From the IMG/VR virus record IMGVR_UViG_3300005468_000016, positions 28,076 to 92,075 of that record: a DNA stretch of 64,000 bases; one strand, 5' to 3'. The stretch comes from a virus. How positions within the stretch are numbered: the stretch's first letter is position 1; every line of letters starts with the position of its first letter. Made by a program: the position numbers and the translations under genes. Shown piece by piece: positions 1-64,000 of the stretch. The notes beneath the pieces are model-generated. The model was not told the origin of the DNA, did no database searches, and saw only the letters and a list, made by a program, of their open reading frames with translations.

Positions 1-2
1 GC

Positions 3-209
3 GAAGCCATCCGCGCTGATCTGCGACAGAAGGGCTGGACATTGCGCAGCGACGGATATTGGTCGGCGAACGAGACCGGCCCACTGGATGCGCGCGGCAT
101 GATTTGGCAGGACCGAATGATCGACCTCGATCCTGAGAACTCGCGCCGAATCCTGGCTGCCATCGAGGCCAGAACCCCGCCGCGGGTTCGCTGGCCCACA
201 TCTTGCTGA
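3..209 (+). CDS. Unknown protein, C-terminal fragment
   Basis: The frame is open from the left edge to a TGA at 207-209 and encodes the last 68 residues of a protein whose start lies outside the window. The peptide has mixed charge and ends in WPTSC. I see no family signature. It lies upstream of the portal gene, where Mu-like phages carry terminase genes, but nothing here resembles the terminase nuclease domain. The portal promoter overlaps its stop codon. Confidence 0.5.
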   Translation, partial: EAIRADLRQKGWTLRSDGYWSANETGPLDARGMIWQDRMIDLDPENSRRILAAIEARTPPRVRWPTSC

Positions 210-234
210 CATCTCCCCGCCGCCCGTGTAGCCT
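206..234 (+). promoter_or_regulatory. Promoter for portal gene, leaderless type
   Basis: CTGACA at 206-211 and TAGCCT at 229-234 are separated by exactly 17 bases, and the portal ATG follows exactly 6 bases after the -10 box. No Shine-Dalgarno sequence precedes the ATG, so the transcript would start at or next to the start codon. The same geometry occurs at 33594, 34188, 34308 and 57661. Confidence 0.5.
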
Positions 235-240
235 AGGCCC

Positions 241-2226
241 ATGGGCCTATTCGACCGCCTGAACCCGTTCGCCTCCCGCCCTCTCATTGTTCCCGCGGAA
301 TCCATGCCCGCGCGTCTGAGTCTGGACGAAGCCGCCGCCATGGCCGAGCGTCAGATCCAGCAACTGGCCATCCTGCCGCCCGTGGACGTGGAGCGCACCC
401 CACGACGCCCCGGACAGTACGAGGAGCCGCGCCAGGTCCCCTACCTCGGTTCGGCCTTCTACGCCACCAAGTGCATGACCGCGTGGACGGTCAAGGACGC
501 CCGCGCGGCCCTCGACGCCCTCGACGCCGGCAACTTCGGCCAGGCTGGACTGATGATGGAGGAGATGCTACGCGACGATGCGGTCTATCACGGCTACCGC
601 ACCCGAGCGGGGCGCTACTTCGGCCTGCCGCAGCGGTATCTGCCGGCGCAGCGAGACGGGAACGAACGCCGGGGCGGTCGGCGAGCCGCGCGCATCTGGG
701 CCAAGAACCAGCGGCTGATCTTTCCGCAGGGTGCGCGCCGGGAAATCTACAAGTACCTGCTCTTTTTCAACTTCGCGATCTGCTCGGTCCAGTGGATCAC
801 CGTCAAGAACATGGAGGGCGACGATCCGCCGTACTGGCGCCTGCCGCAGTTTAAGGCGTGGCACCCCTACTTCATCCGGTTCATCACCTCACTCGACGAG
901 ACGCAATACGGCGGCGTGGGGGGCGACCAAGCATCGGGGCACTACCAGGTCATCACCTACAACATGGGGACGGTGGACCTGTATGGAGACAATGCGCCGG
1001 GTCGAGGGCGGTGGGTCATCTTCCAAGGGGCCGGCTCCAGGCCGTGGCAGGATGCGCTGATTCGGCCGCTGACCTCACCATGGCTGCGTCGGGTCTACAC
1101 GCGCCGGGACCACGGGCGTTTTGAAGAAAAGCACGGCCTGCCGGCGACGCTGATTGAGTATCCGTTCTATCTCGGGGGCGAGTCGCCGGAGTTTCTGGAG
1201 TTCCAGCGCAACTGCGAGACGATGGGTGCCGAGGGCGTCTACATGCTGCCCAAGGACAAGGAGAACGAGCGGGCGGGCGTCAACGTCCGATTCGATGGCC
1301 CTCCCAACTCTACCGCCGTGACCAGTTTCGTCGAGAGCAAGAAGGAAGAGGACCGGGACATCTACACGCTGTTTCTCGGTCAGACGCTCACCACCGAGGC
1401 CGGACAAGATGGCGGCAGCCATGCCGCCGTGCTCGGGATGGAGCGGCGGATCGATGAGAAGACGCGCGATGATTCGCAACTCATGGGCGACGCGGAAATC
1501 GAGTGGTACACGACCAAAGACGGCGATCTGGCGTGGCACATGGTCCCCGGCGACGGGCCGATCCGGGAGCAAATCGGGCGCTTCTATGCCTGGTACAACT
1601 TCGGCGATCCGGACCTGCCGCCGCACGACTTCATCGACGCCACGCCGCAAGCCGATCGCAAGGCGATGGCAGAGGTGGGCGCGATCCAGGCAAGGATCAG
1701 CCACTCAAAGGCGCTCGCCGTCAAGGACATGGCGGTGGCTATTGAGAAGTTGGAGACGATGAACCTGGTCCCCGAGCCAGCGTTCCTGTTCGACCAGATC
1801 AACATCCAACTCATCCGGCCCGACGACGAAGAAAACGCGAACCCGGGCCTGTCGCGGGCGCTCGCCGGCATCGCCAAGGACGGGGCTTTTGCGGGCATCG
1901 ACTTCGCGCCCACGGCCGAGGTGCGCGCGGCCTGTCTGCGGGCACTGCGATGGCTGCTCGATGGCTACGGCAACCTGTCCATGCTCGAACGGGTGCGGGT
2001 GCGACACCTGGCCACGGGCAAGCCCTGGACGCCGGATGGCCTCGTCAAGGCGCGGGCGTTCTTTGCCGCGAACGAGAAGCCAGCCGAGGGCATGGAAGGG
2101 CAACTGCTCTGGGACGCATGGGGCGGCGATGCAGGACGCGCGCAGGTGCTTACGTTGTACAAAGAGATGGAGCGAGCCGACGGCCACACGACGCGACTGC
2201 TGGCCGCGCTCACGGAGGAATCATGA
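241..2226 (+). CDS. Phage portal protein, Mu gp29-like (DUF935)
   Basis: This is the dodecameric ring protein at the capsid vertex through which DNA enters and leaves and to which the neck attaches. The 661-residue product has the DUF935/Mu gp29 pattern: an N-terminal basic region, a central segment with 'YMLPKD' and 'ESKKEEDRDIYTLFLGQTLTTEAG' spread over about residues 335-400, and an acidic C-terminal half. It is longer than Mu gp29 (about 510 residues). The ATG at 241 sits 6 bases after a promoter -10 box and lacks a Shine-Dalgarno sequence. The stop overlaps the next small gene by ATGA. In Mu the gp30 minor head gene follows, but here it is absent. Confidence 0.9.
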   Translation: MGLFDRLNPFASRPLIVPAESMPARLSLDEAAAMAERQIQQLAILPPVDVERTPRRPGQYEEPRQVPYLGSAFYATKCMTAWTVKDARAALDALDAGNFGQAGLMMEEMLRDDAVYHGYRTRAGRYFGLPQRYLPAQRDGNERRGGRRAARIWAKNQRLIFPQGARREIYKYLLFFNFAICSVQWITVKNMEGDDPPYWRLPQFKAWHPYFIRFITSLDETQYGGVGGDQASGHYQVITYNMGTVDLYGDNAPGRGRWVIFQGAGSRPWQDALIRPLTSPWLRRVYTRRDHGRFEEKHGLPATLIEYPFYLGGESPEFLEFQRNCETMGAEGVYMLPKDKENERAGVNVRFDGPPNSTAVTSFVESKKEEDRDIYTLFLGQTLTTEAGQDGGSHAAVLGMERRIDEKTRDDSQLMGDAEIEWYTTKDGDLAWHMVPGDGPIREQIGRFYAWYNFGDPDLPPHDFIDATPQADRKAMAEVGAIQARISHSKALAVKDMAVAIEKLETMNLVPEPAFLFDQINIQLIRPDDEENANPGLSRALAGIAKDGAFAGIDFAPTAEVRAACLRALRWLLDGYGNLSMLERVRVRHLATGKPWTPDGLVKARAFFAANEKPAEGMEGQLLWDAWGGDAGRAQVLTLYKEMERADGHTTRLLAALTEES

Positions 2227-2390
2227 GAGAGAACAATCCGCGGATGGTGGGGCTGACGATGAACCCGCCGGAGAAGTTGTCAAGGGGACGGGGCGAGAAG
2301 CCGAGGGTGGAGGCGGAGCAGGAAGTGGAGACCAATGAGGCCGAGCCGACCGCCTCAGATGCACCCAGCCCGCCGCAGACCGACGTTTAG
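2223..2390 (+). CDS. Small hypothetical protein coupled to portal
   Basis: A 55-residue product starts inside the portal stop (ATGA overlap). It is polar and acidic in its second half, with many E, P and T residues, and is probably disordered. It is the last rightward gene before a leftward block, and its 3' end overlaps the end of the opposing lipoprotein gene by 36 bases. No family is recognised. A small virion or head-assembly accessory is a guess from position only. Confidence 0.55.
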   Translation: MRENNPRMVGLTMNPPEKLSRGRGEKPRVEAEQEVETNEAEPTASDAPSPPQTDV

Positions 2391-2690
2391 CCCGTCGAGG
2401 TCATCGCAGGATGGGCAATCGCCTTCCTGCCGCGCCTGATGCTTTTCATCGCAGCCCCGAAGAATCTCCAGATTGCACCTGCCCGCCTGCTTCGCTGCCT
2501 CTTCCTTGAGTCTGCGGCAGATCTTAACTTCGCTGGGCACCGGTTGAGGCTTCGGCGGCCCCACGACCTCGCCACGAAGTTCCGCCGCGGTCGGTGTGGC
2601 GGGCTTCTGAATCTCATCGTCCGTACCAGGACAGCCGCACAGCAGCAGCCAGAGCAGGGCGTTACGGCTGCGCACAGAGATCCCCATCAT
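2355..2690 (-). CDS. Small cysteine-rich lipoprotein
   Basis: With the ATG at 2690 the 111-residue product begins with a short basic stretch, then a hydrophobic run ending LWLLLC, which fits a lipobox with cysteine near residue 18. The mature part is polar and contains CNLEILRGC and CPSCDD, suggesting disulphides or metal binding. It starts inside the upstream lipoprotein gene (about 29 bases of overlap), so the two are probably co-translated. Overlapping lipoprotein pairs in phages can be spanins, but no i-spanin-like membrane segment is visible in the partner, so I do not call it Rz1. Confidence 0.6.
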   Translation of the reverse strand: MMGISVRSRNALLWLLLCGCPGTDDEIQKPATPTAAELRGEVVGPPKPQPVPSEVKICRRLKEEAAKQAGRCNLEILRGCDEKHQARQEGDCPSCDDLDGLNVGLRRAGCI

Positions 2691-3609
2691 TCGTCGATTG
2701 CGTCGCGGTGTACTGGGGAAAGTAGGACTCTCGGTAGGGCGACGCGGGTGCATTAACCAAGAGGGGCGTGATGATCTGATTGAAGCCGCCGATGTTGTCT
2801 CCAACAAAGGCAACCGTCGGAAAGCCGCCCTGCCTGTTGACGGCAACGGCAGTGTAGGGCCTGCCGCTCATTGCACCATAGTAGCGCCCGCTTCTGCCGC
2901 AGCCCCATCGATAGCCAAGCTTCCATGTGCTGTCCGGGGGTTGCCAGTCGTAATGCCGCGCCTCGGAATCGTTGAACATATTGCTAAGCCCGTGAGGCTG
3001 TCCGGCGAAGAATCCCCACGGCACCGAAGCGCAGGCGGACTCCGGAATCGTCAATGTGGCCGGCAGCGACCAGGCGGTGGCGCATGCAGCGGTCCCAGCC
3101 GATCGAAGACCTGGACATGCATAGAGTTTGTCCGTCAACCGCCAGCCGACATTGCTCGCACATCCCGGCGCCGGTCCTGCGGCCTGCGACGGATTCCAGG
3201 CATACGGGTTCACCATGTCCGGCGGCAGAACAAGAACCATATCCCGCTTGGCCATGTCGATGACCATAAAGCCATCGGGAACCATGTCGGCGCGATAGCA
3301 CGTATAGGCGGCATGCCCCCCAGGAGTCTCATAGGCGCAGACCTGACCCGCGGGACAGCCGTTGTGTTCGCAACTCTGACTGGACAGCGAGCCGAGATCT
3401 TGGCAGCCGGCGACCAGCGCCAACAAAGCCAAGCCACCGAGCGCCATCATCCATAGCGCGGCGCGCTGGACTCTGATTCCAAGACACGTCGCGTTCTCCA
3501 CGCTGAACGTCGCCCAGTCGCCCACGGGCAGGTGGTTCACGCGCCGGAAACAGCAGCGGGTGCGCTTGGCGCTCGGGTCTGGCGAGATGAGGTGGTGCGT
3601 CTCGGACAT
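2662..3609 (-). CDS. Secreted lipoprotein with Cys-rich module
   Basis: This 315-residue protein starts at 3609 after a strong AAGGAG. A hydrophobic segment at about residues 54-68 ends LLALVAGC, a good lipobox, although the N-region of about 50 residues is unusually long. The mature part opens with a cysteine module containing GCPAGQVC, then an aspartate/methionine-rich linker with repeated 'DM' pairs and PPDM, then a C-terminal domain rich in aromatic residues and cysteine. Such linkers are typical, in my recollection, of Myxococcota surface lipoproteins. It may modify the host envelope during lysogeny. No enzymatic motif was recognised. Confidence 0.7.
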   Translation of the reverse strand: MSETHHLISPDPSAKRTRCCFRRVNHLPVGDWATFSVENATCLGIRVQRAALWMMALGGLALLALVAGCQDLGSLSSQSCEHNGCPAGQVCAYETPGGHAAYTCYRADMVPDGFMVIDMAKRDMVLVLPPDMVNPYAWNPSQAAGPAPGCASNVGWRLTDKLYACPGLRSAGTAACATAWSLPATLTIPESACASVPWGFFAGQPHGLSNMFNDSEARHYDWQPPDSTWKLGYRWGCGRSGRYYGAMSGRPYTAVAVNRQGGFPTVAFVGDNIGGFNQIITPLLVNAPASPYRESYFPQYTATQSTNDGDLCAQP

Positions 3610-3654
3610 CTAGAACTCCTTGGGGCTATGCTATCGCTAGGGGTGGCGTGAGGG

Positions 3655-4371
3655 TCAAGCGGCTTCGGCTGGCTCGTCGGTAACGATTTCCCAGTCGTGC
3701 GTCTTCTGGGCTTGATGGACCAAATCTCGCCATGTGCTGCTATCTGGCATGACCGGACTCCATGTCAAACATCCTTTGACAAGTTCATAGACCGGAGACG
3801 ATGCATCATCCTGATTCAGGGTGCCGATCTGGCGAATGTGGCCTCGCTTATCATTGGGCATCGTCAGGCACGGGTGCGTTACGGCTTTGCCTGCGTGGAC
3901 TTGCTCCATGGCCCAGGCGAAGTCACGCTCGACGGACTGCGCGATGGCGATCCGGATGCGCTCGGGTAGGTCTATGGACTTTCTGTTGACCTCGAATGGA
4001 ACGCCAGCGGTAGTTAGGACTTCGTGGCTGGCGCCGATCTCCCTGTCCAGCAACGCGGCTTGGTTAACTTGTCGGCCTAGATCGGTGGCCCATTTGTCGG
4101 TCTCGCTTTCGAGTTTGCCGACGTGGGCGCGCAGTCTCTCGACCTCGGCGCGCAGTCCCGAGCACGACACAAGGCCCGTCATGTGGTTCTGCCACGTCCA
4201 GATGTCCATCTCGTAGCCACAGATCTCGCACCGTCGGGTCAGTTCGATATCGAGCGTCCGCGCAATCCATCGCAGGAATTCGGCGGCACCATCTTTGCCC
4301 TGGAGGGCTTCGGCGGGCTGGATCTGTAGCGCCCTGGCAATCAGGCGCAGCGTCAATGAGGGCTTATCCAT
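3655..4371 (-). CDS. Unknown protein with zinc-ribbon-like motif and coiled coil
   Basis: The 238-residue product starts at the ATG at 4371, 8 bases after GGAG. Residues about 48-70 contain CEICGY followed later by HMTGLVSC, a possible metal-binding knuckle. A heptad-like stretch follows (about residues 72-115), then a globular C-terminal part. The frame remains open upstream to 4797, so a longer N-terminus is possible, but no upstream ATG has a good ribosome site. Function unknown. Confidence 0.65.
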   Translation of the reverse strand: MDKPSLTLRLIARALQIQPAEALQGKDGAAEFLRWIARTLDIELTRRCEICGYEMDIWTWQNHMTGLVSCSGLRAEVERLRAHVGKLESETDKWATDLGRQVNQAALLDREIGASHEVLTTAGVPFEVNRKSIDLPERIRIAIAQSVERDFAWAMEQVHAGKAVTHPCLTMPNDKRGHIRQIGTLNQDDASSPVYELVKGCLTWSPVMPDSSTWRDLVHQAQKTHDWEIVTDEPAEAA

Positions 4372-4826
4372 GTCGTTCGCTCCGTTTGTGTGAAGTGCCG
4401 CCCTTTGCCGGTCCGGGGCGGCGCGGTGCCGTGGTGTTTCTAAGGGGAAGCTGTACCCGTCGCCGGTTCTCTCGGCGCACCATTCCGACGGCTTCATGCG
4501 TTGGCCGACCTCGCAAGCTCGCTCCCGGTGGTGATTCATGAGGCACGAATCCAACCCGGCCCCGCACATCTCGGGGCACCACGCCCACGGGGGAGCGGGC
4601 CATTGATATGAGTCAAGACGCAGCGGCAAACCTTCCGCCCCGCTGCTGACTGCGATGCCGTGACATTCATCGTCTCGCGCCTTTCCGCTGTGTCGCCCTA
4701 TCGCCTCGTTTCTCCCGGGTAGGCCGGACGACTGCAAGGGGGCAGCCGCAAGGGAGCGCGGGCGGGATGGGGCACACGAGACGTTCGTGCCTGGCATCCT
4801 TCAGGTATATGCCCGCGCTCATGCTG
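4372..4826. other. 455-base stretch without a confident gene
   Basis: On the minus strand the frame of the 3655-4371 gene stays open to 4797. The part between about 4400 and 4600 encodes a Cys/Trp-containing peptide (PPWAWCPEMC and similar) that could be genuine protein. No upstream ATG has a convincing Shine-Dalgarno sequence, and the good site at 4371 argues for the shorter gene. It could hold a promoter, but I could not identify clear -35/-10 boxes. Confidence 0.35.
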
Positions 4827-5747
4827 TTAATCCTTCACAATCTGAAGCCGTGGCCTCTCGGGCTCGGTGGTTTGCTGCGCCGTTCGTTCCGCTTCGGCCT
4901 TGGCGCGTTGTTCGGCGATGGCTGCATGCAGGGCCGCACTCCGTTCGGGACACAGGCCCTCGATGAGCACCCGCAGTTCCCGTCGCAGTCCTTCAAGCAG
5001 AACCGTGTACATCTGCCCTTGCGCTTGAATCTGCATGAGGTCGGCTTGGCTCAGCGGGATTTGCAGCGAACCCTGCATGCAGAAGAACTTGCCCGCTGCT
5101 TGGTCGCCGAAGACTTCGGGCATCTGCGCGAGCTTGCCCTGTGCGACGACGGCGAGCATTTGCCAGAGCCAAATGGATTCGGCGAGGTTGTTCCGCGGCA
5201 GAGTGACCGGATCGCTTCCGCTCACAAACACAAGTCTCGGCTTGCCATTGGGCCCAGGTGGCACCACTCCGCCCGTCGCAAACGTCGGCAACGCCACCAT
5301 CTCATCCTCATCGCCCTCACACCACTTACAGCGCGTCGCGACATCCGGGACGAAACCGGCGGCGATTGGATTGAACATGACGCTGGTTGGATTGCGATGC
5401 TCGCCACAAAGCCGACAGAACACATATCCGCTTCGTTTGCTGCACCATCGGTAGTCATGGGCAGAGCAAGCGACTGGTGTTTCGCTGAGTCGGGCCATGA
5501 GTTTCTCGCCCAGTCCCCGCCACATCTCCCGCTGTCCCGAGAGTTGGCTACCCTCCGGCGCGTTCGACTGCCCGATCTGCATGAGCGCGTAGGCGACGAC
5601 GGACGGACCCGGAAGTTCGCAGGGAATCTCCGCGCAGAGGTCGCCCAGGGCACGGAAGACGGCGGCGTATTGGCGGGCGCTCGGATGCTGCATACTTCCG
5701 ACGGTGCCAGCGAGCCAGGTGAAGGCTTGTGGGGCGGTGGTGATCAT
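4827..5747 (-). CDS. Unknown protein with CxxC pairs
   Basis: This 306-residue protein starts at the ATG at 5747, which overlaps the stop of the upstream gene (ATGA). Two cysteine pairs, CRLCGEH near residue 114 and CKWCEGD near residue 140, plus a preceding C/H-rich segment, suggest a zinc-binding module in the first half. The second half is mostly helical, with a Q/M-rich segment and a charged, alanine-rich C-terminal tail. No family is recognised. It is the largest gene of the leftward block between portal and protease. Confidence 0.7.
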   Translation of the reverse strand: MITTAPQAFTWLAGTVGSMQHPSARQYAAVFRALGDLCAEIPCELPGPSVVAYALMQIGQSNAPEGSQLSGQREMWRGLGEKLMARLSETPVACSAHDYRWCSKRSGYVFCRLCGEHRNPTSVMFNPIAAGFVPDVATRCKWCEGDEDEMVALPTFATGGVVPPGPNGKPRLVFVSGSDPVTLPRNNLAESIWLWQMLAVVAQGKLAQMPEVFGDQAAGKFFCMQGSLQIPLSQADLMQIQAQGQMYTVLLEGLRRELRVLIEGLCPERSAALHAAIAEQRAKAEAERTAQQTTEPERPRLQIVKD

Positions 5748-5974
5748 GAACACTTCCGGTTGGTCAGGGTCTGAATGCGGATGGCCAACTCATCCGGAAG
5801 CGAGGCTGGCGGGCTAGAATTTGGGCGGTCCCGAAAGCGCAATCCGTCGATTACCCCTATCGCCGCCGCCGCCTCTTCCTCATGGGAGGATTTACTCCCG
5901 TCTACGTGGACACTGCCGCCCGTAGCCGTGGCCATAAAGGTGCGCAGATAAACCCGGTGACAGTCGTTGTTCAC
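5744..5974 (-). CDS. Small hypothetical protein
   Basis: A 76-residue product coupled by ATGA overlaps to genes on both sides. It contains an acidic alanine-rich stretch (HEEEAAAAIG) and no recognisable domain. The coupling is the main support that it is translated. Confidence 0.6.
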   Translation of the reverse strand: MNNDCHRVYLRTFMATATGGSVHVDGSKSSHEEEAAAAIGVIDGLRFRDRPNSSPPASLPDELAIRIQTLTNRKCS

Positions 5975-6210
5975 GTCTTCATCCTCCCGTGCATCTCCTG
6001 AAGTTCGGCGATCAGGCGCCCGAGGCGGTCCTTGTTGAGGCCCGCCGAAAAAACCGCATCGCAGCCATCGGTGAAGTTGACGGTGGTGTCATCGTCGCTG
6101 AGCACAACTGACACCACCGACCGATTGCCGAGATGTTCAAGGATCGACTCCGGTTCATCGTAGGCGCGTTCATCGTCGGGATCTGGCCAGAACGGGCGAG
6201 GACTGCTCAT
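5971..6210 (-). CDS. Small acidic hypothetical protein
   Basis: A 79-residue acidic product (ATGA overlap at both ends). It begins with a proline-rich, Asp/Glu-rich segment, followed by a beta-like core (VVSVVLSDDDTTVNF) and a C-terminal helix. The core layout resembles small phage proteins that pack as a single sheet plus helix, but I cannot name a family. Confidence 0.65.
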   Translation of the reverse strand: MSSPRPFWPDPDDERAYDEPESILEHLGNRSVVSVVLSDDDTTVNFTDGCDAVFSAGLNKDRLGRLIAELQEMHGRMKT

Positions 6211-6440
6211 GGTATCTGGTACTCCGTCACCGTCTGAACGGCGGTCGGGACGATGATCTCACCCTTGATGATGACGATGCCATCATCGACGTAGTCCCAG
6301 TCTGGCATCTCGGACAAGATGGGCCGCCCGTGGTACTCACCGCCAGGACCAAGTTCTCTCTGGAGTTTGTCCTTGTCCATGGGGTCGGTGTGGCAGCCGC
6401 CCTTGTCGCGCTGACTGAAGACGAAGTAGGTCTCAGTCAT
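6207..6440 (-). CDS. Small hypothetical protein
   Basis: A 77-residue product starting MTETYFVFSQRD at 6440. It is acidic, with alternating hydrophobic residues near the end (DGIVIIKGEIIVP), suggesting a small beta fold. It overlaps its neighbours by a few bases at both ends. Function unknown. Confidence 0.6.
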   Translation of the reverse strand: MTETYFVFSQRDKGGCHTDPMDKDKLQRELGPGGEYHGRPILSEMPDWDYVDDGIVIIKGEIIVPTAVQTVTEYQIP

Positions 6441-6811
6441 CACGACCGCAACGCCCCCGACTCGACGATCGCCGCCCATTCGCGCAGGACCGACTCTTCC
6501 ACGGCCGGGTCCATGAAGCGCGGGTTGTTCTTGCCAACGATGATGTTGAGCGGGTGGATCTCGGGCGAACCCTGCACCGCATACTCCACCGTGAGGCCGC
6601 GGGCGGTCTTGCGCACGTCCCACAACTCACAGCCCATCGAGAGACGATTGATCATGGGATGGGCCGGGTTCAGGTTCTTGAGCGCCGCGACGAGGATGGC
6701 ACTGATCTTCTGCTTGCGCGTGCCTGCGTCCTCGGTGGTGATGGTCTGCGGCTTGCTCTCGGGCTGACGCTCGGACTTCTGGGGTTGCTGGGGCTGACGG
6801 TCGTTGGACAT
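6440..6811 (-). CDS. Hypothetical protein with disordered N-terminus
   Basis: A 123-residue product from the ATG at 6811, preceded by CGGAG. Residues 1-32 are rich in Q, P, S and K and probably disordered. The remainder looks folded (AILVAALKNLNPAHPM, then an aromatic/beta segment). Its 5' part is overlapped in another frame by the 6670-6972 reading frame. Function unknown. Confidence 0.6.
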   Translation of the reverse strand: MSNDRQPQQPQKSERQPESKPQTITTEDAGTRKQKISAILVAALKNLNPAHPMINRLSMGCELWDVRKTARGLTVEYAVQGSPEIHPLNIIVGKNNPRFMDPAVEESVLREWAAIVESGALRS

Positions 6812-6972
6812 GGGTTGCTCCGTTTCTGGTTGTGGCTCAGCCAAGCGATGAAGTTCGCGGCTTGGCCTGTTGGTTCGTTGATCTGTGCGCCGGTTGCGTC
6901 GCATGTGATTGTAGATCCATCGGCGAATCGCAGGGTGCATCGAGTAATGACCTCGATGGAATCGAATTCCAT
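6670..6972 (-). CDS. Small protein with long out-of-frame overlap
   Basis: The ATG at 6972 has a strong GGGGGAG site. The first 54 or so residues (MEFDSIEVITRCTLRF onward) read as a genuine small beta protein. From about residue 55 the frame runs inside the next gene and becomes an S/R/P-rich string typical of an unselected frame. The true stop may have been lost, or a sequencing indel may be present. The protein is probably a roughly 55-residue domain. Confidence 0.45.
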   Translation of the reverse strand: MEFDSIEVITRCTLRFADGSTITCDATGAQINEPTGQAANFIAWLSHNQKRSNPCPTTVSPSNPRSPSVSPRASRRPSPPRTQARASRRSVPSSSRRSRT

Positions 6973-6973
6973 C

Positions 6974-7222
6974 TTAGTTCTCCCCCGCCGGGATATCGCC
7001 CGCCGTTGACATCTGCGTCGCTGCCATCGGATCGCCCCAGACGGTGATGTCGCAGTTATTCACGCGCAGGACCAAGGTTAAGTCGCCGTCGTCGGCAATG
7101 ACCATGGCCACGTCGCGGACGGGTTCGGCATCGACCCCCGGATAGAGCAAGGCCACGGCGTCGAGACGGTCCACGATGCGACGGAGGTTCGCGCGAGAGG
7201 CGGCGAAGGATGGGGTTGTCAT
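6974..7222 (-). CDS. Small hypothetical protein
   Basis: An 82-residue product with an N-terminal helix (ANLRRIVDRLDAVALLYPG) and alternating hydrophobic segments (DLTLVLRVNNCDITVW). It starts in an ATGA overlap with the upstream zinc-ribbon gene and ends two bases before the start of the next gene. Its fold type resembles that of the 5971-6210 product, but no homology can be claimed. Confidence 0.6.
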   Translation of the reverse strand: MTTPSFAASRANLRRIVDRLDAVALLYPGVDAEPVRDVAMVIADDGDLTLVLRVNNCDITVWGDPMAATQMSTAGDIPAGEN

Positions 7223-7521
7223 GGTGTCACTGTCACCCGAGGCTTATACGGCGCTGGTTTGAAGCCGCCAGCCCCTCTATGTCCTTCGCACGAGTGCAGG
7301 TCCCACTCGTCGGTCTCATCCGAGTCGCGCGTCTCGAACTCGATCTGCCCGTAGCATGGCTCATCGTCGCACTGGTAACTGCACTCATCGACGCCGCACT
7401 TCGGGCAAGAACCCTTGGGGTAGCAGCAACCGAGACAAGAGCGGCACACGTTGTGGGTTTCGCTGGGACACTTCTGAACGGCGGCGCTATCGCACCACTG
7501 GCATTTGAGCGGCTGGCTCAT
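7219..7521 (-). CDS. Cysteine-rich zinc-ribbon-type protein
   Basis: This 100-residue product begins at the ATG at 7521 (ATGA overlap with the upstream gene). The first 60 residues contain about twelve cysteines in CxxC pairs (CQWC, CRSC, CPKC) plus CGVDEC and CDDEPC, consistent with two or three zinc sites. The tail is polar. Similar small zinc proteins in phages often bind nucleic acid or modulate host proteins. The specific role is unknown. Confidence 0.7.
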   Translation of the reverse strand: MSQPLKCQWCDSAAVQKCPSETHNVCRSCLGCCYPKGSCPKCGVDECSYQCDDEPCYGQIEFETRDSDETDEWDLHSCEGHRGAGGFKPAPYKPRVTVTP

Positions 7522-7961
7522 GGACAATCCAGATCCAGTTCGTCATCGTCGGGAAACTCGAAATTAAAGCCAAGAAGCCGACGAATTGCGTTCTGCGCCG
7601 AAGCATCGCTGATTCGTGCGCACTCCTGAGTCTGGCGAAGAAGCCTAGCCAGGCGCATGTAGGCCCCCTCTGCGCGCTGAGCCCGTCTGTGGGTATTGTT
7701 GGATCGGCTTAGAATACCCCACTTCTCGCTAGCAGCGAGCGAGGCCGTTGCCGATGCGGCGGTTCGAACTGCCCTTTGAATATTCTCACGCCCCTTGTCA
7801 TTGGCCGCGGATAACGCCCTGATCCGCTGCGCCAGCATCTCGATACAGGCGGCTGCTTCGTCGCGCTCGACATCGTAGGGGTCGCGTCCGTTGGCGGGGA
7901 ACCGCTCGCGCTCGGGGAAGCGGTCAAGGACGGTGCGGAGGTCGGGAGGGGTGCGGTTCAT
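7518..7961 (-). CDS. Helical hypothetical protein
   Basis: A 147-residue, strongly alpha-helical product with alanine/arginine-rich amphipathic stretches through the middle and an acidic C-terminus (FEFPDDDELDLDCP). It is coupled at both ends to its neighbours (ATGA). No family recognised. It looks like a small helical bundle. Confidence 0.65.
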   Translation of the reverse strand: MNRTPPDLRTVLDRFPERERFPANGRDPYDVERDEAAACIEMLAQRIRALSAANDKGRENIQRAVRTAASATASLAASEKWGILSRSNNTHRRAQRAEGAYMRLARLLRQTQECARISDASAQNAIRRLLGFNFEFPDDDELDLDCP

Positions 7962-8317
7962 CTCTCCTCCATGACCCGATCACCGAGTTCCCGAGCGACC
8001 TGACAGGCGCTCACATAGCGGCGACTGAGTTCGGCATCACCCTGAACGGCGATCGGGAAAGGACCGGCGTGGCACGCGGACCACAACTCGGCGCGCGTTC
8101 TGTCCTCGATGGCGCGGCCGTAGCGGTTGAGCAAGGCGCGAAAGTCATCCTGTTTATGGCGTATCCACCTGTCCAGTAAGGTCATGATGCCGAGCGCGAC
8201 AATCAGCGTTAATATGAACTCCGCGCTGGCTGCATGTTGGTCTGGCAATAGTCGGCTGGAGTGATAGCCAAGCCAGCAAGCAATGAGGAGATTGCCGACG
8301 CGAACCCAGTCAGTCAT
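7958..8317 (-). CDS. Small membrane protein (two transmembrane segments)
   Basis: The start at 8317 overlaps the upstream stop by ATGA and gives 119 residues. Two hydrophobic segments are visible, at about residues 6-23 (VGNLLIACWLGYHSS) and 35-52 (FILTLIVALGIMTLLDRW), followed by a charged cytoplasmic-type tail. The size and layout would allow a holin-like or membrane-accessory role, but no lysis enzyme is adjacent, so I leave it unnamed. Confidence 0.6.
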   Translation of the reverse strand: MTDWVRVGNLLIACWLGYHSSRLLPDQHAASAEFILTLIVALGIMTLLDRWIRHKQDDFRALLNRYGRAIEDRTRAELWSACHAGPFPIAVQGDAELSRRYVSACQVARELGDRVMEER

Positions 8318-8517
8318 CTCCCACCCTCCTTCGGCCACGCCACCCCGTTATCGGCGCAGAACTTGGCGAACCCATCACGGCCGATCTTCGCCTCGGCGAT
8401 GTTCTCCCCGGTGCGTCGGCGGTAGTTCGCTTGCGCGTCCTTGATCGCCTTCGATTGCTCGGGAGTGATGCGAATCGGATGGATGCGTTCCGGCTTGTCT
8501 TTCTCAAATACTGGCAT
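8314..8517 (-). CDS. Small basic hypothetical protein
   Basis: A 67-residue basic product (HPIRITPEQSKAIKDAQANYRRRTGEN). A strand followed by helices could form a small DNA-binding fold of ribbon-helix-helix type, but this is only suggestive. It is the first gene of the leftward block, and the two tRNA-like sequences lie just upstream. Confidence 0.6.
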   Translation of the reverse strand: MPVFEKDKPERIHPIRITPEQSKAIKDAQANYRRRTGENIAEAKIGRDGFAKFCADNGVAWPKEGGR

Positions 8518-8527
8518 GTTCGTGTAG

Positions 8528-8584
8528 TGGACTCGACGGGAGTTGAACCCGCTGCCTAGTAACCGATCCGACGGTTCCGAGCCC
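8528..8584 (-). tRNA. tRNA-like sequence lacking a D arm
   Basis: On the minus strand GGGCTCG (8578-8584) pairs with CGAGTCC (8529-8535), giving a 7 bp acceptor stem followed by A. A canonical T arm is present (GCGGG, loop TTCAACT, CCCGT). Only 25 bases separate the acceptor from the T stem, enough for one hairpin (AACCG/CGGTT, 6-base loop) but no D arm. It may be a truncated tRNA remnant or a tRNA-like element. The amino acid cannot be assigned. Confidence 0.45.
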
Positions 8585-8588
8585 TTGG

Positions 8589-8675
8589 GGACATCGACAG
8601 GAATCGAACCTGCATGAGGACGTACGCTCCTCTAACCGGGTGCCAGAGGTCGTTTTACCGACTTGGCCGATGTCC
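8589..8675 (-). tRNA. tRNA-like sequence with aberrant anticodon region
   Basis: The ends pair as a 7 bp acceptor stem (GGACATC with GATGTCC). A textbook T arm (GCAGG, loop TTCGATT, CCTGT) and a Gln-like D loop motif (CCAAGTCGGTAA) are visible. The middle does not form a standard 5 bp/7-base anticodon arm: I find either a 7 bp hairpin with loop CACCCGG or a long variable-arm-like hairpin (GAGGA/TCCTC). It is probably a decayed or non-canonical tRNA. It lies four bases upstream of the second tRNA-like sequence. Confidence 0.5.
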
Positions 8676-8858
8676 GAGATCAACACCTTAGAGGGACATG
8701 CCGGGCATTGCAAGCAGTTTGTACATGGCTGGCATGTCGAGACATCCAACCTTGTAGCGTCGTCGGATTGGCCCGAGTCTTGAGATGTGGACGGCGGCTC
8801 GACGCTTCAACCTGCATCCCTAGGAATCTCGCCCGGCAATGGGTTGGGAATGGGGAGC

Positions 8859-10661
8859 ATGTTGCTGTCGCTCGATGCGTCGGTGGGCGTGCGACTTGGC
8901 GACGATGGCTTGCCGAAAGATGTCCTGCTCTGGCGCAACGGCGATAACCTCACCACCAAGGGCACGTTCAAACTCACCGATCGGTCGCGCAAACTGGTCA
9001 TGGCGGACTGGGAAGCGCGGATGGGCGGGGTCGTTTCTCCGTCTGGGGATGGTCCGGGTTCGTTCGACTTTGACCACGACGAGTTCAACGACAACCTGCC
9101 GGGCTATCAGAAGATCTCGGCGGGTTCGTTTCACCTCGCGCTCGACGGCAAAGACTTCTGGCTGACCGGCTGCGGGTTTACTGAACTCGCCGCTGGACAG
9201 ATCAAGAAGAAGGAAAAGCGCTCGACCTCGGGCGCTTTCTACTTTGACCCGAAGACCGGCGAATTCACGTCGCTTATCAACTGCGCGTTGACCAATCTCC
9301 CCGCCACCTACAAGCAACCGCTGCTCGCCAATGGCCACGGTCGCGCGGGGGTCGGCATCGTCTACGCCCCGCCCGATGGACCGCAAGAGGAACGGCGCGT
9401 CATCGTTCAGGTGCCGGCGCTTGTCTTTGCGGGCGATGTGACCGATGCGCAGAAGTTGGCGCTGTCGAGTGCGCTGGACTTGCTCGGTCAGGGGAAACTG
9501 GAAGACGCGGGTCGGGCGTTGCTCGGTGCCCCGTCTGAACCCGCGCCCGCGCCCATCGTCCCCGATTCTCCTGCGGCCCCCGCTGCAACCAAAACCTCTC
9601 CGGAGACCACCTCCATGCACTATCAGGACCCGAATTTCGTCGGCACCTACCACGGCTACATGCTCCGCTACATGGCCTCCTGCGATATGGAGTCCATGAT
9701 GACCGCGATCTATCTCAACGGCGAGTTGCCGAAGATGTCGGCGGCGATGGAACTCAGCAAGTACTGTGAGGCGCTCGCGGCCAACGTCATGCACTGCGCT
9801 GGGGCACTTGCCGAGTGCATGCAGAAGGGCGCCGAGGATGGCGATGATGAGTCGATGGACGAAGCCTCGCAGGCATCGCTCATCGCCAAGACCCCCGAGT
9901 CGCTCAAGGCCAAGGTCGAGGAAGTCCTTGCCGCATGCAAGGCTGCCAAACTCGGCGGACTTCTCCAGAAGGCGCACAAGGCGGCGCTTGCCGCGGTCGA
10001 TGCCAAGACGTTCGACAAGACGGCGCTTTCTGCCCTATCTTCGCTCGGCAAAGACCTCCCGACGATGCGCGCATCCGCGGTGCTGGTCAAGCGCGTGATG
10101 GTGTCGCTCGATGTCAAGAGCGAGGCCGAGATCATCCCGGCGCTCACCGACAAGAATACCCTGCTCGAACAGACCAAGCAGCAGGCGCTGACGGCACTGT
10201 CCGCGGCGGGTGCCGATGTCAAGGTCGCCCGCGCGACAGCCATCGCCGAGATGCTCAGCCACAAGCACAACGGCAAGGATGCGCCGCTCATCACGCCAGC
10301 CGATGCGCAGCTTGCACAGGGCCTGGACCCCGTTGAGGGGAAACCGACGGGCCTGCCCCCCTACTCACTGGAGGAATTGAGCCTGATCAAGCAGAGGGCG
10401 CTGGCGCGGCTCAATGGACAGGCGCAGGGCCAGAGTTCGGCGGTGGCTGGCTTGTCAGTGGCGCCAGTCCCGACGCCTGCACCCGCGCCGCTGCCTGGCG
10501 CCATTACTTCGACGGTCGGCAGTGACCAAGCCTTGGCGTTGGTCAAGGCCATGTGTCCCGACGTGAAACCCGAGATGGTCGCCGAATCGGTCAAGGCCAC
10601 GCTCAGCGGAACCCAGCCCCACTATCAGCGCGTTGGCCTAGCCATCGCGAGTCCCCAGTAA
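8859..10661 (+). CDS. Capsid maturation protease/scaffold, Mu gpI-like
   Basis: This is the prohead protease fused to its scaffold. With the ATG at 8859 the product is 600 residues. The N-terminal part matches Mu gpI: 'FDFDHDEF' near residue 69, an 'AAGQIKKKEKRSTSGAFYFDP' type block, and 'NCALTNLPA', where the family reads ALTN.PA. After a proline/alanine linker (about residues 225-250) the C-terminal half is helical, alanine-rich and scaffold-like. The frame opens upstream (GTG 8787, ATG 8850), so the start is uncertain; 8859 has GGGGAG but with very short spacing. An internal ATG at 9615 could start a separate scaffold product, as Z does in Mu. Confidence 0.85.
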   Translation: MLLSLDASVGVRLGDDGLPKDVLLWRNGDNLTTKGTFKLTDRSRKLVMADWEARMGGVVSPSGDGPGSFDFDHDEFNDNLPGYQKISAGSFHLALDGKDFWLTGCGFTELAAGQIKKKEKRSTSGAFYFDPKTGEFTSLINCALTNLPATYKQPLLANGHGRAGVGIVYAPPDGPQEERRVIVQVPALVFAGDVTDAQKLALSSALDLLGQGKLEDAGRALLGAPSEPAPAPIVPDSPAAPAATKTSPETTSMHYQDPNFVGTYHGYMLRYMASCDMESMMTAIYLNGELPKMSAAMELSKYCEALAANVMHCAGALAECMQKGAEDGDDESMDEASQASLIAKTPESLKAKVEEVLAACKAAKLGGLLQKAHKAALAAVDAKTFDKTALSALSSLGKDLPTMRASAVLVKRVMVSLDVKSEAEIIPALTDKNTLLEQTKQQALTALSAAGADVKVARATAIAEMLSHKHNGKDAPLITPADAQLAQGLDPVEGKPTGLPPYSLEELSLIKQRALARLNGQAQGQSSAVAGLSVAPVPTPAPAPLPGAITSTVGSDQALALVKAMCPDVKPEMVAESVKATLSGTQPHYQRVGLAIASPQ

Positions 10662-10673
10662 GGAGAGGCGCCC

Positions 10674-11108
10674 ATGGCACTCACTCACGATCGCGCGAAT
10701 CCATATATCAATCCGTCGGACTTCCCCGGCGAGGAATACCAAGTTGCGGCACTCGGCTCCAGCTTTGCCGGCGGCATGGTCGGTCTGAACAGCAGCGGGT
10801 ATCTGGACAAACTGCCGTCTGGCAACACCATCGGCTTTCGGTTCCGGGGCCTGTCGCACCGCAACTGGGCGAATCCCACCGAAACCAATGGCGCATTCAT
10901 TACCCGCGTGGACCGTCCGCACATCATGCAGGGCCTCAAGGTCCTTGCGGGTGACCCGGTACTGCCCGCGGACCTCGGCAACGTGGTCTACGGCGCCGAT
11001 GATGAGACGATCGCCAAAACCGACGGCGGCGGCACGCTGTGTGAAGTCGGAATCCTTCAGAAGATCAACCTCGACGGCACGGTCGATGTCAAGCCGCTTG
11101 AGCCGTAA
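10674..11108 (+). CDS. Head decoration-like protein
   Basis: A 144-residue beta-rich protein between the protease/scaffold and the major capsid gene, the usual place for a capsid-stabilising decoration protein. Sequence features fitting that role are a small conserved-looking core with VLAGDPVLPADLGNVVYG and an ending GILQKINLDGTVDVKP, as in DUF2190-like head proteins. A Shine-Dalgarno AGGAG lies upstream. The role is inferred from position and general look rather than a diagnostic motif. Confidence 0.65.
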   Translation: MALTHDRANPYINPSDFPGEEYQVAALGSSFAGGMVGLNSSGYLDKLPSGNTIGFRFRGLSHRNWANPTETNGAFITRVDRPHIMQGLKVLAGDPVLPADLGNVVYGADDETIAKTDGGGTLCEVGILQKINLDGTVDVKPLEP

Positions 11109-11132
11109 CCCCGTGATGGAGATATAGGAACC

Positions 11133-12146
11133 ATGGGCGCTCCTCCGAATCTGAATATCCCCATCCAGGGGAACACCAACATCATCAACAGCGTCATCGA
11201 TGTGCGCTATACCGAGGGCTTCGGGCAGGCCAAGCCCTGGATCGGCGAGATCGCGGACGAGGTCATGTACACCCGGGGCGCGACCGTCATCATGTCCTGG
11301 ACCGAAGAAGCCAAGCGGTTCAGGGAGTTCGATGGGGAGTTTCGTCTAGACCCATGGATTGTGGACGCGATCCAGACCACGGCCAAGCCATGGCAGTCAA
11401 ACATCGGCGTAGACCGCTACGAGCAGATCGAAAACGTCTACATGAGCATCATCTCGCAGGCCAAGACGTTGGGCCGGCAGGCGGCGCTCCTTCCGTGTGA
11501 CTGGGCGTCACTCGCCCTGCGGACGAATGGCAGCAGTTCCTCGCGCCCGTTCCTCTGGTACGATGGCCTGCCAGCCTTTTCAGAAACCCACCCGGTCGAT
11601 CCACGCGGCGTCATCGGCGGAACCTGGCGGAACCTCTACAAGGGCCTGCCCTTCACCCACCAGAACATCATCGATGTCTATCAGTCGATGTGCGTGGGCG
11701 TGGTCCTGCCGAACGGGCGCCAGGTCAACGTGCGGCCGACCAAACTCGGCGTCAGTGGCAAGTACATCATCCAGGCCAAGAAGTTCTGTGAGTCCGACCT
11801 CATCGTCTCGGCCATTCAGTCGTCGGTGATTCCGGGACAGCAGGCATTCGGTGCGGAGCGCAACCCCATCCAAGGGATGCTCGCCCCGGTGGTGATGAAC
11901 GAACTCACTCAGACGATCCGCGACGTGCCCGGCGAGCCCGATGTCTGGTACATGTGGGACGATTCCGTGGTCAAGCCGCTCACGGTGTACTGGATACTCA
12001 AGCCCTACGTGACGCCGATCGTCTCGGATACCGATGGTCTGGTGCGCACGACCAATACCTATATGTACCTCGCCGAGGCGCATGGCGTCTGCGTAGTCAA
12101 GGCCCCCTGGTACATCGCCCGCATCGAACCCGGCATCGGCCCGTAA
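11133..12146 (+). CDS. Major capsid protein, Mu gpT-like
   Basis: This 337-residue protein builds the icosahedral shell. It matches the Mu-like major head subunit: 'WYDGLPAFSETHPVDP' (the family's 'DG.P.FS..HP' block) near residue 145, and a C-terminal half with 'NELTQTIRDVPGEPDVWYM'. The length is close to Mu gpT (about 305). Its neighbours (protease, decoration protein) agree. A GGAG site precedes the ATG. Confidence 0.88.
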   Translation: MGAPPNLNIPIQGNTNIINSVIDVRYTEGFGQAKPWIGEIADEVMYTRGATVIMSWTEEAKRFREFDGEFRLDPWIVDAIQTTAKPWQSNIGVDRYEQIENVYMSIISQAKTLGRQAALLPCDWASLALRTNGSSSSRPFLWYDGLPAFSETHPVDPRGVIGGTWRNLYKGLPFTHQNIIDVYQSMCVGVVLPNGRQVNVRPTKLGVSGKYIIQAKKFCESDLIVSAIQSSVIPGQQAFGAERNPIQGMLAPVVMNELTQTIRDVPGEPDVWYMWDDSVVKPLTVYWILKPYVTPIVSDTDGLVRTTNTYMYLAEAHGVCVVKAPWYIARIEPGIGP

Positions 12147-12162
12147 AGGAAAGAGGTCTACC

Positions 12163-13353
12163 ATGTCTATCGTTGCAGTTCAGACGACTTTCCCCGTCGC
12201 GGGTGATATGGACTCGGCCCCCACGCAGCTTGGTGGGCTGATTCCGGCCGTCCAACTCGTCCAAGGTTCGGGGCAGATCGCGGCCAGTGTGACCCAGGGC
12301 TCGGGAAGCGCGGTGATTAAGATCCTGCGCTGGAATCCGGGTCTTGTGGCTTGGGACTACGTCGAGGAGGGCGCCGAGAAACAGGTCGGCGTCGTGCCGG
12401 CGTCGTTTGCCCCCGCGGGCGATGTCACCGACACCAACGAGTTCGCGGTGCCGATCGATGCCTACTACTGCGCGCTTCTCACCACCGACCCGCCGAGTGG
12501 TGACGTCAACAACCTGACCGTGGACATCTCAGGTCAAGCGTCGGGCGGACTCACTCCGGACGTGCAGACGTTTACCGCCGATGGTGTGTGGATGAAACCC
12601 CCGGGCGCATACACCACTCTGACCGTCAAGGTCCGCGGTGGTGGTGGTGGTGGTGGCTCGGGCGCTCGGCGTCCGACGACTGCCGCGGGCGGTGGCGGCG
12701 GCGGCGGCGGGGCTTATTCCGAGATCACCATGCCGTTCGCGACGGCGCTTGCGAGTTATGTGGTCACGATTGGCGCAGGCGGAGCGGGCGGTCTTGGGCA
12801 GACGGCAGATGGCACGGATGGCCTGGCTGGTGGGTCCGGTGGCACCACATCCGCCGCGGCCTTGGTCACGGCGAACGGTGGCACGGGTGGCGGCGGTGGC
12901 GGCCTTGTCAATGGCGCGCAGGGCCTCGGTGGCTCGGGCACCTCGGCGGGCGGGAATGGCGGCGCGGGCGCGGTCACCAATGGCGCAACCGCTGCCACGG
13001 CCACGGGCGGATCGGCGGGTGGCGGTGGTGGTGGCGGATTCGACAGTGGCGGCCCCTCCTATGGCAATGGCGGCTTCGGCGGCTCGGTCATGCCCTACCC
13101 GGCGGCGGGCGGCGTGGGCGGCTCGGGGGCACCTTCGACCGCGGGCGGCGGTGGCAATCCGACCGTGGCGGGCGGCCCCGGAACCGGCGGTGGCGGCGGA
13201 TCGGGTTCGCTCGGTGTCGCGCCAGCCGGTGCGGGCGGCGGTGCGGGCATCTACGGCGCAGGGGGCGGTGGTGGCGGCGGAACGAACGACGGCGTGAATT
13301 CCGGTGCGGGTGGCAACGGCACGGCGGGTTACGCGGAGTTCATCGCGTCGTAA
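12163..13353 (+). CDS. Glycine-rich virion fibre-like protein
   Basis: A 396-residue protein directly after the capsid gene. Residues 1-125 form a beta-rich domain that resembles the N-terminus of the 40230-41783 product (shared order of 'ILRWN', 'YYCALL', 'ASGG' blocks). Residues 128-150 read TFTADGVWMKPPGA then TTLTVKVRGGGGG, the usual entry to phage glycine-rich tip domains. The remainder is dominated by glycine runs, about half glycine. Such domains form extended polyglycine-II bundles in fibre tips. It may be a capsid fibre or a receptor-binding tip. Confidence 0.7.
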   Translation: MSIVAVQTTFPVAGDMDSAPTQLGGLIPAVQLVQGSGQIAASVTQGSGSAVIKILRWNPGLVAWDYVEEGAEKQVGVVPASFAPAGDVTDTNEFAVPIDAYYCALLTTDPPSGDVNNLTVDISGQASGGLTPDVQTFTADGVWMKPPGAYTTLTVKVRGGGGGGGSGARRPTTAAGGGGGGGGAYSEITMPFATALASYVVTIGAGGAGGLGQTADGTDGLAGGSGGTTSAAALVTANGGTGGGGGGLVNGAQGLGGSGTSAGGNGGAGAVTNGATAATATGGSAGGGGGGGFDSGGPSYGNGGFGGSVMPYPAAGGVGGSGAPSTAGGGGNPTVAGGPGTGGGGGSGSLGVAPAGAGGGAGIYGAGGGGGGGTNDGVNSGAGGNGTAGYAEFIAS

Positions 13354-13377
13354 GCACAAGACCGACAGGAGGAATTC

Positions 13378-13815
13378 ATGGATCTCTCTGCGATTAGCTT
13401 TGATTCGCTCTCTGCCATGACGGCGGGGCTTAGCGATCAGTGCGTCGGCATTGAGATCCCGTTATCTTCCTCTGTGGCTGAGTATGAGTTCGGCGATCAC
13501 AGCACCGTCACAGACCGCGGGATTCGCGAGACGTGGTGGCGGTGCTGGATCGTCGGCGGTGAGGCGGCCTGGACGGAGTATTTCGCGCTGGTTTGGCGGG
13601 AGACAACCGGTCTTACCATTCCAGCGAGTCCGGACCTCACGCCGTCTGCCATCAAGCAAGAGATGGTGCTGGTTCGCGGCAATGCCATCTTTCCCGAGTT
13701 CGTCCTACGATCGCCGCGCGATAAGCCATACGGCTATTACCGCTGGTCTGGGGGCGCTACCACGCTCCGGGCCGTGCGCGTAATGCCGCCACATGTCAAC
13801 CCGCCAGCCCTGTGA
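13378..13815 (+). CDS. Hypothetical virion-cluster protein
   Basis: A 145-residue beta-rich protein with a strong AGGAGG site. It has a central Trp-rich segment (RETWWRCWIVGG, WTEYFALVW). It lies within the head-gene run, so a minor virion component is plausible. No family recognised. Confidence 0.6.
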   Translation: MDLSAISFDSLSAMTAGLSDQCVGIEIPLSSSVAEYEFGDHSTVTDRGIRETWWRCWIVGGEAAWTEYFALVWRETTGLTIPASPDLTPSAIKQEMVLVRGNAIFPEFVLRSPRDKPYGYYRWSGGATTLRAVRVMPPHVNPPAL

Positions 13816-13821
13816 GCACTC

Positions 13822-15060
13822 ATGGGCTTCGCACTCAACCAAACACCACCGACGGGGGCGGACACGGTCTGGACACTCCTCCAGGTCGCGATCAATCCGC
13901 GGGCCTATCAACCCGTGGTGCCGCCGCCGTTTGTGTTTGATGACTGCGATTGCAACTGCTCGGGGCCTTGTCATCATCGCCGGCAATACTCGGACTGCGG
14001 GCCGTGTGGGTCTTACTCGCTGTCCTCGTTTTCCTGCCACGGGTCGCAGTACATGTACACCTGCGATCCGCCGGATTTCTGCCAGCCCTGCTGCGGCGGA
14101 TGGACGGTCAAGCAGTCGGGCGGCGGTGGCACGGGCGGGCAATACACGATCTGCGGACTCATCCAGAAGATGGCGGCGGATCTCGCTGTGCCGTTTTCAT
14201 GGTTCGTGCTTGAAGGCCCACCCTACGTGACCAGCCCCCGTCCTTCGGGTGGCGTGGTCTATCACCGGCAGTGGAAGATCCAGCGCGGGGCCGATAACAC
14301 CCAGTGGCGCATCTACTACAGCGCCCGCGCAGGCTTTACGGGTGGCACGCCGGGGCCGACGCAGACCCCGAGCGCGATCGATGAGCAGCCGATCTTGGGC
14401 GGTGGGACCGATGCAGCGCCGACCTTCGGGACGCTGCTGCCGCCTGATGGAACGTACCGCGCGCAGATCCACGTCTACGAGGATGGGCTCCAGCCGGGCC
14501 TGTACCTTGTGACCTATCCGATCGGCAGCGCCATCCCGAATGCCTGTTTCCTGATCGATTCCTTGGCGCCGGGCAGTTACCCCATGGATTCCTCGGGAGC
14601 CTCCAAAGAGCAGGACCCGATCGTCATCTACCAGCGCACCGGGGCCGATACGCTGCTCGTTTCGTCGCTCGCGAGCGAACTCTCTGGCCCCATGGGGTGG
14701 CTGAACTACACCTATACGCTGCCGCCCGCGCAGGCGTTCGTGCGGTTGCCGGCCACGTTCGACGCAGTCTTTGATGCGGGTGGCGTGCCGCAAGTCGTCA
14801 TTCCGCGGGGCCTGAACCAGGGCATTCTGGAGGACGCGATCGATACAGGTCGCGCCACCTACGTTCGCCGCGCCGCACTCGGGGGAACGACCGCGCGCAA
14901 GGGCGATGCGTCGGGGTGGTTATGGAATGGGATCGCGGGCATTGCGAGCGGTCAACTCGTCGGGCAGAAGACTGGCCATGGTGCGAATCCGTACTTTTGG
15001 GCGACCTTCGGCGATGTGTTGCTCCGCTGGGATGGCGTGACCAAGCAGGTGCTGACATGA
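13822..15060 (+). CDS. Cysteine-rich minor virion protein
   Basis: A 412-residue protein. Residues about 41-92 hold eleven cysteines plus histidines (CDCNC, GPCHH, DCGPCG, QPCC), followed by a Gly-rich linker, a beta-rich middle part and a C-terminal region ending in 'YFWATFGDVLLRWDGV'. It lies between the capsid fibre-like gene and the gp36-like neck gene, and its stop overlaps the next start (ATGA). The cysteine cluster could bind metal or be disulphide-bonded. Function unknown. Confidence 0.65.
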   Translation: MGFALNQTPPTGADTVWTLLQVAINPRAYQPVVPPPFVFDDCDCNCSGPCHHRRQYSDCGPCGSYSLSSFSCHGSQYMYTCDPPDFCQPCCGGWTVKQSGGGGTGGQYTICGLIQKMAADLAVPFSWFVLEGPPYVTSPRPSGGVVYHRQWKIQRGADNTQWRIYYSARAGFTGGTPGPTQTPSAIDEQPILGGGTDAAPTFGTLLPPDGTYRAQIHVYEDGLQPGLYLVTYPIGSAIPNACFLIDSLAPGSYPMDSSGASKEQDPIVIYQRTGADTLLVSSLASELSGPMGWLNYTYTLPPAQAFVRLPATFDAVFDAGGVPQVVIPRGLNQGILEDAIDTGRATYVRRAALGGTTARKGDASGWLWNGIAGIASGQLVGQKTGHGANPYFWATFGDVLLRWDGVTKQVLT

Positions 15061-15542
15061 GCACTTTGGCCACATCGCCCGCCGCCGTCACTTGTCCGCC
15101 GCCGCTGACGTTGTCCAATGGGCGGTTTGCCTATGCGTGCGCCGATCAGGGACTGCTGCGCGGTGGATACCTGACGCCGCAGGATGTCCGGAACTTCGCG
15201 CTGCCCTCGCGCACAACCAAGGACATCACCGACAGCATCCTTTGGTTCCACTGTGCGGCGGTCTCCTCGGAATTCCGCGGCTACGCCCGCAAGCGCTACC
15301 GCCTGCCGCTCCTTTCGTGGGGCGCGGGCGTGGTGCAAAAGCTCGCCTTCCGGGCTGCTGGTTCTGCGCTCCGTCAGCGAGGGTTCGCCGAAGACGGGAA
15401 CGAGCATATCATGAAGGCGTACGAGGAGTCCGGACAGTGGATGGTGGATGTCCGCGACTACAAGATCGATGTCGATGTCCTTGAATCGCAGCCGATCGTC
15501 GGGACGCCGCGGGCCTCTTCGCTGCCTCTGAGGGGGTGGTGA
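15057..15542 (+). CDS. Head completion/neck protein, Mu gp36-like (DUF1320)
   Basis: The ATG at 15057 overlaps the previous stop. The 161-residue product has the DUF1320 hallmark: an N-terminal 'YLTPQDVRNFALP' segment, then a helix with 'SSEFRGYARKRYRLPLL' (family: EI..YL..RY.LP) and a further helix. These proteins form the ring joining the portal to the tail. The position before the gpG-like gene matches Mu. Confidence 0.75.
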   Translation: MSTLATSPAAVTCPPPLTLSNGRFAYACADQGLLRGGYLTPQDVRNFALPSRTTKDITDSILWFHCAAVSSEFRGYARKRYRLPLLSWGAGVVQKLAFRAAGSALRQRGFAEDGNEHIMKAYEESGQWMVDVRDYKIDVDVLESQPIVGTPRASSLPLRGW

Positions 15543-16021
15543 TGGGTCGGTTTGCTTCCATGCGCGGGCCGACCGCCCGGCTTGAGCGCTTCGCTGCTCG
15601 GCTCGATGGCGTGGTGGTGGCGGTGCTCGACCGCGTGAGTGGTGCCGCAGAAAAAGCGGTGCCTGGGCTTATCGAGAAAGGTTACGCGAGCCGGACCAGT
15701 CCCTACGGTACGCCCTGGCCGCAACCCAAGGCCGGCAACAAGCCCATGGAACGCAACGGCAAGCTGCGCAAGAGCTACGAGGTCATCCGCCTGGTCAGTG
15801 GCAAGCGGTGGATGGTCTGGGCCAGCAACAACGCGAGGTCCAAGGGCGGCGCTTACTACGGTGCCATCCTGCAAAAAGGCTTCCGGCATCACTGGGGCAG
15901 TTACGTCGCGCCGCGCAAGCAGGTCCCCGATGCGGGCAAGCTGCCGCCGCGGTGGGCCGAGCGGCTGCGGGATGTGGCCCAGCGCGAAGGCGATCGGGTT
16001 CTTGCGGGGGTCGGGCGATGA
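15542..16021 (+). CDS. Virion morphogenesis protein, Mu gpG-like
   Basis: A 159-residue basic protein starting at the ATG at 15542 (TGATG overlap, AGGGGG site). It has the layout of the Mu gpG/tail-completion family: an N-terminal helix of about 40 residues, then 'SRTSPYGTPWPQPKAGNKPM', 'LRKSYEVI', 'WASNNARSKGGAYYGAILQKG' and a C-terminal helix. Such proteins complete the tail end or the head-tail joint. Confidence 0.7.
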   Translation: MGRFASMRGPTARLERFAARLDGVVVAVLDRVSGAAEKAVPGLIEKGYASRTSPYGTPWPQPKAGNKPMERNGKLRKSYEVIRLVSGKRWMVWASNNARSKGGAYYGAILQKGFRHHWGSYVAPRKQVPDAGKLPPRWAERLRDVAQREGDRVLAGVGR

Positions 16022-16713
16022 GCACGATTCATTCAGGACCGCCCGATCCGCCCGGCGAGCCGACCGATACCGGGGAGTTTCGTTCGCAGCAGAACGTAAC
16101 GCTCGGATGGGTGGCGGTTGTGGAGCAAATCATCCACGGAAATCCCGAACGCCCCGAGGTCCCGTCGCTTCGCACCATGTACGCGCCCGAGGTCGAGATC
16201 GATGGCCAGCGGACCATTACGACCTGGAAGCGCGGCGGGGTGGATGGTGCGCCCGTGGTCGGAGACGATCCGCCCGGGACCGAGGGCAACTACTTTATCG
16301 GCGAACAATACATTACGCTGAACTACTCGCCGCAGACCATCGTCTTTGCCCGCGCGCCCGTGCCGATTCTCTCGACGCCCACGCCGATGATTGGCTACCA
16401 CCGCACGGGCTACAAGCAAATCTACAACGCCATCTATACGATTCAGACCCGCGTCTGGGCATTCGACGATGACGATGCGCAGGAACTCTTTAACTACATC
16501 GTCGCTGCCACCTACGTGCAAACCGTGGGCAGTGCGCTCGGGTCGGTCTGGGAGAATCTGACCTACGCCCCGAAGCGCCCGAGCACGCGCGGCACGGTGA
16601 TGGAGTTTGGCCTGAAGGTGGGCGTGCCGGTCTTCCTGCCCCCGCTCACCCCTGCGCGCCCCTGCTTTATCAACCAAAGGACTGCGATATGTCGGCCGAC
16701 AAGCGACACCTAA
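16018..16713 (+). CDS. Probable tail terminator/neck protein
   Basis: A 231-residue product starting in a four-base overlap with the gpG-like gene and extending 25 bases into the next gene. It contains 'QNVTLGWVAVVEQII' and a helix with 'DDAQELFNYIVAATY', as in phage proteins that bind the head-proximal end of the tail tube. It is placed just before the sheath and tube genes, where Mu gp37 lies. No diagnostic motif is visible. Confidence 0.6.
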   Translation: MSTIHSGPPDPPGEPTDTGEFRSQQNVTLGWVAVVEQIIHGNPERPEVPSLRTMYAPEVEIDGQRTITTWKRGGVDGAPVVGDDPPGTEGNYFIGEQYITLNYSPQTIVFARAPVPILSTPTPMIGYHRTGYKQIYNAIYTIQTRVWAFDDDDAQELFNYIVAATYVQTVGSALGSVWENLTYAPKRPSTRGTVMEFGLKVGVPVFLPPLTPARPCFINQRTAICRPTSDT

Positions 16714-16988
16714 ACGAGCACGAAGCGAGCGCAGGACTTGCGCCGCCTCCGAAGAACGATCGCGGGGCGCCGTTCCATGATGCCAAGGCGGGCATTCGCG
16801 CGGCCCTTCGCCACAAACTGGGCCTTGTCGGCGTCGCACTCACCGATGAGCGTCAGTATCTGACCGACGAAGCGTTTCAGGCTGCGCTGGACAAGACCCT
16901 CGCGCACTCGCCGGAACTGCCGCAGAAGATCATGCCGATGGCGTCGCGCGGGATGCCCATGATGGCCGCCGCGAAGGGGAAGGAATAA
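16689..16988 (+). CDS. Small hypothetical protein upstream of sheath
   Basis: A 99-residue product, basic at the N-terminus and helical in the middle, ending in a methionine-rich tail (MPMASRGMPMMAAAKGKE). It overlaps the preceding gene by 25 bases and ends 3 bases before the sheath gene. Its position corresponds to Mu gp38, a small protein of unknown function. Confidence 0.6.
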   Translation: MSADKRHLNEHEASAGLAPPPKNDRGAPFHDAKAGIRAALRHKLGLVGVALTDERQYLTDEAFQAALDKTLAHSPELPQKIMPMASRGMPMMAAAKGKE

Positions 16989-16991
16989 GCC

Positions 16992-18767
16992 ATGAGCCTC
17001 GTACCGGCGATTACGCAGCAGATCCTTGACGGGGGCCTCGGGATTCCGGCGCCAAATCCTGCACTTCTCCATGTCGGCGTGGGCATCTCCTCGGCGGGCG
17101 TGCGCAACAAGGCCCGGCTTCAGGCGGACGTGGCGACCCTGGTTTCCACGAACCAAGCCGGGCCGCTCGTCACCAAGGCCGCGCACCACTTGCAGCGGGC
17201 GGGGCAACTCTGGACCGTCCGCACCAACACCTCGAACCCCGGTTCCATCGGAGCCGTGACCAAGGTCCCCGCGGGACCCGGGACTGGGATGCTCGCGGTC
17301 ACGCTCAGCACCTACATCATCCATGCCCCCGCAGCAGCCGGTGCGCCGCTCAACCTCGTGACGGGGTTTGTGCGGCTGCCGATTCCCGGCAAGATCACGA
17401 TCTCGCTGGCGGCGCCGGGTGTGGCGACGAGCTACACCGTCATCGGCAAGGATCTAGAAGGCAACGTCCAGACCGAAGTCATCGCACTGGCGGCGGCCCC
17501 AAGCACGAATCTCAGTGTGAACGAGTACACCGAGATCATCTCCATTACCACGCCGTCGGACCCGATGGGCGTCTCCAGTTTCACCAACGTCTCGACGACG
17601 CCGGTTGACAGCTACGAGATGATCTTCGAGGTCACGCAGTCGGGAAGCGTCGCCGCGCAGACGATGCAATTCCGCTACAGCATGGACAAGGGGCGGACAT
17701 TCTCCGCGACCTTGGTCGTGCCGGCGGGCGGGGCGTTGCAGGTGCAGACCTACGCGCCGGGCGGCTCGAACAACCCCTACCTCGGGTTCACTGTCACCTT
17801 TGCGGACGCCGCCGGTCCGGTATTCTTCGTCAAGGGCGACCGCTTCACCTTTGAGACGTTGGCTCCGACGTGGAGCCTGAACGATCTACTGACCGCGCTT
17901 GATGCGGTGGCGAACGACCCCGATGTGCGGCAACTCTACTCGGGCTTTCACGTCGTCGGGGCGGCCGATGGCACCACGTTCGCGGCGGTCGAGTCGCAGC
18001 TTCAGTCCTACGCGGACCAGAAGTTCCAGTACCGCTTCATCTACTTGGAGGCGGCACGGCAGGGCGCGGCGGTGGAATCGACCTGGGCGGCGTCCGTGGT
18101 ATCGAGTTTCAACGCGACAGGCGTGCGCACGGGCGTCGTGGCGATGGATGGCGATATCGACGACCCGAGCACGCGCACGTTCCCGCGGCGGAACCTGGGC
18201 AGCGTCTATATGGCACGGCTCATGTCCTGCCCGATCTCGGAACTCCCCTCGCACGTCAATTGTGAGACGGTCTTCGGGACCAAGACGAACCTGGAAGGCA
18301 TGGTGAAACTCTACCAGGGCGACGCCAGCAACACCGTCTTGACGCTCGCGAACATCGTGGCGTTCCGGACCTTCCCGACGCGCACCGGGTTCTACATCAC
18401 CCGCGGAATTCTAAAGACCCTGGAGACTTCGGACTATCGCGACATTCCGAACCGCCGGGTCATGGACACCGCCGCGACCATCGGGTACGACGCCGCGCTC
18501 CCGTTCTTGCAGGCGGAGCTTCTGGCGAATCCGACGACGGGCCAACTCGACCCGACCGAGGCGCGCAAGATCCGCGAGTACATCTTCGCGCAAGAGCAGA
18601 CGGTGCTACTCGGGGGACAGCGACGGCATGTTTCCGATCTGCGGGTGGACGTGAGCACGCTCAACCCGTTCCTGCGCGACCGCACCGTCAACACCACGAT
18701 CCGCATCGTGCCGCGGGGCGCTGTGGACTTTATCAACCAAGTCTACAGCTACGCGCCGACGATTTAA
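16992..18767 (+). CDS. Contractile tail sheath protein, Mu gpL-like
   Basis: This 591-residue protein forms the contractile outer cylinder of the tail. It matches DUF2586-type sheath proteins: residues about 300-350 read 'LTALDAVANDPDVRQLYSGF' and 'FAAVESQLQSYADQKFQYRF', and the C-terminus has 'RVDVSTLNPFLRDRTVNTTI' before the typical final strand. It is longer than Mu gpL (about 495), with an inserted beta domain around residues 110-290. The tube gene follows directly. Confidence 0.9.
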   Translation: MSLVPAITQQILDGGLGIPAPNPALLHVGVGISSAGVRNKARLQADVATLVSTNQAGPLVTKAAHHLQRAGQLWTVRTNTSNPGSIGAVTKVPAGPGTGMLAVTLSTYIIHAPAAAGAPLNLVTGFVRLPIPGKITISLAAPGVATSYTVIGKDLEGNVQTEVIALAAAPSTNLSVNEYTEIISITTPSDPMGVSSFTNVSTTPVDSYEMIFEVTQSGSVAAQTMQFRYSMDKGRTFSATLVVPAGGALQVQTYAPGGSNNPYLGFTVTFADAAGPVFFVKGDRFTFETLAPTWSLNDLLTALDAVANDPDVRQLYSGFHVVGAADGTTFAAVESQLQSYADQKFQYRFIYLEAARQGAAVESTWAASVVSSFNATGVRTGVVAMDGDIDDPSTRTFPRRNLGSVYMARLMSCPISELPSHVNCETVFGTKTNLEGMVKLYQGDASNTVLTLANIVAFRTFPTRTGFYITRGILKTLETSDYRDIPNRRVMDTAATIGYDAALPFLQAELLANPTTGQLDPTEARKIREYIFAQEQTVLLGGQRRHVSDLRVDVSTLNPFLRDRTVNTTIRIVPRGAVDFINQVYSYAPTI

Positions 18768-18779
18768 GGAGCCGCTCCC

Positions 18780-19298
18780 ATGCCTCCGATTTCCCAGCGA
18801 TATCCCTACCCGCGCATCAACGGGCTTTACGCGCAGCACGCCTCGATCAGCGTCATGATCAACGGCGTGAATTTCTACGACATCCCGGACATCTCGGGTG
18901 TCGGCGATTCGTGCGAGCCCACGATCGTGCGGGGCCTCTCTCGGGTGGGCCTCGGCATGACCGCGGGCAACAACGAATCCGAGGACTTGCAGATCACGTT
19001 CTTTCAGAGCGTATGGCCCGAGGTGGAAAACGCCATCGATCCGAACGGCATCGGCATCTACGACATATTCCCGATCGCGCTCCATATGGAGATCACCGAG
19101 GCTGGCATCCCGACCCAGACCCGCGACTGGGTGGCGCTCCGGCTGAGCAAGGTCACAGAGACTTCCAGTTACTCCAGCGAGCCGATCAAGACCGTGGCCA
19201 CGTTCAAGAACATCGCCATGGTGCGCAACGGTCGGAATCCCGTCGTCGGGATCAACTTCAACTACAACCAGAACCTGCTCAAGATCGTGGGCGTGTAG
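18780..19298 (+). CDS. Tail tube protein, Mu gpM-like
   Basis: A 172-residue protein directly after the sheath gene, as in all contractile-tailed phages of this type. It is beta-rich, with 'LQITFFQSVWPEVENAID' and a terminal 'GINFNYNQNLLKIVG' strand. It polymerises as hexameric rings into the inner tube. An AAGGAG site lies upstream. The assignment rests on size, order and general likeness. Confidence 0.82.
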   Translation: MPPISQRYPYPRINGLYAQHASISVMINGVNFYDIPDISGVGDSCEPTIVRGLSRVGLGMTAGNNESEDLQITFFQSVWPEVENAIDPNGIGIYDIFPIALHMEITEAGIPTQTRDWVALRLSKVTETSSYSSEPIKTVATFKNIAMVRNGRNPVVGINFNYNQNLLKIVGV

Positions 19299-19341
19299 CC
19301 CGAACCACAACCCGCAGGGCCGAAAAGGCCGGAGGACTGCG

Positions 19342-19926
19342 ATGAACGAAGAGACCACGACCGAACCCACCCCGAACATCTACGGCACCGAGCGCAAAAC
19401 TCTGCGCGCCTGGCTCGACGAAAACCCGGAGGTCCCCGAGGGATTGACCAGCGAAATCTGTCCGCTCAAGTCCCTGGTGAAGTTCGCCTGCACGATCGGT
19501 GGCGTGGACGCCGGGTCCGCCGGCTACGCGCAGAAGATCACCTACGATGAACTGCTGGCGTTGGCGCTCAAGGCCAAGCAGACGCATCGGGAGATTCTGG
19601 CCAAGGCAAACATCACCGAGGAGCATAAGGCGCCGATCATCCCGGCCGATTCGCTCTATTGCGCGCTGGTGATCCAGCGCCCATCGAGTGGCCAGATCGA
19701 TGCCATCCACAGCGCCGTCCTAGAGGGCGCGACCAGCATGGGCCAGGATCAGCGGGCGGGCCTGCGCACGTCCATGTTGACGCAGATGCTTCAGAAATGC
19801 GCACTCTACCCGGACGCCGGCCAGCGCCAGAAGTTGTTCGTGGACTACGGAGGCTTGCAGCAAGAGTTCACGAACAAGTGCATGATGCTCGGGCACAAGG
19901 CGGTCGAAGAGATCGTGGGAAAATAA
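19342..19926 (+). CDS. Tail assembly chaperone, short form
   Basis: A 194-residue protein between the tube and the tape measure genes, the place of Mu gp41 and lambda gpG. It starts with an acidic disordered stretch, then helices. The last codons read GTG GGA AAA TAA and contain a GGGAAAA slippery heptamer, so a fraction of ribosomes should shift into the -1 frame and make a longer form. The chaperone coats the tape measure during tail assembly and is absent from the mature virion in related systems. Confidence 0.8.
   Translation: MNEETTTEPTPNIYGTERKTLRAWLDENPEVPEGLTSEICPLKSLVKFACTIGGVDAGSAGYAQKITYDELLALALKAKQTHREILAKANITEEHKAPIIPADSLYCALVIQRPSSGQIDAIHSAVLEGATSMGQDQRAGLRTSMLTQMLQKCALYPDAGQRQKLFVDYGGLQQEFTNKCMMLGHKAVEEIVGK
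19917..19923 (+). promoter_or_regulatory. Slippery site for -1 ribosomal frameshift
   Basis: GGGAAAA lies in the register G GGA AAA required for simultaneous -1 slippage, directly before the in-frame TAA at 19924-19926. The -1 frame is open from here to 20168. Confidence 0.8.
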
Positions 19927-20168
19927 ACGCCCTCACGGCTCAGTTCTTTGAACCGGGCGGTGAGGGCATCGCGGGCAAGGAACTCGCGGCGCTCCTCGGA
20001 TGTGACATCGACATGGAGAAGCATCCTCGCCGACATGCCCTGTTTGTCCTGATCGGTCAGGCGCTCATTGGGGCGGCGCACGCGGGGACGCTTTCCGATG
20101 GCCTGCTGCGTCTCTTTGGCGACCGCGGGGGCTTGCCTGTCTACTGGATTCAGCCGAAGGGGACCTAG
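19923..20168 (+). CDS. Tail assembly chaperone, -1 frame extension
   Basis: This is the 3' part of the chaperone, reached only by frameshifting. After the slippery site the -1 frame reads INALTAQFFEPGG and continues for about 81 residues to a TAG at 20166-20168, giving a fusion of about 275 residues. The sequence is protein-like (KELAALLGCDIDMEKHPRRH) and has no convincing start of its own. Its end lies 3 bases before the tape measure GTG. The extension is expected to bind tail tube subunits, as in lambda gpGT. Confidence 0.75.
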   Translation: MNALTAQFFEPGGEGIAGKELAALLGCDIDMEKHPRRHALFVLIGQALIGAAHAGTLSDGLLRLFGDRGGLPVYWIQPKGT

Positions 20169-20171
20169 ACC

Positions 20172-22148
20172 GTGGACCCGCTGGAGTGGATCTTGGCGTT
20201 CGTGGATGAGATCTCCGCCCCTGCGCGGGCGATGTCGGGGTCTGTCCGCGAATTGACCAAGTCCCTCCAGGGGTTGCAGGAGATCACGAACAAATTAAAG
20301 CCCGTCACGCTTCCGGGTTTGGGTAGCGCGGGCTCGGCTTCGTCGCGCGCCAACAATGAAATGAAGCGGTTCGCGGACATGTGGCAGAAGATCGGCCTGC
20401 GCATGCAGAAGGATCAAGCGGCGGCACTGAAAGCCACCGAGCCTGGGGTGTCCAAGTCCTTCGCCGACATGTGGCAACGCATTGGCGCGCGGATGATGGC
20501 CGACCAGACCAAGGCCATGCGCCAGGCTGCAAAGACCGCTGCCGCCGAGGCCGAGAAGTCCGCGCACAAGTCCTACTTCGGGGGGCACAAGAGCATCTCG
20601 GGACTGCTCGGGGCGCGGGCTGAGCACAAGATGAGCGGCTTGGCCACGGGTGCGGCGGATGCGCTGCTCGGGGCACCTGCCACCCTGGTCACGGGCGCAC
20701 TGAGCGCGGTCGGCTCTCTTGTTGAGGGCACGACCGCCATGGCCTTCAACTTCGGCAAGGCGGCCATCTCTGCGCAGGCCATGCGCGAGGAAAGCGTCGA
20801 GGCGTTTAAGGCCATCTACGGCAACGAAGACACCGCGAATCGGCTATTTGACCAGGCCCGCAAGATGGCCAAGGACACCAAGTTTGACACCGTCGATGTC
20901 GTCAAGATGTATAACACCCTCGCCGCGAACAACTTTGGCGTGTCGGAGTTGGACAAGTGGTCGCGGGCGGTGGCGGACATTGAGAGCGCCCGCAAAGGCA
21001 AGGGCGAAACCTTCCTTAACGCGATCTCGCGCATCCGCGGCAGTCAACTCGCTTCCTTTGGACAGGTGCAGTCGGCCGGCTTGCAAGGCCCCGGCATTGA
21101 GAACGTCTTCCGGGAGTTGGCCAAAGTCAAGGGCATGGACACCAACACCGACCGATTCAAGTGGATGAAGCTGTTCCGGAAGGGTGGCGTCACCCGAGAA
21201 GAGGCCCTGCAAGCGGTCGAGCAGGCGGTCGCTGGGAAGTACGACACGCGCACCGGCAAGGTGGGTGAGTTCGCCGCCGCCCAGGGTAGCAAAACGTGGT
21301 CGGGCGTTCTCTCGAACATCAAGAACGGCCTCGGCGATGTGCTCAATATGAGATTCTCAGAGAACCATCCGATCAACAAGTTCAAAGAGATTCTGATGGC
21401 AATCGGAAGTCCAGGTGGCTTGTTTGATGAGTCGAGCGAGAGCGGTCGGCGGTTCTCCAAATTGATGTCAAACCTCGTCGAAGATGTCTTCTCTATCTTT
21501 GGTGGACTCGCCGACAAGACAGACGACTCCATCAAGTCCATCCTGTCCCTGGGCGAGGCACTGGAGCGGCAATTCAAGAAGGTGACCGATTACATCCGAG
21601 ACAAGATCACGCCGGCCATCGTCGAGGCCATCAACTCCCCGAACCTCGATCAGCACTTGACTGCATTCGCGGCCAAGATCATCACGATCATCTCAAAGGG
21701 AATCCTCGCCGCGCTCGATGCCGCGTTGCCAGAGTGGGTCACGGGGCCAAAGAACCTGCCGCCATTGCCATCTGGGGTGGTCACGCCGTGGAATATAAAC
21801 AACGTCACGCCATCGTCGGCTGGGACCTCGCCGGCTGCTGGTGGTGGGGTGGAACTTGGCGGCGGCATCACCTCGCACGCAGGTGGCGGCAAGATCCCTG
21901 GTCCATTCGGACGCCCCCGCATGATTATCGGACACGGCACCGAGGAGATTCTACCGCTCGGAACCTCGCTCGCCAGCATGCGCGGTGGCGATGGCGCGGG
22001 CATGAGCGTTACCGCTCCGGTTCACATCTACGGCAATCTCTCGATGGACGAATCCGACATCAGCCGCGCCGTCGAGCAAGGGATTCAGCGGGGCGGGATG
22101 TTGCTGCTTGAAAAGCTCGCCGTTGCCCAAGGGGCACAGAGGGCCTGA
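20172..22148 (+). CDS. Tape measure protein
   Basis: A 658-residue protein with a GTG start at 20172, directly after the chaperone. It is largely helical, with hydrophobic alanine/glycine-rich segments at about residues 165-200 and a conserved-looking block 'AFKAIYGNEDTANRLFDQAR' and 'VVKMYNTLAANNFG' typical of Mu-like tape measures. The C-terminus is Gly/Ser/Thr-rich. It sets tail length; at about 1.5 angstroms per residue it predicts a tail near 100 nm (inference). Confidence 0.88.
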   Translation: MDPLEWILAFVDEISAPARAMSGSVRELTKSLQGLQEITNKLKPVTLPGLGSAGSASSRANNEMKRFADMWQKIGLRMQKDQAAALKATEPGVSKSFADMWQRIGARMMADQTKAMRQAAKTAAAEAEKSAHKSYFGGHKSISGLLGARAEHKMSGLATGAADALLGAPATLVTGALSAVGSLVEGTTAMAFNFGKAAISAQAMREESVEAFKAIYGNEDTANRLFDQARKMAKDTKFDTVDVVKMYNTLAANNFGVSELDKWSRAVADIESARKGKGETFLNAISRIRGSQLASFGQVQSAGLQGPGIENVFRELAKVKGMDTNTDRFKWMKLFRKGGVTREEALQAVEQAVAGKYDTRTGKVGEFAAAQGSKTWSGVLSNIKNGLGDVLNMRFSENHPINKFKEILMAIGSPGGLFDESSESGRRFSKLMSNLVEDVFSIFGGLADKTDDSIKSILSLGEALERQFKKVTDYIRDKITPAIVEAINSPNLDQHLTAFAAKIITIISKGILAALDAALPEWVTGPKNLPPLPSGVVTPWNINNVTPSSAGTSPAAGGGVELGGGITSHAGGGKIPGPFGRPRMIIGHGTEEILPLGTSLASMRGGDGAGMSVTAPVHIYGNLSMDESDISRAVEQGIQRGGMLLLEKLAVAQGAQRA

Positions 22149-22828
22149 TGGCAACAGCGGCGGAATTACTTGCGTCAATCGCGAACAACAGGCAATTGCC
22201 ATGGGTTCCCTATGCCACGGCGAACAGTCCGCTCAACTGGCCCGATCTGCCGGAGTGGGACTCCATTGCAATCGCGGGCGCGCAGTTCCCAATTGAGGGT
22301 TTACCGCGCTATGCAAAGAAACTCGCTCACGACAAAAAGAGCGGCGTCGGCGGAGACAATCAGAAGATCACCGCCAAGGGCATGAAACCGACGCCGGTTG
22401 GAATCACCCTAAAACTATGGGTCGATATTGCCGGTGGACCAAACTATCTCGATCTGTTTCGCGCGATGATTCCAGTTCTACTTGCTCCGCGGTTTGAGAG
22501 ACGGTTTGCGCTTCCTGTGTATCATCCAGTGCTTGAGGCTTATGGAGTGACCAGCGTGGTCTTTGTGAATATTGGCCCCATTGTTCATTCGGGCAATCGC
22601 ATTTTTCATGTGGAGTTGGAAGGCGAAAACGCAGCCGACATCAAAGCTGGTCAGTCCACAAAGCAGATCAAAAAGCCGGACGAGAGTTCGCTGGCGGGCG
22701 TGGGTGGACTCCGCGGCGGCCGCTTCGGCATCGTGACCCAGACCATTCCGCGCGTGGATGGAACCTCCGTCACGACCGCTTGGCAGGGACGCATCAATAT
22801 GCCGTCCAGTCGCACGGGGTTGCCATGA
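22148..22828 (+). CDS. Baseplate or tail-tip protein after tape measure
   Basis: A 226-residue protein overlapping the tape measure stop (TGATG). It has a basic middle (KKLAHDKKSGVGGDNQK), a beta-rich central part and an acidic/lysine tail (GENAADIKAGQSTKQIKKP). Its position corresponds to Mu gp43/N or a LysM-type tail-tip adaptor. I cannot see a LysM motif with confidence. Confidence 0.65.
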   Translation: MATAAELLASIANNRQLPWVPYATANSPLNWPDLPEWDSIAIAGAQFPIEGLPRYAKKLAHDKKSGVGGDNQKITAKGMKPTPVGITLKLWVDIAGGPNYLDLFRAMIPVLLAPRFERRFALPVYHPVLEAYGVTSVVFVNIGPIVHSGNRIFHVELEGENAADIKAGQSTKQIKKPDESSLAGVGGLRGGRFGIVTQTIPRVDGTSVTTAWQGRINMPSSRTGLP

Positions 22829-24321
22829 GCGACGTGGTTCTGGGCAGCATCCCCGCGATCCGTGGCAACCTCACACTGAGGCGGCGTGGCAACTGGGACA
22901 GTCGATGGGTACTCGACGATGTCACGGAGAACAACGGAGCACCCTCTGGCATCGTCGCCTGCACATTCTGGGGCGAGTCCATTGCGGGTTTTGTGCTGCG
23001 CGGCGGTGCGCCCTACCTCCAGGCGCAGGTTCAGGTCATCGGCGGGCGCGGCAATATCACCCCAGAAAAGACCATCGAAGCGCGTGATTACCGCTACGCA
23101 TCCTTTGCCCAGATCGCCCGCGAAATCGTCGAGGACGCGGGCGAGGTGATTGCCGAAGATGTGCTCGTCGGCATTGATCAACAACTGGTCGGCTGGACGC
23201 GCTGTGCGGGACCGTGGCTCGTCGAACTTGAGCGCCTGATCGGCACGCGCAACGATCCGGATGGTGTGAACGACGGCACGACGTGGAATGTGCGGCTGTC
23301 TGATGGGCAGATCGAAATCCGTCCGCCTGTTGAGCAAGACACCGTTCCCGCGCTTCAGATGCTCGCGGACCACATCACCGAGCGCAAGCGCATCTACAAA
23401 CTCGACGACGAGACGGCGGGATTGGTTATCAAGCCGGGCGATCGGTTCGAGGGCATTATCGCCGATACCGTCGAGTACATCGTCGAGCAAGAATCTCTGA
23501 CCGTCGAGGTCTACTACCGGCCATCTGTCGCGCCACCAGGTCAGGCGCTCGACCGCATGGTGCAAGCCTGGCAAGAAAACTGGAATATGGGGCATGCGCG
23601 GTATCGAGAAACCGAGATCGATCCGCTCGGTTACTATCTCGGAACCGTGCGCGGGGTCCGCAACAACGGCGACATCGATCTCCAGGCGGACGATTCGCGC
23701 ATCGGCTTTGTGAACGACTTTCCGGTGTTCTCCGGACTGCCCGGCTGGCAAATCACGCCCGTTCCAAAGGGTCCGACGTTTGCGGGCGCTCGCGGTATCT
23801 TCGGCTGGTCGGGCGGCGACAAGAGCAAGAAAGTCTGTCTTGCATGGGCCAGCGAACCCGCGGCGGCACTCGATACCGCGACCATCGAAGCGCGCACGCT
23901 CATCGAATGGAAGGCGCCCACGCATCGCATCATCGGCAAGAGCGAGGTCGTGGACGGCGATCAGGAAGTCATCAACGGCGATGACATCACCGAGCACGAC
24001 GTAGGGCGCGGGGGCACGCCGATCATTCTTCCGGGTTCCTCTCTTACGTCTGCGGGCGGCGCTGTGAATGGTTTCGGCACGGACTGCGGATTTACGCTGG
24101 TCGCCTTGGCGGGTTCCACGGTCAGTCCGGGTGCTATCGCGCAGGTGACCTTCGCACGCCAATTCAAGAAGGCCCCGCAATCCGTCTCCTTTGGTGCGCA
24201 AGATGCAGTCTCCGCGTTGGTGGGTCTTTGGGCCAGTAGTCTGACGGCGAGTGGCATGGAGATCTCGACAGCCGCCCCATGGGCCGGTGGTCTTCGCTTT
24301 TCGGTCATTATCAAGGAATAG
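22825..24321 (+). CDS. Baseplate hub protein
   Basis: A 498-residue protein starting in an ATGA overlap. The first 300 residues are beta-rich and include 'ASFAQIAREIVEDAGE', where hub proteins of the gpP/gp27 type carry a helix after the first domain. The C-terminal part (from about residue 395) is a separate Gly/Ser/Val-rich beta module that ends FSVIIKE and may form a spike or capping domain. It is placed between the tail-tip gene and the wedge gene, as for Mu gpP and gp45. The large antisense reading frame here is a shadow. Confidence 0.7.
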   Translation: MSDVVLGSIPAIRGNLTLRRRGNWDSRWVLDDVTENNGAPSGIVACTFWGESIAGFVLRGGAPYLQAQVQVIGGRGNITPEKTIEARDYRYASFAQIAREIVEDAGEVIAEDVLVGIDQQLVGWTRCAGPWLVELERLIGTRNDPDGVNDGTTWNVRLSDGQIEIRPPVEQDTVPALQMLADHITERKRIYKLDDETAGLVIKPGDRFEGIIADTVEYIVEQESLTVEVYYRPSVAPPGQALDRMVQAWQENWNMGHARYRETEIDPLGYYLGTVRGVRNNGDIDLQADDSRIGFVNDFPVFSGLPGWQITPVPKGPTFAGARGIFGWSGGDKSKKVCLAWASEPAAALDTATIEARTLIEWKAPTHRIIGKSEVVDGDQEVINGDDITEHDVGRGGTPIILPGSSLTSAGGAVNGFGTDCGFTLVALAGSTVSPGAIAQVTFARQFKKAPQSVSFGAQDAVSALVGLWASSLTASGMEISTAAPWAGGLRFSVIIKE

Positions 24322-24323
24322 CC

Positions 24324-24755
24324 ATGGCAGCGACGGATTACGGCTCAGACCTTAGCACCTACGCCGACGTGTCGAGCGGCATCGCGGACCTTGATCCGAC
24401 GTTCGCGGTCATCGCGGGGCCGCGCGTGGTCGTGGAACGCATCGCCCGCAAGCTCATGACGCCGACGGGGTCGATGCTCAAGGCGGGCTGGGGCTTTGAC
24501 CTGCGCGCGATCCTGCAAGCCTCGCTGACCTCGGCACAACTCGGCCAGCTCCGCGGCATCGTCTCAGACCAGATCCTGGGCGAACCGGAAGTGGCCGACG
24601 CCGAAGTCACCATCAACTATACGATTCAGCTTAAGCGCCTCGACATCGTCGGGACCGTCACCCTCGTTTCGGGCGCGGTGTTTCCGCTGGTCTTTGTCGT
24701 GACCCCGGAACTTGTCCAGCCGATCTTTGACGACATCCTAGAGGTGAACCAGTGA
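24324..24755 (+). CDS. Baseplate wedge protein, gp25-like
   Basis: A 143-residue protein with the size and layout of the gpW/gp25 family: 'RVVVERIARKLMTP', then 'KAGWGFDLRAIL', 'LGQLRGIVSDQIL' and a C-terminal strand pair. The family initiates sheath assembly on the baseplate. It is directly followed by the J-like gene through a GTGA overlap, as in Mu (gp46, gp47). Confidence 0.78.
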   Translation: MAATDYGSDLSTYADVSSGIADLDPTFAVIAGPRVVVERIARKLMTPTGSMLKAGWGFDLRAILQASLTSAQLGQLRGIVSDQILGEPEVADAEVTINYTIQLKRLDIVGTVTLVSGAVFPLVFVVTPELVQPIFDDILEVNQ

Positions 24756-26023
24756 CCGCGACGCTCCAACAACTTCTCACGGTCAATACGCCGCCGCAGA
24801 ACGCCCAGTTTATGGTGGCGAAGTTGGCAGGCATCGGGTTCCCGAACACCACGAACTGGACGACGGGAACCGTTCCGCTCACGTTGCTGCAAACGATCGG
24901 CTTCCCGCTTACCGACATCCAATCGACGCGGTTTAAGTACGCCGCCGCAAGCCTGCTCGACTATGCCGCCATCCCCGAAGATCAGGGCGGACCGGGGCGC
25001 GACTGGCTCGAACTCCACGCCGATCAGGTCTTTAACAACCAAGCATTCCCGGCGGTTGCGACCGAGATTGACGAAACCTTTACGGACGCCGCGAACCAAG
25101 GCCCCTTCACGATTGGCCCCGGGGGTGCGGGCGTCGCCGTGGGCCAGGGCCAGCCGATCTACCGCACCACGAACAGCGCCAACGTCGTGCTGCCACTCGG
25201 GGGCAGTGTCGTTATTCGGGTCCGCGCGCCCTCGCCAGGGACCGCGTTCAATGTCCCCGATGGCGCGCTTACCTTCTTTGCGGCGGGACGGCTTCCGGGT
25301 GTCACCGTCAGCAACATCGGCCCCGGTTCAATCAAGGTCGCAGGGACCGATGCAGAAGCCAACTCGGCGCTGGTTCAGCGGTGCCGCACCAAGTGGGCGC
25401 TGCTCTCGACGGGGAGTCCGGTTCCGGCCTATATCAATTGGGCGCTCTATGCGGGCCAGGGTCAGGTCGGCAAGGTCAAGCCGCGCGTCAATCTCTTCCT
25501 GAATGATCCGGGGCGCGTGGATCTTTACTTGGCCAGTCCCGCGGGTGGTGGTGTGGCGCCGGCTGTGGTGGATCGGGTGCAGGAGTTTATCGCCCCGCTT
25601 CCGGTGGCGGCCGAACGAACGGGCGCGCGGATTCCGGAGACCGCAAAGTGCGTGGTGTCGAGCGCCAACAGCAAGACGATCTTTATCAATGGCACGATCT
25701 TGGTCTACCCGGAGTTTAATAACTCCACGTTCAAGGCGCAGATCGCCTCCGACATCGCGGCCTACCAGGGCGCGTTCCCGATTGGTGGGGTGCTCGACAA
25801 TCCCCCGACCATGTTCGGGCATGTCCCCTATACCCGAGTCCTCCAGCTCCTGCTCAACCGCAGCGGGGTGGCGCTAGAACCCGCACAAGAGGCATTGAGC
25901 AACCTCACGATCAGCCCAGACAATGTGCTGTTTTTTAAGATTAACCTGCTGCTTGATCCGATCGATTCGGTCACGTTCGACATCAGCGGCCTGCAACTGG
26001 CCTCTGTGACAAGGCCGACGTAA
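24752..26023 (+). CDS. Baseplate J-like wedge protein, Mu gp47-like
   Basis: A 423-residue protein with a GTG start overlapping the wedge gene. It shows the baseplate J family order: an N-terminal helical segment, 'GTAFNVPDGALTFF' after a beta domain, then 'GTDAEANSALVQRCRTKW' (family: G.D.E....R.R), and a C-terminal 'VVDRVQEFIAPLPVAAERTG' module. It forms the wedge that links the hub to the fibre network. Confidence 0.85.
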   Translation: MTATLQQLLTVNTPPQNAQFMVAKLAGIGFPNTTNWTTGTVPLTLLQTIGFPLTDIQSTRFKYAAASLLDYAAIPEDQGGPGRDWLELHADQVFNNQAFPAVATEIDETFTDAANQGPFTIGPGGAGVAVGQGQPIYRTTNSANVVLPLGGSVVIRVRAPSPGTAFNVPDGALTFFAAGRLPGVTVSNIGPGSIKVAGTDAEANSALVQRCRTKWALLSTGSPVPAYINWALYAGQGQVGKVKPRVNLFLNDPGRVDLYLASPAGGGVAPAVVDRVQEFIAPLPVAAERTGARIPETAKCVVSSANSKTIFINGTILVYPEFNNSTFKAQIASDIAAYQGAFPIGGVLDNPPTMFGHVPYTRVLQLLLNRSGVALEPAQEALSNLTISPDNVLFFKINLLLDPIDSVTFDISGLQLASVTRPT

Positions 26024-26940
26024 TGGCGATTAACCCGAACCTTCAGAGCGTCACGACCTACGAGGAGGTCATCCCGCAGGTCTTTGCGCCGCCGTGGCTC
26101 TCGGGACCCTACGGCACGCTCTGGCATCGGGGCATCGGGCAGTTCTTCGACGACGAATGGACGCTTGGGCGCGACGCGGCGCTCGTCGGGTTTCCGCAAT
26201 ACACGCCGGGCGACGCGCTGATTTCTCTGGGCGCCGAACGGATGCTAGAGCGGGCCAATCCCACGCTGAACCTGCCCGGCGAAACAGAGGCCGAGTATCG
26301 ACTGCGGCTCAAAAATGTCTGGGGCGAGTGGGGTGCTCCGCTTCCTCCCGGTAGTGCCCCACTCGCCGCGGACGCTAGCGATGCGGTCCAACACTTCTGC
26401 TTGCCGATGGGGATCTGGGAAGCGGCGGGGTCGGCGGCGATCCATCTGCCCGACCCGTTCACGGTACCCATCGCGGGCATCCCCACGATTCGCCCCTCCA
26501 CCATGAAGGGCTGGCCGGCGTGGTTGGGGCTTACCGATACCGCGGTCTACCGTCAGCATGAGTGGGCCTTCCCGCCGTTCCTGGTGTCGCCCTACTTCTT
26601 CGCCTGGGAGCATGAGTGGTCCACCTTCTGGGTCATCATCAAGGAACCCCACCCGTTCCAGTTGATCTACTGGGGTGCGCCCGGTCTGTTTTGGGGCACG
26701 CCACCGGGACCTGGTTGTCCGACTTGGGGCACCACGGCCACGGTTGAAGAGGTGGAACTGATTAAGCGCTTGGTCGTGACCTTTAAGAGCGGCCACTCCA
26801 CCTGTGCGGGCATCGTGCTCTTTATCGGTGTCGGTGCCATCTTCTGGGGCGTGGGCGTCTGGGGCACTGGCACTTGGGGTGCGGGAGGCGGTGGCACGAC
26901 GGTGATTTGGCCGGTCGGAGAACCCCACTGGTATCAATAA
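26023..26940 (+). CDS. Baseplate/tail protein, P2 gpI or Mu gp48-like
   Basis: A 305-residue protein starting in a single-base overlap with the J-like gene. The first part contains 'PGETEAEYRLRLKNVWGEWG', as in gpI-type proteins. Near the end, 'ELIKRLVVTFKSGHSTCAGI' matches the family's closing helix and strand. An aromatic Gly/Trp-rich segment ends the protein. It usually anchors tail fibres to the baseplate. Confidence 0.72.
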   Translation: MAINPNLQSVTTYEEVIPQVFAPPWLSGPYGTLWHRGIGQFFDDEWTLGRDAALVGFPQYTPGDALISLGAERMLERANPTLNLPGETEAEYRLRLKNVWGEWGAPLPPGSAPLAADASDAVQHFCLPMGIWEAAGSAAIHLPDPFTVPIAGIPTIRPSTMKGWPAWLGLTDTAVYRQHEWAFPPFLVSPYFFAWEHEWSTFWVIIKEPHPFQLIYWGAPGLFWGTPPGPGCPTWGTTATVEEVELIKRLVVTFKSGHSTCAGIVLFIGVGAIFWGVGVWGTGTWGAGGGGTTVIWPVGEPHWYQ

Positions 26941-26963
26941 GTCAAGGATGATATAGGTAGCCC

Positions 26964-27863
26964 ATGACAGCCCAGTCCCCCCAGCAAGCCCCACCCCTTC
27001 GCCTGATGATGGATCAGGTGCGTTCTGCCTGCGAGATCAACGAAGGCCAGCGCCGGCACCTCATCGAACGCATCGCGCAGCTTCAGGCCATGAGCGATGA
27101 CCGATTGGCCGAAGCGCAGACGCATGTGAACGCCGGCCGAGAGGCGCAGGCGCAGCCCCTCCGGGCCGAAGGGGAGCGGCTGGGCATGCAAGCGCGGATG
27201 CTCATGCAGCGGGTGGATGGACTGCTGGCGGAGATGTACGGGGCTGGGCAAGGCGCTACCGCTCAGACGCCTGTCCCGCGCAAGCCCTGGCAAAAGGACA
27301 CCTTCTGGGCGGAGTTGGAGATTCTCTCTGGCTGGCTGGCTTGGCTGTGCGAGAAACTGACCCCCGAGGCCAGCGCCCGTATCGGCAAAGCGGCGACGGG
27401 CGTGCTCAGTGATGCGTGGTCCGCCCTGCTCAACGCCGAGAAGCGCAAGCAGGCCATCACTGAGAGCATGACCCCGGCCCAAGAACTCACCGCCCTGGTC
27501 GGTTTCGCCGATCGCCTGCTCTGCATCCCGTGGCATCTCATCTGTTCCGAGAGCGAGGTCAACGACAGCCGGCAGTTGGTGCTGCGATTTGAGGCGCTGG
27601 CCGAACTCGCGGGCGGTGAGCGATTGCCGCCGAGTGATGTGCAACTCGATGAAGACCTCTCTGGGTTTGCCGAGCGGTTGCCCAAGGATCACCCGGACCA
27701 ACCCCGTCTGACCGCGGTCGGGGTGCACGTGGACGGCAAGCGGTACCGCGACGCTGCTGCGATGCTTCTCGGACTCTCGCCGCCCGATCCGCTGCGGTTT
27801 GCGCAGGCGCTGATTGCGAAGCGGCTTGTCGTACTGGAAGGCACCAAGGGGAACCAGGGATAA
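26964..27863 (+). CDS. Helical hypothetical protein in the tail cluster
   Basis: A 299-residue, strongly helical protein. Residues 20-95 form a probable coiled coil (RRHLIERIAQLQAM onward), then a linker (TPVPRKPWQK) and a second helical domain with tryptophans. It is not beta-rich like typical fibres. It is placed between the gpI-like gene and beta-rich putative receptor-binding genes. It could be an assembly factor or a fibre connector. Confidence 0.6.
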   Translation: MTAQSPQQAPPLRLMMDQVRSACEINEGQRRHLIERIAQLQAMSDDRLAEAQTHVNAGREAQAQPLRAEGERLGMQARMLMQRVDGLLAEMYGAGQGATAQTPVPRKPWQKDTFWAELEILSGWLAWLCEKLTPEASARIGKAATGVLSDAWSALLNAEKRKQAITESMTPAQELTALVGFADRLLCIPWHLICSESEVNDSRQLVLRFEALAELAGGERLPPSDVQLDEDLSGFAERLPKDHPDQPRLTAVGVHVDGKRYRDAAAMLLGLSPPDPLRFAQALIAKRLVVLEGTKGNQG

Positions 27864-27869
27864 CAAACC

Positions 27870-28718
27870 ATGCCGACGTTCATCACGCCTCCGTTCGTCC
27901 CGCCGATTCCTCGGTTCACGCCGTCTAGCGGTCAGATCGTTGGCCCAGCCGACGGTGATGCGCTACTGGCGTCGTCGGTGAACAACGCCTTTACTCAACT
28001 TGCCGACCGCAGCGCCCTATCGTTCTTCGGTCTGTACGGCGTCTATGGCTCGCGTCTCGTCGCGAGTTGTGTGGCCGGTACGATCCTCACCATCAACTTT
28101 CAGACGGCGCTACGGTCATCGTCCGGCATCTTGAGCGGCACCGTGGGAAGTCCGATCGATGTCGCTGTGGTGCTGGGCGGAGCGCCCGCGCCCAGCACTT
28201 GGTACTACGTCTACGGCGCCGACGTGGGCGGTGTACTGACCCCGATCGTGAGCACCGACCCGCCTGACACCGCGCTCAAGTACCGTGCCGGCAATTCAGA
28301 CCAGGCTTTCCTGACGCTGTTCCGGACGGATGGCGCGGGGTTTGTGCGGCAGTTCTCGCACTACGAAGGCTGCTACTCCTACCATGGAGACATCTCGGTC
28401 TTCGGACGCGCCGATCCTGGCACGGTGACGCCAGCCGCCGTGGCGCTTCCCGATGTGCCGGGCTTCGCGCGCATCGCCCTGATTCAGGCCACGATCTACA
28501 ACGTGGACCCGCTGCTCACGGCGCAGATGAACCTGATGTATCCGGCATCCAGTCTCTGGTATGCGCTGCCCGTTGGCAAAAAGGGGGCACTTGACGACAT
28601 CCGACAACAGACGCTGTTCAAGATGCCGATTAACGGCCCGACGGGGTTTGAGGTCATTCGGGACGGCGGCTCGGGCACGGCGGACTTCTCGGCGGTCCTT
28701 CAAGGATTCCTGGTTTAG
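27870..28718 (+). CDS. Putative tail fibre/tip protein
   Basis: A 282-residue beta-rich protein with a proline-rich N-terminus (PPFVPPIPRFTPSSG), then 'DALLASSVNNAFTQLADR', a short motif often seen near the N-terminus of fibre proteins that attach to baseplates. The remainder alternates short hydrophobic strands with Gly/Ser turns. Inferred from position and composition. Confidence 0.58.
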   Translation: MPTFITPPFVPPIPRFTPSSGQIVGPADGDALLASSVNNAFTQLADRSALSFFGLYGVYGSRLVASCVAGTILTINFQTALRSSSGILSGTVGSPIDVAVVLGGAPAPSTWYYVYGADVGGVLTPIVSTDPPDTALKYRAGNSDQAFLTLFRTDGAGFVRQFSHYEGCYSYHGDISVFGRADPGTVTPAAVALPDVPGFARIALIQATIYNVDPLLTAQMNLMYPASSLWYALPVGKKGALDDIRQQTLFKMPINGPTGFEVIRDGGSGTADFSAVLQGFLV

Positions 28719-28720
28719 CG

Positions 28721-29383
28721 ATGAAGGTCATTTCGGGATTCGTGAAGTCTCTGCTCTCGACGGGCGGCACAACCCCCGTTCCGAACCGGAAGATCTACGC
28801 GGTCCCGACACCCATCTCTGCCCAGTTCCTTGTCGGCGGAAACTGGCTGCCCATCTTCCGCAACACCGGCATCACCGACCCGCTACTACAACTCGGCATC
28901 GAAACGCTGACCGGCCTGGATGGTCGTTTCACCTTCATGCTGCCGCAACTCAGCGAAACGTGGGAACCGCAAAGCCTGCCCGTGTCTTGGAATGTGATCG
29001 ATCCCATCACGGGGACGGTCTATTTCGGACAGGTACTCGACGGCATCCCGGCGATTGGCGGCGCGGACCTCAAGACGCTGGTCACGACCTATAACTGGAT
29101 CGTCAAGTCCATCCTACAAGTAAGCGGGCAAGATGGACCCCAGCGGCGCGGAGTGCTCCCCTTCACATCGAGCAGTGGACTTGAGCAAATCCAGGCGCTC
29201 CTCCCGCCGCTTCCGACTGCGGCCTATGTCCCCGTCGTGAGCAATGCCGTAGACAGCGTCATGGAAGACAACTACACCGCCTACGTTCTTCCGAATTGGA
29301 CCGCCAGCCAGTTCGTGATCCGCATCTCCTCCCCGGTGCCAGTCGGGCGAACCGTGGGGATTCCCTGGCACGTCATCGGGTAG
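28721..29383 (+). CDS. Putative fibre-associated protein
   Basis: A 220-residue beta-rich product 2 bases after the previous gene. The N-terminal 110 residues read like a transthyretin-like or carbohydrate-binding fold (PVPNRKIYAVPTPISAQF, GLDGRFTFMLP). The last third is Pro/Val-rich. No family can be named. A receptor-binding or adaptor role is a guess from context. Confidence 0.55.
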   Translation: MKVISGFVKSLLSTGGTTPVPNRKIYAVPTPISAQFLVGGNWLPIFRNTGITDPLLQLGIETLTGLDGRFTFMLPQLSETWEPQSLPVSWNVIDPITGTVYFGQVLDGIPAIGGADLKTLVTTYNWIVKSILQVSGQDGPQRRGVLPFTSSSGLEQIQALLPPLPTAAYVPVVSNAVDSVMEDNYTAYVLPNWTASQFVIRISSPVPVGRTVGIPWHVIG

Positions 29384-29414
29384 AAACAAACCGTCCAATA
29401 AGGAGTTCCGTACC

Positions 29415-29822
29415 ATGGCCAATTACCTCGCATCCTTCCTCTTCAACCTCAACTACACCGGGCCGAGCAATGAGCCGCTCACGATGCAGCCCGAGTCCGT
29501 GAACGCGCCCTATGCCGCGCTGAACGAAGGCATCATGGACATTCCGGACGGCACCGCCTCATCGACGACGTTCCCGGTCCCGTTCGGCACCATCACCGCC
29601 AACGCGACCGGCGGCATCATCGTAAACCGGACCGGGCAGAACCTGGAGATGAAGATCAACGGCGCGGCGTCGGCGAGCCATTCGATTCCGCAGGGCGGCG
29701 TGTTCGCGTGGTCCAATCCGGCCACGACCAGCCTGCCCATCACGGCGATCGATCTCACCACGACCGCTGGCCAGGTCGGACAAGGCCAGGTCGCCTACCG
29801 TCTGTTTGGCGACCCGATCTAG
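29415..29822 (+). CDS. Small beta-rich tail protein
   Basis: A 135-residue product with a strong AAGGAG site. It is rich in T, S, G, N and A with alternating strands, and has no catalytic motif. It is the last rightward gene of the morphogenesis block. Its stop overlaps the stop of the opposing gene by 4 bases, with no visible terminator between them. Confidence 0.58.
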   Translation: MANYLASFLFNLNYTGPSNEPLTMQPESVNAPYAALNEGIMDIPDGTASSTTFPVPFGTITANATGGIIVNRTGQNLEMKINGAASASHSIPQGGVFAWSNPATTSLPITAIDLTTTAGQVGQGQVAYRLFGDPI

Positions 29823-30160
29823 TCCACCCGCTTGCTGACCTCGCTATAGATCGGACGGCGCTTGAACTCGGCAAGTAGCGCGTCCTCGGATTTGTAGCCG
29901 CGCCCCTCCTCGACGTTGTAGGCGATCAACCCCTCCTTAAACGCCAGCCGCTGCATTTCGTTTGAGAATGCGAACGCCCTCATGTGGTTGGCCATCGTCT
30001 GGGTATCGTGGCGCTTCGGGAACGCGGCGACCACTCGACCGCCCCATTCTTCGGCGTGAACCATGGCCGTTGAATGAAGGGCGGCGCGGGCGTGCTGGTA
30101 GTCGAGATCGGCCGGCGTGAACTCGTACATCTTCATGGGTTGGTGGCGGTCGATGAACAT
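29819..30160 (-). CDS. Hypothetical protein
   Basis: A 113-residue helical product starting MFIDRHQPMKMYEF at 30160 after AAAGGAG. The charged, aromatic composition (FTPADLDYQHARAALHSTAM) looks genuine. No family recognised. It converges with the last tail gene. Confidence 0.6.
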   Translation of the reverse strand: MFIDRHQPMKMYEFTPADLDYQHARAALHSTAMVHAEEWGGRVVAAFPKRHDTQTMANHMRAFAFSNEMQRLAFKEGLIAYNVEEGRGYKSEDALLAEFKRRPIYSEVSKRVD

Positions 30161-30175
30161 GGGACTCCTTTGTGG

Positions 30176-30319
30176 TTACGGGATCGGGATGATTCCGGCG
30201 AGCAGGACGGCAAGGACGACGATAAGTAGCAAGCCCGCCGCCACACCATGGAGTTTGTGCCATCCGTTGGGCTTCCAATCGGGCGGCAGTCGTCGGCCGG
30301 TGCGAACGAAGGCGCTCAT
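30176..30319 (-). CDS. Small single-pass membrane protein
   Basis: A 47-residue product: a basic N-terminus (RTGRRLPPDWKPNGWHKLHG) followed by a hydrophobic segment of about 20 residues (LLLIVVLAVLLAGI) ending just before the stop. The arrangement predicts an N-in, tail-anchored peptide. It could be a holin-like or superinfection-type membrane peptide. Its ribosome site is weak. Confidence 0.5.
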   Translation of the reverse strand: MSAFVRTGRRLPPDWKPNGWHKLHGVAAGLLLIVVLAVLLAGIIPIP

Positions 30320-30435
30320 GATGCTGCTTCTGTCGGCGTCCATCCGGTGGACATCTTGCGCATCACTGCGCGCAGGATTTTTCTTCCCCGCTCCATTCCT
30401 GCATTGTCACTGAATGTTACAGGCACCACATATTG

Positions 30436-30459
30436 GCGATTATGCACTTGACAAAGCAG
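30436..30459 (+). repeat. Left terminal inverted repeat, 24 bases
   Basis: Begins GGCGATTATGCACTTGAC and is identical, in inverted orientation, to 33619-33642. It carries TTGACA at 30449-30454, but no -10 box follows at 17 bases here, unlike in the right copy. Confidence 0.8.
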
Positions 30460-30496
30460 ACCCTGCGCCCCGTCGGTGGCTCGACGGCGCGACAGG

Positions 30497-30688
30497 CTAG
30501 GATTCCTTTTTCTGGGACTTCGCGGGCTTGGGAGTCTGCGCGGCTTCATCCGCAACGCGCGCAGGAGTCCGTAGCGCGATCTTGAGGGATTCCCGAAAGC
30601 GGGCTTCTACTTCCGCTTCTTCTTCCGGAGTGAGTGCTTGCGGCGCTTCCGGTGTCTGCTGGGGCTTGTCTGCCTTGGACTTAGCCAT
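30497..30688 (-). CDS. Small charged hypothetical protein
   Basis: A 63-residue product from the ATG at 30688: a disordered K/P/Q-rich N-terminus, a helical middle (TPEEEAEVEARFRESLKIAL) and a K/P-rich tail. It lies inside the inverted-repeat unit, downstream of the 30697-31116 gene. The middle is reminiscent of short accessory proteins found near transposases, but no assignment is possible. Confidence 0.5.
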   Translation of the reverse strand: MAKSKADKPQQTPEAPQALTPEEEAEVEARFRESLKIALRTPARVADEAAQTPKPAKSQKKES

Positions 30689-30696
30689 AGCGTCAC

Positions 30697-31116
30697 CTAT
30701 ACCACATCGGCGCTTCGCCTGCCCCACCACAGCCAACCCGGAAAGCGCGAGACATCCACCGCTGCCATGCGCCCGACGAAGTCTGCGAAGGGTTCGCGGA
30801 TCAGGTAGACATCGACCTCGTCGAAATCCCAAGCCGCAGCGATGGCCCGGCAGAGGTTGATAGCCAGCGTCCACCGCTCGGCATTCGTCAGCGCCTGCAC
30901 ATCCACCCCGAGCACGCGATCATCACGCAACGCGGCGCCGTAGCCGTGCCACATGACGTTACCGATGAACGCGCGGGCGATGGCAAGCACGGGTTCGTAG
31001 GGCTTGAGGTCCGTCTGACCGTCCAGGCTGTCGAGGATGGCCTTTAACAGCCGTTCGACGACGGCGAAGCGGCAGGGGTTAGACCACGTCGAGAAGTCCA
31101 GCGTCGGTGGGTTCAT
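30697..31116 (-). CDS. Hypothetical protein
   Basis: A 139-residue product with its ATG at 31116 after AAAGGAG. It is mostly helical with many tryptophans (WSNPCRFAVVERLLKAIL, RWTLAINLCRAIAAAWDFDE). GC-rich codon use matches the phage rather than the adjoining AT-rich cargo gene. No family recognised. Confidence 0.6.
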   Translation of the reverse strand: MNPPTLDFSTWSNPCRFAVVERLLKAILDSLDGQTDLKPYEPVLAIARAFIGNVMWHGYGAALRDDRVLGVDVQALTNAERWTLAINLCRAIAAAWDFDEVDVYLIREPFADFVGRMAAVDVSRFPGWLWWGRRSADVV

Positions 31117-31243
31117 GGGCTTGCTCCTTTGCCTGTCCATGGTCCGCTTGCTGCCTGTTTCTGTCACGTTTTTTATTTCAGATATACATATCGCGTCGCT
31201 ATTTATAAGTTTCTGTACTGTAATTTATTGCCGTGTTATGTTG

Positions 31244-31271
31244 TTGACCGGATACCCGAAAAACCTACGCT
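31244..31271 (+). promoter_or_regulatory. Possible leaderless promoter for XRE gene
   Basis: TTGACC at 31244-31249, a 16-base spacer and TACGCT at 31266-31271, then 6 bases to the GTG at 31278. It sits in an AT-rich divergent region (31117-31277) that also holds two direct TTTCTGT repeats about 56 bases apart. Confidence 0.35.
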
Positions 31272-31277
31272 GCGCCC

Positions 31278-31532
31278 GTGCCTCGCCCCCCTGCCAAGCG
31301 GCCTCAACAGGTAGCTCGCCCGAGTCTCGGGCCAGGGCAGGCTGACCGTCTGCGTCGCACACGGGAAACAAAAGGCTACAGTTTGCGCGACCTCGCTGCC
31401 GCCGCTGGTGTGACGACGGGCGCGATTCAGGCCATTGAGGCGGGGCGCAAGGGCAAGACAAGCTGTGAGGTCATGGCCTCGCTTGCGGATGCTCTCGGGG
31501 TTCCCCGAGGGTGGTTGGCGTTTGGTGGATAG
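31278..31532 (+). CDS. XRE-family helix-turn-helix regulator
   Basis: An 84-residue DNA-binding protein. After a basic N-terminus of about 22 residues, the Cro/CI-type domain reads LRRTRETKGYSLRDLAAAAG, then VTTGAIQAIEAGRKGK, then MASLADALGVPRGWLA, with the five-helix spacing intact. It starts with GTG and has no Shine-Dalgarno sequence, consistent with leaderless expression. It precedes the 31545 cargo gene by 12 bases and may control it. Confidence 0.78.
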   Translation: MPRPPAKRPQQVARPSLGPGQADRLRRTRETKGYSLRDLAAAAGVTTGAIQAIEAGRKGKTSCEVMASLADALGVPRGWLAFGG

Positions 31533-31544
31533 GAAAAGTGAAAA

Positions 31545-32582
31545 ATGGGAAAAACCGGTCAGGTTGCCGCTTCTTCATTGCCAAGTCAAGATCCAAATGC
31601 TAAGAGAGACGCCATGAGTAGCATGACGGTGTGCATCGCCTATGATGGCGAGGGATTGCGCGATGGAGCAACGCCGAACTCCATGAATGTGCGTGATTTA
31701 GCGCCAGCTCTTATTGCCTTTGCCGATATGTTTGAAGAATGCAATAAAGTGCTCCACGGCAACGAGGCGCCTCCTGTCAATGTTAAAATAATCCCAGATT
31801 TCCAACCTGGCTCTTTCGAGGTATATCTCAATATTGCGCAAGGGCCAATTAGAGACTTGCTGATGTGGTTTTCTGACGGACAGCCAGCAGGTCTTGCCAA
31901 TTTGTTCGATATTCTGCTTGGGATTACCACCACTGGTACTTCTACTGCCATTGGCGTTTTTGCGGCCATTAAGTGGATTAAAGGACGAAGGGTTCAGAAG
32001 ACCGAGTTATTGAGCGATGGAAATATGCAGATAGTTGTTGAGGGGGAGAATTTGATCGTTAGACGCGATGTTGCCACCGTCCTAAGCGATGCGCGGGTGC
32101 GCCAAGCGATTATGAACACACTGTTGCCATTAAGAAGAGATGATATCGATACGTTTGAAATACGCCTCGAACCCAAGAAAAAAAGGAAAGTACCATTACC
32201 GCCAATTGAGATTGTTCGCAAATCAGAATTGCTCATGTTTGAGCCCCCGCCCCCGGTCCCGGTAGCTCCGTCGCAGGTTGTTCAAAATACATATGTTCAG
32301 TCGTTTACGATTATTTCTCCAGTCTTCAAGGATGGCAACAAATGGCAAGTTTCAGATGGGACTAATAGCATTAAAGTAACCATTGATGATCCAGAGTTTA
32401 TGGAAAGAGTAAATAGCCGTGAAATAAATTTTGCAAAAGAGGATATAATCATATGCTCAGTTCAACAAGAACAGACATCGAGTCCGGACGGACTAAAAAC
32501 TACGTATTCAATTAAGAAGGTGCTTGAACACAAGCGCATACCCCGTCAGGTCGTTTTGCCATTCCCGATTGACCGGAAGTAG
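31545..32582 (+). CDS. Membrane-associated cargo protein of unknown function
   Basis: A 345-residue product, or 322 residues if it starts at the ATG at 31614, which has a comparable ribosome site. The N-terminal domain (LRDGATPNSMNVRDLAPALI, IPDFQPGSFEVYLNI) is followed by a hydrophobic helix or pair (LFDILLGITTTGTSTAIGVF) and a beta-rich C-terminal part. The layout recalls uncharacterised proteins common on mobile elements. Its codon use and base composition are clearly AT-richer than those of the neighbours, indicating a different origin. No enzymatic motif seen. Confidence 0.65.
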   Translation: MGKTGQVAASSLPSQDPNAKRDAMSSMTVCIAYDGEGLRDGATPNSMNVRDLAPALIAFADMFEECNKVLHGNEAPPVNVKIIPDFQPGSFEVYLNIAQGPIRDLLMWFSDGQPAGLANLFDILLGITTTGTSTAIGVFAAIKWIKGRRVQKTELLSDGNMQIVVEGENLIVRRDVATVLSDARVRQAIMNTLLPLRRDDIDTFEIRLEPKKKRKVPLPPIEIVRKSELLMFEPPPPVPVAPSQVVQNTYVQSFTIISPVFKDGNKWQVSDGTNSIKVTIDDPEFMERVNSREINFAKEDIIICSVQQEQTSSPDGLKTTYSIKKVLEHKRIPRQVVLPFPIDRK

Positions 32583-32607
32583 TTGCGCGCGTTACTTCCA
32601 CAGCGCA

Positions 32608-33594
32608 TCAAACCACAGCCCCCGCCCTGGCCTTCCCCTTCATGGGCTTGAGGGTCAGCCGCCGCCCTTCCATCTTGCCCAGTCCGCCCACGGTACGCTC
32701 GCCATCCGTGACCTTGCGGGTGTTGTACTTGTAGTCAAGTTCGGCCATATAGAGGCTCAGGTGCTTGCGGCCGACGTGATGGTGGGTGCCGTCCATGCTG
32801 CGCTTGCTGTTGCCGAAGAACCCTTCGGCGGTGTTCGTGGTCGCCAAGCGGCCAGTTTCGAGGTCGTGCCGCGCGTACTCTTCTTCCGAGTGGTTGACGG
32901 TCAGGTGCGACTTGAAGCGCTTGCCCGGTTCGTCGTAGATGGGGCTCTCGTCGGTGTTCAGGTGCGCCTTCTTCGATACGTGCGTCACCAGAACAGCGTT
33001 TACTTCGGCGCTGCTCACGCGATCGGCGCCGATGACTTGCGAGCGGACGTTGCCACCGCGCTCTACCACGCTCACCACGGCGGTCTTGTTGCCGACGTAG
33101 CCACGGCCCTTGCCGCGAGCCTTGCCGCCCACGTACATCTCGTCGCACTCCACTTCGCCCTTCAGCTTGGCCGGTCCCAGCTCGGCCATGGTGAAGCGGA
33201 TGCGGTGGCACATGTGCCATGCGCTGCGGTAGCTGCCGATCTCCAACATGCGCTGAATCTGGAGGGCGCTCACCTGCGTTTTGGCAGAGGACAGGAGGTA
33301 GTAGGCAATCAGCCACTTGTTGAGCGGGATATGGGAGTCCTCGAAAATCGTTCCCACGGTCACGCTGAACTGCTTGCGGCAAGTCGGGATGTTGCACTGG
33401 TACAGACCTGCACGGTGCGCCTTCCCTTCCAGTTTGGTCGCATCGTTGATCGCGCCGCACTGCGCGCACACGACACCATCCGGCCAGCGGATCTCCTCTA
33501 GGAGTGCGCGGGCGGCTTCCTCGGTAGAGAACCGCTTCATGAGCGTGATCAGGGTGAGGTCAGCGGCGGCGGGGTGGGTTTTCGTGCTCGACAT
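32608..33594 (-). CDS. IS1595-family transposase
   Basis: A 328-residue DDE transposase of the ISXO2 type. Residues about 45-75 hold the N-terminal zinc ribbon (CAQCG, then YQCNIPTCRKQFSVTVGTIF). The catalytic domain shows 'EVECDEMYVGGK', 'LNTDESPIYDEPGK' with 'LTVNHSEEEYAR', and 'NTAEGFFGNSKRSMDGTHHH' with the final acidic residue, so it looks intact. It starts 6 bases after a -10 box and has no Shine-Dalgarno sequence. It mobilises the surrounding inverted-repeat unit. Confidence 0.9.
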   Translation of the reverse strand: MSSTKTHPAAADLTLITLMKRFSTEEAARALLEEIRWPDGVVCAQCGAINDATKLEGKAHRAGLYQCNIPTCRKQFSVTVGTIFEDSHIPLNKWLIAYYLLSSAKTQVSALQIQRMLEIGSYRSAWHMCHRIRFTMAELGPAKLKGEVECDEMYVGGKARGKGRGYVGNKTAVVSVVERGGNVRSQVIGADRVSSAEVNAVLVTHVSKKAHLNTDESPIYDEPGKRFKSHLTVNHSEEEYARHDLETGRLATTNTAEGFFGNSKRSMDGTHHHVGRKHLSLYMAELDYKYNTRKVTDGERTVGGLGKMEGRRLTLKPMKGKARAGAVV

Positions 33595-33596
33595 AC

Positions 33597-33932
33597 CTAC
33601 AATCTAGGCCCGTCGGTGTGCTTTGTCAAGTGCATAATCGCCCTAGGTTTTGGTTGGCCAGTCACCCGCACGAGGCGGTGCTTGCTGGGGCTTCCCAGGG
33701 CAATGACATCGCCCGCCCTTACACCGTCGTCGAACTGCGGGTAACACATCGTGACGATATTCGCGACACGGTCAACCCATCCATCGTCGGGGTGCGCGGC
33801 CTTCACGTCATTAGCCCTGAGCATCGTCCGCCAAGCGTCGAGCTTGGCTTGCTCGGCCAAACAGATATCGCGCCACGACTGGACGAATCGTTGCTCGCCG
33901 GAACAGAGGCCGATCATCTCTTTAGGTTCCAT
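33597..33932 (-). CDS. Hypothetical protein with IS-derived C-terminus
   Basis: A 111-residue product starting at 33932, just before the end of the XRE gene (11-base overlap). Residues 1-95 look like a folded phage protein (GLCSGEQRFVQSWRDICLAE; GDVIALGSPSKHRLVRVTG). The final 15 or so residues are read from the inverted repeat of the IS, so the original C-terminus was replaced. Joining the flanks without the element gives a short alternative end (about nine codons). Confidence 0.55.
   Translation of the reverse strand: MEPKEMIGLCSGEQRFVQSWRDICLAEQAKLDAWRTMLRANDVKAAHPDDGWVDRVANIVTMCYPQFDDGVRAGDVIALGSPSKHRLVRVTGQPKPRAIMHLTKHTDGPRL
33601..33629 (-). promoter_or_regulatory. Leaderless promoter of transposase
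   Basis: On the minus strand TTGACA (33624-33629), 17 bases, TAGATT (33601-33606), then 6 bases to the ATG at 33594. The -35 box lies within the right inverted repeat. Confidence 0.6.
33619..33642 (-). repeat. Right terminal inverted repeat, 24 bases
   Basis: Perfect inverted copy of 30436-30459. It contains the -35 box used by the transposase promoter. Confidence 0.8.
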
Positions 33933-34188
33933 GAGTCTCCCCCGCCGCCAGCCAGCCGACGGTGCATTTCAGCGCCTTGGCCATCGTCACCACTGCATCG
34001 AGCGGCGGTAGATCGTTACCGATCTCCCACTTTGCGACTTGCGACTGAGCCACAAGGGCCACGCTGGCTAGTTGTTGCTGTGTAAAGTCTGCCTTGATTC
34101 TCGCCTGATAGAGACGAGCGGCGAAGTCTTTGGCGAGTTTCTCACGCCCTCTTGACTGCCCATTTTTCCGACCCGTTGGCCTGCCCAT
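33922..34188 (-). CDS. XRE-family repressor, probable phage CI/Cro
   Basis: An 88-residue DNA-binding protein. A basic N-terminal tail of about 20 residues precedes a complete Cro/CI helix-turn-helix domain (LYQARIKADFTQQQLASVAL, VAQSQVAKWEIGNDLPP, AVVTMAKALKC). It is divergent from the 34308 operon with back-to-back promoters, so it is the best candidate for the lysogeny repressor. It starts 6 bases after its -10 box, predicting a leaderless mRNA. Confidence 0.8.
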   Translation of the reverse strand: MGRPTGRKNGQSRGREKLAKDFAARLYQARIKADFTQQQLASVALVAQSQVAKWEIGNDLPPLDAVVTMAKALKCTVGWLAAGETHGT

Positions 34189-34194
34189 GGGAAC

Positions 34195-34223
34195 AATCTA
34201 TGCCTAGCCGCTTCTTTTGGCAA
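34195..34223 (-). promoter_or_regulatory. Leaderless promoter of XRE repressor
   Basis: Minus strand TTGCCA (34218-34223), 17 bases, TAGATT (34195-34200), then 6 bases to the ATG at 34188. It diverges from the 34273 promoter across an AT-rich 119-base gap. Confidence 0.6.
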
Positions 34224-34272
34224 GAATTAAAAATTATCTTCGTCGCTGAGTGTCGATTTTATTATTTTATCA

Positions 34273-34301
34273 TTGACACATCGCTCGCCCCGTTGCATCT
34301 T
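34273..34301 (+). promoter_or_regulatory. Leaderless promoter of rightward operon
   Basis: TTGACA at 34273-34278, 17 bases, CATCTT at 34296-34301, then 6 bases to the ATG at 34308. No Shine-Dalgarno sequence lies before that ATG. Confidence 0.6.
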
Positions 34302-34307
34302 CTGTCC

Positions 34308-34598
34308 ATGATCGCGACGCAAACCCAGACCACACAAACCGTAAAACGCCCCGGCCGCTGGTTCTTCTGCGCGATCGTCAAAGAGAGCGACACCCTGAAG
34401 CGCGGTGGGACCTCTGCCGCTCGCCGTCTCGCCGATGGCCGCTACGAAGTCCACAGCGCGGGCAAGAAATCGATACTGTCCAGCCAAGACGCAGCGCTTC
34501 ACCTCAAGTCCGAGCGGGCGCGGGGCGAAGTGATGTACCTGAACGCTACCGAGGTCGCGGATGTTGATGGCGGGCGGTGGCAGGTGGGGAGTAACTAG
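34308..34598 (+). CDS. First gene of rightward accessory operon
   Basis: A 96-residue product from the ATG at 34308. It begins with a Q/T-rich segment, then GRWFFCAIVKES and a basic, serine-rich middle (LKRGGTSAARRLADGRYEVH). It is placed opposite the XRE repressor where phages often encode a Cro or anti-repressor, but no helix-turn-helix is evident. A frame extending upstream to 34152 would read through the promoter and is not favoured. Confidence 0.6.
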   Translation: MIATQTQTTQTVKRPGRWFFCAIVKESDTLKRGGTSAARRLADGRYEVHSAGKKSILSSQDAALHLKSERARGEVMYLNATEVADVDGGRWQVGSN

Positions 34599-35102
34599 AT
34601 GCGCAACCTAGCCGGCAGAGCGGACTGCGACCGATTCATCACGAAGGAACTCCACAAGGCGAGCATCCCAATCGTCGCGGTCGATAGGACTGGGAAAGAA
34701 GTTTCCGCCAGTCTGGGCGGGCGACTCGGGTCGTTCACCTTCCATCGGGCTTGGTATTACTGGGTGGTTGAGGGGTTGGTGCCGCTCCATGTGGCTAAGC
34801 GAATGCACAGACATCGAGCGGGCAAGCGAGTCCGTGTTGCTGGTCACTGCGGAGCGCCTCATCCGAATCAATGGACCGAGCGCGTTCTGTCGAATGGCGG
34901 GCGTGTCTGGCCGAGTTCTCATAAGGCCAAATGGGATGAATTTGTCGCTAGGCATCCCGAACTAAAGAATAACGATGTTTTCAGCGACGATCCGGCGCTC
35001 GGCCAGCGCTACGTCACCAATTATCACATCGACACGGCGGAAGGTTTGCGCCTCTTCGCCAAAATGGTCCGCAGGTATGGGCTAGACGGGAGCACGAAAT
35101 GA
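34599..35102 (+). CDS. Hypothetical phage protein
   Basis: A 167-residue product starting directly after the previous stop. It contains 'FHRAWYYWVVEGLVPLHVAKRM' and 'RVRVAGHCGAPHP', a block I recall from uncharacterised phage proteins, and a C-terminal 'NYHIDTAEGLRLFAKMVRRY'. Basic and globular. Function unknown. Confidence 0.65.
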   Translation: MRNLAGRADCDRFITKELHKASIPIVAVDRTGKEVSASLGGRLGSFTFHRAWYYWVVEGLVPLHVAKRMHRHRAGKRVRVAGHCGAPHPNQWTERVLSNGGRVWPSSHKAKWDEFVARHPELKNNDVFSDDPALGQRYVTNYHIDTAEGLRLFAKMVRRYGLDGSTK

Positions 35103-35650
35103 CCGCTCTCAGACCACCACCGACGGACGCTCAGATCCTGATGACCATGCTCGCTCATTGCACTCGGTGCGGTGCGATTCACGATGGATACACTCCCTGT
35201 CTTCCTGGGGAGAAAACCCCAGCCGAGAAAGCCGGAATTCCGCCCATCAGCGAGAAGACGCAGGCAAAGACAAATGTCGTGAAAAACGATAAGGCGCGCA
35301 AGGAATGGCTGGCGGGGCTCAAGGATGGCGACATCATCGCGTCCGAAGATGCGCACGGGGTCCGAGTCGGAAAGGTTTCACGCTCCGGATATAAGCGCGG
35401 CGGTGAATGTTTCTGGCTGAATGGGGCTCGCTACACGGTGGCGACTGGCAGGAAAATTACCCGTCCCGGCTATTCGAGCACCCTGGCATGGTTAATACCA
35501 GCGACTGACGAAATAAAGCGGACGCACGACATTACCCAGAAGCGCGAGCGCATTATTGCCTCGTGCTCCCATTCCGGACTGCGCGCCTTCACTGACGCCC
35601 AGATCCTCGCCATCGCCGCCATCCTGTGGCCATCCGAGGTGCAATCGTGA
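35099..35650 (+). CDS. Hypothetical protein
   Basis: A 183-residue product in ATGA overlap with the previous gene. It has an N-terminal CTRCG knuckle and a central beta segment (GLKDGDIIASEDAHGVRVG). Near the C-terminus the phrase 'TDAQILAIAAILWP' echoes 'TDAQILMTMLA' at the N-terminus, so a short internal repeat may exist. Function unknown. Confidence 0.6.
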   Translation: MTALRPPPTDAQILMTMLAHCTRCGAIHDGYTPCLPGEKTPAEKAGIPPISEKTQAKTNVVKNDKARKEWLAGLKDGDIIASEDAHGVRVGKVSRSGYKRGGECFWLNGARYTVATGRKITRPGYSSTLAWLIPATDEIKRTHDITQKRERIIASCSHSGLRAFTDAQILAIAAILWPSEVQS

Positions 35651-35847
35651 CCCCCACAACCATCGCCCACGCCACCCCCGCCTATCTCCCGCCGTTCTAC
35701 GTGGCCTGGACCGAACCGGACGGCACGCGCAAAGCTGAGCGGTTCGCGTCTGAATTCGCCGCTCGGAAGGTGGCGGTTCGGGCGCTGGAAGCCGGCCGCA
35801 CGCAGGTCTCGGTTCTGCCGGTGCGGCGGATTGGGGGTGGGGAATGA
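35647..35847 (+). CDS. Small hypothetical protein
   Basis: A 66-residue product with a GTG start overlapping the previous stop. It reads like a single small domain (YVAWTEPDGTRKAERFASEF, then a helix and a final strand). Coupled to the next gene by ATGA. Confidence 0.6.
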   Translation: MTPTTIAHATPAYLPPFYVAWTEPDGTRKAERFASEFAARKVAVRALEAGRTQVSVLPVRRIGGGE

Positions 35848-36278
35848 GTCTCTGGGACGAGATCAAGGCGCTCGGCAAGGGGGAGTTGATTCCCCAGCAA
35901 GAAGCCCGGCTATCGGACTTGCTCGGTCAGCAAACCAAGCGCGGCGATTCTCTGCGCCCGCGCGTTCAGTGCTGCAAGGCTGGCGCAGAGGGACTTGAAG
36001 CGCGACTTCACCGCCCGTACGACTCCAACCACTACCCGACTCATGAGGCGCCATATTGGGCAGTCGGGGTGCGTGGCGAGCATGAGTACGAACCGCGGCG
36101 AGTTCGGTTCTGCCCCTGGTGCGCCGCGGAAGTTCCCGGTCTCGTCAAGCAGCCAGACCCAGCCGAGCACTACACCTGCTACTCGGATGGTGGCTATTAC
36201 TGCGACGAGTGCAGCGAACGGCTTCAGGGTTGCTTCTGTCTGCCTGCGGTCTGCGCTTGGAAGGTCAGGACATCATGA
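35844..36278 (+). CDS. Zinc-ribbon-containing hypothetical protein
   Basis: A 144-residue product with an N-terminal helix and two C-terminal cysteine clusters (FCPWCAAEVPG; CDECSERLQGCFC). It probably binds zinc. It is coupled to genes on both sides. Similar small Cys-rich proteins occur in the leftward block, but no homology can be asserted. Confidence 0.6.
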   Translation: MSLWDEIKALGKGELIPQQEARLSDLLGQQTKRGDSLRPRVQCCKAGAEGLEARLHRPYDSNHYPTHEAPYWAVGVRGEHEYEPRRVRFCPWCAAEVPGLVKQPDPAEHYTCYSDGGYYCDECSERLQGCFCLPAVCAWKVRTS

Positions 36279-36469
36279 GTTTCTACCTCTCCCTCCCCGG
36301 CCCCCGCACCGTCAAACTCGCGGCCAGCACTGAGAACGGCGCGCGAATGGAAGCATCGACGAGCGGTGAGCACGCCAAACTGGTCACGTCGAGCGGACAG
36401 TGCGTGGCGACGTTGGTGGATGGGCGGTGGGTCGATGGGTTGACCGCGAGCGAGGATCGTAATGTCTAA
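36275..36469 (+). CDS. Small hypothetical protein
   Basis: A 64-residue product from the ATG at 36275 (ATGA overlap). Alternating short strands (MSFYLSLPGPRTVKLAAST, then KLVTSSGQCVATLVDGRW) suggest a small beta sheet. Function unknown. Confidence 0.55.
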   Translation: MSFYLSLPGPRTVKLAASTENGARMEASTSGEHAKLVTSSGQCVATLVDGRWVDGLTASEDRNV

Positions 36470-37370
36470 ACCCCTGGCATACCTAGAAGACGCAGAAGGT
36501 AAGCACGCCGTGCTCTTGCTTTCACGACCGAACGCGATCGGCCTGGTCGATGTCGAGTTTGACAGGACCGGAGAACGGCGGAGCGTGCCGGCGAGGTCGT
36601 TGCAGGCCAACAACGAGATAGCGGCAAAACTCCTGCGCGCGGCGGAATCGTTCGTATCTGTTCCGTCGATTCCCAAGCGCACCGACAGCTTTGATTCCGT
36701 CTTCTCATCTCTGCACGACCGATTGAGAAACGTAGGCGTTGAGCGGACAAAGCGGCCGGGAATCATCATCACCAGGACAACGGCCGGATCGTTGGTCGGC
36801 AATGCGTTTGGCGACTGTCCTGCCATGGTTCATGAATTCCGGCTGTTTTATTCTCGGAATGGCGATAACTACATCGTCAGAGCATGGCTCGATGAAGGAC
36901 TTAAGAGCGTCAAGGACTGGGTATTGCAGCATCAGATATCACCGCTTTCCGCGCCGCTGGTGATGCCGCCCACTCCCAAGCCATCACCCCCCCCAATCCC
37001 ATCACCGTCACGCGCGAAAGAAGTCAAGGCAACGATCCATCCGGTCCTGGGCATTGCCATGCGATATGTGAACCCCCTCCCTGAGCTTGAAACTGAATGC
37101 GGCAGTTTGTCCGCGGCGCGGCTACTCCTGCTTGACGCGAAACAGATTGAACAGCGTCCCGTTCCGGGAGCACTCATGGCGCTGGTCATGCGCATGCCAG
37201 ACGGGCGAGATCTGATCGTGCATGCGGCCAAGAAGTATCTTCGCGACAATTCCCAGCAGTGGGTGATTGCCATGAACCAGGCGGAGCTTGCAGCAGAGAT
37301 CGATCACGGCACCACAACCCGATGGGCCACTCGGGACGAGATCGCCATCGCGGCCGACGGTGACGCATGA
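36462..37370 (+). CDS. Two-domain hypothetical protein
   Basis: A 302-residue product. The two halves are separated by a proline/serine linker at about residues 168-187. The N-terminal half has 'VLLLSRPNAIGLVDVEFDRT' and the C-terminal half 'ALVMRMPDGRDLIVHAAKKY'. Each half ends in a Trp-containing segment. No catalytic motif recognised. Confidence 0.6.
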   Translation: MSKPLAYLEDAEGKHAVLLLSRPNAIGLVDVEFDRTGERRSVPARSLQANNEIAAKLLRAAESFVSVPSIPKRTDSFDSVFSSLHDRLRNVGVERTKRPGIIITRTTAGSLVGNAFGDCPAMVHEFRLFYSRNGDNYIVRAWLDEGLKSVKDWVLQHQISPLSAPLVMPPTPKPSPPPIPSPSRAKEVKATIHPVLGIAMRYVNPLPELETECGSLSAARLLLLDAKQIEQRPVPGALMALVMRMPDGRDLIVHAAKKYLRDNSQQWVIAMNQAELAAEIDHGTTTRWATRDEIAIAADGDA

Positions 37371-37534
37371 AATCCCAGTGGAACCACCTCGACGAATTCG
37401 ACGGCCAAGGCGCGATGCTGGCGCAGAATCAAAGCCCGTGGGTGCCGCTCTCGGTCACGATTACCGTCAGCCGGTTCGAGCGCGGACTTAGCGTGAAGAC
37501 GGAAGATCGCGAAAGACTGCTAAGAATCTTGTAA
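37367..37534 (+). CDS. Small hypothetical protein
   Basis: A 55-residue product in ATGA overlap with the previous gene: MKSQWNHLDEFDGQG, then a strand (VPLSVTITVSRFERG) and a basic helix to the end. It is the last gene before a short hairpin and the lipoprotein gene. Confidence 0.5.
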   Translation: MKSQWNHLDEFDGQGAMLAQNQSPWVPLSVTITVSRFERGLSVKTEDRERLLRIL

Positions 37535-37539
37535 CCATT

Positions 37540-37558
37540 GGGCAGCCAAGGACTGCCC
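37540..37558 (+). other. Stem-loop upstream of lipoprotein gene
   Basis: GGGCAG and CTGCCC form a 6 bp stem with a 7-base loop. No U-run follows, so it is not a classical terminator. It lies about 18 bases before the 37577 start and just upstream of its AAGGAG, where it could insulate translation. Confidence 0.3.
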
Positions 37559-37576
37559 AGCAACAAGGAGAAACAC

Positions 37577-38134
37577 ATGAAGCCGTTTAGTTACCTCATC
37601 CTCGCCACAGCCATCCTCTTTGCCCCCAGCCTCTGCATGACCGGCTGTGGCCCGCAGACCCCCATCGGCACATTCGGCTATACCTACACCGACCCACCGC
37701 CGGACATGACCGTGGTCCCGCGCCTGAGCGTCGATGCCATGGGCGTGATCACCGACCGTCTGATGGACAGCCAAGCCTGCGTGTGGCTCTATAACAAGGC
37801 GTGCGAGAAGCGTTGCTTCCCCGTCGAGCCGATGTGGTCGGGGTGCTCGGCCGGGCCGCGGTGGTTCTGGTATACGCGCCAGGGCCTGACGGCACAGTTC
37901 AAGTGGGGTCGTCTGACGACGTGGCAAGATCCGAACTGTCGCGGTGAAAACACCTATACGATGGTCGATCTGACCTTCGTCACCGAGGACATGCGGCCCG
38001 CGGACATGCACGACTGCAAATACGAGTCATCGAGCTTCAGCCTGATCCTCAAGGACCGCAACTGGTACACCGCCGTCCCGAGCGACCTCCTGCCCGCCAC
38101 GACGGCCGATTTACCGCAAAAACCCGCGCCGTAA
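37577..38134 (+). CDS. Phage-encoded lipoprotein
   Basis: A 185-residue product with ATG at 37577 after AAGGAG. It has a signal peptide with hydrophobic core LILATAILFAP and a lipobox ending MTGC near residue 24. The mature part begins with a PPPDMTVV-type linker like that of the 2662-3609 lipoprotein, then a folded domain with four or five cysteines and many Trp/Tyr residues. It is secreted and membrane-anchored. A lysogenic-conversion or exclusion role is plausible but unproven. Confidence 0.7.
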   Translation: MKPFSYLILATAILFAPSLCMTGCGPQTPIGTFGYTYTDPPPDMTVVPRLSVDAMGVITDRLMDSQACVWLYNKACEKRCFPVEPMWSGCSAGPRWFWYTRQGLTAQFKWGRLTTWQDPNCRGENTYTMVDLTFVTEDMRPADMHDCKYESSSFSLILKDRNWYTAVPSDLLPATTADLPQKPAP

Positions 38135-38202
38135 CGCCCTTTTCGTCTGAAGTTGGCATAGCTCTTGCCTAAAGCTTCGGCTTGGCGCAGACTCTTCTGC
38201 GC

Positions 38203-40233
38203 ATGGCTGACGCGCGCACCGCCTACGTTCCCCTCTATGTCATCGCGGCGATCGTCGTCGTCGCTGCATCTATCCTCTGCCATGCCGGACAACTAAGCGC
38301 CGAATCGTGGCTACAGACGGTGCTCACCGTCTTGGCCATGCTGGGCGCGGTGCATATGCCGAGCCCCGGCGAGCTTGCGCGTCGCGTCGGCCCGGTCCTT
38401 GTGGCATTCGGCTTGCTTGGCGGCTGCGAAGGCCAGGGCCATGTGACGATGCGATGGCCGGGTCAGGCGAAGAGTCAGGTACAGACCGCAACGGTTTCAC
38501 CGCTCGGTGGCACGGCCATTGACTACGCGGTGTTTACGCCCCGCCTCTCGCCGAGTTCCCCAGGCAAGAGCGTCATCTACAGCGACAGCCAGACCGGCAA
38601 GATCCGCATGCTCTCGACGACGGGCGACATCATCGAGGCGGGCATGGCGGACAAGGTCAAAACCTTTCTGTCGGCACCGCTGGCGCCCATTGAGGGGTCG
38701 GTTTACACGAACACGACCTCACACAAACTGTTTTTCTGGGACGGCACAGCGTGGCAGGAGATTGGCCAGCTTGTGAATCAGGTCCCGTCGTCGCGGCAGA
38801 TCCTGACCACGGCCCCACTCTCGGGTGGTGGCGATCTGACGATGGACCGCAATCTGTCGCTGGTCCTGACGCCAAGCGGGGGCTTGCAGGTGAGCGGTGG
38901 CGGACTGGCGGCGCTGTTCGGTACGACGCTGGGCACAGTGACGCAGGGCAATGACACCCGACTACCGCCCACCCCATCGGCGCCGGGGTCCATCATCTAC
39001 GATACGGGGCTGGTCTACGCGAGCAACCTCCCCGGCACCACAAGCGATGTGCTGCGCGGCGGGCCGATGCCGACGTGGGGACCTATCCCAGCCGCCGCGA
39101 TCCCGAATACTACCGTTGTCGCGGGTTCTTACCCGATTGCGGGCCAGATCTCGACCTTCACCGTGGGCGCCGATGGCCGACTCACCGCCGCGAGCAGCAC
39201 GCAGAACGGCGCGGGGCTGATCAACATCCAGGCCGCGACAGCGCTGTCTGGGATCGTCCCCATCGCCAACGGTGGAACCAACTCAGGGACCGCCCTTAGC
39301 AACAATCGGGCGATGGTCTCAAGCGGCGGGGCCATCGTGGAGAGCGCGGCGGGAACCATGACGACGGTCCTGCATGGCACATCGCCCCCCTCTTTCTCTG
39401 CGGTGTCGCTGACTGCGGACGTGACAAATACGCTCCCGATTGCCAATGGGGGCACGAATTCTGCGGCGGCGCTCCTCAATAACCGGGTGATGCTGTCCTC
39501 GGGTGGATCGATCGTCGAGAGCAACGCCTGCACGGCAAGCCAGGTGCTCGTCGGCGGAACACCTCCAGCGTGCGGAATCGCTCCCAAGGCGGCTGGCGGG
39601 TTTGGTCAGGATGTGTCAACTGGCCTGACCAACGGGCATATCGCGCACGTCGTCGCCAATGCCATCACGATCGGTGCGATGGCACTCACCGATCTTGTTG
39701 CGCATGCCAGCACGCATCTGCCAAGTGGCAGCGACCCGCTCACGACGGCTGCGGCGGTCGATACCGGGACAGCCAACTCTGCGGGCTCGGCAAACAGCTT
39801 CGCGCGTTCGGATCATGTCCATCGGGATGTGATTTTACAGACGGCAGAATTTCACCTGACCGCAGATTTTACGACCACATCAGGAAGCGCGGTCGATATC
39901 ACGGGCGCCACGACCACTGTCACCACGCAAGCAAGCACAAAACTGGCAATTAACTGCTCTTTTTCCACATCCAATACAAGCGCCCTGGGTGCGACTACCA
40001 ACATCCTGCTTGACATCGATGGGGCGACAGATAGCGGTGTCGCGCAGACCTTCCCGGCGCTTGCGAACTCGACGCAGGGCGCCAGCTTTGCGCGGCTCAA
40101 AACCGGACTCAGCGCGGCCAGTCATACGGTCAAACTCCGAATCTTTACATCGGCCGGCACGGCTCGCATCCGCCCATCGACAGCACCCAATTCTGAGCAC
40201 GCTTCCTGCTACGTTCAGGAGACCCGCCTATGA
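38203..40233 (+). CDS. Fibre-like protein with membrane-type N-terminus
   Basis: A 676-residue product from the ATG at 38203. Residues about 8-28 and 41-58 are strongly hydrophobic (LYVIAAIVVVAASILCHAG; LQTVLTVLAMLGAVHM), followed by a lipobox-like FGLLGGC at about 77-83. The remainder is typical fibre sequence: Ser/Thr/Gly/Ala-rich strands, 'LVNQVPSSRQILTTAPLSGG', two copies of a module with 'IANGGTNS', and an 'FARSDHVHRDV' block. Virion fibres do not normally carry such an N-terminus, so it may be a fusion of a holin/lipoprotein-like part with a fibre. Confidence 0.6.
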   Translation: MADARTAYVPLYVIAAIVVVAASILCHAGQLSAESWLQTVLTVLAMLGAVHMPSPGELARRVGPVLVAFGLLGGCEGQGHVTMRWPGQAKSQVQTATVSPLGGTAIDYAVFTPRLSPSSPGKSVIYSDSQTGKIRMLSTTGDIIEAGMADKVKTFLSAPLAPIEGSVYTNTTSHKLFFWDGTAWQEIGQLVNQVPSSRQILTTAPLSGGGDLTMDRNLSLVLTPSGGLQVSGGGLAALFGTTLGTVTQGNDTRLPPTPSAPGSIIYDTGLVYASNLPGTTSDVLRGGPMPTWGPIPAAAIPNTTVVAGSYPIAGQISTFTVGADGRLTAASSTQNGAGLINIQAATALSGIVPIANGGTNSGTALSNNRAMVSSGGAIVESAAGTMTTVLHGTSPPSFSAVSLTADVTNTLPIANGGTNSAAALLNNRVMLSSGGSIVESNACTASQVLVGGTPPACGIAPKAAGGFGQDVSTGLTNGHIAHVVANAITIGAMALTDLVAHASTHLPSGSDPLTTAAAVDTGTANSAGSANSFARSDHVHRDVILQTAEFHLTADFTTTSGSAVDITGATTTVTTQASTKLAINCSFSTSNTSALGATTNILLDIDGATDSGVAQTFPALANSTQGASFARLKTGLSAASHTVKLRIFTSAGTARIRPSTAPNSEHASCYVQETRL

Positions 40234-41783
40234 GCAATATCACGCCCTCCCTGTCATTCCCCACGGGTATCCCGATCGGCCTCCCGGGCGGCACGGTCTC
40301 TGCGGCCCAAGTCACGGCGGCACGCGGTCTGCTATCGGGAACGGTGCGCGCGGGTTCTGCGGTCTATGTGCTCTTGCGTTGGAATGAGGGGCTGTCCAGG
40401 TGGGAAGCGGTGAAACTGACCGCGCTGGCGACCGTGAGCGTGGAACCGGATATCCGCTTTGCCGATGGCACGGCCTCGACGGAGTTTGCGGCGATTCCGG
40501 GGTCCTACTATACGGCGCTGCTCAACACCAGTCAGCCAGATGGAAGCGCGGCGAACCTGATCGGGCTTGATATCGCGAACGCTGGGACCGCGAGCGGTGG
40601 TGGAAGTAGCACGGACATCTTCCCGCTTACGCGCACCCTCTTTGTGGACAGCGGGACCACAACGCCGCTCGCCGATCAGGACGGCCAGGAGTGGACGGCC
40701 TATGCGAGCGAAACGCAATTCGCTGCGGGACTTTCCGCGATGCCAGCCAGAAGTCTTGTGGGGCTTGTGATTCGGCGGGCGAGCGGGGCAGATTTCACGC
40801 TGCCATCCGGTCAGATCACCGTTCTGCGTGGTGAGGTGCGGCTACCGACGCTCGGTAACATCACGCGCATGATCGGCGGTGGCGGGGTATCCGTTTCCTT
40901 CTTCCGCAATTGCGCGTTCGCGAGCCTGACGCTTCAGGAGGAACCGGGGGCGCCCCCTGCGGCGGTCGCGCTGGAAAGCGCCAGCTGCGCTGGCCCCATC
41001 ATGCAAATCGGCAGCGCCAGCACGCTCAATTTGCTGATCGGTGGCACTGTTCCGAATGCCTTCTTGGGCGGCCCGGTTCCGAATGCATCGGCCGAGATTG
41101 GCGGAGATATCACGGTCACGGGAATCATCCAGGCTCTGAATACGGAATTCCTACCAGGTTGTTCGCAAATCAATTGCCAGCGCTTCATGAGCCAGGGTAG
41201 TTCAGGACAGTTCGACCTGAACATTGCCGGCACCGAGGCGGAGTTTCGATTCTTCACCTGGACGGCGAACGGCAAGACGATCACATTCACCGGAAGTCCG
41301 GGCATCGTCTATCTCGACGCGGACAGTACATACAACTTCTGGCGACGCGGGGTGCAAGTCGTCAACGGAACCATCGCCCCCTATGTCGAGTTGCAGTCTC
41401 CAGATTGGACGCTGCCGGTTGGCGTCACCGAGGGGCAACTTCTCTATATCAGCGGCGCGAACTCGCTGGGCCTGGCCATTGCCGACGATGCGACCAGGGT
41501 CGATCTATACGCCGTCTTTGCGAATCTCGCAGCCTCGGCATTGCTCGCGGGTTCGCTTGAACGCTATGTGCGATTCAAGACGGGACTGACGCTTGTGGAG
41601 GGTCAGCGGTGGTGGCTGTCCACGGATGAGGCGGGGAGTGCGACCAACGTCGAACCTGTGGCGCCCGCAGAGACGGGGAACTTCGCGGCACCCGGGGGGT
41701 TCATTCGGGATGTCAGTCGGTATGCAGCAGAGAACCTTGCGCTCTGCTCGTTTAATCCTGGCCCCGTGGGAGGTCCGCTATGA
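40230..41783 (+). CDS. Fibre/tip protein sharing the 12163 N-terminal domain
   Basis: A 517-residue beta-rich product in ATGA overlap with the previous gene. Residues 1-125 resemble the N-terminus of the 12163 product (LLRWNEGLSRWEAV; SYYTALLNTS; GTASGGG). The next region (about 190-380) looks like a parallel beta-helix built from short Gly/Asn turns, as in tailspikes. A C-terminal domain follows. Likely a receptor-binding or glycan-degrading spike. Confidence 0.65.
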   Translation: MSNITPSLSFPTGIPIGLPGGTVSAAQVTAARGLLSGTVRAGSAVYVLLRWNEGLSRWEAVKLTALATVSVEPDIRFADGTASTEFAAIPGSYYTALLNTSQPDGSAANLIGLDIANAGTASGGGSSTDIFPLTRTLFVDSGTTTPLADQDGQEWTAYASETQFAAGLSAMPARSLVGLVIRRASGADFTLPSGQITVLRGEVRLPTLGNITRMIGGGGVSVSFFRNCAFASLTLQEEPGAPPAAVALESASCAGPIMQIGSASTLNLLIGGTVPNAFLGGPVPNASAEIGGDITVTGIIQALNTEFLPGCSQINCQRFMSQGSSGQFDLNIAGTEAEFRFFTWTANGKTITFTGSPGIVYLDADSTYNFWRRGVQVVNGTIAPYVELQSPDWTLPVGVTEGQLLYISGANSLGLAIADDATRVDLYAVFANLAASALLAGSLERYVRFKTGLTLVEGQRWWLSTDEAGSATNVEPVAPAETGNFAAPGGFIRDVSRYAAENLALCSFNPGPVGGPL

Positions 41784-42466
41784 GCAAGCCTGTTGCCTAT
41801 GTGGGCGGGAAACTCAAGACTGCCGATGATGGCAGCGCATTGGCCATCCCGGTAGCCAATCTGGTTGGCGTACTCCCAGTTTCCAAGGGCGGTACAGGCA
41901 GCACGACCGGAGTGCAATATGGTGGCTTGCCAGACGGCATCGCCGTCACCTTCCGCTATCGCAATGTAACCGCTGGCTCGACGGACATCGCCACGCCGCT
42001 CGCCGGCAACGATGTATCGAACAGCTTCACGGGGATTTCGTCGCCGGACATTCCTCGCACAATCAACGTCTTTTTCCAGGCCAACTGGACGGGCGGCGAC
42101 ATCACGCTCCATGGCACCGACAGTCAAGGGGCATTCACCGAGACGATCGTCTACGTCCCATTTATTGGCGCCTATGGAGTTGATACCACCCGCGCCTTTA
42201 CGACGTTCACCGCCGCCGAGAAATCCGCGGTGGGCGGTACGGCGGATACCTGCTCGATCCGCATGGGGGATTACCTCGGGATTCCCGTGGGTCGGCCCGT
42301 GGGAGGTCCGAACGGCTGCGTCGTGGTCATTGTAGATGATGTGCTCGATCCAAATCCGGCACTCGGGAATATCCAGAACCCGGTACCCGGGGATCCATCA
42401 TTCCTGCCCGACACACCGCCCAACGACTTGCGCGACTACACGTATTCCACCCCGCTCGGTAACTAG
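41780..42466 (+). CDS. Fibre-like protein
   Basis: A 228-residue product overlapping the previous stop (ATGA). Near residue 38 it has VSKGGTGST, a common phage fibre motif. The remainder is beta-rich, with a proline-rich C-terminal tail. It may trimerise with the preceding spike or form a short fibre. Confidence 0.6.
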   Translation: MSKPVAYVGGKLKTADDGSALAIPVANLVGVLPVSKGGTGSTTGVQYGGLPDGIAVTFRYRNVTAGSTDIATPLAGNDVSNSFTGISSPDIPRTINVFFQANWTGGDITLHGTDSQGAFTETIVYVPFIGAYGVDTTRAFTTFTAAEKSAVGGTADTCSIRMGDYLGIPVGRPVGGPNGCVVVIVDDVLDPNPALGNIQNPVPGDPSFLPDTPPNDLRDYTYSTPLGN

Positions 42467-42475
42467 GAGATCCCC

Positions 42476-42805
42476 ATGGCCCAAGTCATCAAGCCCCTCG
42501 CGCCCTATCCGGCCGACACCGCAGACACGACCGGCGCCACGCCCATCGCCATGCTCTCTGGGCTCACGACCACCATGGGTGGCGTGCTGTGCGACAAGAC
42601 GGATATGGTGGTGCTGCTGACCGCACAGGCAGACCCAGCTGAGAACGGGCCGATCTATGTGAAGTCTGGTGCCTGGGTTCGCGCCTACCCGGCGACCACG
42701 CAACCGGCCGCGGTGTTGGTCAAGGACGGTACCAACCACGGCATCTGGACCAGCGACGTACCGGACTGGACCACCAAACCCAGTACCTGGACGCAGCGGA
42801 TGTAG
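42476..42805 (+). CDS. Small virion-associated protein
   Basis: A 109-residue beta-rich product with TADPAENGPIYV-like text (residues 45-60: TAQADPAENGPIYVKSGAW), which resembles small C-terminal fibre or tip domains. It lies 9 bases after the fibre-like gene. Function inferred from context only. Confidence 0.55.
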   Translation: MAQVIKPLAPYPADTADTTGATPIAMLSGLTTTMGGVLCDKTDMVVLLTAQADPAENGPIYVKSGAWVRAYPATTQPAAVLVKDGTNHGIWTSDVPDWTTKPSTWTQRM

Positions 42806-42807
42806 AG

Positions 42808-43221
42808 ATGACCATCCCCGAACCCGCATGGGGCGTTATCACAGCAGCGGTCGGCGGCTTCTTTAGTTGCCTGCTCGCGTGGATCAGGCGTCGTCGCCGC
42901 TGCAAGGCGTGCGAGGCGCGGAAGTCGAACCCGTCCATCGCGGGTCCGCTTATCTTGCTGCTGCTCTCGTTTGCTGGCGGTTTGGCGCTGTCGCAACGGC
43001 AGCCGGAGGTGCTGTTCGCCAAGAAGTTGCCGCCGGTCAAGCGCGTGCCGCCCCAACACACCGCCGACGAGTGCGAAAAGACGCAGGGGTGCAAGTGGAA
43101 GAACGGCGCCTGTCGTTGCACGGCCGAAGACAAGGTGACGCTTGTGCCACGTTCGGCATTCGGGAAAACCGAGTGGTCGATGTGGGAGATTGACTCATTC
43201 CCCGCCCGCCCCGGGTCGTGA
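42808..43221 (+). CDS. Membrane protein with two hydrophobic segments
   Basis: A 137-residue product with hydrophobic segments at about residues 8-25 (WGVITAAVGGFFSCLLAW) and 43-62 (SIAGPLILLLLSFAGGLAL), separated by a very basic loop (RRRRRCKACEARK). A Cys-containing C-terminal part follows (CEKTQGCKWKNGACRC). The size and topology fit a class II holin with an extra tail. No endolysin was identified nearby. Confidence 0.6.
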   Translation: MTIPEPAWGVITAAVGGFFSCLLAWIRRRRRCKACEARKSNPSIAGPLILLLLSFAGGLALSQRQPEVLFAKKLPPVKRVPPQHTADECEKTQGCKWKNGACRCTAEDKVTLVPRSAFGKTEWSMWEIDSFPARPGS

Positions 43222-43233
43222 TATCATCGCGGC

Positions 43234-43446
43234 ATGCAGTCGCTCAGGGGGGAGATTCTGCGTGCGCAAAAGGCCATGGACTTGCTCCTGCGCGATCATC
43301 CGTCCAGCGACTATGAAAAGTTCGTGTTCGCCCAGAAGACGCGGGCGATTGCGAACCGGCTGATCGGGGCTATCGACGAATCAACGGCGCGGCTGTTTGA
43401 GCGGGCGGGGCGCGGGATATCGGGCGAGCACCGGAAGGTGGAGTAG
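43234..43446 (+). CDS. Small helical protein
   Basis: A 70-residue helical, basic product (QSLRGEILRAQKAMDLLLRD). The ATG is preceded, at exactly 6 bases, by TATCAT (43222-43227), but a good -35 box is missing. Its final codons GAG TAG face the GAG TAG of the opposing gene across 3 bases, forming a small inverted repeat. Confidence 0.55.
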   Translation: MQSLRGEILRAQKAMDLLLRDHPSSDYEKFVFAQKTRAIANRLIGAIDESTARLFERAGRGISGEHRKVE

Positions 43447-43449
43447 CGC

Positions 43450-43650
43450 CTACTCGGCCGTTATCTTGCCAGAGGGAAGCCTGGAAAATATCAGCGCCAC
43501 AAGTTCAGGGTTCCCATCGGCGAGCAGTTGCTTCTCAACCTCTGGGCAATGATCGCCGGCCCGTTTCTGGCAGATGCAGCGATAGATCTCCTGCCGACTC
43601 TCATCGAGCGCCCGCACGGTTGCCCGACTGACATTGTGGACGTTGCTCAT
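43450..43650 (-). CDS. Small hypothetical protein
   Basis: A 66-residue product from the ATG at 43650, which has a strong AAGGAG. It is helical, with two or three cysteines (YRCICQKRAGDHC). The frame is open upstream without a stop, so this may be the C-terminal part of the disrupted gene described next. Confidence 0.55.
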   Translation of the reverse strand: MSNVHNVSRATVRALDESRQEIYRCICQKRAGDHCPEVEKQLLADGNPELVALIFSRLPSGKITAE

Positions 43651-43898
43651 GGTCTCTCCTTGATCTTTGATGTACCCGTTTCGCTGTAGAACTCGCTCCG
43701 CTTCCCTGTCCGCATCCTGCCGCCAGCCACCCTCCACGACGCGCCCCTCTTCCGTAGATTCGACATGATCGCCGCACAGTTGAAGGACCCGCAACGGGAA
43801 TCCGCCCAGTCTGTTGAACACCGCGGCCTGTTTCTCGCCGACGCGCAAGAGGTAGTCGTGATTGCGGATGGTGAGATGGTGAGCGGTATGTAGGTCAT
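43647..43898 (-). pseudogene. Reading frame apparently broken by 8-base duplication
   Basis: The ATG at 43898 has GGAG upstream and overlaps the previous stop. After MTYIPLTI the frame turns into an S/T/R/C-rich string and ends at 43647. The second frame, entered after removing one of the two tandem 8-base copies at 43868-43883, reads RNHDYLLRVGEKQAAVFNRL, then a charged, plausible protein that runs without a stop into the 43650 gene. However, the annotated frame ends in a normal ATGA overlap and keeps high GC at third positions, so the case is not closed. Confidence 0.45.
43868..43883 (+). repeat. 8-base tandem direct repeat, two copies
   Basis: ATGGTGAG at 43868-43875 is immediately repeated at 43876-43883. 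On the coding (minus) strand it is CTCACCAT twice. Loss of one copy would restore a long open frame. Confidence 0.8.
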
Positions 43899-44074
43899 TT
43901 GCTTTTCTCCAGCATGTGCTTCGTGGCCTCGTCGATGCACTTCGGACACGGCTGGTATCTGCCCTGGCTCACGAGTTCCATGAATCTCCACGCATTGGTG
44001 GTTGTCCTGTCGTCTCGGTAGATGCGTCGGCCGCATGCCGTCTTCCTTTTGCGTTCATAGTGGAGTTGGATCAT
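43895..44074 (-). CDS. Small basic protein with CxxC
   Basis: A 59-residue basic product from the ATG at 44074 (GGAG upstream). It has ACGRRIYRDDRTTTNAWRF, then CPKCIDEATKHML. This arrangement, with a first cysteine in TACGR and a later CPKC, is common in small phage zinc proteins. Confidence 0.6.
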   Translation of the reverse strand: MIQLHYERKRKTACGRRIYRDDRTTTNAWRFMELVSQGRYQPCPKCIDEATKHMLEKSK

Positions 44075-44093
44075 CGCGGCTCCAGAATCCGTC

Positions 44094-44360
44094 TCAGTCG
44101 CCGAGTCGCCGCGCCTCTTCCTCATAAATACTTCCCTTCGCGGCAATGCGAACGAGATCCGCTAAACGAGCGTCGCCCGCCATCTTCCGGCACGCCTTCC
44201 CCTTCCGCTCTAACTCCGCAACGAACTCCAGCGCCTGCTCGATGATCTGGGCCTGGGCGTTGATAAGTTCGGCGGCCTCGTGGATAAGTGCCTGCTCATC
44301 GGCCGAGAGAGGAAACGTCGCGGCCATGCGGCGGAGCTTTTCGGGAAGCCTATCCACCAT
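44094..44360 (-). CDS. Helical hypothetical protein
   Basis: An 88-residue helical product with ATG at 44360 after AAGGAG. It contains an amphipathic helix (EQALIHEAAELINAQAQIIE) suggestive of coiled-coil self-association. Function unknown. Confidence 0.6.
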   Translation of the reverse strand: MVDRLPEKLRRMAATFPLSADEQALIHEAAELINAQAQIIEQALEFVAELERKGKACRKMAGDARLADLVRIAAKGSIYEEEARRLGD

Positions 44361-45045
44361 CGGACTCCTTTTTGTCGGCGATCTGCATGTATCCGTGACA
44401 CTCGCAGCGACAATGGCCGCACTCCGGCTTGCACTTGGGGCACCGGCTATATGCCCTAAGCAGCGCCTCTTTCTCCGCCCGCGCCTGCTTAAGGGCGGAG
44501 AGGAGGAAGCCGCGATGCTCGTGAACATACAGGCCGAAGTTCAGATCAATATCCGCAAGAAATTCATCGTTATCCTCGGCTACGTGCGCCTTCCCGATAT
44601 TGGCCAGTTCCGCGGCCTCCAGCGGTCTCTCGTACGCGGCGAGGGCGGACTTGAGGCGGGAGACCTCTTCATCGCGGGTTGCCAGTTCGCGATCGAACTT
44701 CTCAATGGCCTGCATGGTAACGGCACACACTTCCTTCTGGCCGCGCTTCCAGTTCTCGATCTCCACCGCCTGCTTGGCTACGATGGCGAGTAGGGTGGCG
44801 CGCTGACGATGGCATTCATTTGCATCGCCACCGGACAACCCTTGCTCGCCGTAGAACGCGTCCACGATCAGATGCTCGCGGCGGATCGATTCCACCTCCG
44901 CCGGCACCGCGGAGTCAATCGCGGCGAGGCGGTCGAGCATGCCCGCTATCTGTTCAGCCTCTTCCTTGGTGGCTACGATGAATCCGTTATGCGAATCGGC
45001 CGCGCAGATCCGGAGTCCCTCGGCAAGGTCCTTGAGAGTGGTCAT
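44350..45045 (-). CDS. Coiled-coil protein with C-terminal Cys cluster
   Basis: A 231-residue product (ATGA overlap with the upstream gene). It opens with a small domain (LAEGLRICAADSHNGFIVAT), continues as a long charged helix, and ends in a cysteine-rich tail with 'CPKCKPECGHCRCECHG', probably metal-binding. Proteins of this layout are frequent among phage early genes. Confidence 0.62.
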   Translation of the reverse strand: MTTLKDLAEGLRICAADSHNGFIVATKEEAEQIAGMLDRLAAIDSAVPAEVESIRREHLIVDAFYGEQGLSGGDANECHRQRATLLAIVAKQAVEIENWKRGQKEVCAVTMQAIEKFDRELATRDEEVSRLKSALAAYERPLEAAELANIGKAHVAEDNDEFLADIDLNFGLYVHEHRGFLLSALKQARAEKEALLRAYSRCPKCKPECGHCRCECHGYMQIADKKESDGG

Positions 45046-45332
45046 GACTGTTGTCCTTTCAATGCCGCCCGTTTTGCCCTGAACACCTCAACCATCCGCT
45101 TGCGATCGACCTCGACGCAGCCGGCGCGCAACGCTCTGTCTCTGCGCCCGCCGAAGATGTCGAAGTGTTCATGCTCGGTGCCGGCCTTCTGTAGCCACTC
45201 GGGACGCATGTCGATCTTGCTGGCGAACTCCATAAGCTCTCGGTGTCCAGCTTCACCGACAAGATCAGAGACCATGTGCGAGCAGCCTTTGAACTTGCCG
45301 TGGTAGTCAATTGCTGCGTCGGTGATGATCAT
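45042..45332 (-). CDS. DUF4031 domain protein
   Basis: A 96-residue product that matches DUF4031: 'DYHGKFKGCSHMVSD' near the N-terminus, 'ELMEFASKIDMRPEWLQ', 'EHEHFDI' and 'RRDRALRAGCVEVDRKRMVE'. The family is common in phages and some bacteria. Its biochemical role is unknown. Coupled to both neighbours by ATGA. Confidence 0.78.
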   Translation of the reverse strand: MIITDAAIDYHGKFKGCSHMVSDLVGEAGHRELMEFASKIDMRPEWLQKAGTEHEHFDIFGGRRDRALRAGCVEVDRKRMVEVFRAKRAALKGQQS

Positions 45333-46075
45333 GGCGTCACCTTCGGGGGCAGCGGAATCGTGTGAAGTTCGTTGAGAGCGTCTTGGTGAGCAAGTGCATA
45401 CGTGGTCCCCTGCAATCGCCGCGCCGCCTCAATAACTGGCTCGCACTCGGACAGGCGGGCGCGGAGATATTTGTTTTCCTTGCGCGCGTTCCTTCCGCAT
45501 TCAGCGCGGTCTTCGGCATCCTCCGCTAATCTTGATAAACAACGCATGCACTTGCCGCATGCGGGGTCCAGGGGCGATGTGCCAGGCTTGCCGCAGTCGC
45601 GCAGCCGCCCAGCCTCCACGTCCTTGGCCGCAAGCTGGGCGCGCAGGGAGTCGCGTTCCTTGCGAAGTGCGTCCGCCTCCATCCATGCCGCATCCCGCGC
45701 CTCATACAGATTTAGGATGTTCGACTCTAGATCGCAGTTATCATCCCACGCTGTACTGAGCGCTGCCTTGGCCAGCTTGAGCGTGTCATCGCGCTCCGAC
45801 AACGCCCGCTCACATGACGCAAGCAACTCCTTCGCCTGTCGCGCGGCGATCTCAGAGAGTCCGAGATCTTGCCGAGCAGAGGTCAGTTCCCGCTCCTTGT
45901 CGGCGAGGGCGGCTGCGTATCGACGGCAAGACTCTCCGCGCGCTGCCGCGGTCTGACGCGCGAGACGCAGATCAGACACGACAAGTCTGGCAAGTTCGGC
46001 GTCTCCTAGATGAATCGCCGCGCTGTCGGCTTCGTAGGCGCTGAGCAAAATGGCTCGCAGTTGGTCGGTGTCCAT
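45329..46075 (-). CDS. Long coiled-coil protein
   Basis: A 247-residue product from the ATG at 46075. It is almost entirely helical, with heptad-like charged repeats and a CGKCMRC knuckle at about residue 185. The C-terminus is proline-rich. Probably a structural or scaffolding early protein. Not recognised. Confidence 0.6.
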   Translation of the reverse strand: MDTDQLRAILLSAYEADSAAIHLGDAELARLVVSDLRLARQTAAARGESCRRYAAALADKERELTSARQDLGLSEIAARQAKELLASCERALSERDDTLKLAKAALSTAWDDNCDLESNILNLYEARDAAWMEADALRKERDSLRAQLAAKDVEAGRLRDCGKPGTSPLDPACGKCMRCLSRLAEDAEDRAECGRNARKENKYLRARLSECEPVIEAARRLQGTTYALAHQDALNELHTIPLPPKVTP

Positions 46076-46077
46076 AC

Positions 46078-46284
46078 TCACACTGTCTCCTGTCCGCACG
46101 ACTCACAGCGCGGTGTTGATTCCTGTTTTGCCTTCCGAATGGCTGCCAATTCCTGCGCTTCCCATCCGGACCCATCTTGCAGCCAGACGTTCCCAATACC
46201 AAATCCAAGTCGCAGAACCCGACCGTTCGAGCGGCGCATCAACTCCGCTGTCTCGCCCTCTGCGATATAGATTCTCTCGCTCAC
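46078..46284 (-). CDS. Small hypothetical protein with C-terminal CxxC
   Basis: A 68-residue product with GTG start at 46284 (GTGA overlap). It has a beta-rich first half (ERIYIAEGETAELMRRSNGR) and a tail ending PRCESCGQETV. Function unknown. Confidence 0.58.
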   Translation of the reverse strand: MSERIYIAEGETAELMRRSNGRVLRLGFGIGNVWLQDGSGWEAQELAAIRKAKQESTPRCESCGQETV

Positions 46285-46562
46285 GTCGGCTCCTTTGGGT
46301 AGCCCGGCAGATCTGTGATTTGTCTGACTCCGCGTGGATTCCAGCGATGGCCGCAGCCACGACACATGCCAGACACGCAAACGATATCGCCCGGCCTGCC
46401 CTCGATTCCGTTGGGGTCGAGTCCCTTGCTCTCTGACTGCTGAAACGAGAACGGCTGCTCGTAGATCTCAGACCACCAAATCGCGAAACTCTTGCACTTC
46501 GGACATGGGAGCAATCGCACCCGCTCGCCCGTGCTAAGCAGCGTGACCGGAGTTCCTCTCAC
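46281..46562 (-). CDS. Zinc-ribbon protein
   Basis: A 93-residue product with GTG start at 46562 (GTGA overlap). Two cysteine pairs, CPKCKSF near residue 20 and CRGCGHRW near residue 68, flank a central segment with Trp and Phe, an arrangement typical of a zinc ribbon. Possible nucleic-acid binding. Confidence 0.62.
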   Translation of the reverse strand: MRGTPVTLLSTGERVRLLPCPKCKSFAIWWSEIYEQPFSFQQSESKGLDPNGIEGRPGDIVCVSGMCRGCGHRWNPRGVRQITDLPGYPKEPT

Positions 46563-47008
46563 GACCGCTCCTTGGGCGGCGGGGGAAGGGGCTGCCAGTG
46601 GGTGGGATTGTAACTGTACGTTCCGGACACCATGCAGGGAGAATCTAGGCTCCTGTCCCAAAACATCACGCGCGCATCCTGAACGCCGGGGTCCCAGGCA
46701 AGGAAATGCGTCCCATCCCTGGGCGCCCCCGCGATATCACGCCATACCTGCGCCGTTCGCTCCATCTGCCACAGTGCCCGATCGCGTTCCCTTCGCACTG
46801 CTGTATAATTGACCCTCAACTCCTCGCACTCGCGGCGGGCTGCGTCGCGTTCGTCCCACGCCTTCGCCAACTCGGACGCCCCCAGGCGCGTGCATTTTCC
46901 CCTCAGCAGCCGCACTTTCTCGCGCAGACATAGGACTTGCGCCGATCTGGAATCGTCCGACTCGCACGGGCACGCCTCCGTCAGCGCGACGTTGTGGGGA
47001 CAGGTCAT
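46559..47008 (-). CDS. DUF551-like C-terminal domain protein
   Basis: A 149-residue product from the ATG at 47008 (ATGA overlap). After a Cys-containing N-terminus and a charged helix, the last 60 residues read 'WRDIAGAPRDGTHFLAW', then end 'THWQPLPPPPKE', the pattern of the DUF551-like domain found in many phage early genes. Role unknown. Confidence 0.65.
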   Translation of the reverse strand: MTCPHNVALTEACPCESDDSRSAQVLCLREKVRLLRGKCTRLGASELAKAWDERDAARRECEELRVNYTAVRRERDRALWQMERTAQVWRDIAGAPRDGTHFLAWDPGVQDARVMFWDRSLDSPCMVSGTYSYNPTHWQPLPPPPKERS

Positions 47009-47316
47009 TGGTGAAGTCCTCCCTTGCCCTTGCACCAGCGGTCATAGGGCGGAACGGGCTGGGTCCAGCGAAATTCCGATGGCGCCACGCCAAGCATTTT
47101 ACCGTTCGTTGCACGCACGGTGGCGGCGCCCTGTGGGTTGAAGTCGGCCACATATATTCCAGGCTCCGCGACGGTAATCGGTGCATTGAGCATCATGAAT
47201 GCCGACAGACCGCCTTGCACGGGCTTGGGTAGGTAGATCTGCCCCAACGCCGGCTTGCAGTGTGGACACCCAAGCCAACCGCCGCCGCTCTCATTAGTCC
47301 AGTTATCCCCGCTCAT
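47005..47316 (-). CDS. Hypothetical protein with CxxC
   Basis: A 103-residue product with GCPHCKPALG near residue 16, then 'PVQGGLSAFMMLNAPITVAE' and a beta-rich region with 'FRWTQPVPPYDRWCKG'. Coupled at both ends. Function unknown. Confidence 0.6.
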   Translation of the reverse strand: MSGDNWTNESGGGWLGCPHCKPALGQIYLPKPVQGGLSAFMMLNAPITVAEPGIYVADFNPQGAATVRATNGKMLGVAPSEFRWTQPVPPYDRWCKGKGGLHQ

Positions 47317-47522
47317 GACGGCTCCTTTGTCTTCGCGTCCTTCAACTCCATCGCCAGCCTCATCCGCTCAGCCTGCGACGTAATCAGTTCATCGTGGAAC
47401 CGATCCCGCTCAATCGCCGTCTTGTTGAGCGCTTCCCGGCACGTTGCCAGTTCCTGTTCGAGGCGCGCGATCGTGGCTGCGGCTTGCTTCATCTTCTCGA
47501 CGATGATATCAGCGTTGATCAT
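47313..47522 (-). CDS. Small coiled-coil protein
   Basis: A 69-residue product from the ATG at 47522: a single amphipathic helix (VEKMKQAAATIARLEQELAT) with leucine heptads. It probably dimerises. Function unknown. Confidence 0.58.
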   Translation of the reverse strand: MINADIIVEKMKQAAATIARLEQELATCREALNKTAIERDRFHDELITSQAERMRLAMELKDAKTKEPS

Positions 47523-47682
47523 ACGTCCTCTTGATTTCTTCCGGTCTTCGGATGTACGCGATCGTGGACAGGCTCCGGTTTTTCTCCCGACTCTGCTGTG
47601 CGACCGCATCCCGCCGTGCCTGCTCGATGGGCTGGCGTCGGGCCGCGCACTGGTCGATGATGGCTTGCTGGGCGGCGGTCAT
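47509..47682 (-). CDS. Small basic helical protein
   Basis: A 57-residue product starting MTAAQQAIIDQCAARRQPIE at 47682 (ATGA overlap with the upstream gene) and ending 14 bases inside the next gene. Arginine/glutamine-rich and helical. Function unknown. Confidence 0.5.
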   Translation of the reverse strand: MTAAQQAIIDQCAARRQPIEQARRDAVAQQSREKNRSLSTIAYIRRPEEIKRTYDQR

Positions 47683-47984
47683 ATCACAGCCTCCTGTTCG
47701 GCCTTCATTGCCGCTTCATCCCACGGTGCCGGACTTGATAGATACGCAACCGCATGAGCCGCATCGGCTCGCTCCTTGGGCGATATCCGTCTATCCGTCG
47801 CGGGTTGCACGAACCCATCCAGCGACTTCGCCAGCGCCTGTTCTGGGGTCAGTGCCGTGTCAATCCAGTGCGGCGCCTGGTGTGCGCAGGCGTAGTCGAA
47901 TGCCGCGACCTTGCCATCGGCCAGCAGTTTGAACGCGAGCGCCGACGTAGCCCGATGCAGACGGTTCTGCGCGACCGTGGTCAC
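47679..47984 (-). CDS. Hypothetical protein
   Basis: A 101-residue product with GTG start at 47984 (GTGA overlap). It is helical, with ALAFKLLADGKVAAFDYAC and a polar middle. The C-terminus is alanine- and glutamate-rich. Not recognised. Confidence 0.55.
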   Translation of the reverse strand: MTTVAQNRLHRATSALAFKLLADGKVAAFDYACAHQAPHWIDTALTPEQALAKSLDGFVQPATDRRISPKERADAAHAVAYLSSPAPWDEAAMKAEQEAVI

Positions 47985-48376
47985 AGATGGCTCCCAACGA
48001 AGAATGCCGCTGTCACCAGACCGAGCAGGCCGATACTCACGGTCAAGTAGGTCATCTCGAACGCGGTCTTGTGCTCGGACTCTTCCTGTTTGGTGCGCTG
48101 GACAGGTGGATCTGTAATCGGACGCAGACACCAATCCACAAGGGCATCTTTGCGGTGTTGGCTCTCGATCCACAGCGCCAGCAGCACGATTGCTCGGAGC
48201 GTTCCTTTTGCGCTCAGCGGTGCATCGGCCGGGAATACCCACTCTGAGAATGGCCAGAGGATGTCAGTGGCCATGAACCACACAGAGAACACGCCGACCA
48301 TGACCACGGTCAGTCGCATCCAGCATGCCCGAGGCACCTCTTTGGTAGTCTCCCAGGCTTCACGAATGGTCATCAT
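47981..48376 (-). CDS. Membrane protein, about four segments
   Basis: A 131-residue product whose ATG follows directly on the upstream TAG. Hydrophobic segments lie at about residues 19-38 (WMRLTVVMVGVFSVWFMATD), 60-70 (weak, AIVLLALWIES) and 107-127 (MTYLTVSIGLLGLVTAAFFVG). It is located in the inner membrane. Its role is unknown; the long early operon makes a lysis role unlikely. Confidence 0.6.
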   Translation of the reverse strand: MMTIREAWETTKEVPRACWMRLTVVMVGVFSVWFMATDILWPFSEWVFPADAPLSAKGTLRAIVLLALWIESQHRKDALVDWCLRPITDPPVQRTKQEESEHKTAFEMTYLTVSIGLLGLVTAAFFVGSHL

Positions 48377-48544
48377 CTACTCCATCTCCGGCGCTTCGAG
48401 TTCGAGCACGAACCGAGTGCCGCACTTTTCACATCTCAGCACCCGGATGCAGCAAGAACACCGGCCCTTCTCTTCGTCCGCGGTCGGCTCAGTCTCAGCG
48501 ACCGTCCCGCCGCACGAACAGGTCGCACGCTCAATCGGCCGCAT
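48377..48544 (-). CDS. Small zinc-finger-like protein
   Basis: A 55-residue product from the ATG at 48544. It contains CSCGGTV, CSCCIRVLRC and CEKCGTRF, enough for two metal sites in a tiny protein. It overlaps its upstream neighbour by 14 bases. Confidence 0.58.
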   Translation of the reverse strand: MRPIERATCSCGGTVAETEPTADEEKGRCSCCIRVLRCEKCGTRFVLELEAPEME

Positions 48545-48737
48545 GTTCCACCTCAGAAATCTGCTCCGTCTCCGGATGCCAGTCACCCGGTTCATCTTCA
48601 GAGGGCAGCGGCAGGACGGAGACCGGCAATATTCTGTCCCTGCATTGAATCAGTCCCAGATAGTCGAGTCCGGGTTTGCGTGGAAGTCCATGCCCGCACT
48701 CGGAACCATCAGGACACGGGCGCAGTGATTGGCTCAC
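48531..48737 (-). CDS. Small hypothetical protein
   Basis: A 68-residue product with GTG start at 48737 (GTGA overlap). Contains CPDGSECGHGLP and an acidic C-terminus (SEDEPGDWHPETEQISEVE). Function unknown. Confidence 0.5.
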   Translation of the reverse strand: MSQSLRPCPDGSECGHGLPRKPGLDYLGLIQCRDRILPVSVLPLPSEDEPGDWHPETEQISEVEHAAD

Positions 48738-49399
48738 GACCCCACCGCCTTCCTGACCGCGTCGAGGTCGCCGGTTGCGAGGGCGATGCGGACCCTGGCC
48801 AACTTCTCCCCTTGCTTGGCCGCGGTCTCTTCTGCTTTCTCTGCACGCTCGCGCTGTTCGTCGCACCGAAGAGATGCCTCGATCGCTCGTCGATTTACAG
48901 ATGGCCGGATGCCATCAATCTTTCTACGCAACCGCTCGATATCTCGTTCTGCTGATTCTGCTCGGTGCTCCATCACGGCGGCATGCTTCTGAATGCTCTT
49001 GATTACGCGGGCGTGTTCGTCCCGTTCGGCCTCCAGTTGTCGAGTCAGGAGCGCACACTCTTTGCACGGCGCCATGGCAACCGCTCCGATGAGTCGGCCC
49101 GCGTCGTTCAGCATCCGAAAGCGTTCTTCGGTCAGGCGCTTGACTTCGGCGGCGAGATGGTCGCACTCATTCGCCATGCCCGCGAACTCTCGCCATTCCG
49201 TTATCGCATATTCTGCAATCTCTCGGCGTTCCTCGGGCGTCAATGGCTTGTCGTCGTCGATGTCCGCGTGGCCATCAAATCCATAGACCAGTCGATAATT
49301 ACTGGCCGCGCTTTCATCATAGAGCAACCCAAGCACGCCTAGACATGCGTAGAATTCACGGCCAGAGGTCAAGCGGTATCCTCTTTCGGTTGGCTGCAT
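48734..49399 (-). CDS. Coiled-coil hypothetical protein
   Basis: A 221-residue product. The N-terminal 70 residues are acidic and mixed. From about residue 80 on, it is a long charged helix interrupted by APCKECALL. It resembles the other coiled-coil early proteins at 44350 and 45329 in layout, though not clearly in sequence. Confidence 0.6.
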   Translation of the reverse strand: MQPTERGYRLTSGREFYACLGVLGLLYDESAASNYRLVYGFDGHADIDDDKPLTPEERREIAEYAITEWREFAGMANECDHLAAEVKRLTEERFRMLNDAGRLIGAVAMAPCKECALLTRQLEAERDEHARVIKSIQKHAAVMEHRAESAERDIERLRRKIDGIRPSVNRRAIEASLRCDEQRERAEKAEETAAKQGEKLARVRIALATGDLDAVRKAVGS

Positions 49400-49403
49400 T
49401 GGT

Positions 49404-49688
49404 CTACTCCGTCAACTCGCGCAGTTTCTTGGCCAGCGCCAGATCGCGACTCGTCGCCAAACTGGCTGATCCAAGTTCCTGAGCATACTCCCGAACTGCC
49501 CGCAACTTCGCGGCGAGCAGGGGCAGGAGGGCGCGGGACTCGGCAATGAACGCGGCGTCATTCCTTCCAACGTCGTTCGTTATGGTTATCTGGTCAGCGT
49601 CATGGACGTGCCAATAAGTATCGTCGAACGTCCATGGACCTTTCGATGCCAGCCGATCCAATTCCTCCGCGCGTTCGATGCAGTCCAT
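49404..49688 (-). CDS. Ead/Ea22-like hypothetical protein
   Basis: A 94-residue product from the ATG at 49688. 'ASKGPWTFDDTYWHVHDADQ', then 'RNDAAFIAESRALLPLLAAK', resembles the 'GPW......DA.FIA.AR..VP.L' pattern of Ead/Ea22-like early phage proteins. The final third is helical. Function unknown in that family. Confidence 0.6.
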   Translation of the reverse strand: MDCIERAEELDRLASKGPWTFDDTYWHVHDADQITITNDVGRNDAAFIAESRALLPLLAAKLRAVREYAQELGSASLATSRDLALAKKLRELTE

Positions 49689-49855
49689 TACCACCGCTCC
49701 ATCTCGTTTTCATAAGCCCGCTCGGCAGCTTCTTGTGCGGCCTCGCGATAGTCTCTCTGAAGCGCTTGAAATTGGCGATTGTACTCGGCTTGGTCGATGC
49801 GTCCGTTGCGGAGATCATCGGCGAGCTGTTCCTCTTCTCGATCGTATTGGTTCAT
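49688..49855 (-). CDS. Small SHOCT-like helical protein
   Basis: A 55-residue product from the ATG at 49855 (TGATG overlap). The segment 'LADDLRNGRIDQAEYNRQF' follows the short SHOCT-like pattern (L..L...G.I...EY), continued by a charged helix. Probably an oligomerisation element. Confidence 0.55.
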   Translation of the reverse strand: MNQYDREEEQLADDLRNGRIDQAEYNRQFQALQRDYREAAQEAAERAYENEMERW

Positions 49856-50535
49856 CAGAACATCCCCACTTCCGCATCCGGTGCAATCGCGGCGCGGAAC
49901 GCTGCCGGGTGCGTGGTCACATCAGCGAGCATCGACAGCGCCTGCTCTTTGGTGGCATCGAGTCCATGCAATCCGCCGCGTGGCGTCTCGCTGGTTTCGT
50001 TGAAGATGGCCGTTACGCTGGCCTCGCCCCGGTTGATCGTCATCATCACGCGACCGGCGCAGCCCCAGACTAACACTTCAACATCACCGATCCTAGCCTT
50101 GTGTCCGCGATGCTCCGAGGCGCTGTAGTAATCTTGCAGCCAGTCGCCCCAGACGAAGATCCCCAGGGTTTGGACGGCTTCCTGAATCTCGTCCGTGGCG
50201 CTGGCGATCTCTCGGAAGTCGGCGGCATATTTCGCTTTGCCGTCCAAGCGCGCACGGATGTCTTGCCGCTGGCTCGCGCGGTCTTCAGATTGCATCCATG
50301 GCTCGGTCAGGATTCGTTCGTCCCCGACAAAAAGAGCGGCCGGAAGTGTGATGCGATTGCAGAGGCGCTTGGTCTTGCGATACTGGGCCATCCGATCGCA
50401 CAGATCGCAAGCGGGGCACTGTGTCTTGACCAGCACGGGTTCCTTGCCCTTGTCCTGCCGGAAGTGCTCAACCCATCCCTGACTCGCGTCACCTTGGCAA
50501 TCGTCGCAGGTTTTCTTCTCGTCGGATTCCATCAT
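49855..50535 (-). CDS. Hypothetical protein with N-terminal Cys cluster
   Basis: A 226-residue product from the ATG at 50535. Cysteine pairs CDDCQGD and CPACDLCDR lie in the first 60 residues, with a spacing suggestive of a DnaJ-type zinc knuckle. A central helical part and a beta-rich C-terminal part (IGDVEVLVWGCAGRVMMTI) follow. Function unknown. Confidence 0.6.
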   Translation of the reverse strand: MMESDEKKTCDDCQGDASQGWVEHFRQDKGKEPVLVKTQCPACDLCDRMAQYRKTKRLCNRITLPAALFVGDERILTEPWMQSEDRASQRQDIRARLDGKAKYAADFREIASATDEIQEAVQTLGIFVWGDWLQDYYSASEHRGHKARIGDVEVLVWGCAGRVMMTINRGEASVTAIFNETSETPRGGLHGLDATKEQALSMLADVTTHPAAFRAAIAPDAEVGMF

Positions 50536-50957
50536 TTCACCTTTGGCGTGGTGGTCTCTTTGTCTCGATACCCAGCCACCCAGTACGGATATCCATTTGA
50601 GCAATTGACACCCGCCATCATGTGGACAAGCTCGACGGGCTTTCCGTAGTAGGCGGACAGATATGCCTCATAGAACAGCGCGGACCGCTTCGGTGCATTC
50701 GATGACATCGCCGCCTGCCGCGCTCGTTCCGACTTGGCATAATCCCATTGCTGGAGACGGTCCGAGTAGACGTAGTTCAGCCCAGGATGTCCGCGGTCAT
50801 CGCTCGGGGGACCGAAAACCGTCTGCGCCTTCCATTCGACTTTGTTGTTAAACCTGTCGTCGGAGTAGTGCGGATCGGTATTGAGCGGCACATCTTTGTC
50901 CGGGGTGCTCGCCACTCTAGGACGTGACAACATGTAATCACCATAGATGTCCATCAT
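50532..50957 (-). CDS. Hypothetical protein
   Basis: A 141-residue product from the ATG at 50957. It is rich in Asp, Tyr and Asn in the first two thirds (YGDYMLSRP; DPHYSDDRFNN) and has 'LFYEAYLSAYYGKPVELVHM' near the end. No family recognised. Confidence 0.55.
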   Translation of the reverse strand: MMDIYGDYMLSRPRVASTPDKDVPLNTDPHYSDDRFNNKVEWKAQTVFGPPSDDRGHPGLNYVYSDRLQQWDYAKSERARQAAMSSNAPKRSALFYEAYLSAYYGKPVELVHMMAGVNCSNGYPYWVAGYRDKETTTPKVK

Positions 50958-51271
50958 TCCCCGTCCTTTCCCTGCGCCGTTTCTTTCGCAATCGCCGCCC
51001 GCAAGGCCGCGATGAACGCATCTTCGTTCGCAGCAGAGCCCGCCGCGATGACACCACCCGTGGGGTCGATAAGTCCCGCCGGCAGGTCGCCCCAGAAGAT
51101 CATCGCATTGAACGGCGGCACGTTTTCGATCTCTTCCTGATGCGGGTTCAGTTTCAGGTGCCACTTGTCGTCAACGCGGCACGCCCACAGACCAGGGAAC
51201 CGATTGAGCGCCTGAAGCCCGCGCGCCAGGGCGAGGTCGGCTATCAGGGAAAAGGCCAGGGATAGTGTCAT
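50954..51271 (-). CDS. Hypothetical protein
   Basis: A 105-residue product from the ATG at 51271 (TGATG overlap). An N-terminal hydrophobic helix (TLSLAFSLIADLALARGLQA) could be a signal or a core helix. A Trp-containing middle and an alanine-rich C-terminal helix follow. Function unknown. Confidence 0.55.
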   Translation of the reverse strand: MTLSLAFSLIADLALARGLQALNRFPGLWACRVDDKWHLKLNPHQEEIENVPPFNAMIFWGDLPAGLIDPTGGVIAAGSAANEDAFIAALRAAIAKETAQGKDGE

Positions 51272-51960
51272 CACGCATCTCCTCGGTAGTACGCCTTGAC
51301 ATCCTCGAAACTCGGCCGGTGATTGCGCTCGGGCCGGGACTTGGCGAAGTCGGCGCGAATTGCAAACCGTCGGCCGCGATTCCCGATCAACTCATGGCCA
51401 TGGATCTGCTCAATGACGCCCCGTGCCTCTTCCTGGCTTCGGCACATCAGGAACCCGCTGCCCTTGTGGGTTCGCGGCGGATGGCGCGGGGCGTAGATAT
51501 TGTCCAGCGTCCAAAAGGAGTCTGAGGCGCAGTCCTCCGCGGCATCGACGTTATCAGGCGTCGCTGTCTCGACCTTGTCTTTCAGAAGCCTGAACCGACG
51601 AACGGCATGCGCCGGAGAGATTCCCAGAAGGCCGGCGATGGCATCGGTGATCTGCTTCTCAGATAACTCATAGGGCAGATTACCCACGAAGATGCTCCGC
51701 GACGGCTCCGAAAGCCGAGCCGCCATCGTTGCCGGTCGCTCGCGCTTTTCTGTCAGTCGCTCGCCCGTCTGATGATTGATGCCGCACCAGCAAGAGGACC
51801 ATTCGCGCATGCGGGCGTCGTGGGCCTTGGCGTTCGCTTCATCGTGCAACCGCTTCTTTTCCGCTTCGACGCGCACGACTTCCGCTAGGCGTTCTGCGCG
51901 CAGAGCTTCTTGGACCATCTGCTCTTGTTCAAGCAGCGCTGACTTGGATGGGCGGCTCAT
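51271..51960 (-). CDS. RNA recognition motif (RRM) protein
   Basis: A 229-residue product. Residues 1-60 are a charged helix ending in a CWCG segment. From about residue 88 an RRM fold is visible: RNP2 as IFVGNLPY at 90-97, a helix (ITDAIAGLLG), a long central loop, RNP1 as KGSGFLMC at about 166-173, and a final strand with FAIRADF. Aromatic and basic positions expected to stack on RNA are present. RRM proteins are unusual in phages. It is coupled to the ribbon-helix-helix regulator upstream (ATGA). Confidence 0.75.
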   Translation of the reverse strand: MSRPSKSALLEQEQMVQEALRAERLAEVVRVEAEKKRLHDEANAKAHDARMREWSSCWCGINHQTGERLTEKRERPATMAARLSEPSRSIFVGNLPYELSEKQITDAIAGLLGISPAHAVRRFRLLKDKVETATPDNVDAAEDCASDSFWTLDNIYAPRHPPRTHKGSGFLMCRSQEEARGVIEQIHGHELIGNRGRRFAIRADFAKSRPERNHRPSFEDVKAYYRGDA

Positions 51961-52139
51961 TCGCTGTCCTTTCCCGCGCTTGGCAGTTTGCCAACGTCTT
52001 TCAATCCGTTCTTGATCGCCGCCTGAATCACCCAGGACAGCGAGCGGTCTAGGCGCCTCGCTTCGGCCTCAATCTTCGCCCGCAGCGATGGCGGCCATCT
52101 GAAACTCGTAACCACCGGACTGTCCGTTTTCTGTTTCAT
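51957..52139 (-). CDS. Ribbon-helix-helix regulator (Arc/CopG type)
   Basis: A 60-residue product with a strand (PVVTSFRWPP) followed by two helices (LRAKIEAEARRLDRSLSWVIQAAI), the ribbon-helix-helix layout. It has an AAGGA site and its own upstream region with a promoter and a palindrome at 52150-52164, so autoregulation is likely. It heads the leftward transcription of the RRM gene and those beyond. Confidence 0.72.
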   Translation of the reverse strand: MKQKTDSPVVTSFRWPPSLRAKIEAEARRLDRSLSWVIQAAIKNGLKDVGKLPSAGKDSE

Positions 52140-52149
52140 TAAGCGTCCT

Positions 52150-52164
52150 TAAGCACAATGCTTA
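52150..52164. promoter_or_regulatory. Palindromic operator candidate upstream of RHH gene
   Basis: TAAGCA and TGCTTA arms flank CAA. The site lies 11 bases before the ribbon-helix-helix ATG and just downstream of a minus-strand TTGACG...ATAAGC promoter candidate, a natural site for autorepression. Confidence 0.45.
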
Positions 52165-52212
52165 TCATGGGTCGTAAACGGGCGTCAACAAAAATCGCCC
52201 GCCGCTTAAATT

Positions 52213-52240
52213 CCCGCGCCCATCGTCGGACAGGCGCGGG
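52213..52240 (-). terminator. Possible terminator hairpin
   Basis: CCCGCGCC and GGCGCGGG form an 8 bp GC-rich stem with a 12-base loop, 9 bases after the stop of the 52249 gene. Only a short AATTT follows on the minus strand, so it is a weak terminator candidate. Confidence 0.35.
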
Positions 52241-52248
52241 TGGGTGGG

Positions 52249-52872
52249 TTAGCGCCTGCGCAACTCGTCGAGGCGGCGGATGTAAAGCTGCGACATGGCG
52301 GGCGGCGCCTTGTCCTTGATCGCGGCCCAGGCACGGTCCAGGGCATCGGCGTCGGTCGGTTCGGCGAGCGCGGCTTCCATGGACTGGAGGTCGGAGGGGG
52401 ACAACTCCGGCTCGATCTTTGGCGCCGGCTGCGTCCCGGTCGGCGCCTGCGCGGTCGGCTGCAAGAGATAGATCTCGGGCCGCTTCCGGCGCGGGCGCTT
52501 GATGCTGACTTCGATCGTGGAAGTGAGCGCCGGAGAACCACAGACCCGGATGCCGCCCTTTTTCTCTTTTCCGAACATCACCGACGGGTCATAGGCGATC
52601 GTGATGAGCTTGTCCGTCCACTTGGCATAATCACGCCCATGGATGTTGGCCGTCAGCAGGGCGTTGGTCTTGTTCCAGACCAGTTGATTCTCCTCGATCG
52701 CCCCCGTCTTCTTGTTGCGCATCTTGACGGTCAGGATCGCTTTCAGCTTCGCGTGACCGTCATCGTCTTCGAGTGGTTCTCCGACCATGGACACGATCTT
52801 GACCGTCGTCGGTCCTTCGAGCGTGACGCCCTTAACGAAACGACCCGGATACAGTTCTTCGAAATCAGGCAC
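52249..52872 (-). CDS. Partner protein of RecE-like exonuclease
   Basis: A 207-residue product overlapping the exonuclease stop. The first 120 residues are beta-rich (GRFVKGVTLEGPTTVKIVSM; ENQLVWNKTNALLTANIHGR), in the style of phage single-strand-binding or recombination accessory proteins encoded next to RecE-type nucleases. A proline-rich linker and a helical C-terminus follow. The role is inferred from context. Confidence 0.6.
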   Translation of the reverse strand: MPDFEELYPGRFVKGVTLEGPTTVKIVSMVGEPLEDDDGHAKLKAILTVKMRNKKTGAIEENQLVWNKTNALLTANIHGRDYAKWTDKLITIAYDPSVMFGKEKKGGIRVCGSPALTSTIEVSIKRPRRKRPEIYLLQPTAQAPTGTQPAPKIEPELSPSDLQSMEAALAEPTDADALDRAWAAIKDKAPPAMSQLYIRRLDELRRR

Positions 52873-53725
52873 GGTTCACCTCTTTCCCTGTGACTTCCCA
52901 CTCTTCATCTTCGCTCATGAGCACATACGCGGGCGCGGACAGCATCTGCACGCCTTCATATCTGCCCGGCCACTTGTCGCGTTTCTGGCACTCGACAAGC
53001 AAGTCCATCAACTTGTCCACCTCTTCCTTGGCCGCATATCGCGTCTCCGCGCACGGCTCGAACATGGATACATCATGTGGCTCATCCGATTCCACCGCCG
53101 CGAACAGAAACGGGATGTCATCCGGCTTCTTGCCCGTCGCGTGCGCCAGCCCCATCGAGTAGAAGTGCGCCTGATGGAAGTATCCCAGGTGCCAAGCCTG
53201 ACGCCCGAAGTTGCGCAGTTCCCCCGAGCGCGTGCTTTTCAGGTCTAGCAGCAACTCCTCGATTGTGATCCAGTCCGCACGCATCTTGCAGACCAAGCCC
53301 GTGCGCTCATCCGTCCAGACGATCGGAATCTCGGCCCGGCCACGACTCGGTGCGATGAACTGGCGGGCGCAGGCATTCGTCGCGATGGCCTGCGCGCAAC
53401 CAAGTGCTCGCGCTTCCTCTTCCGGGTCCAGAATCGTAATAGACTGCGCCGCCATCTCTTCTTGGAAAGCGATCCAGTTCTTTTTTGCGCCCTCGCCCCT
53501 GGTCTTGCTCTCGCGATAGACCACGAACCGTTCGTCATACTTCTCGGGCTCGAACACCAGCGTATGTAGCGCGGACCCGGTACGGAGCGGTGGCGAACTC
53601 TCGCGCTTGGCCGTTAGCGCGTGCTTGTAGTGCAATGGACTCTTGCGCATGTGGGCAAGTGCGGACCATCGCACGCCTGGGTGCGCGTCGTATTCTTCGG
53701 GGGTAATTTCTCCGGGGTAGCGCAT
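52865..53725 (-). CDS. RecE-like PD-(D/E)XK exonuclease
   Basis: A 286-residue product from the ATG at 53725. It matches the exodeoxyribonuclease VIII-like family: an early 'SALAHMRKSPLHYKHAL', then 'PLRTGSALHTLVFEP', and the catalytic core 'MRADW' (about 149-153) with 'LLDLKST' (about 159-165), the D and DxK of PD-(D/E)XK nucleases. It resects double-stranded ends for phage recombination. No annealing protein of the RecT type was recognised; the adjacent 52249 product may fill that place. Confidence 0.82.
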   Translation of the reverse strand: MRYPGEITPEEYDAHPGVRWSALAHMRKSPLHYKHALTAKRESSPPLRTGSALHTLVFEPEKYDERFVVYRESKTRGEGAKKNWIAFQEEMAAQSITILDPEEEARALGCAQAIATNACARQFIAPSRGRAEIPIVWTDERTGLVCKMRADWITIEELLLDLKSTRSGELRNFGRQAWHLGYFHQAHFYSMGLAHATGKKPDDIPFLFAAVESDEPHDVSMFEPCAETRYAAKEEVDKLMDLLVECQKRDKWPGRYEGVQMLSAPAYVLMSEDEEWEVTGKEVNRA

Positions 53726-53871
53726 TAGCCACCCCACGGAGTGAGCACGCTGACGCGCTTGGTCCAGATCTTGTAATACTTCACATATCCGTTCCGCTCA
53801 CTGCCGAGAATCTTGACCCATCCATAACCGTCGGCCGCGTGGTAACTGGTGTCGAACCGTGACCTTGACAT
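53725..53871 (-). CDS. Tiny hypothetical protein
   Basis: A 48-residue product from the ATG at 53871 (GGAG upstream). Aromatic-rich (SYHAADGYGWVKIL; YVKYYKIWTKRV). Its stop overlaps the exonuclease start. Function unknown. Confidence 0.5.
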   Translation of the reverse strand: MSRSRFDTSYHAADGYGWVKILGSERNGYVKYYKIWTKRVSVLTPWGG

Positions 53872-53872
53872 G

Positions 53873-53959
53873 CTATCTCCTGTGTTTACGAACCGACCGC
53901 CGCAACCTAAGACGCCCCAGGAACTCGCGACGCATCCGCAGCCATTCGGAGCGCGACAT
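53873..53959 (-). CDS. Tiny arginine-rich peptide
   Basis: A 28-residue product (MSRSEWLRMRREFLGRLRL...) whose ATG follows the previous stop directly and has AGGTGAGGG upstream. One third of the residues are arginine. It could bind nucleic acid, or be a leader. Support is limited to the ribosome site and tight packing. Confidence 0.38.
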   Translation of the reverse strand: MSRSEWLRMRREFLGRLRLRRSVRKHRR

Positions 53960-54145
53960 CTAGCCCTCACCTCTGTCAGTCTCAAGATCTCTGATGCGCT
54001 CCCGGGCAGCTTCTAGATCTGATTCCAATTCTTCGATCTGCTTTGCGAGATTCTTGATTTCGTCTTCCTGGCGTTTGGCATACTTCGCGAGAGCATCGCC
54101 GACCGATTCAACATCGTCGGCATCATCGAGTTCATAACGTGCCAT
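53960..54145 (-). CDS. Small acidic coiled-coil protein
   Basis: A 61-residue, very acidic helical product (LAKQIEELESDLEAARERIR) with a strong GGAGGAG site. It is the first gene after the 527-base gap and its promoter/operator candidate. Probably a dimeric coiled coil. Confidence 0.6.
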   Translation of the reverse strand: MARYELDDADDVESVGDALAKYAKRQEDEIKNLAKQIEELESDLEAARERIRDLETDRGEG

Positions 54146-54672
54146 CGTTCTCCTCCGTCCGTGGGTCTAACAAGCCCGCATTGCCCGGCGGGTCCGGGTT
54201 GGGAGTTCTTCCGCCTCCCGATCGGCTATGTGGCCTCCGCTGCCCCACCTATCCGGGTTAGGCTTTCCCTGACACACTCGGCAGTGTCAACGCCGGGCCC
54301 GCTTCTACTTGCGATCCGGCGGGCGCGGTCTTGCTGCCACTCGATGAAGTTCGTTCACAATTTATCGAGGCGGACTCACGCACGTTTCCCTCTCTAGGCG
54401 TGAACTACGAATCCTCTCGACGCGGCCCAACCGTGTTCCCATTTCGAGTCCGCCCGCAATCTGCTGGCCTTACCCGCGCCGGGGATGCTCCGGACTTACT
54501 GGCTATCTTGCCGCGGGATCGGGCGAGTAGAGGACCCTACAGGGTGAAGACCCCATGAGAGTCGCATGCTCAAGTGGATGAATCGTCGGCGCCTCCTGTG
54601 TTTTCGACCTGGGTGTCATAGGCCCTGTCGAATCTGCGGCTTATATCGCTGGGCGGACTATTCCGGCCAGCA
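54146..54672. other. 527-base intergenic region with operator candidate
   Basis: No convincing gene on either strand: the small frames present have poor ribosome sites and unstructured products. The left part (54146-54300) holds the leader of the 54145 operon, two CCGGGTT motifs (near 54175 and 54253) and a palindrome over a TTGACA box. The remainder (54300-54670) shows no clear signal. It could hide a non-coding RNA. Confidence 0.4.
54270..54290 (-). promoter_or_regulatory. TTGACA box within a palindrome
   Basis: TGACAC (54270-54275) and GTGTCA (54284-54289) are inverted repeats with 8 bases between. On the minus strand the right arm forms TTGACA (54285-54290), a -35 box pointing at the 54145 gene. 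The -10 box is not clear. A repressor bound here would block the promoter. Confidence 0.4.
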
Positions 54673-54852
54673 TTATCCGTTCTCTTTAACCCACTCGCGG
54701 ATCTCGCGTTCCGTCCGACAGCCTGACCTGATGGCTGCCTTGATTAGTTTCTCCGAGCAACCGAGCGCGATGGCCAGCGGTGCGACCGCGATGCCTGCCA
54801 CGGTCCCGACCACTTCGCCGGCCGCCTCAAGGATATCACCGAACAGTCCCAT
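54673..54852 (-). CDS. Small phage protein with glycine/alanine-rich helix
   Basis: A 59-residue product from the ATG at 54852 after AAAGGAG. The N-terminal half is hydrophobic (FGDILEAAGEVVGTVAGIAV) and the C-terminal half is a basic helical domain (SEKLIKAAIRSGCRTEREIR). It could be membrane-interacting. Not recognised. Confidence 0.58.
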   Translation of the reverse strand: MGLFGDILEAAGEVVGTVAGIAVAPLAIALGCSEKLIKAAIRSGCRTEREIREWVKENG

Positions 54853-54854
54853 GT

Positions 54855-55163
54855 TCACTCCTTTGCCACGCACTCCGCCCTCAACTTGGCACCGAGGGCG
54901 TAAAGGTCCGGATCATCGCGGCGGTCCTGCCCTTGTCCACTGAATGCGGCATGCAGCGTTTCAATATCGTCGGCGGTCAGGCCAAGCGCCATGCATGCCG
55001 CCTTCACCAAGACGCCATCAGCATCCATGCAGAAAGTCTTCAGAAGGCTGACGCTTCCGTGACACCGCGCGTCGCCAGTGCGAACCGGATAACCGCGGCG
55101 TTCGGCTTCGGTAATCGCCTCCCTGCACAACCGCTCGACCTCGGCGAGTTTATCGGCCGTCAT
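54855..55163 (-). CDS. Hypothetical protein
   Basis: A 102-residue helical product from the ATG at 55163 (ATGATG tandem start). 'TADKLAEVERLCREAITEAE', then a Cys/His-containing middle and a regular helical end. It overlaps the upstream gene by 14 bases. Function unknown. Confidence 0.58.
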   Translation of the reverse strand: MTADKLAEVERLCREAITEAERRGYPVRTGDARCHGSVSLLKTFCMDADGVLVKAACMALGLTADDIETLHAAFSGQGQDRRDDPDLYALGAKLRAECVAKE

Positions 55164-55491
55164 CATGTCCTCCCGCAAGCACCATGAGTTGTTCCGCCAG
55201 CGTCTTGAGCGCGTGCCGAGCCGCCGCCAGTTCCGACTCAAAGCCGGGGTGCGCGTTTAGGTCCAGGCCCAAGCCCAGTTTATAGGGCGCGTTGTCGGTG
55301 GTCCCGCTCGCGTCCACGCACCAGTACCAGCGCGTGCCGATGAACCTGCCGGCGTCATAGTTGCGCGCCTCGCTGAGATGGAATCCGCAACGGCGCGCGA
55401 TGCTGAGCGTCATCGTCTCGGGGGCCGCTGCGAAGTCGCGCTCGAACGACGGATTGTTGCGAACGCGGAGGCCGGGTTCTGTGCGGTCCAT
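55150..55491 (-). CDS. Hypothetical protein
   Basis: A 113-residue product from the ATG at 55491. It contains 'ARRCGFHLSEARNYDAGRFI' and 'RWYWCVDASGTTDNAPYKLG', then an alanine-rich helix. Ends within the next gene. Function unknown. Confidence 0.55.
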   Translation of the reverse strand: MDRTEPGLRVRNNPSFERDFAAAPETMTLSIARRCGFHLSEARNYDAGRFIGTRWYWCVDASGTTDNAPYKLGLGLDLNAHPGFESELAAARHALKTLAEQLMVLAGGHDDGR

Positions 55492-55492
55492 C

Positions 55493-55903
55493 TTACACCT
55501 CCCCCAACTTCGCAATGAGCGCCTCGACCTGAACCGACTCCATCTTGGCGACCTTGCCACGCAGCCCTTGTAGCAGAGCGTCCGCCCGCTCGTTCAGTGC
55601 CTTGCGCTCGTTGTGGAAGCGCCACTGCTCGGCATTCTCGGCCATGGCTTGGTCTGAGTAGGGTTCGATGCTGCCAGTGAACCAGGAATCGCGACCGCGC
55701 ACCTTGCCATCTGTGTCGCGCTCCTCTCTGCCATCGAGGACCATCCACTGTCGCACGTCCCCGCCGCAGATCTTGGTCACGGTGCGGACTTGCAGTTTCG
55801 CCGGCTCGATCATTCTGCTGTCGATTCGCTCAATGACCTTGTCGCCGACGTTCAGCGTGAACGGTTGGTGTCCCCAGGGCTTGATGGTGATGTCGGTTCG
55901 CAT
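55493..55903 (-). CDS. Hypothetical protein
   Basis: A 136-residue product. The first half is beta-rich (DITIKPWGHQPFTLNVGDKV), with a GDKV turn typical of small SH3-like barrels; the second half is a helix rich in Ala/Leu/Glu. One base separates it from the next gene. Function unknown. Confidence 0.58.
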   Translation of the reverse strand: MRTDITIKPWGHQPFTLNVGDKVIERIDSRMIEPAKLQVRTVTKICGGDVRQWMVLDGREERDTDGKVRGRDSWFTGSIEPYSDQAMAENAEQWRFHNERKALNERADALLQGLRGKVAKMESVQVEALIAKLGEV

Positions 55904-55904
55904 C

Positions 55905-56201
55905 TTACTCCTCCTCGTACCGCATCGTCGGGTGATACTGCGACGCGATACCGGGCGGGTCCGCGGTCACAAGCCAGAGCGCGAAGGCTTGCAGTTGCTT
56001 GCCCGAGAGCGATGGCATGCCATCCTCCCACAGAGGGCCATCATCTGGGTCATGTTCTCCCTTGCTATCAACATCGCCCTCGCAGTACGCGAACGACCAG
56101 AGCGTGCCGCCGTCTGATGTCGAACCAGCATCTTCGGCGCGGATGGTGAACTCGACGCGGCGACCGTAGGTGACTTTGTGGTAGTGGGGCTCGGGCTTCA
56201 T
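55905..56201 (-). CDS. Acidic hypothetical protein
   Basis: A 98-residue product from the ATG at 56201 after AAGGAG. It is beta-rich and then acidic (GDVDSKGEHDPDDGPLWEDG), ending in a helix and a short tail YEEE. Function unknown. Confidence 0.58.
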   Translation of the reverse strand: MKPEPHYHKVTYGRRVEFTIRAEDAGSTSDGGTLWSFAYCEGDVDSKGEHDPDDGPLWEDGMPSLSGKQLQAFALWLVTADPPGIASQYHPTMRYEEE

Positions 56202-56211
56202 CTCATTCTCC

Positions 56212-56358
56212 TTATCGCAGCCACGACGGAATGGTTGCCTTGATTGCGCGTAGGTAATCCAGAACCTCATACCTGAGCGAGAACCAGCGCGACTTGCCAT
56301 CCTGCGTTACGGTGTAACCGTGCAGGTAGTTCCCGGTGATTGCGGTCTCGGTCGTCAT
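56212..56358 (-). CDS. Tiny hypothetical protein
   Basis: A 48-residue product (TTETAITGNYLHGYTVTQDG, then SRWFSLRYEVLDYLRAIKAT). Its start follows the conserved spacer CCTAACCCGAGGACACC shared with the neighbouring 56582 gene. Function unknown. Confidence 0.52.
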   Translation of the reverse strand: MTTETAITGNYLHGYTVTQDGKSRWFSLRYEVLDYLRAIKATIPSWLR

Positions 56359-56378
56359 GGTGTCCTCGGGTTAGGCGA

Positions 56379-56582
56379 TTACTTGGGCCACGCCAAGTCA
56401 AGGGCGGTCATGGCATCGTCGAGCGCACGATAGGCCCCGTAAGCCAAGCAGAACTCTTGAGACTTCCCGATGCACTGACTGGTCCCGTTGTCCGGGTCGA
56501 TGCCGTGCCTTTTTTCAAGATCGACGATGCGATCCGAGAGGTACTTGGCTACTGTCGCTTTGCTGAATCGTTCGTTGGCCAT
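56379..56582 (-). CDS. Small hypothetical protein
   Basis: A 67-residue product starting MANERFSKATVAKYLSDRIV. Helical with a Cys-containing middle. The same CTAACCCGAGG spacer precedes its ATG. Function unknown. Confidence 0.55.
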   Translation of the reverse strand: MANERFSKATVAKYLSDRIVDLEKRHGIDPDNGTSQCIGKSQEFCLAYGAYRALDDAMTALDLAWPK

Positions 56583-56595
56583 CGGTGTCCTCGGG

Positions 56596-56901
56596 TTAGG
56601 TGCGCGGCTCAACTTCGATCCATTTGGAACCGAAGTCTCCTTCGTGAAGTGCGGTCTTGAACATCGGCAGGGCGGCACGATACTCGGCCAGCATCTTGAG
56701 CCGGTCCTCGCCAGCCCCGCGAGAAGAAACCATGCAGCCGACGCGACCGCCGCCAAGTTCGGCGCACTTGAACCCCCCTACGTGGAGGCGCCGAATCTTG
56801 CGCGCCTTGGAAAATCCAGCTTTACCAAGGATTCGGGACACGTTTTGAGGGGTACATTTCAGCGCACTGAGTTGTCCGCCGTTGCTGAGATGATTGGCCA
56901 T
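56596..56901 (-). CDS. Small basic hypothetical protein
   Basis: A 101-residue product. Its N-terminal part (LSALKCTPQNVSRILGKAGF) could be a helix-turn-helix-like DNA-binding segment. The middle has 'RRLHVGGFKCAELGGGRVGC' and the end is a helix. Basic overall. Function unknown. Confidence 0.58.
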   Translation of the reverse strand: MANHLSNGGQLSALKCTPQNVSRILGKAGFSKARKIRRLHVGGFKCAELGGGRVGCMVSSRGAGEDRLKMLAEYRAALPMFKTALHEGDFGSKWIEVEPRT

Positions 56902-56929
56902 TGTCGTGTCTCCTTACGCGGCCCTCGGG

Positions 56930-57097
56930 TTAGCGCTGGGCCATTTCGTCAGACTTCATGGTGCGCGTCTCAAAGCACGCTTGACGCACGGCGAGTTGAA
57001 TCTGCTTGGCTACATTCAGGTGGATTCCCTGGGGAATCAACTGGATGATGTCGCTGGCCGCTTGGGCAACGATCGATTCGTAGGTCTTGAAGGCCAT
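56930..57097 (-). CDS. Small hypothetical protein
   Basis: A 55-residue helical product (MAFKTYESIVAQAASDIIQL) with an AAGGAG site. Its stop codon lies inside the CTAACCCGAGG motif. Function unknown. Confidence 0.52.
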   Translation of the reverse strand: MAFKTYESIVAQAASDIIQLIPQGIHLNVAKQIQLAVRQACFETRTMKSDEMAQR

Positions 57098-57118
57098 CTC
57101 TCTCTCCTTGGGTCCGGG

Positions 57119-57445
57119 TTAGGCTGATTGCGCGGCGGTCTCTGCGATCTTCGCGTTGAACCGAGCGTAGTGTGACCACTTGCGGTGAATCGTCAGGTAC
57201 TCAGCAGAGAACCAGTAGCACACCATCTTGCCAGCCAAGAGGCCCTGACCGTGGACGCGAACCATGACCTTGCGGCCAGTCCTGGACACCTGGTGAACCA
57301 CACACGCCTTGAACTCGTAAAAGGCGCTGCTTACGGTGTCGCCGACTTCGATCGTCTGCGCGGGCTTCTGGGAATCAGCGGAGAACAGCGCGGCGATTTC
57401 GTCTGCGGCTACCTGGGCTTCGGTCTGGTTCGTGATGGCGTCCAT
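57119..57445 (-). CDS. Hypothetical protein
   Basis: A 108-residue product starting after GCAGGAGCG. An acidic helix (AQVAADEIAALFSADSQKPA) precedes a beta-rich basic middle (CVVHQVSRTGRKVMVRVHGQ) and 'KWSHYARFNAKIAETAA'. Probably a small nucleic-acid-related early protein. Not recognised. Confidence 0.58.
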   Translation of the reverse strand: MDAITNQTEAQVAADEIAALFSADSQKPAQTIEVGDTVSSAFYEFKACVVHQVSRTGRKVMVRVHGQGLLAGKMVCYWFSAEYLTIHRKWSHYARFNAKIAETAAQSA

Positions 57446-57466
57446 GTGTTCGCTCCTGCGGCTTCG

Positions 57467-57661
57467 TTAAACAGAGAGACTCTGACCGTTCGGTCCGTAG
57501 CTGCGCTTGGCCAGCCACATCTCGGCGCCCTTGCGAGTCTTGAACGTCTTGGATTGCGTCAGGGTCAGCGCCATGAAGCCGTCGCGCTGCGGGAGATGCC
57601 AATCGAGCGGCTCTCATTGTTTCCAAGGTCGATTTCGCGGTGGGTTTCGGTTCGGTTCCAT
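57467..57661 (-). pseudogene. Operon-head gene with in-frame TGA
   Basis: Starting at the ATG at 57661, 6 bases after a promoter -10 box, the frame reads MEPNRNPPRNRPWKQ, then TGA (57614-57616), then continues in the same frame as EPLDWHLPQRDGFMALTL and KTFKTRKGAEMWLAKRSYG to a TAA at 57467-57469. The downstream part has convincing protein character but lacks a good start of its own (ATG at 57574, no ribosome site). Either one base changed, the gene is decaying, or the TGA is read through. Confidence 0.5.
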
Positions 57662-57667
57662 GAATCA

Positions 57668-57696
57668 AAGCTAATTCAGGCCCAGACACAAGTCAA
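57668..57696 (-). promoter_or_regulatory. Leaderless promoter of leftward early operon
   Basis: Minus strand TTGACT (57691-57696), 17 bases, TAGCTT (57668-57673), then 6 bases to the ATG at 57661. The surrounding 55 bases are AT-rich. It should drive the run of genes from 57661 leftwards to about 54673. Confidence 0.6.
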
Positions 57697-57715
57697 CATT
57701 TATTTTGCAACTATT

Positions 57716-58069
57716 TCATTCTACCGTCGGAGAATATTTTTCGTAGCGGCTGTTTTCTGGCAGCGAATAGCCGTCCATGGCCATGCGCCGAAGGTTTTGC
57801 TGTACGCTGTGCAGTTTATCGTCGAGAGCGCTGGCGATCTCCGTCGGCATGAACCCAGACCAGTGAAGTTCGAGCCGCAGTGCCGCTTTCTTGGTCGGCG
57901 CCTTGGTCATGCCTAGTTTGACGCCTCGCCGTCGAGACAAGCCCAAAACCTCGGCGATGTAGCGGACCCGGCCTATCGTCACGCCCTCATACCGCCCCGC
58001 AATCTCCCGGTACGTCTTGCCCGTCCCGAGGTCGGCGATGATGGCGGATTTGATCTCTGGCGCGAGCAT
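57716..58069 (-). CDS. Helix-turn-helix-like regulator
   Basis: A 117-residue basic product from the ATG at 58069 (TGATG overlap). 'KSAIIADLGTGKTYREIAGR' and 'YEGVTIGRVRYIAEVLGLSR' fit a helix-turn-helix of the resolvase/sigma-region-4 style. A second helical half follows ('MPTEIASALDDKLHSVQQNL'), perhaps another such motif. It may regulate the 57661 promoter just downstream. Confidence 0.62.
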   Translation of the reverse strand: MLAPEIKSAIIADLGTGKTYREIAGRYEGVTIGRVRYIAEVLGLSRRRGVKLGMTKAPTKKAALRLELHWSGFMPTEIASALDDKLHSVQQNLRRMAMDGYSLPENSRYEKYSPTVE

Positions 58070-58317
58070 CACCCCCCCCACATTAGCGGCGCCATCCTAG
58101 CCAAAATGCGCAGCGGATGATCGTCGGGTAGTTCAGGACGCGCGGGCGCCCGAACCAACCCCGGCACGTCGATGATCTCGGCTTCCTTCGCCTTCGGTTG
58201 CGGCTCAGGCGCTGGCTCTCGGGCCTTTCGCTCTCTGGCCGCCTGCTCGTCGATCGCCTGCATGCGTCTGCGGTGGCGTCGGAGTTTGGCTTTACGCTTG
58301 TCGCTGGCGGCGCTCAT
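58069..58317 (-). CDS. Small basic hypothetical protein
   Basis: An 82-residue product from the ATG at 58317 (ATGA overlap). The first 35 residues are very basic (SDKRKAKLRRHRRRMQAID), followed by a proline-rich linker and 'IIDVPGLVRAPARPELPDDH'. Possible nucleic-acid binding. Confidence 0.55.
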   Translation of the reverse strand: MSAASDKRKAKLRRHRRRMQAIDEQAARERKAREPAPEPQPKAKEAEIIDVPGLVRAPARPELPDDHPLRILARMAPLMWGG

Positions 58318-58520
58318 AAATCCATCCACCATTCGTATTGCTCTCGGGCAAAGATCGGGCGGCTGTCCTCTTTGCCGCAAGCACAGCGGTATACAGCACT
58401 GCTCTCGTGACAGTGAGAGAACTCGAATCTGTGCTCGCACCTGTCCTGCTTGAACCGCGGTCGCGGCTTCGGGCCGATCGTGTCCAGGTTGCGCACGCCT
58501 TGCCGAGTGAGTTCAGCCAT
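58314..58520 (-). CDS. Small Cys/His-containing protein
   Basis: A 68-residue product with CEHRFEFSHCHE and YRCACGKED, which together could bind one zinc. It overlaps the next gene by ATGA. Function unknown. Confidence 0.58.
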   Translation of the reverse strand: MAELTRQGVRNLDTIGPKPRPRFKQDRCEHRFEFSHCHESSAVYRCACGKEDSRPIFAREQYEWWMDL

Positions 58521-58733
58521 CTATGCCCTCCCCATCTCGAACTTCCACCCAATCACCGTCCCAGAGTAAAAGAACATCAGCGCCAGACTCACCGCCGCGT
58601 CACCGACCACGATGCCGTCGAGCCCAAGGTCCACGCCCTGGCTTCGTTTCGTGCCCAAGAAATCGCGCCAGTCGTCCTCTGTCATCCAGGGCGCCCGCAG
58701 ACCTTGGGCGGGGAGGGTGTCGAGGGGGGTCAT
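58521..58733 (-). CDS. Small protein with hydrophobic C-terminus
   Basis: A 70-residue product from the ATG at 58733 (ATGA overlap with the methyltransferase). 'MTEDDWRDFLGTKRSQGVDL' precedes a hydrophobic run (AAVSLALMFFYSGTVIGWKF) that could be a membrane segment. Function unknown. Confidence 0.52.
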   Translation of the reverse strand: MTPLDTLPAQGLRAPWMTEDDWRDFLGTKRSQGVDLGLDGIVVGDAAVSLALMFFYSGTVIGWKFEMGRA

Positions 58734-59329
58734 AGCGGCAGTCCTTGCTGTCCGATGTCTTCGGCGCGCACGACCTTGATGCCGGGCTTGATGATTCCTT
58801 CGGCCCAGATCATCCAAGCATAGGTGGAACTGTCGGTTGAACCCGCGCCGATGAAGTCGATCCTGGGTAGCACCAAGATCGCAGTCGGCGGCATTCTGGT
58901 AAGCCACTGTCTCCCGCCCGTCGGCTCAAGGAAGGTGAGGCGTAGCAGCAACGCAACGCTGAAGCCTTGCTCAAGTGCAAGGTGCGCGATATCGCCAGCC
59001 CGGCCGAAGGGCGGATTCGTCACTACCCAGGCTTTAGTTCGGGGCCGATTTGACCAGAATTGCCAGGTTTCAATGCGCGTGGCGTCGAGGTGATTCCATG
59101 CCGCTATCGACTTGTGATCGATGTCGTTCAGCAACTGTGATTCGAACCGATCGCCGATCGCTTCTGCCATTCGTCCGTCACCACAACAGGGATCGATTAG
59201 CAGGTCGCCTCGCACTTCTTGGAAATGTTCCAGCAGCGCCTGCGTTGCCAGCGGAGGCGTCAGATAGCGATCATTCTCTCGCCGCTTGCTCGGCTTCTTG
59301 GCCGGCGCTGTCTCAGGAAAGAGCGTCAT
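58730..59329 (-). CDS. DNA adenine N6-methyltransferase-like protein
   Basis: A 199-residue product with an AdoMet-binding motif DPCCGDGRMA (about 46-55) and the catalytic NPPFG (about 105-109), the signature of N6-adenine (or N4-cytosine) methyltransferases. 'RENDRYLTPPLATQALLEHF' near the N-terminus is typical of phage-type enzymes lacking a separate target-recognition domain. It probably methylates phage DNA against host restriction. No restriction enzyme partner is nearby. Confidence 0.82.
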   Translation of the reverse strand: MTLFPETAPAKKPSKRRENDRYLTPPLATQALLEHFQEVRGDLLIDPCCGDGRMAEAIGDRFESQLLNDIDHKSIAAWNHLDATRIETWQFWSNRPRTKAWVVTNPPFGRAGDIAHLALEQGFSVALLLRLTFLEPTGGRQWLTRMPPTAILVLPRIDFIGAGSTDSSTYAWMIWAEGIIKPGIKVVRAEDIGQQGLPL

Positions 59330-59454
59330 CTCGCCCCCACCAACGCCCGCGGCGCCGTCTCAAAAACAGGTCCGCACTTGGCCAGCGACGCCGCGAACAT
59401 CAGAACGGTCGCGAGCAACCACGCGCTCGCGGCGGATTGGGACACCTTGCTCAT
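59326..59454 (-). CDS. Tiny membrane protein
   Basis: A 42-residue product from the ATG at 59454 with one hydrophobic segment (AWLLATVLMFAASLAKCG), possibly a signal anchor or lipoprotein-like peptide. Overlaps both neighbours by four bases. Confidence 0.48.
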   Translation of the reverse strand: MSKVSQSAASAWLLATVLMFAASLAKCGPVFETAPRALVGAR

Positions 59455-59678
59455 TCTGGCCTCCATATCTCCTCGGGGTCGAATCCGTACTTGACGCAGA
59501 TGGCGGTGCTGTAGCCGCTACCGTGGCCAAACAAACCACCGACGCGAGACCATAGAGGTGCGGGCGATTGGCGACGCGATCGTCCGTTCCGGTAGCGCCG
59601 GAGATTGTTGATCGCCGCCTTCACCAACTCTTCATCGCTGGGCAACTTGGCGATCAGTTCCTCTATGGTCTCGGCCAT
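59451..59678 (-). CDS. Small hypothetical protein
   Basis: A 75-residue product (ETIEELIAKLPSDEELVKAA, then a basic Arg/Ser-rich middle and GYSTAICVKYGFDPEEIW). Function unknown. Confidence 0.55.
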   Translation of the reverse strand: MAETIEELIAKLPSDEELVKAAINNLRRYRNGRSRRQSPAPLWSRVGGLFGHGSGYSTAICVKYGFDPEEIWRPE

Positions 59679-59680
59679 GG

Positions 59681-60073
59681 CTACTTCTCCTCAACCACCG
59701 TCAGGTTCAGCGCCTTGGCCATCGCCAAGCACACGTCGCGGAACAGGTGGTCCTTGCGCTGTTGTTCCGGCGGAAGCTGGTCATACGGCACCATGCACGG
59801 ATGCTCTTTGGCTTCCGCGTCCTTGACCGGCCCAAACTTCCAGCCGGTCTTTTCCTTCATGGCCAGCCAGGATTCGTGCGTCTGCTCGGGCGTGTTGCCG
59901 TTGCAGAGAACACCGAGCACGCCATGACAGGCGCTGTTCTTCTGCCAATCCGGCGCAGAGTCCCACGGCAACTGCGTGTTATCGCCGATGGACTGGCAAT
60001 AGGCGCGATTCGCTTCGTGGCACACCTGCGCGATGAGCGGCAGGACTTCGGGGCTTACGGAGTAGAGCGTCAC
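59681..60073 (-). CDS. RyR-domain protein
   Basis: A 130-residue product with GTG start at 60073 (GTGA overlap). It carries the RyR domain known from many phages: 'CHEANRAYCQSIGDN', 'WDSAPDWQKNSACHGV', 'HESWLAMKEKTGWKFGP', 'HPCMVPYDQLPPEQQRKD' and 'LFRDV'. The 'SA..GV' position carries a cysteine where isoleucine is usual. The domain's role in phages is unknown; ryanodine-receptor repeats bind nucleotide-like ligands. Confidence 0.85.
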   Translation of the reverse strand: MTLYSVSPEVLPLIAQVCHEANRAYCQSIGDNTQLPWDSAPDWQKNSACHGVLGVLCNGNTPEQTHESWLAMKEKTGWKFGPVKDAEAKEHPCMVPYDQLPPEQQRKDHLFRDVCLAMAKALNLTVVEEK

Positions 60074-60267
60074 TTCGCCGCCTCCGTCGCAATCCCCAGC
60101 GCCTTCTCGACGGACTGGATGATGGTCAGCACGGTGCCGCCCTTGCTCTCGTTCCCCGCCAGGATGTACTTCCCGCGGGCGATGCGCAGCGAGTCCAGGG
60201 CCTTGCGCAGGTCGTTTTCCGGCGTGCGGTCAGGGGTCTTGCGGTCGGTGTTTGGGGTCGTGGTCAT
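60070..60267 (-). CDS. Small hypothetical protein
   Basis: A 65-residue product: a disordered N-terminus rich in T and P, then a helical part (LRKALDSLRIARGKYILAGN). Coupled at both ends. Function unknown. Confidence 0.55.
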   Translation of the reverse strand: MTTTPNTDRKTPDRTPENDLRKALDSLRIARGKYILAGNESKGGTVLTIIQSVEKALGIATEAAK

Positions 60268-60575
60268 GGGGTCTCCTTGGTCTCAAACTTTGCCTTGAGG
60301 CGCTCGTATTCCTGGCGGTCGCGCTCGGCGTTCTGCTGCTCGCGCACCGCCGCCGCTTCTGCATCCTTCTTGTCCTTGGCTGCCTTCTCTTCGTCATTCA
60401 TTTCGCGACGGATGTAGTAATCGATGTTGCCATCTTCATCGCCGGTCAGTTCCAGCTCGGCATCTTCGCCGTGCTGTTCGATCATCCCAGCCACAAGATC
60501 GCGCACCGCCGCCAGTCGATCCGAGAAGTCGGATGCCGATCCGCTCGCGCATTTGATCTTCGGGTAAGTCTTCAC
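60264..60575 (-). CDS. Small acidic/charged protein
   Basis: A 103-residue product. I chose the GTG at 60575 because it overlaps the upstream stop (GTGA) and has GGAGG 8 bases before; an ATG at 60590 is also in frame. After a helix (RLAAVRDLVAGMIEQHGEDA) and an acidic beta turn, the last 40 residues are a charged helix. Confidence 0.55.
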   Translation of the reverse strand: MKTYPKIKCASGSASDFSDRLAAVRDLVAGMIEQHGEDAELELTGDEDGNIDYYIRREMNDEEKAAKDKKDAEAAAVREQQNAERDRQEYERLKAKFETKETP

Positions 60576-60841
60576 GAGATTTTCCTCCATTCGTTGTTGA
60601 GCGTCCGTTCCTTCATGCGTCGCGGGTTCTTTCCGGTGAACCCGTACTTTCCGGAAAAGTTCAGCGGCGTTGCCGTCACCATGTTGTTTACGTTGAGCGG
60701 CACAACCATGATTCTCGGCGCATTTACAGCCGTCTTTGTGTGCGACCGCTTTTCGTAGGTGTCGCCGACGCGCGGCCGTTCATCGTCCGGCGGTTGTTCC
60801 GGAGTCGGCAGCGGGCCGGCGAGGAAGTTGTTGAAGCTCAT
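60572..60841 (-). CDS. Small hypothetical protein
   Basis: An 89-residue product starting MSFNNFLAGPLPTPEQPPDD. Proline-rich first part, then 'RIMVVPLNVNNMVTATPLNF' and a basic end. Function unknown. Confidence 0.55.
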   Translation of the reverse strand: MSFNNFLAGPLPTPEQPPDDERPRVGDTYEKRSHTKTAVNAPRIMVVPLNVNNMVTATPLNFSGKYGFTGKNPRRMKERTLNNEWRKIS

Positions 60842-61272
60842 GGGTTGGCCTTCAGTGCCACCATGCCGCTGCCGGCCATCATCTTCTTGGTAGCATCGTC
60901 AACGAACGGCAGAAGCGTGTCGGGGCTCAGGCACTTACCGAGCCCCAGCAGATCGCAGAGGCCAATGAACCGCAGCGCTGTCTCCTGATCCCCAAGCCAG
61001 CCGCCAAGTTCCATGAAGTTGTGCTCTGCGCCGTCGAGAGGATTGACCTCGCAGAACTCGCCGCGGTGTTCCCTGATGAGCACCCGCAAGACTTCTGCTG
61101 ACGGCCTTTCTTCTCCGGGGCCGCACTTCAGGAAAACATCGAAGAACGTCAGTTTCGCGGACGTTGTACCCTTGGCCTCGGAATCGCCGCCGCTGACCAC
61201 GCACCGCCCACACTGGCAAGCGGTGCGAGCAGTATGGTTATGGATGTACTGGTTTAGAGTCGGCGCAGTCAT
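60838..61272 (-). CDS. Hypothetical protein
   Basis: A 144-residue product. Early cysteines (ACQCGRCVV), then 'SAKLTFFDVFLKCGPGEERP', 'HNFMELGGWLGDQETALRFI' and a C-terminal helical part. The middle phrase is common in uncharacterised phage proteins. ATGA overlaps at both ends. Confidence 0.58.
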   Translation of the reverse strand: MTAPTLNQYIHNHTARTACQCGRCVVSGGDSEAKGTTSAKLTFFDVFLKCGPGEERPSAEVLRVLIREHRGEFCEVNPLDGAEHNFMELGGWLGDQETALRFIGLCDLLGLGKCLSPDTLLPFVDDATKKMMAGSGMVALKANP

Positions 61273-62381
61273 TTCGTCTTCCCCTTCTTATTCTCCGCCT
61301 CTTCCCGCTCGATCGCCGCTTGGTCCAGCATCGCCTGAGTCGCGGCGTTCTCCTCGGGCGTGAAGTTGCTCGCGGGCTTCGGCTTCGGACCAGGCTTGCT
61401 GGATTCGGAGAGGATGGAGCGCACCGCCTCCATGTGCGACTTCTGGCCTTGATAGTCCGGCTCATCCAAGAGCAGGGATAGAAGCGCGCGGGCGCTCATG
61501 TCGTCGAGGTCGCGATTGCCCTTGAACTCATCAGCGAGCCGCCGCAGCTTCACCAGACTCGGCGCCGTGGGCTTGGCGATTCTGGCAACCTCGACTACCT
61601 CGCCAGCCTTGACCCACTCGCGGATCACGGACGGCTTCACCTTCCCCTGGCACTCGATAATCTCTCCAGCCAGCGCGGTCTGTAGGTCATGCTTGGCCGG
61701 CGCCAACTCCAGCGCCTGCGCTTCGGTGATGTCTCCCTGCGCGACCATCTGCGCGACGTGGGACGACAGCGCGACAAGGCCCGTCTCGGGGTGCGTGACT
61801 TGCTCAACGTACCGGACATCACAGCCGAAGTCCGTCGCCACTTGCTCGACCGTGGACGGCTTCACGCCTTGATTGTCGTCGCCGTCGAGCGCTGCCCGCA
61901 TCTGCCGCGCGATCGTCACCGGGTCGTCGTCCGCGTGCTTGTTGGCCCGACGGTACCGCGCCAGGAACCGGCCGCGACTCATGCCGAAGGACACATCACA
62001 GCTCATGTCTGCGACGATGGGCTTGCCGTCGGCCCCGACCGCCTTCTCATTCACGAGGTAGCGCCGCGCCCAGACCTGACGGTTGCCACTCTCGACGAAC
62101 GCGCCTTCGACGCCCGCCAGCGCGGCCACGGCGATGCTTCCGATCTGGCCCGTCTTCCCGTTCTGGCTCTCGATGCTGATCGATACCATGAGCGCCGCCA
62201 TCTCGGGATTCTGCCGGTCATAGCGCCAGGGCACGGCCTCGGTGTTCGCCGGGTGCGCGTCTTCCATGACCGTGATCAGGTCGAAACAACTCATGCTCAT
62301 GCCGCCCTCGCCGGTCCCGCCCAAGCGGTGGTAGCGGTCGGAACCCGAGCGGCTGGGCTTATTGCTGGGTTGGGTTTTCAT
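61269..62381 (-). CDS. ParB-like protein with HTH domain
   Basis: A 370-residue product from the ATG at 62381. 'GQIGSIAVAALAGVEGAFVE' with 'SGNRQVWARRYL' corresponds to the ParB N-terminal block ('ESGNRR'). The middle contains a helix-turn-helix like that of ParB ('VEQVATDFGCDVRYVEQVTH'), then 'ITEAQALELA'. The tail is basic and disordered. Phage ParB-like proteins serve in partition or as nucleases and transcription modulators. No ParA is seen. Confidence 0.7.
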   Translation of the reverse strand: MKTQPSNKPSRSGSDRYHRLGGTGEGGMSMSCFDLITVMEDAHPANTEAVPWRYDRQNPEMAALMVSISIESQNGKTGQIGSIAVAALAGVEGAFVESGNRQVWARRYLVNEKAVGADGKPIVADMSCDVSFGMSRGRFLARYRRANKHADDDPVTIARQMRAALDGDDNQGVKPSTVEQVATDFGCDVRYVEQVTHPETGLVALSSHVAQMVAQGDITEAQALELAPAKHDLQTALAGEIIECQGKVKPSVIREWVKAGEVVEVARIAKPTAPSLVKLRRLADEFKGNRDLDDMSARALLSLLLDEPDYQGQKSHMEAVRSILSESSKPGPKPKPASNFTPEENAATQAMLDQAAIEREEAENKKGKTK

Positions 62382-63163
62382 GGTGTCGCTCCCTTCTGCG
62401 CGAAGTATGCCACGCCCTGGTCGGTGTCCATGATCCGCGACAACTTCTCGCCGTAGCAGAAGGCCATCGCGCCGCGACAGATGATCCGGAACTCGCGGAA
62501 GCGGGCGACATTTCCGCTGTAGGCTGGCTTGCGGGACTGGATGGCGTTGCGCGTTGCCAGGACGGGGCTGCCGAGGGTCTGGTTCTCTTGTGAGATGACC
62601 AACTGAGCGAACTTGTCGATGAGCTTCGGATGCTTCTCGTAGGCGTAGATCAGCGCAGCGGCATGGGGCGCATACTTGAACAGCGTGTATCCGGGGATCG
62701 CGAGCAACCAATCAAACGCCGCTTGATGGGTCTCGCACGCTTCCGCCAGTTCATACTCATCCGGCAGGTAGGAGTAATTGCCGTGCTGGATGGGAAGCAA
62801 GACCCGAAGAACGGCACACCGCCACAGGCCCTGAGTGACTCCGTGCGAAATCGTGAGCATGTCGCCGACGTTGCGCGGACAGCCGGCATCGATCGCCAGC
62901 ATGTTCTCTCGGTCGCAGTTGCGCGCGACCATCATTTTGACGGACACGCCCGCCTCGACGATCGCCGCCAAGCGGTTCTGACCATCCATCAGCGCCCCGT
63001 CCTTGTCGAGCGCGATCCCCTGGTGCGTTAGGCGCCACCGGCCAGCCTTCATTGCGCGGGCGTATGTCTGGATGCGCTTATCCTTGCGCCGACGGTTCGC
63101 GGGATTGTTATTGAGCCACTCCGCGGCCATCGCGGGCGTGATGTTCTCAATTTTCGTCTGCAT
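62378..63163 (-). CDS. ParB/Srx-like phage protein
   Basis: A 261-residue product from the ATG at 63163 after AAGGAG. 'ENITPAMAAEWLNNNPANRR', 'IQTYARAMKAGRWRLTHQGI' and 'LMDGQNRLAAIVEAGVSVKM' match a family of phage ParB-like N-terminal-domain proteins. The remainder is helical. It is encoded next to the second ParB-like gene (ATGA overlap). Confidence 0.65.
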   Translation of the reverse strand: MQTKIENITPAMAAEWLNNNPANRRRKDKRIQTYARAMKAGRWRLTHQGIALDKDGALMDGQNRLAAIVEAGVSVKMMVARNCDRENMLAIDAGCPRNVGDMLTISHGVTQGLWRCAVLRVLLPIQHGNYSYLPDEYELAEACETHQAAFDWLLAIPGYTLFKYAPHAAALIYAYEKHPKLIDKFAQLVISQENQTLGSPVLATRNAIQSRKPAYSGNVARFREFRIICRGAMAFCYGEKLSRIMDTDQGVAYFAQKGATP

Positions 63164-63257
63164 CGCTTCTCTCCTTGCGCTCTCGCGCGATTCGTCTATC
63201 TTCGTCTCGGGCCATCTCACGGCCCAGCCTCGCCTTGTTCTCTCCGGGCGGGGCTTT

Positions 63258-64000
63258 TTATTTCTGGGGCTCGGACTTCTCGACCTTCGTCAGCGCCCGA
63301 CGCGGCCAATTCCAACCCCCGACCGTGTACCATGCGCCGACATAATCAACGCGGTACTCCTTGCCGCACATCGCCTTCATGGTGTCGTTTATGCCGGGTC
63401 CTCCCTCGAATTCAGACGGGATCACGATGTCGCCAACTTGCAGCGGATTGGCAAGGTCTTCGTTGAACTTCTTGACTTCGTCCTCTGTCCACTCGGGGCA
63501 TTTCTCGGCAAGAACGCGGACCATCAGATCATAGGGGCGACTGTCCTTACCCTTACCCCAGAGAGAGCGTCTCTCCTGGAAGTGGGCGGCGCGAGATACC
63601 CGGCAGTTCAAGTATGGGCAGCCACCGCCCACCGAAGCCGCCCAGCGATCGAAGGCGCTGGGATCTGGATGGTTGGCCGCATCGAACAGCATCAGATCCG
63701 CGCAGAGCTGCTCACTGACCTCGCCCCAGTAAGCCAACAATACCATGGTCGGCGAGGGCAGGCGGGCACGCACCAGGCGGGCACGCACCAGGCTGGCACC
63801 ATCCAGGCTGGCACCATCCAGGCGGGCACGCACCAGGCTGGCACCATCCAGGCTGGCACCATCCAGGCGGGCACCATCCAGGCGGGCACGCACCAGGCTG
63901 GCACCATCCAGGCGGGCACCATCCAGGCGGGCACGCACCAGGCTGGCACCATCCAGGCTGGCACCATCCAGGCGGGCACCATCCAGGCGGGCACGCACCA
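63258..64000 (-). CDS. Pentapeptide-repeat protein, N-terminus beyond window
   Basis: The frame is open to the right edge, so the true start is not seen. From the edge the product begins with 16 pentapeptides of the form A(R/S)L(DG/VR), the pentapeptide-repeat pattern with central leucine that folds as a right-handed beta helix. After about residue 80 it becomes an ordinary globular domain of about 165 residues with CPYLNC, 'EKCPEWTEDEVKKF' and 'GDIVIPSEF'. Some pentapeptide proteins mimic DNA. The array is nearly perfect at the DNA level. Confidence 0.78.
   Translation of the reverse strand, partial: VRARLDGARLDGASLDGASLVRARLDGARLDGASLVRARLDGARLDGASLDGASLVRARLDGASLDGASLVRARLVRARLPSPTMVLLAYWGEVSEQLCADLMLFDAANHPDPSAFDRWAASVGGGCPYLNCRVSRAAHFQERRSLWGKGKDSRPYDLMVRVLAEKCPEWTEDEVKKFNEDLANPLQVGDIVIPSEFEGGPGINDTMKAMCGKEYRVDYVGAWYTVGGWNWPRRALTKVEKSEPQK
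63761..64000 (-). repeat. 15-base tandem array, 16 units
   Basis: Sixteen consecutive 15-base units fill 63761-64000 and continue past the edge. Units vary only at position 4 (g or t) and at positions 9-11 (cgc or cat), giving Arg/Ser and Asp-Gly/Val-Arg choices in the encoded pentapeptide. No other differences are seen in the 16 copies. Confidence 0.92.

Follow-up and report, generated by a model that had tools for sequence, protein, structure and literature searches.

Leaderless genes are well documented in bacteria with G+C-rich genomes. In high-G+C phyla, leaderless genes are marked by a TANNNT box that precedes the start by about 12 bp, and more than 20% of genes are leaderless in Actinobacteria and Deinococcus-Thermus (Zheng et al. 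2011, PMC3160421); a 2025 paper likewise describes leaderless genes as a common mode in Deinococcus-Thermus (PMC12340547). Regulators of mobile elements also use such transcripts. The prophage regulator PaaR2 was found to be leaderless by 5' RACE and N-terminal sequencing (PMC8630535), and cvkR and cas12k form a divergent pair in which both genes are leaderless (PMC9938897).

The window analyzed here, 64,000 nucleotides in all, comprises bases 28076-92075 of the IMG/VR record IMGVR_UViG_3300005468_000016, which is 92,075 bp long. The record, from an unclassified soil phage, carries tailed-phage genes (terminase, Mu-type portal, head, and tail sheath), and a DNA-level search of a phage-record collection gave no near match to it. 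The terminase has its best relatives in Thermobifida and Streptomyces phages (about 35% identity), and the tail sheath matches those of Myxococcus, Meiothermus, and Thermus phages (about 30% identity). These two proteins point to different phage groups, and a tail sheath query against five transposon-carrying genomes found no host. Actinobacteria and Deinococcus-Thermus, two groups among these matches, have abundant leaderless genes (PMC3160421), and we infer a high-G+C host with many leaderless genes of the TANNNT-N6-ATG type. Elsewhere in the record, the terminase large subunit (L003:10997-12757, record 24996-26756) contains a Hint/intein-like domain (Pfam PT-HINT, residues 418-540), and a leftward cluster (L002:6013-12344, record numbering identical) includes a DnaB helicase, a tRNA nucleotidyltransferase-like protein, and an RlaP-type nucleotidyltransferase.

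We consider it quite likely that this phage has a divergent leaderless control region and that the same geometry recurs at other phage promoters, the promoter at 33594 being of transposon origin. The 119 bp between 34188 and 34308 would constitute the control region, in which two sigma-70-type promoters lie back to back (see the table). Judging from the distance between -10 box and ATG, transcription from each promoter would begin at the A of the ATG; the mRNA of the repressor would then be leaderless, as probably would that of the rightward operon, with ribosomes recognizing the 5'-terminal AUG, not a Shine-Dalgarno site. The portal and 57661 promoters share this geometry fully or nearly so, as expected in a phage of a high-G+C host, if that is the host type. 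The promoter at 33594 belongs to an unrelated IS1595-type transposon, inserted just downstream of the repressor.

Features of the divergent region, the neighboring transposon, and the promoters compared with it (window positions)
Feature	Position	Strand	Details
Portal-gene promoter	206..234	+	CTGACA-N17-TAGCCT-N6-ATG (ATG 241)
IS1595-type transposon, 3.2 kb, with passenger genes	30435..33642		Transposase domains and inverted repeats
Small XRE gene within the transposon	31244..31532	+	GTG 31278; TTGACC-N16-TACGCT-N6-GTG
IS1595-family transposase	32608..33594	-	DDE_Tnp_IS1595, E=3.7e-30; zinc ribbon, E=2.2e-10
phrog_9621 gene, downstream of the repressor	33597..33932	-	PHROG match
Transposase promoter	33601..33629	-	-35 TTGACA 33629-33624, 17-bp spacer, -10 TAGATT 33606-33601, 6 bases, ATG 33594
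XRE/HTH_3 repressor-like gene, 88 aa	33922..34188	-	Pfam HTH_3, E=3.5e-10; PHROG transcriptional repressor families
Leftward (repressor) promoter	34195..34223	-	-35 TTGCCA 34223-34218, 17-bp spacer, -10 TAGATT 34200-34195, 6 bases, ATG 34188
AT-rich stretch, 27% G+C	34224..34272		Separates the two -35 boxes; among the few AT islands of the phage
Rightward promoter	34273..34301	+	-35 TTGACA 34273-34278, 17-bp spacer, -10 CATCTT 34296-34301 (weak, outside the TANNNT pattern), 6 bases, ATG 34308
First rightward-operon gene, 96 aa	34308..34598	+	No family match
57661 promoter	57668..57696	-	TTGACT-N17-TAGCTT-N6-ATG (ATG 57661); head of leftward genes

All five starts (34188, 34308, 33594, 57661, and 241) have the N17 spacer and 6 bases to the ATG. 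The exact spacing claimed for the back-to-back promoters in the original prediction is thus present, but the -10 box at 34308 departs from TANNNT. The leaderless signature, in which the first T of TANNNT precedes the start by about 12 bp, is correspondingly found at the other four sites and not at 34308; the upstream sequences of the leaderless-candidate starts have no Shine-Dalgarno site. The strict pattern TTGNCA-N17-TANNNT-N6-ATG occurs twice in 92 kb, at 34188 and 33594. With up to one mismatch to TTGACA, four sites in the record have the -35 box, N17, and TANNNT; an ATG stands at gap 6 in all four, and no such N17 site in the whole record has another gap. The N16 site at 31278 precedes a GTG start, likewise at gap 6. 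Around the 180 gene starts predicted by a simple purpose-made caller, TANNNT is found at offset 6 in four cases and at none of the offsets 2-5 and 7-11, and a Shine-Dalgarno-like 4-mer is present at 98 of these 180 genes. The four include 43234, the start of a 70-aa gene (43234-43446) with TGATATCAT, an extended -10 in which TG precedes the box, 6 bases before its ATG and with no -35 box; this is another leaderless candidate. That the design is repeated at operon heads does not hold as a rule, since many other genes of the record, some of them heading gene runs, have Shine-Dalgarno sites and lack such a promoter.

At the repressor, ATG 34188 is the sole possible start codon in the first 40 codons by a start scan, the -10 TAGATT holds an in-frame TAG 12 bases ahead of the ATG, and the GTTCCC between box and ATG contains no Shine-Dalgarno site. 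Whatever the transcript, Shine-Dalgarno-led initiation at this start therefore appears unlikely. Since the repressor can start at only one codon and lacks a Shine-Dalgarno site, leaderless translation is its best reading, and a leaderless mRNA, predicted to begin on the A of the ATG, is well supported by sequence. On the rightward side, the 96 codons from 34308 onward have a strong coding signal (+18.9), whereas the 36 codons between 34200 and 34307 have a weak one (+2.1), so that 34308 is a likelier start than 34200; a leaderless mRNA is plausible for this gene, with its weak -10. Searches of viral contigs or phage records for relatives of the repressor, the 34308 product, and a protein farther along the rightward operon gave none that carries the region.

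Downstream of the repressor, the coding signal of the phrog_9621 gene vanishes at its 3' end (about 33600-33644), where the transposon end is read. Because the signal is lost where the gene enters the inverted repeat, the insertion probably shortened this gene. The terminal inverted repeats, GGCGATTATGCACTTGACA, lie at 30435-30453 and 33624-33642 and are identical at 19 of 19 positions; the inner end of the repeat is itself the transposase -35 TTGACA. With these repeats around it, 33594 is ruled out as a phage gene. The passengers comprise a 345-aa phrog_3243 protein, the small XRE protein, and two leftward genes; two passenger genes, at 31278 and 31545, have codon usage unlike that of the phage. 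An 8-bp target duplication is absent from the window copy (3 of 8 bases match), whereas exact 8-bp duplications stand at the corresponding ends in relatives L004, L009, L015, and L019. A target duplication is an insertion mark that fades and is not inherent to the element, and the window copy may be old or rearranged. We assigned the element to the IS1595 family from its transposase and inverted repeats, not from target duplication.

How well is the transposase promoter conserved? In five relatives (L004, L005, L015, L018, and L019), whose transposases are 57-61% identical, TTGACA, 16 or 17 bases, TANNNT, 6 bases, and ATG follow one another in 5/5. In these elements, the distances from inverted repeat to -10 and on to ATG are maintained although the sequence between has diverged. 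Most of the relatives were selected through the inverted repeat, which deprives the -35 of independent weight; the -10 and the gap do count as independent evidence. Among more distant relatives, the spacing is unchanged in L011, the gap is 9 bases in L013, TANNNT is missing in L012, and a Shine-Dalgarno leader is present in L008 and L009. A search for the inverted repeat in about 780 genomes gave only two carriers, both already found. Two of the viral-contig transposons of this type (L004:5905-8706 and L005:6031-8697) have large passengers that by eye appear DNA methyltransferase-like (restriction-modification-like). The open-access literature searched gave no paper that deals with leaderless IS1595 transposases or with a subgroup whose inverted repeat provides the -35 box. 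As a tentative idea, in this IS1595 subgroup the inverted repeat may give the -35, and the -10 may make transcription begin right at the start codon of the transposase. A transposase without a Shine-Dalgarno site would be poorly translated from outside transcripts, and leaderlessness could in this way insulate it from read-through at the insertion site. The conserved spacing thus yields a simple, testable idea for transposase expression independent of insertion site, which is the more useful by-product of this analysis.

The portal promoter can be compared with that of a related phage whose portal is 61% identical. There, the promoter hexamers are identical at 12 of 12 positions and the spacer has diverged, but 8 bases separate the -10 from the portal ATG, compared with 6 in the record. 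The portal promoter is conserved, with a predicted leader of 0 to about 2 bases; the exact leaderless spacing at this gene is not. The 57661 promoter sits in a rare AT-rich island, and its ATG opens only 15 codons, ending at TGA. Past this TGA, the frame resumes with a strong coding signal to 57467 (57661-57467, minus strand), for which a leader peptide, a reading error, and a broken gene are all candidates; a Shine-Dalgarno site precedes the gene at 57445, farther along. A generalized use of leaderless mRNAs for phage control genes, as first proposed, is not supported by these loci: 33594 starts a transposon's transposase, 241 a structural gene (the portal), and 57661 a 15-codon frame.

It could be argued that the eye has singled out a chance arrangement, as the sites are only a handful and several hexamers are off consensus. 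However, a comparison with shuffled sequence, originally proposed as a check, was run with one -35 mismatch allowed: 300 local dinucleotide shuffles of the 92-kb record gave a mean of 0.04 N17 sites with a gap-6 ATG and a maximum of 1, against the four observed. The spacing is genuine and greatly exceeds chance expectation. Together with the conserved portal promoter and the transposase promoter kept in all five closest relatives examined, this leaves chance a negligible probability. It is also very improbable, if slightly less so, that the repressor promoter was brought by the IS1595-type element as a transposon-derived control module. The two starts at 34188 and 33594 do have TAGATTGT----ATG in common (TAGATTGTTCCCATG and TAGATTGTAGGTATG), and the element is only 280 bp from the repressor gene. 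Nevertheless, the inverted-repeat sequence is absent near 34188, with matches at 33642 and 30435 only; the TAG--T boxes at 241 and 57661 are far from the element; and the codon usage of the repressor fits the phage.

A more serious alternative, though still an unlikely one in our judgment, is that the repressor is leaderless and the rightward gene is not, with 34308 expressed from another start or an activator-dependent promoter and its spacing coincidental. The -10 CATCTT agrees with the consensus at just 3 of 6 bases, and for PaaR2/YdaS of the Escherichia coli prophage CP-933P leaderlessness was reported for the repressor side (PMC8630535). On the other hand, the rightward promoter has a perfect TTGACA at the right distance. 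Among 33 TTGACA sites in the record, only two (34273 and 33629) are followed, after 17 bases, by a hexamer with A at its second and T at its sixth position, and in each case an ATG stands at gap 6. We retain the reading in which both mRNAs would be leaderless, the original proposal being well supported for the repressor by its single start, in-frame TAG, missing Shine-Dalgarno site, and the offset-6 enrichment, and staying plausible for 34308.

Whether this divergent region is a lysogeny switch is a separate question. An HTH repressor-like gene diverges from the rightward operon at 34308, whose genes may be lytic. We found no match to tyrosine or serine integrase, rve transposase, or ParA (PF00589, PF00239, PF00665, and PF13614) in the 92-kb record, which is possibly incomplete, and the best operator dyad between the promoters is no better than those in shuffles. 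The lysogeny switch initially suggested here is thus unproven; both repressor function and lysogeny are inferred.

The same geometry extends to other viruses. For TTGNCA-N17-TAGATT in viral contigs, 56 of the 120 matches listed at gap 6 have an ATG that opens a frame of 50 aa or more, compared with 18 of the 120 listed at gap 11 (Fisher P = 1.5e-7; 52/100 and 17/109 after deduplication); these are two samples of 120 matches listed each, not totals. From these samples, the gap-6 geometry is common in viruses. A simple, unvalidated HTH regular expression gave no matches in the viral-contig sample, and a PHROG scan took its place. By that scan, the assignable genes in the gap-6 matches listed are mostly primases, helicases, exonucleases, and polymerases, with two members in a regulator family. 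Since the assigned genes are mostly replication genes, a special tie to lysogeny genes is not supported.

Altogether, the promoter spacing in the record is real, the leaderless design that it predicts is of an already known kind, and back-to-back leaderless control genes are known as well. What the record adds is a phage whose recognizable sigma-70-like promoters adjoin the start codon directly. In such phages, starts can be misassigned by gene callers that look for Shine-Dalgarno sites; the simple caller used here chose 34200, not 34308.

The record shares with the leaderless genes of Actinobacteria and Deinococcus-Thermus the TANNNT-N6-ATG arrangement, the lack of a Shine-Dalgarno site, and a G+C content above 60% (PMC3160421; PMC12340547), but it also has a recognizable -35 at each site. 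Lambda cI transcribed from PRM and PaaR2 of the E. coli O157 cryptic prophage CP-933P are similar in having a divergent HTH regulator with a leaderless mRNA, and the intergenic regions are short in both cases, 97 bp for paaR2-ydaS (PMC8630535) versus 119 bp here. In contrast to these, the opposite gene in the record is also leaderless in geometry, and no Cro/YdaS homolog, integrase, or operators were recognized in the record. The cvkR/cas12k pair of the Anabaena CAST transposon is likewise divergent with both genes leaderless, with 82 nt between start codons (PMC9938897); however, it involves a MerR-type regulator and a CRISPR-associated transposon, and its genes are unrelated to those of the record. 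Finally, the element at 30435-33642 resembles other IS1595-family transposons in its transposase domains, inverted repeats, passengers, and the 8-bp duplications of its relatives, whereas its subgroup differs in taking the -35 from the inverted repeat and placing the start codon 6 bases past the -10.
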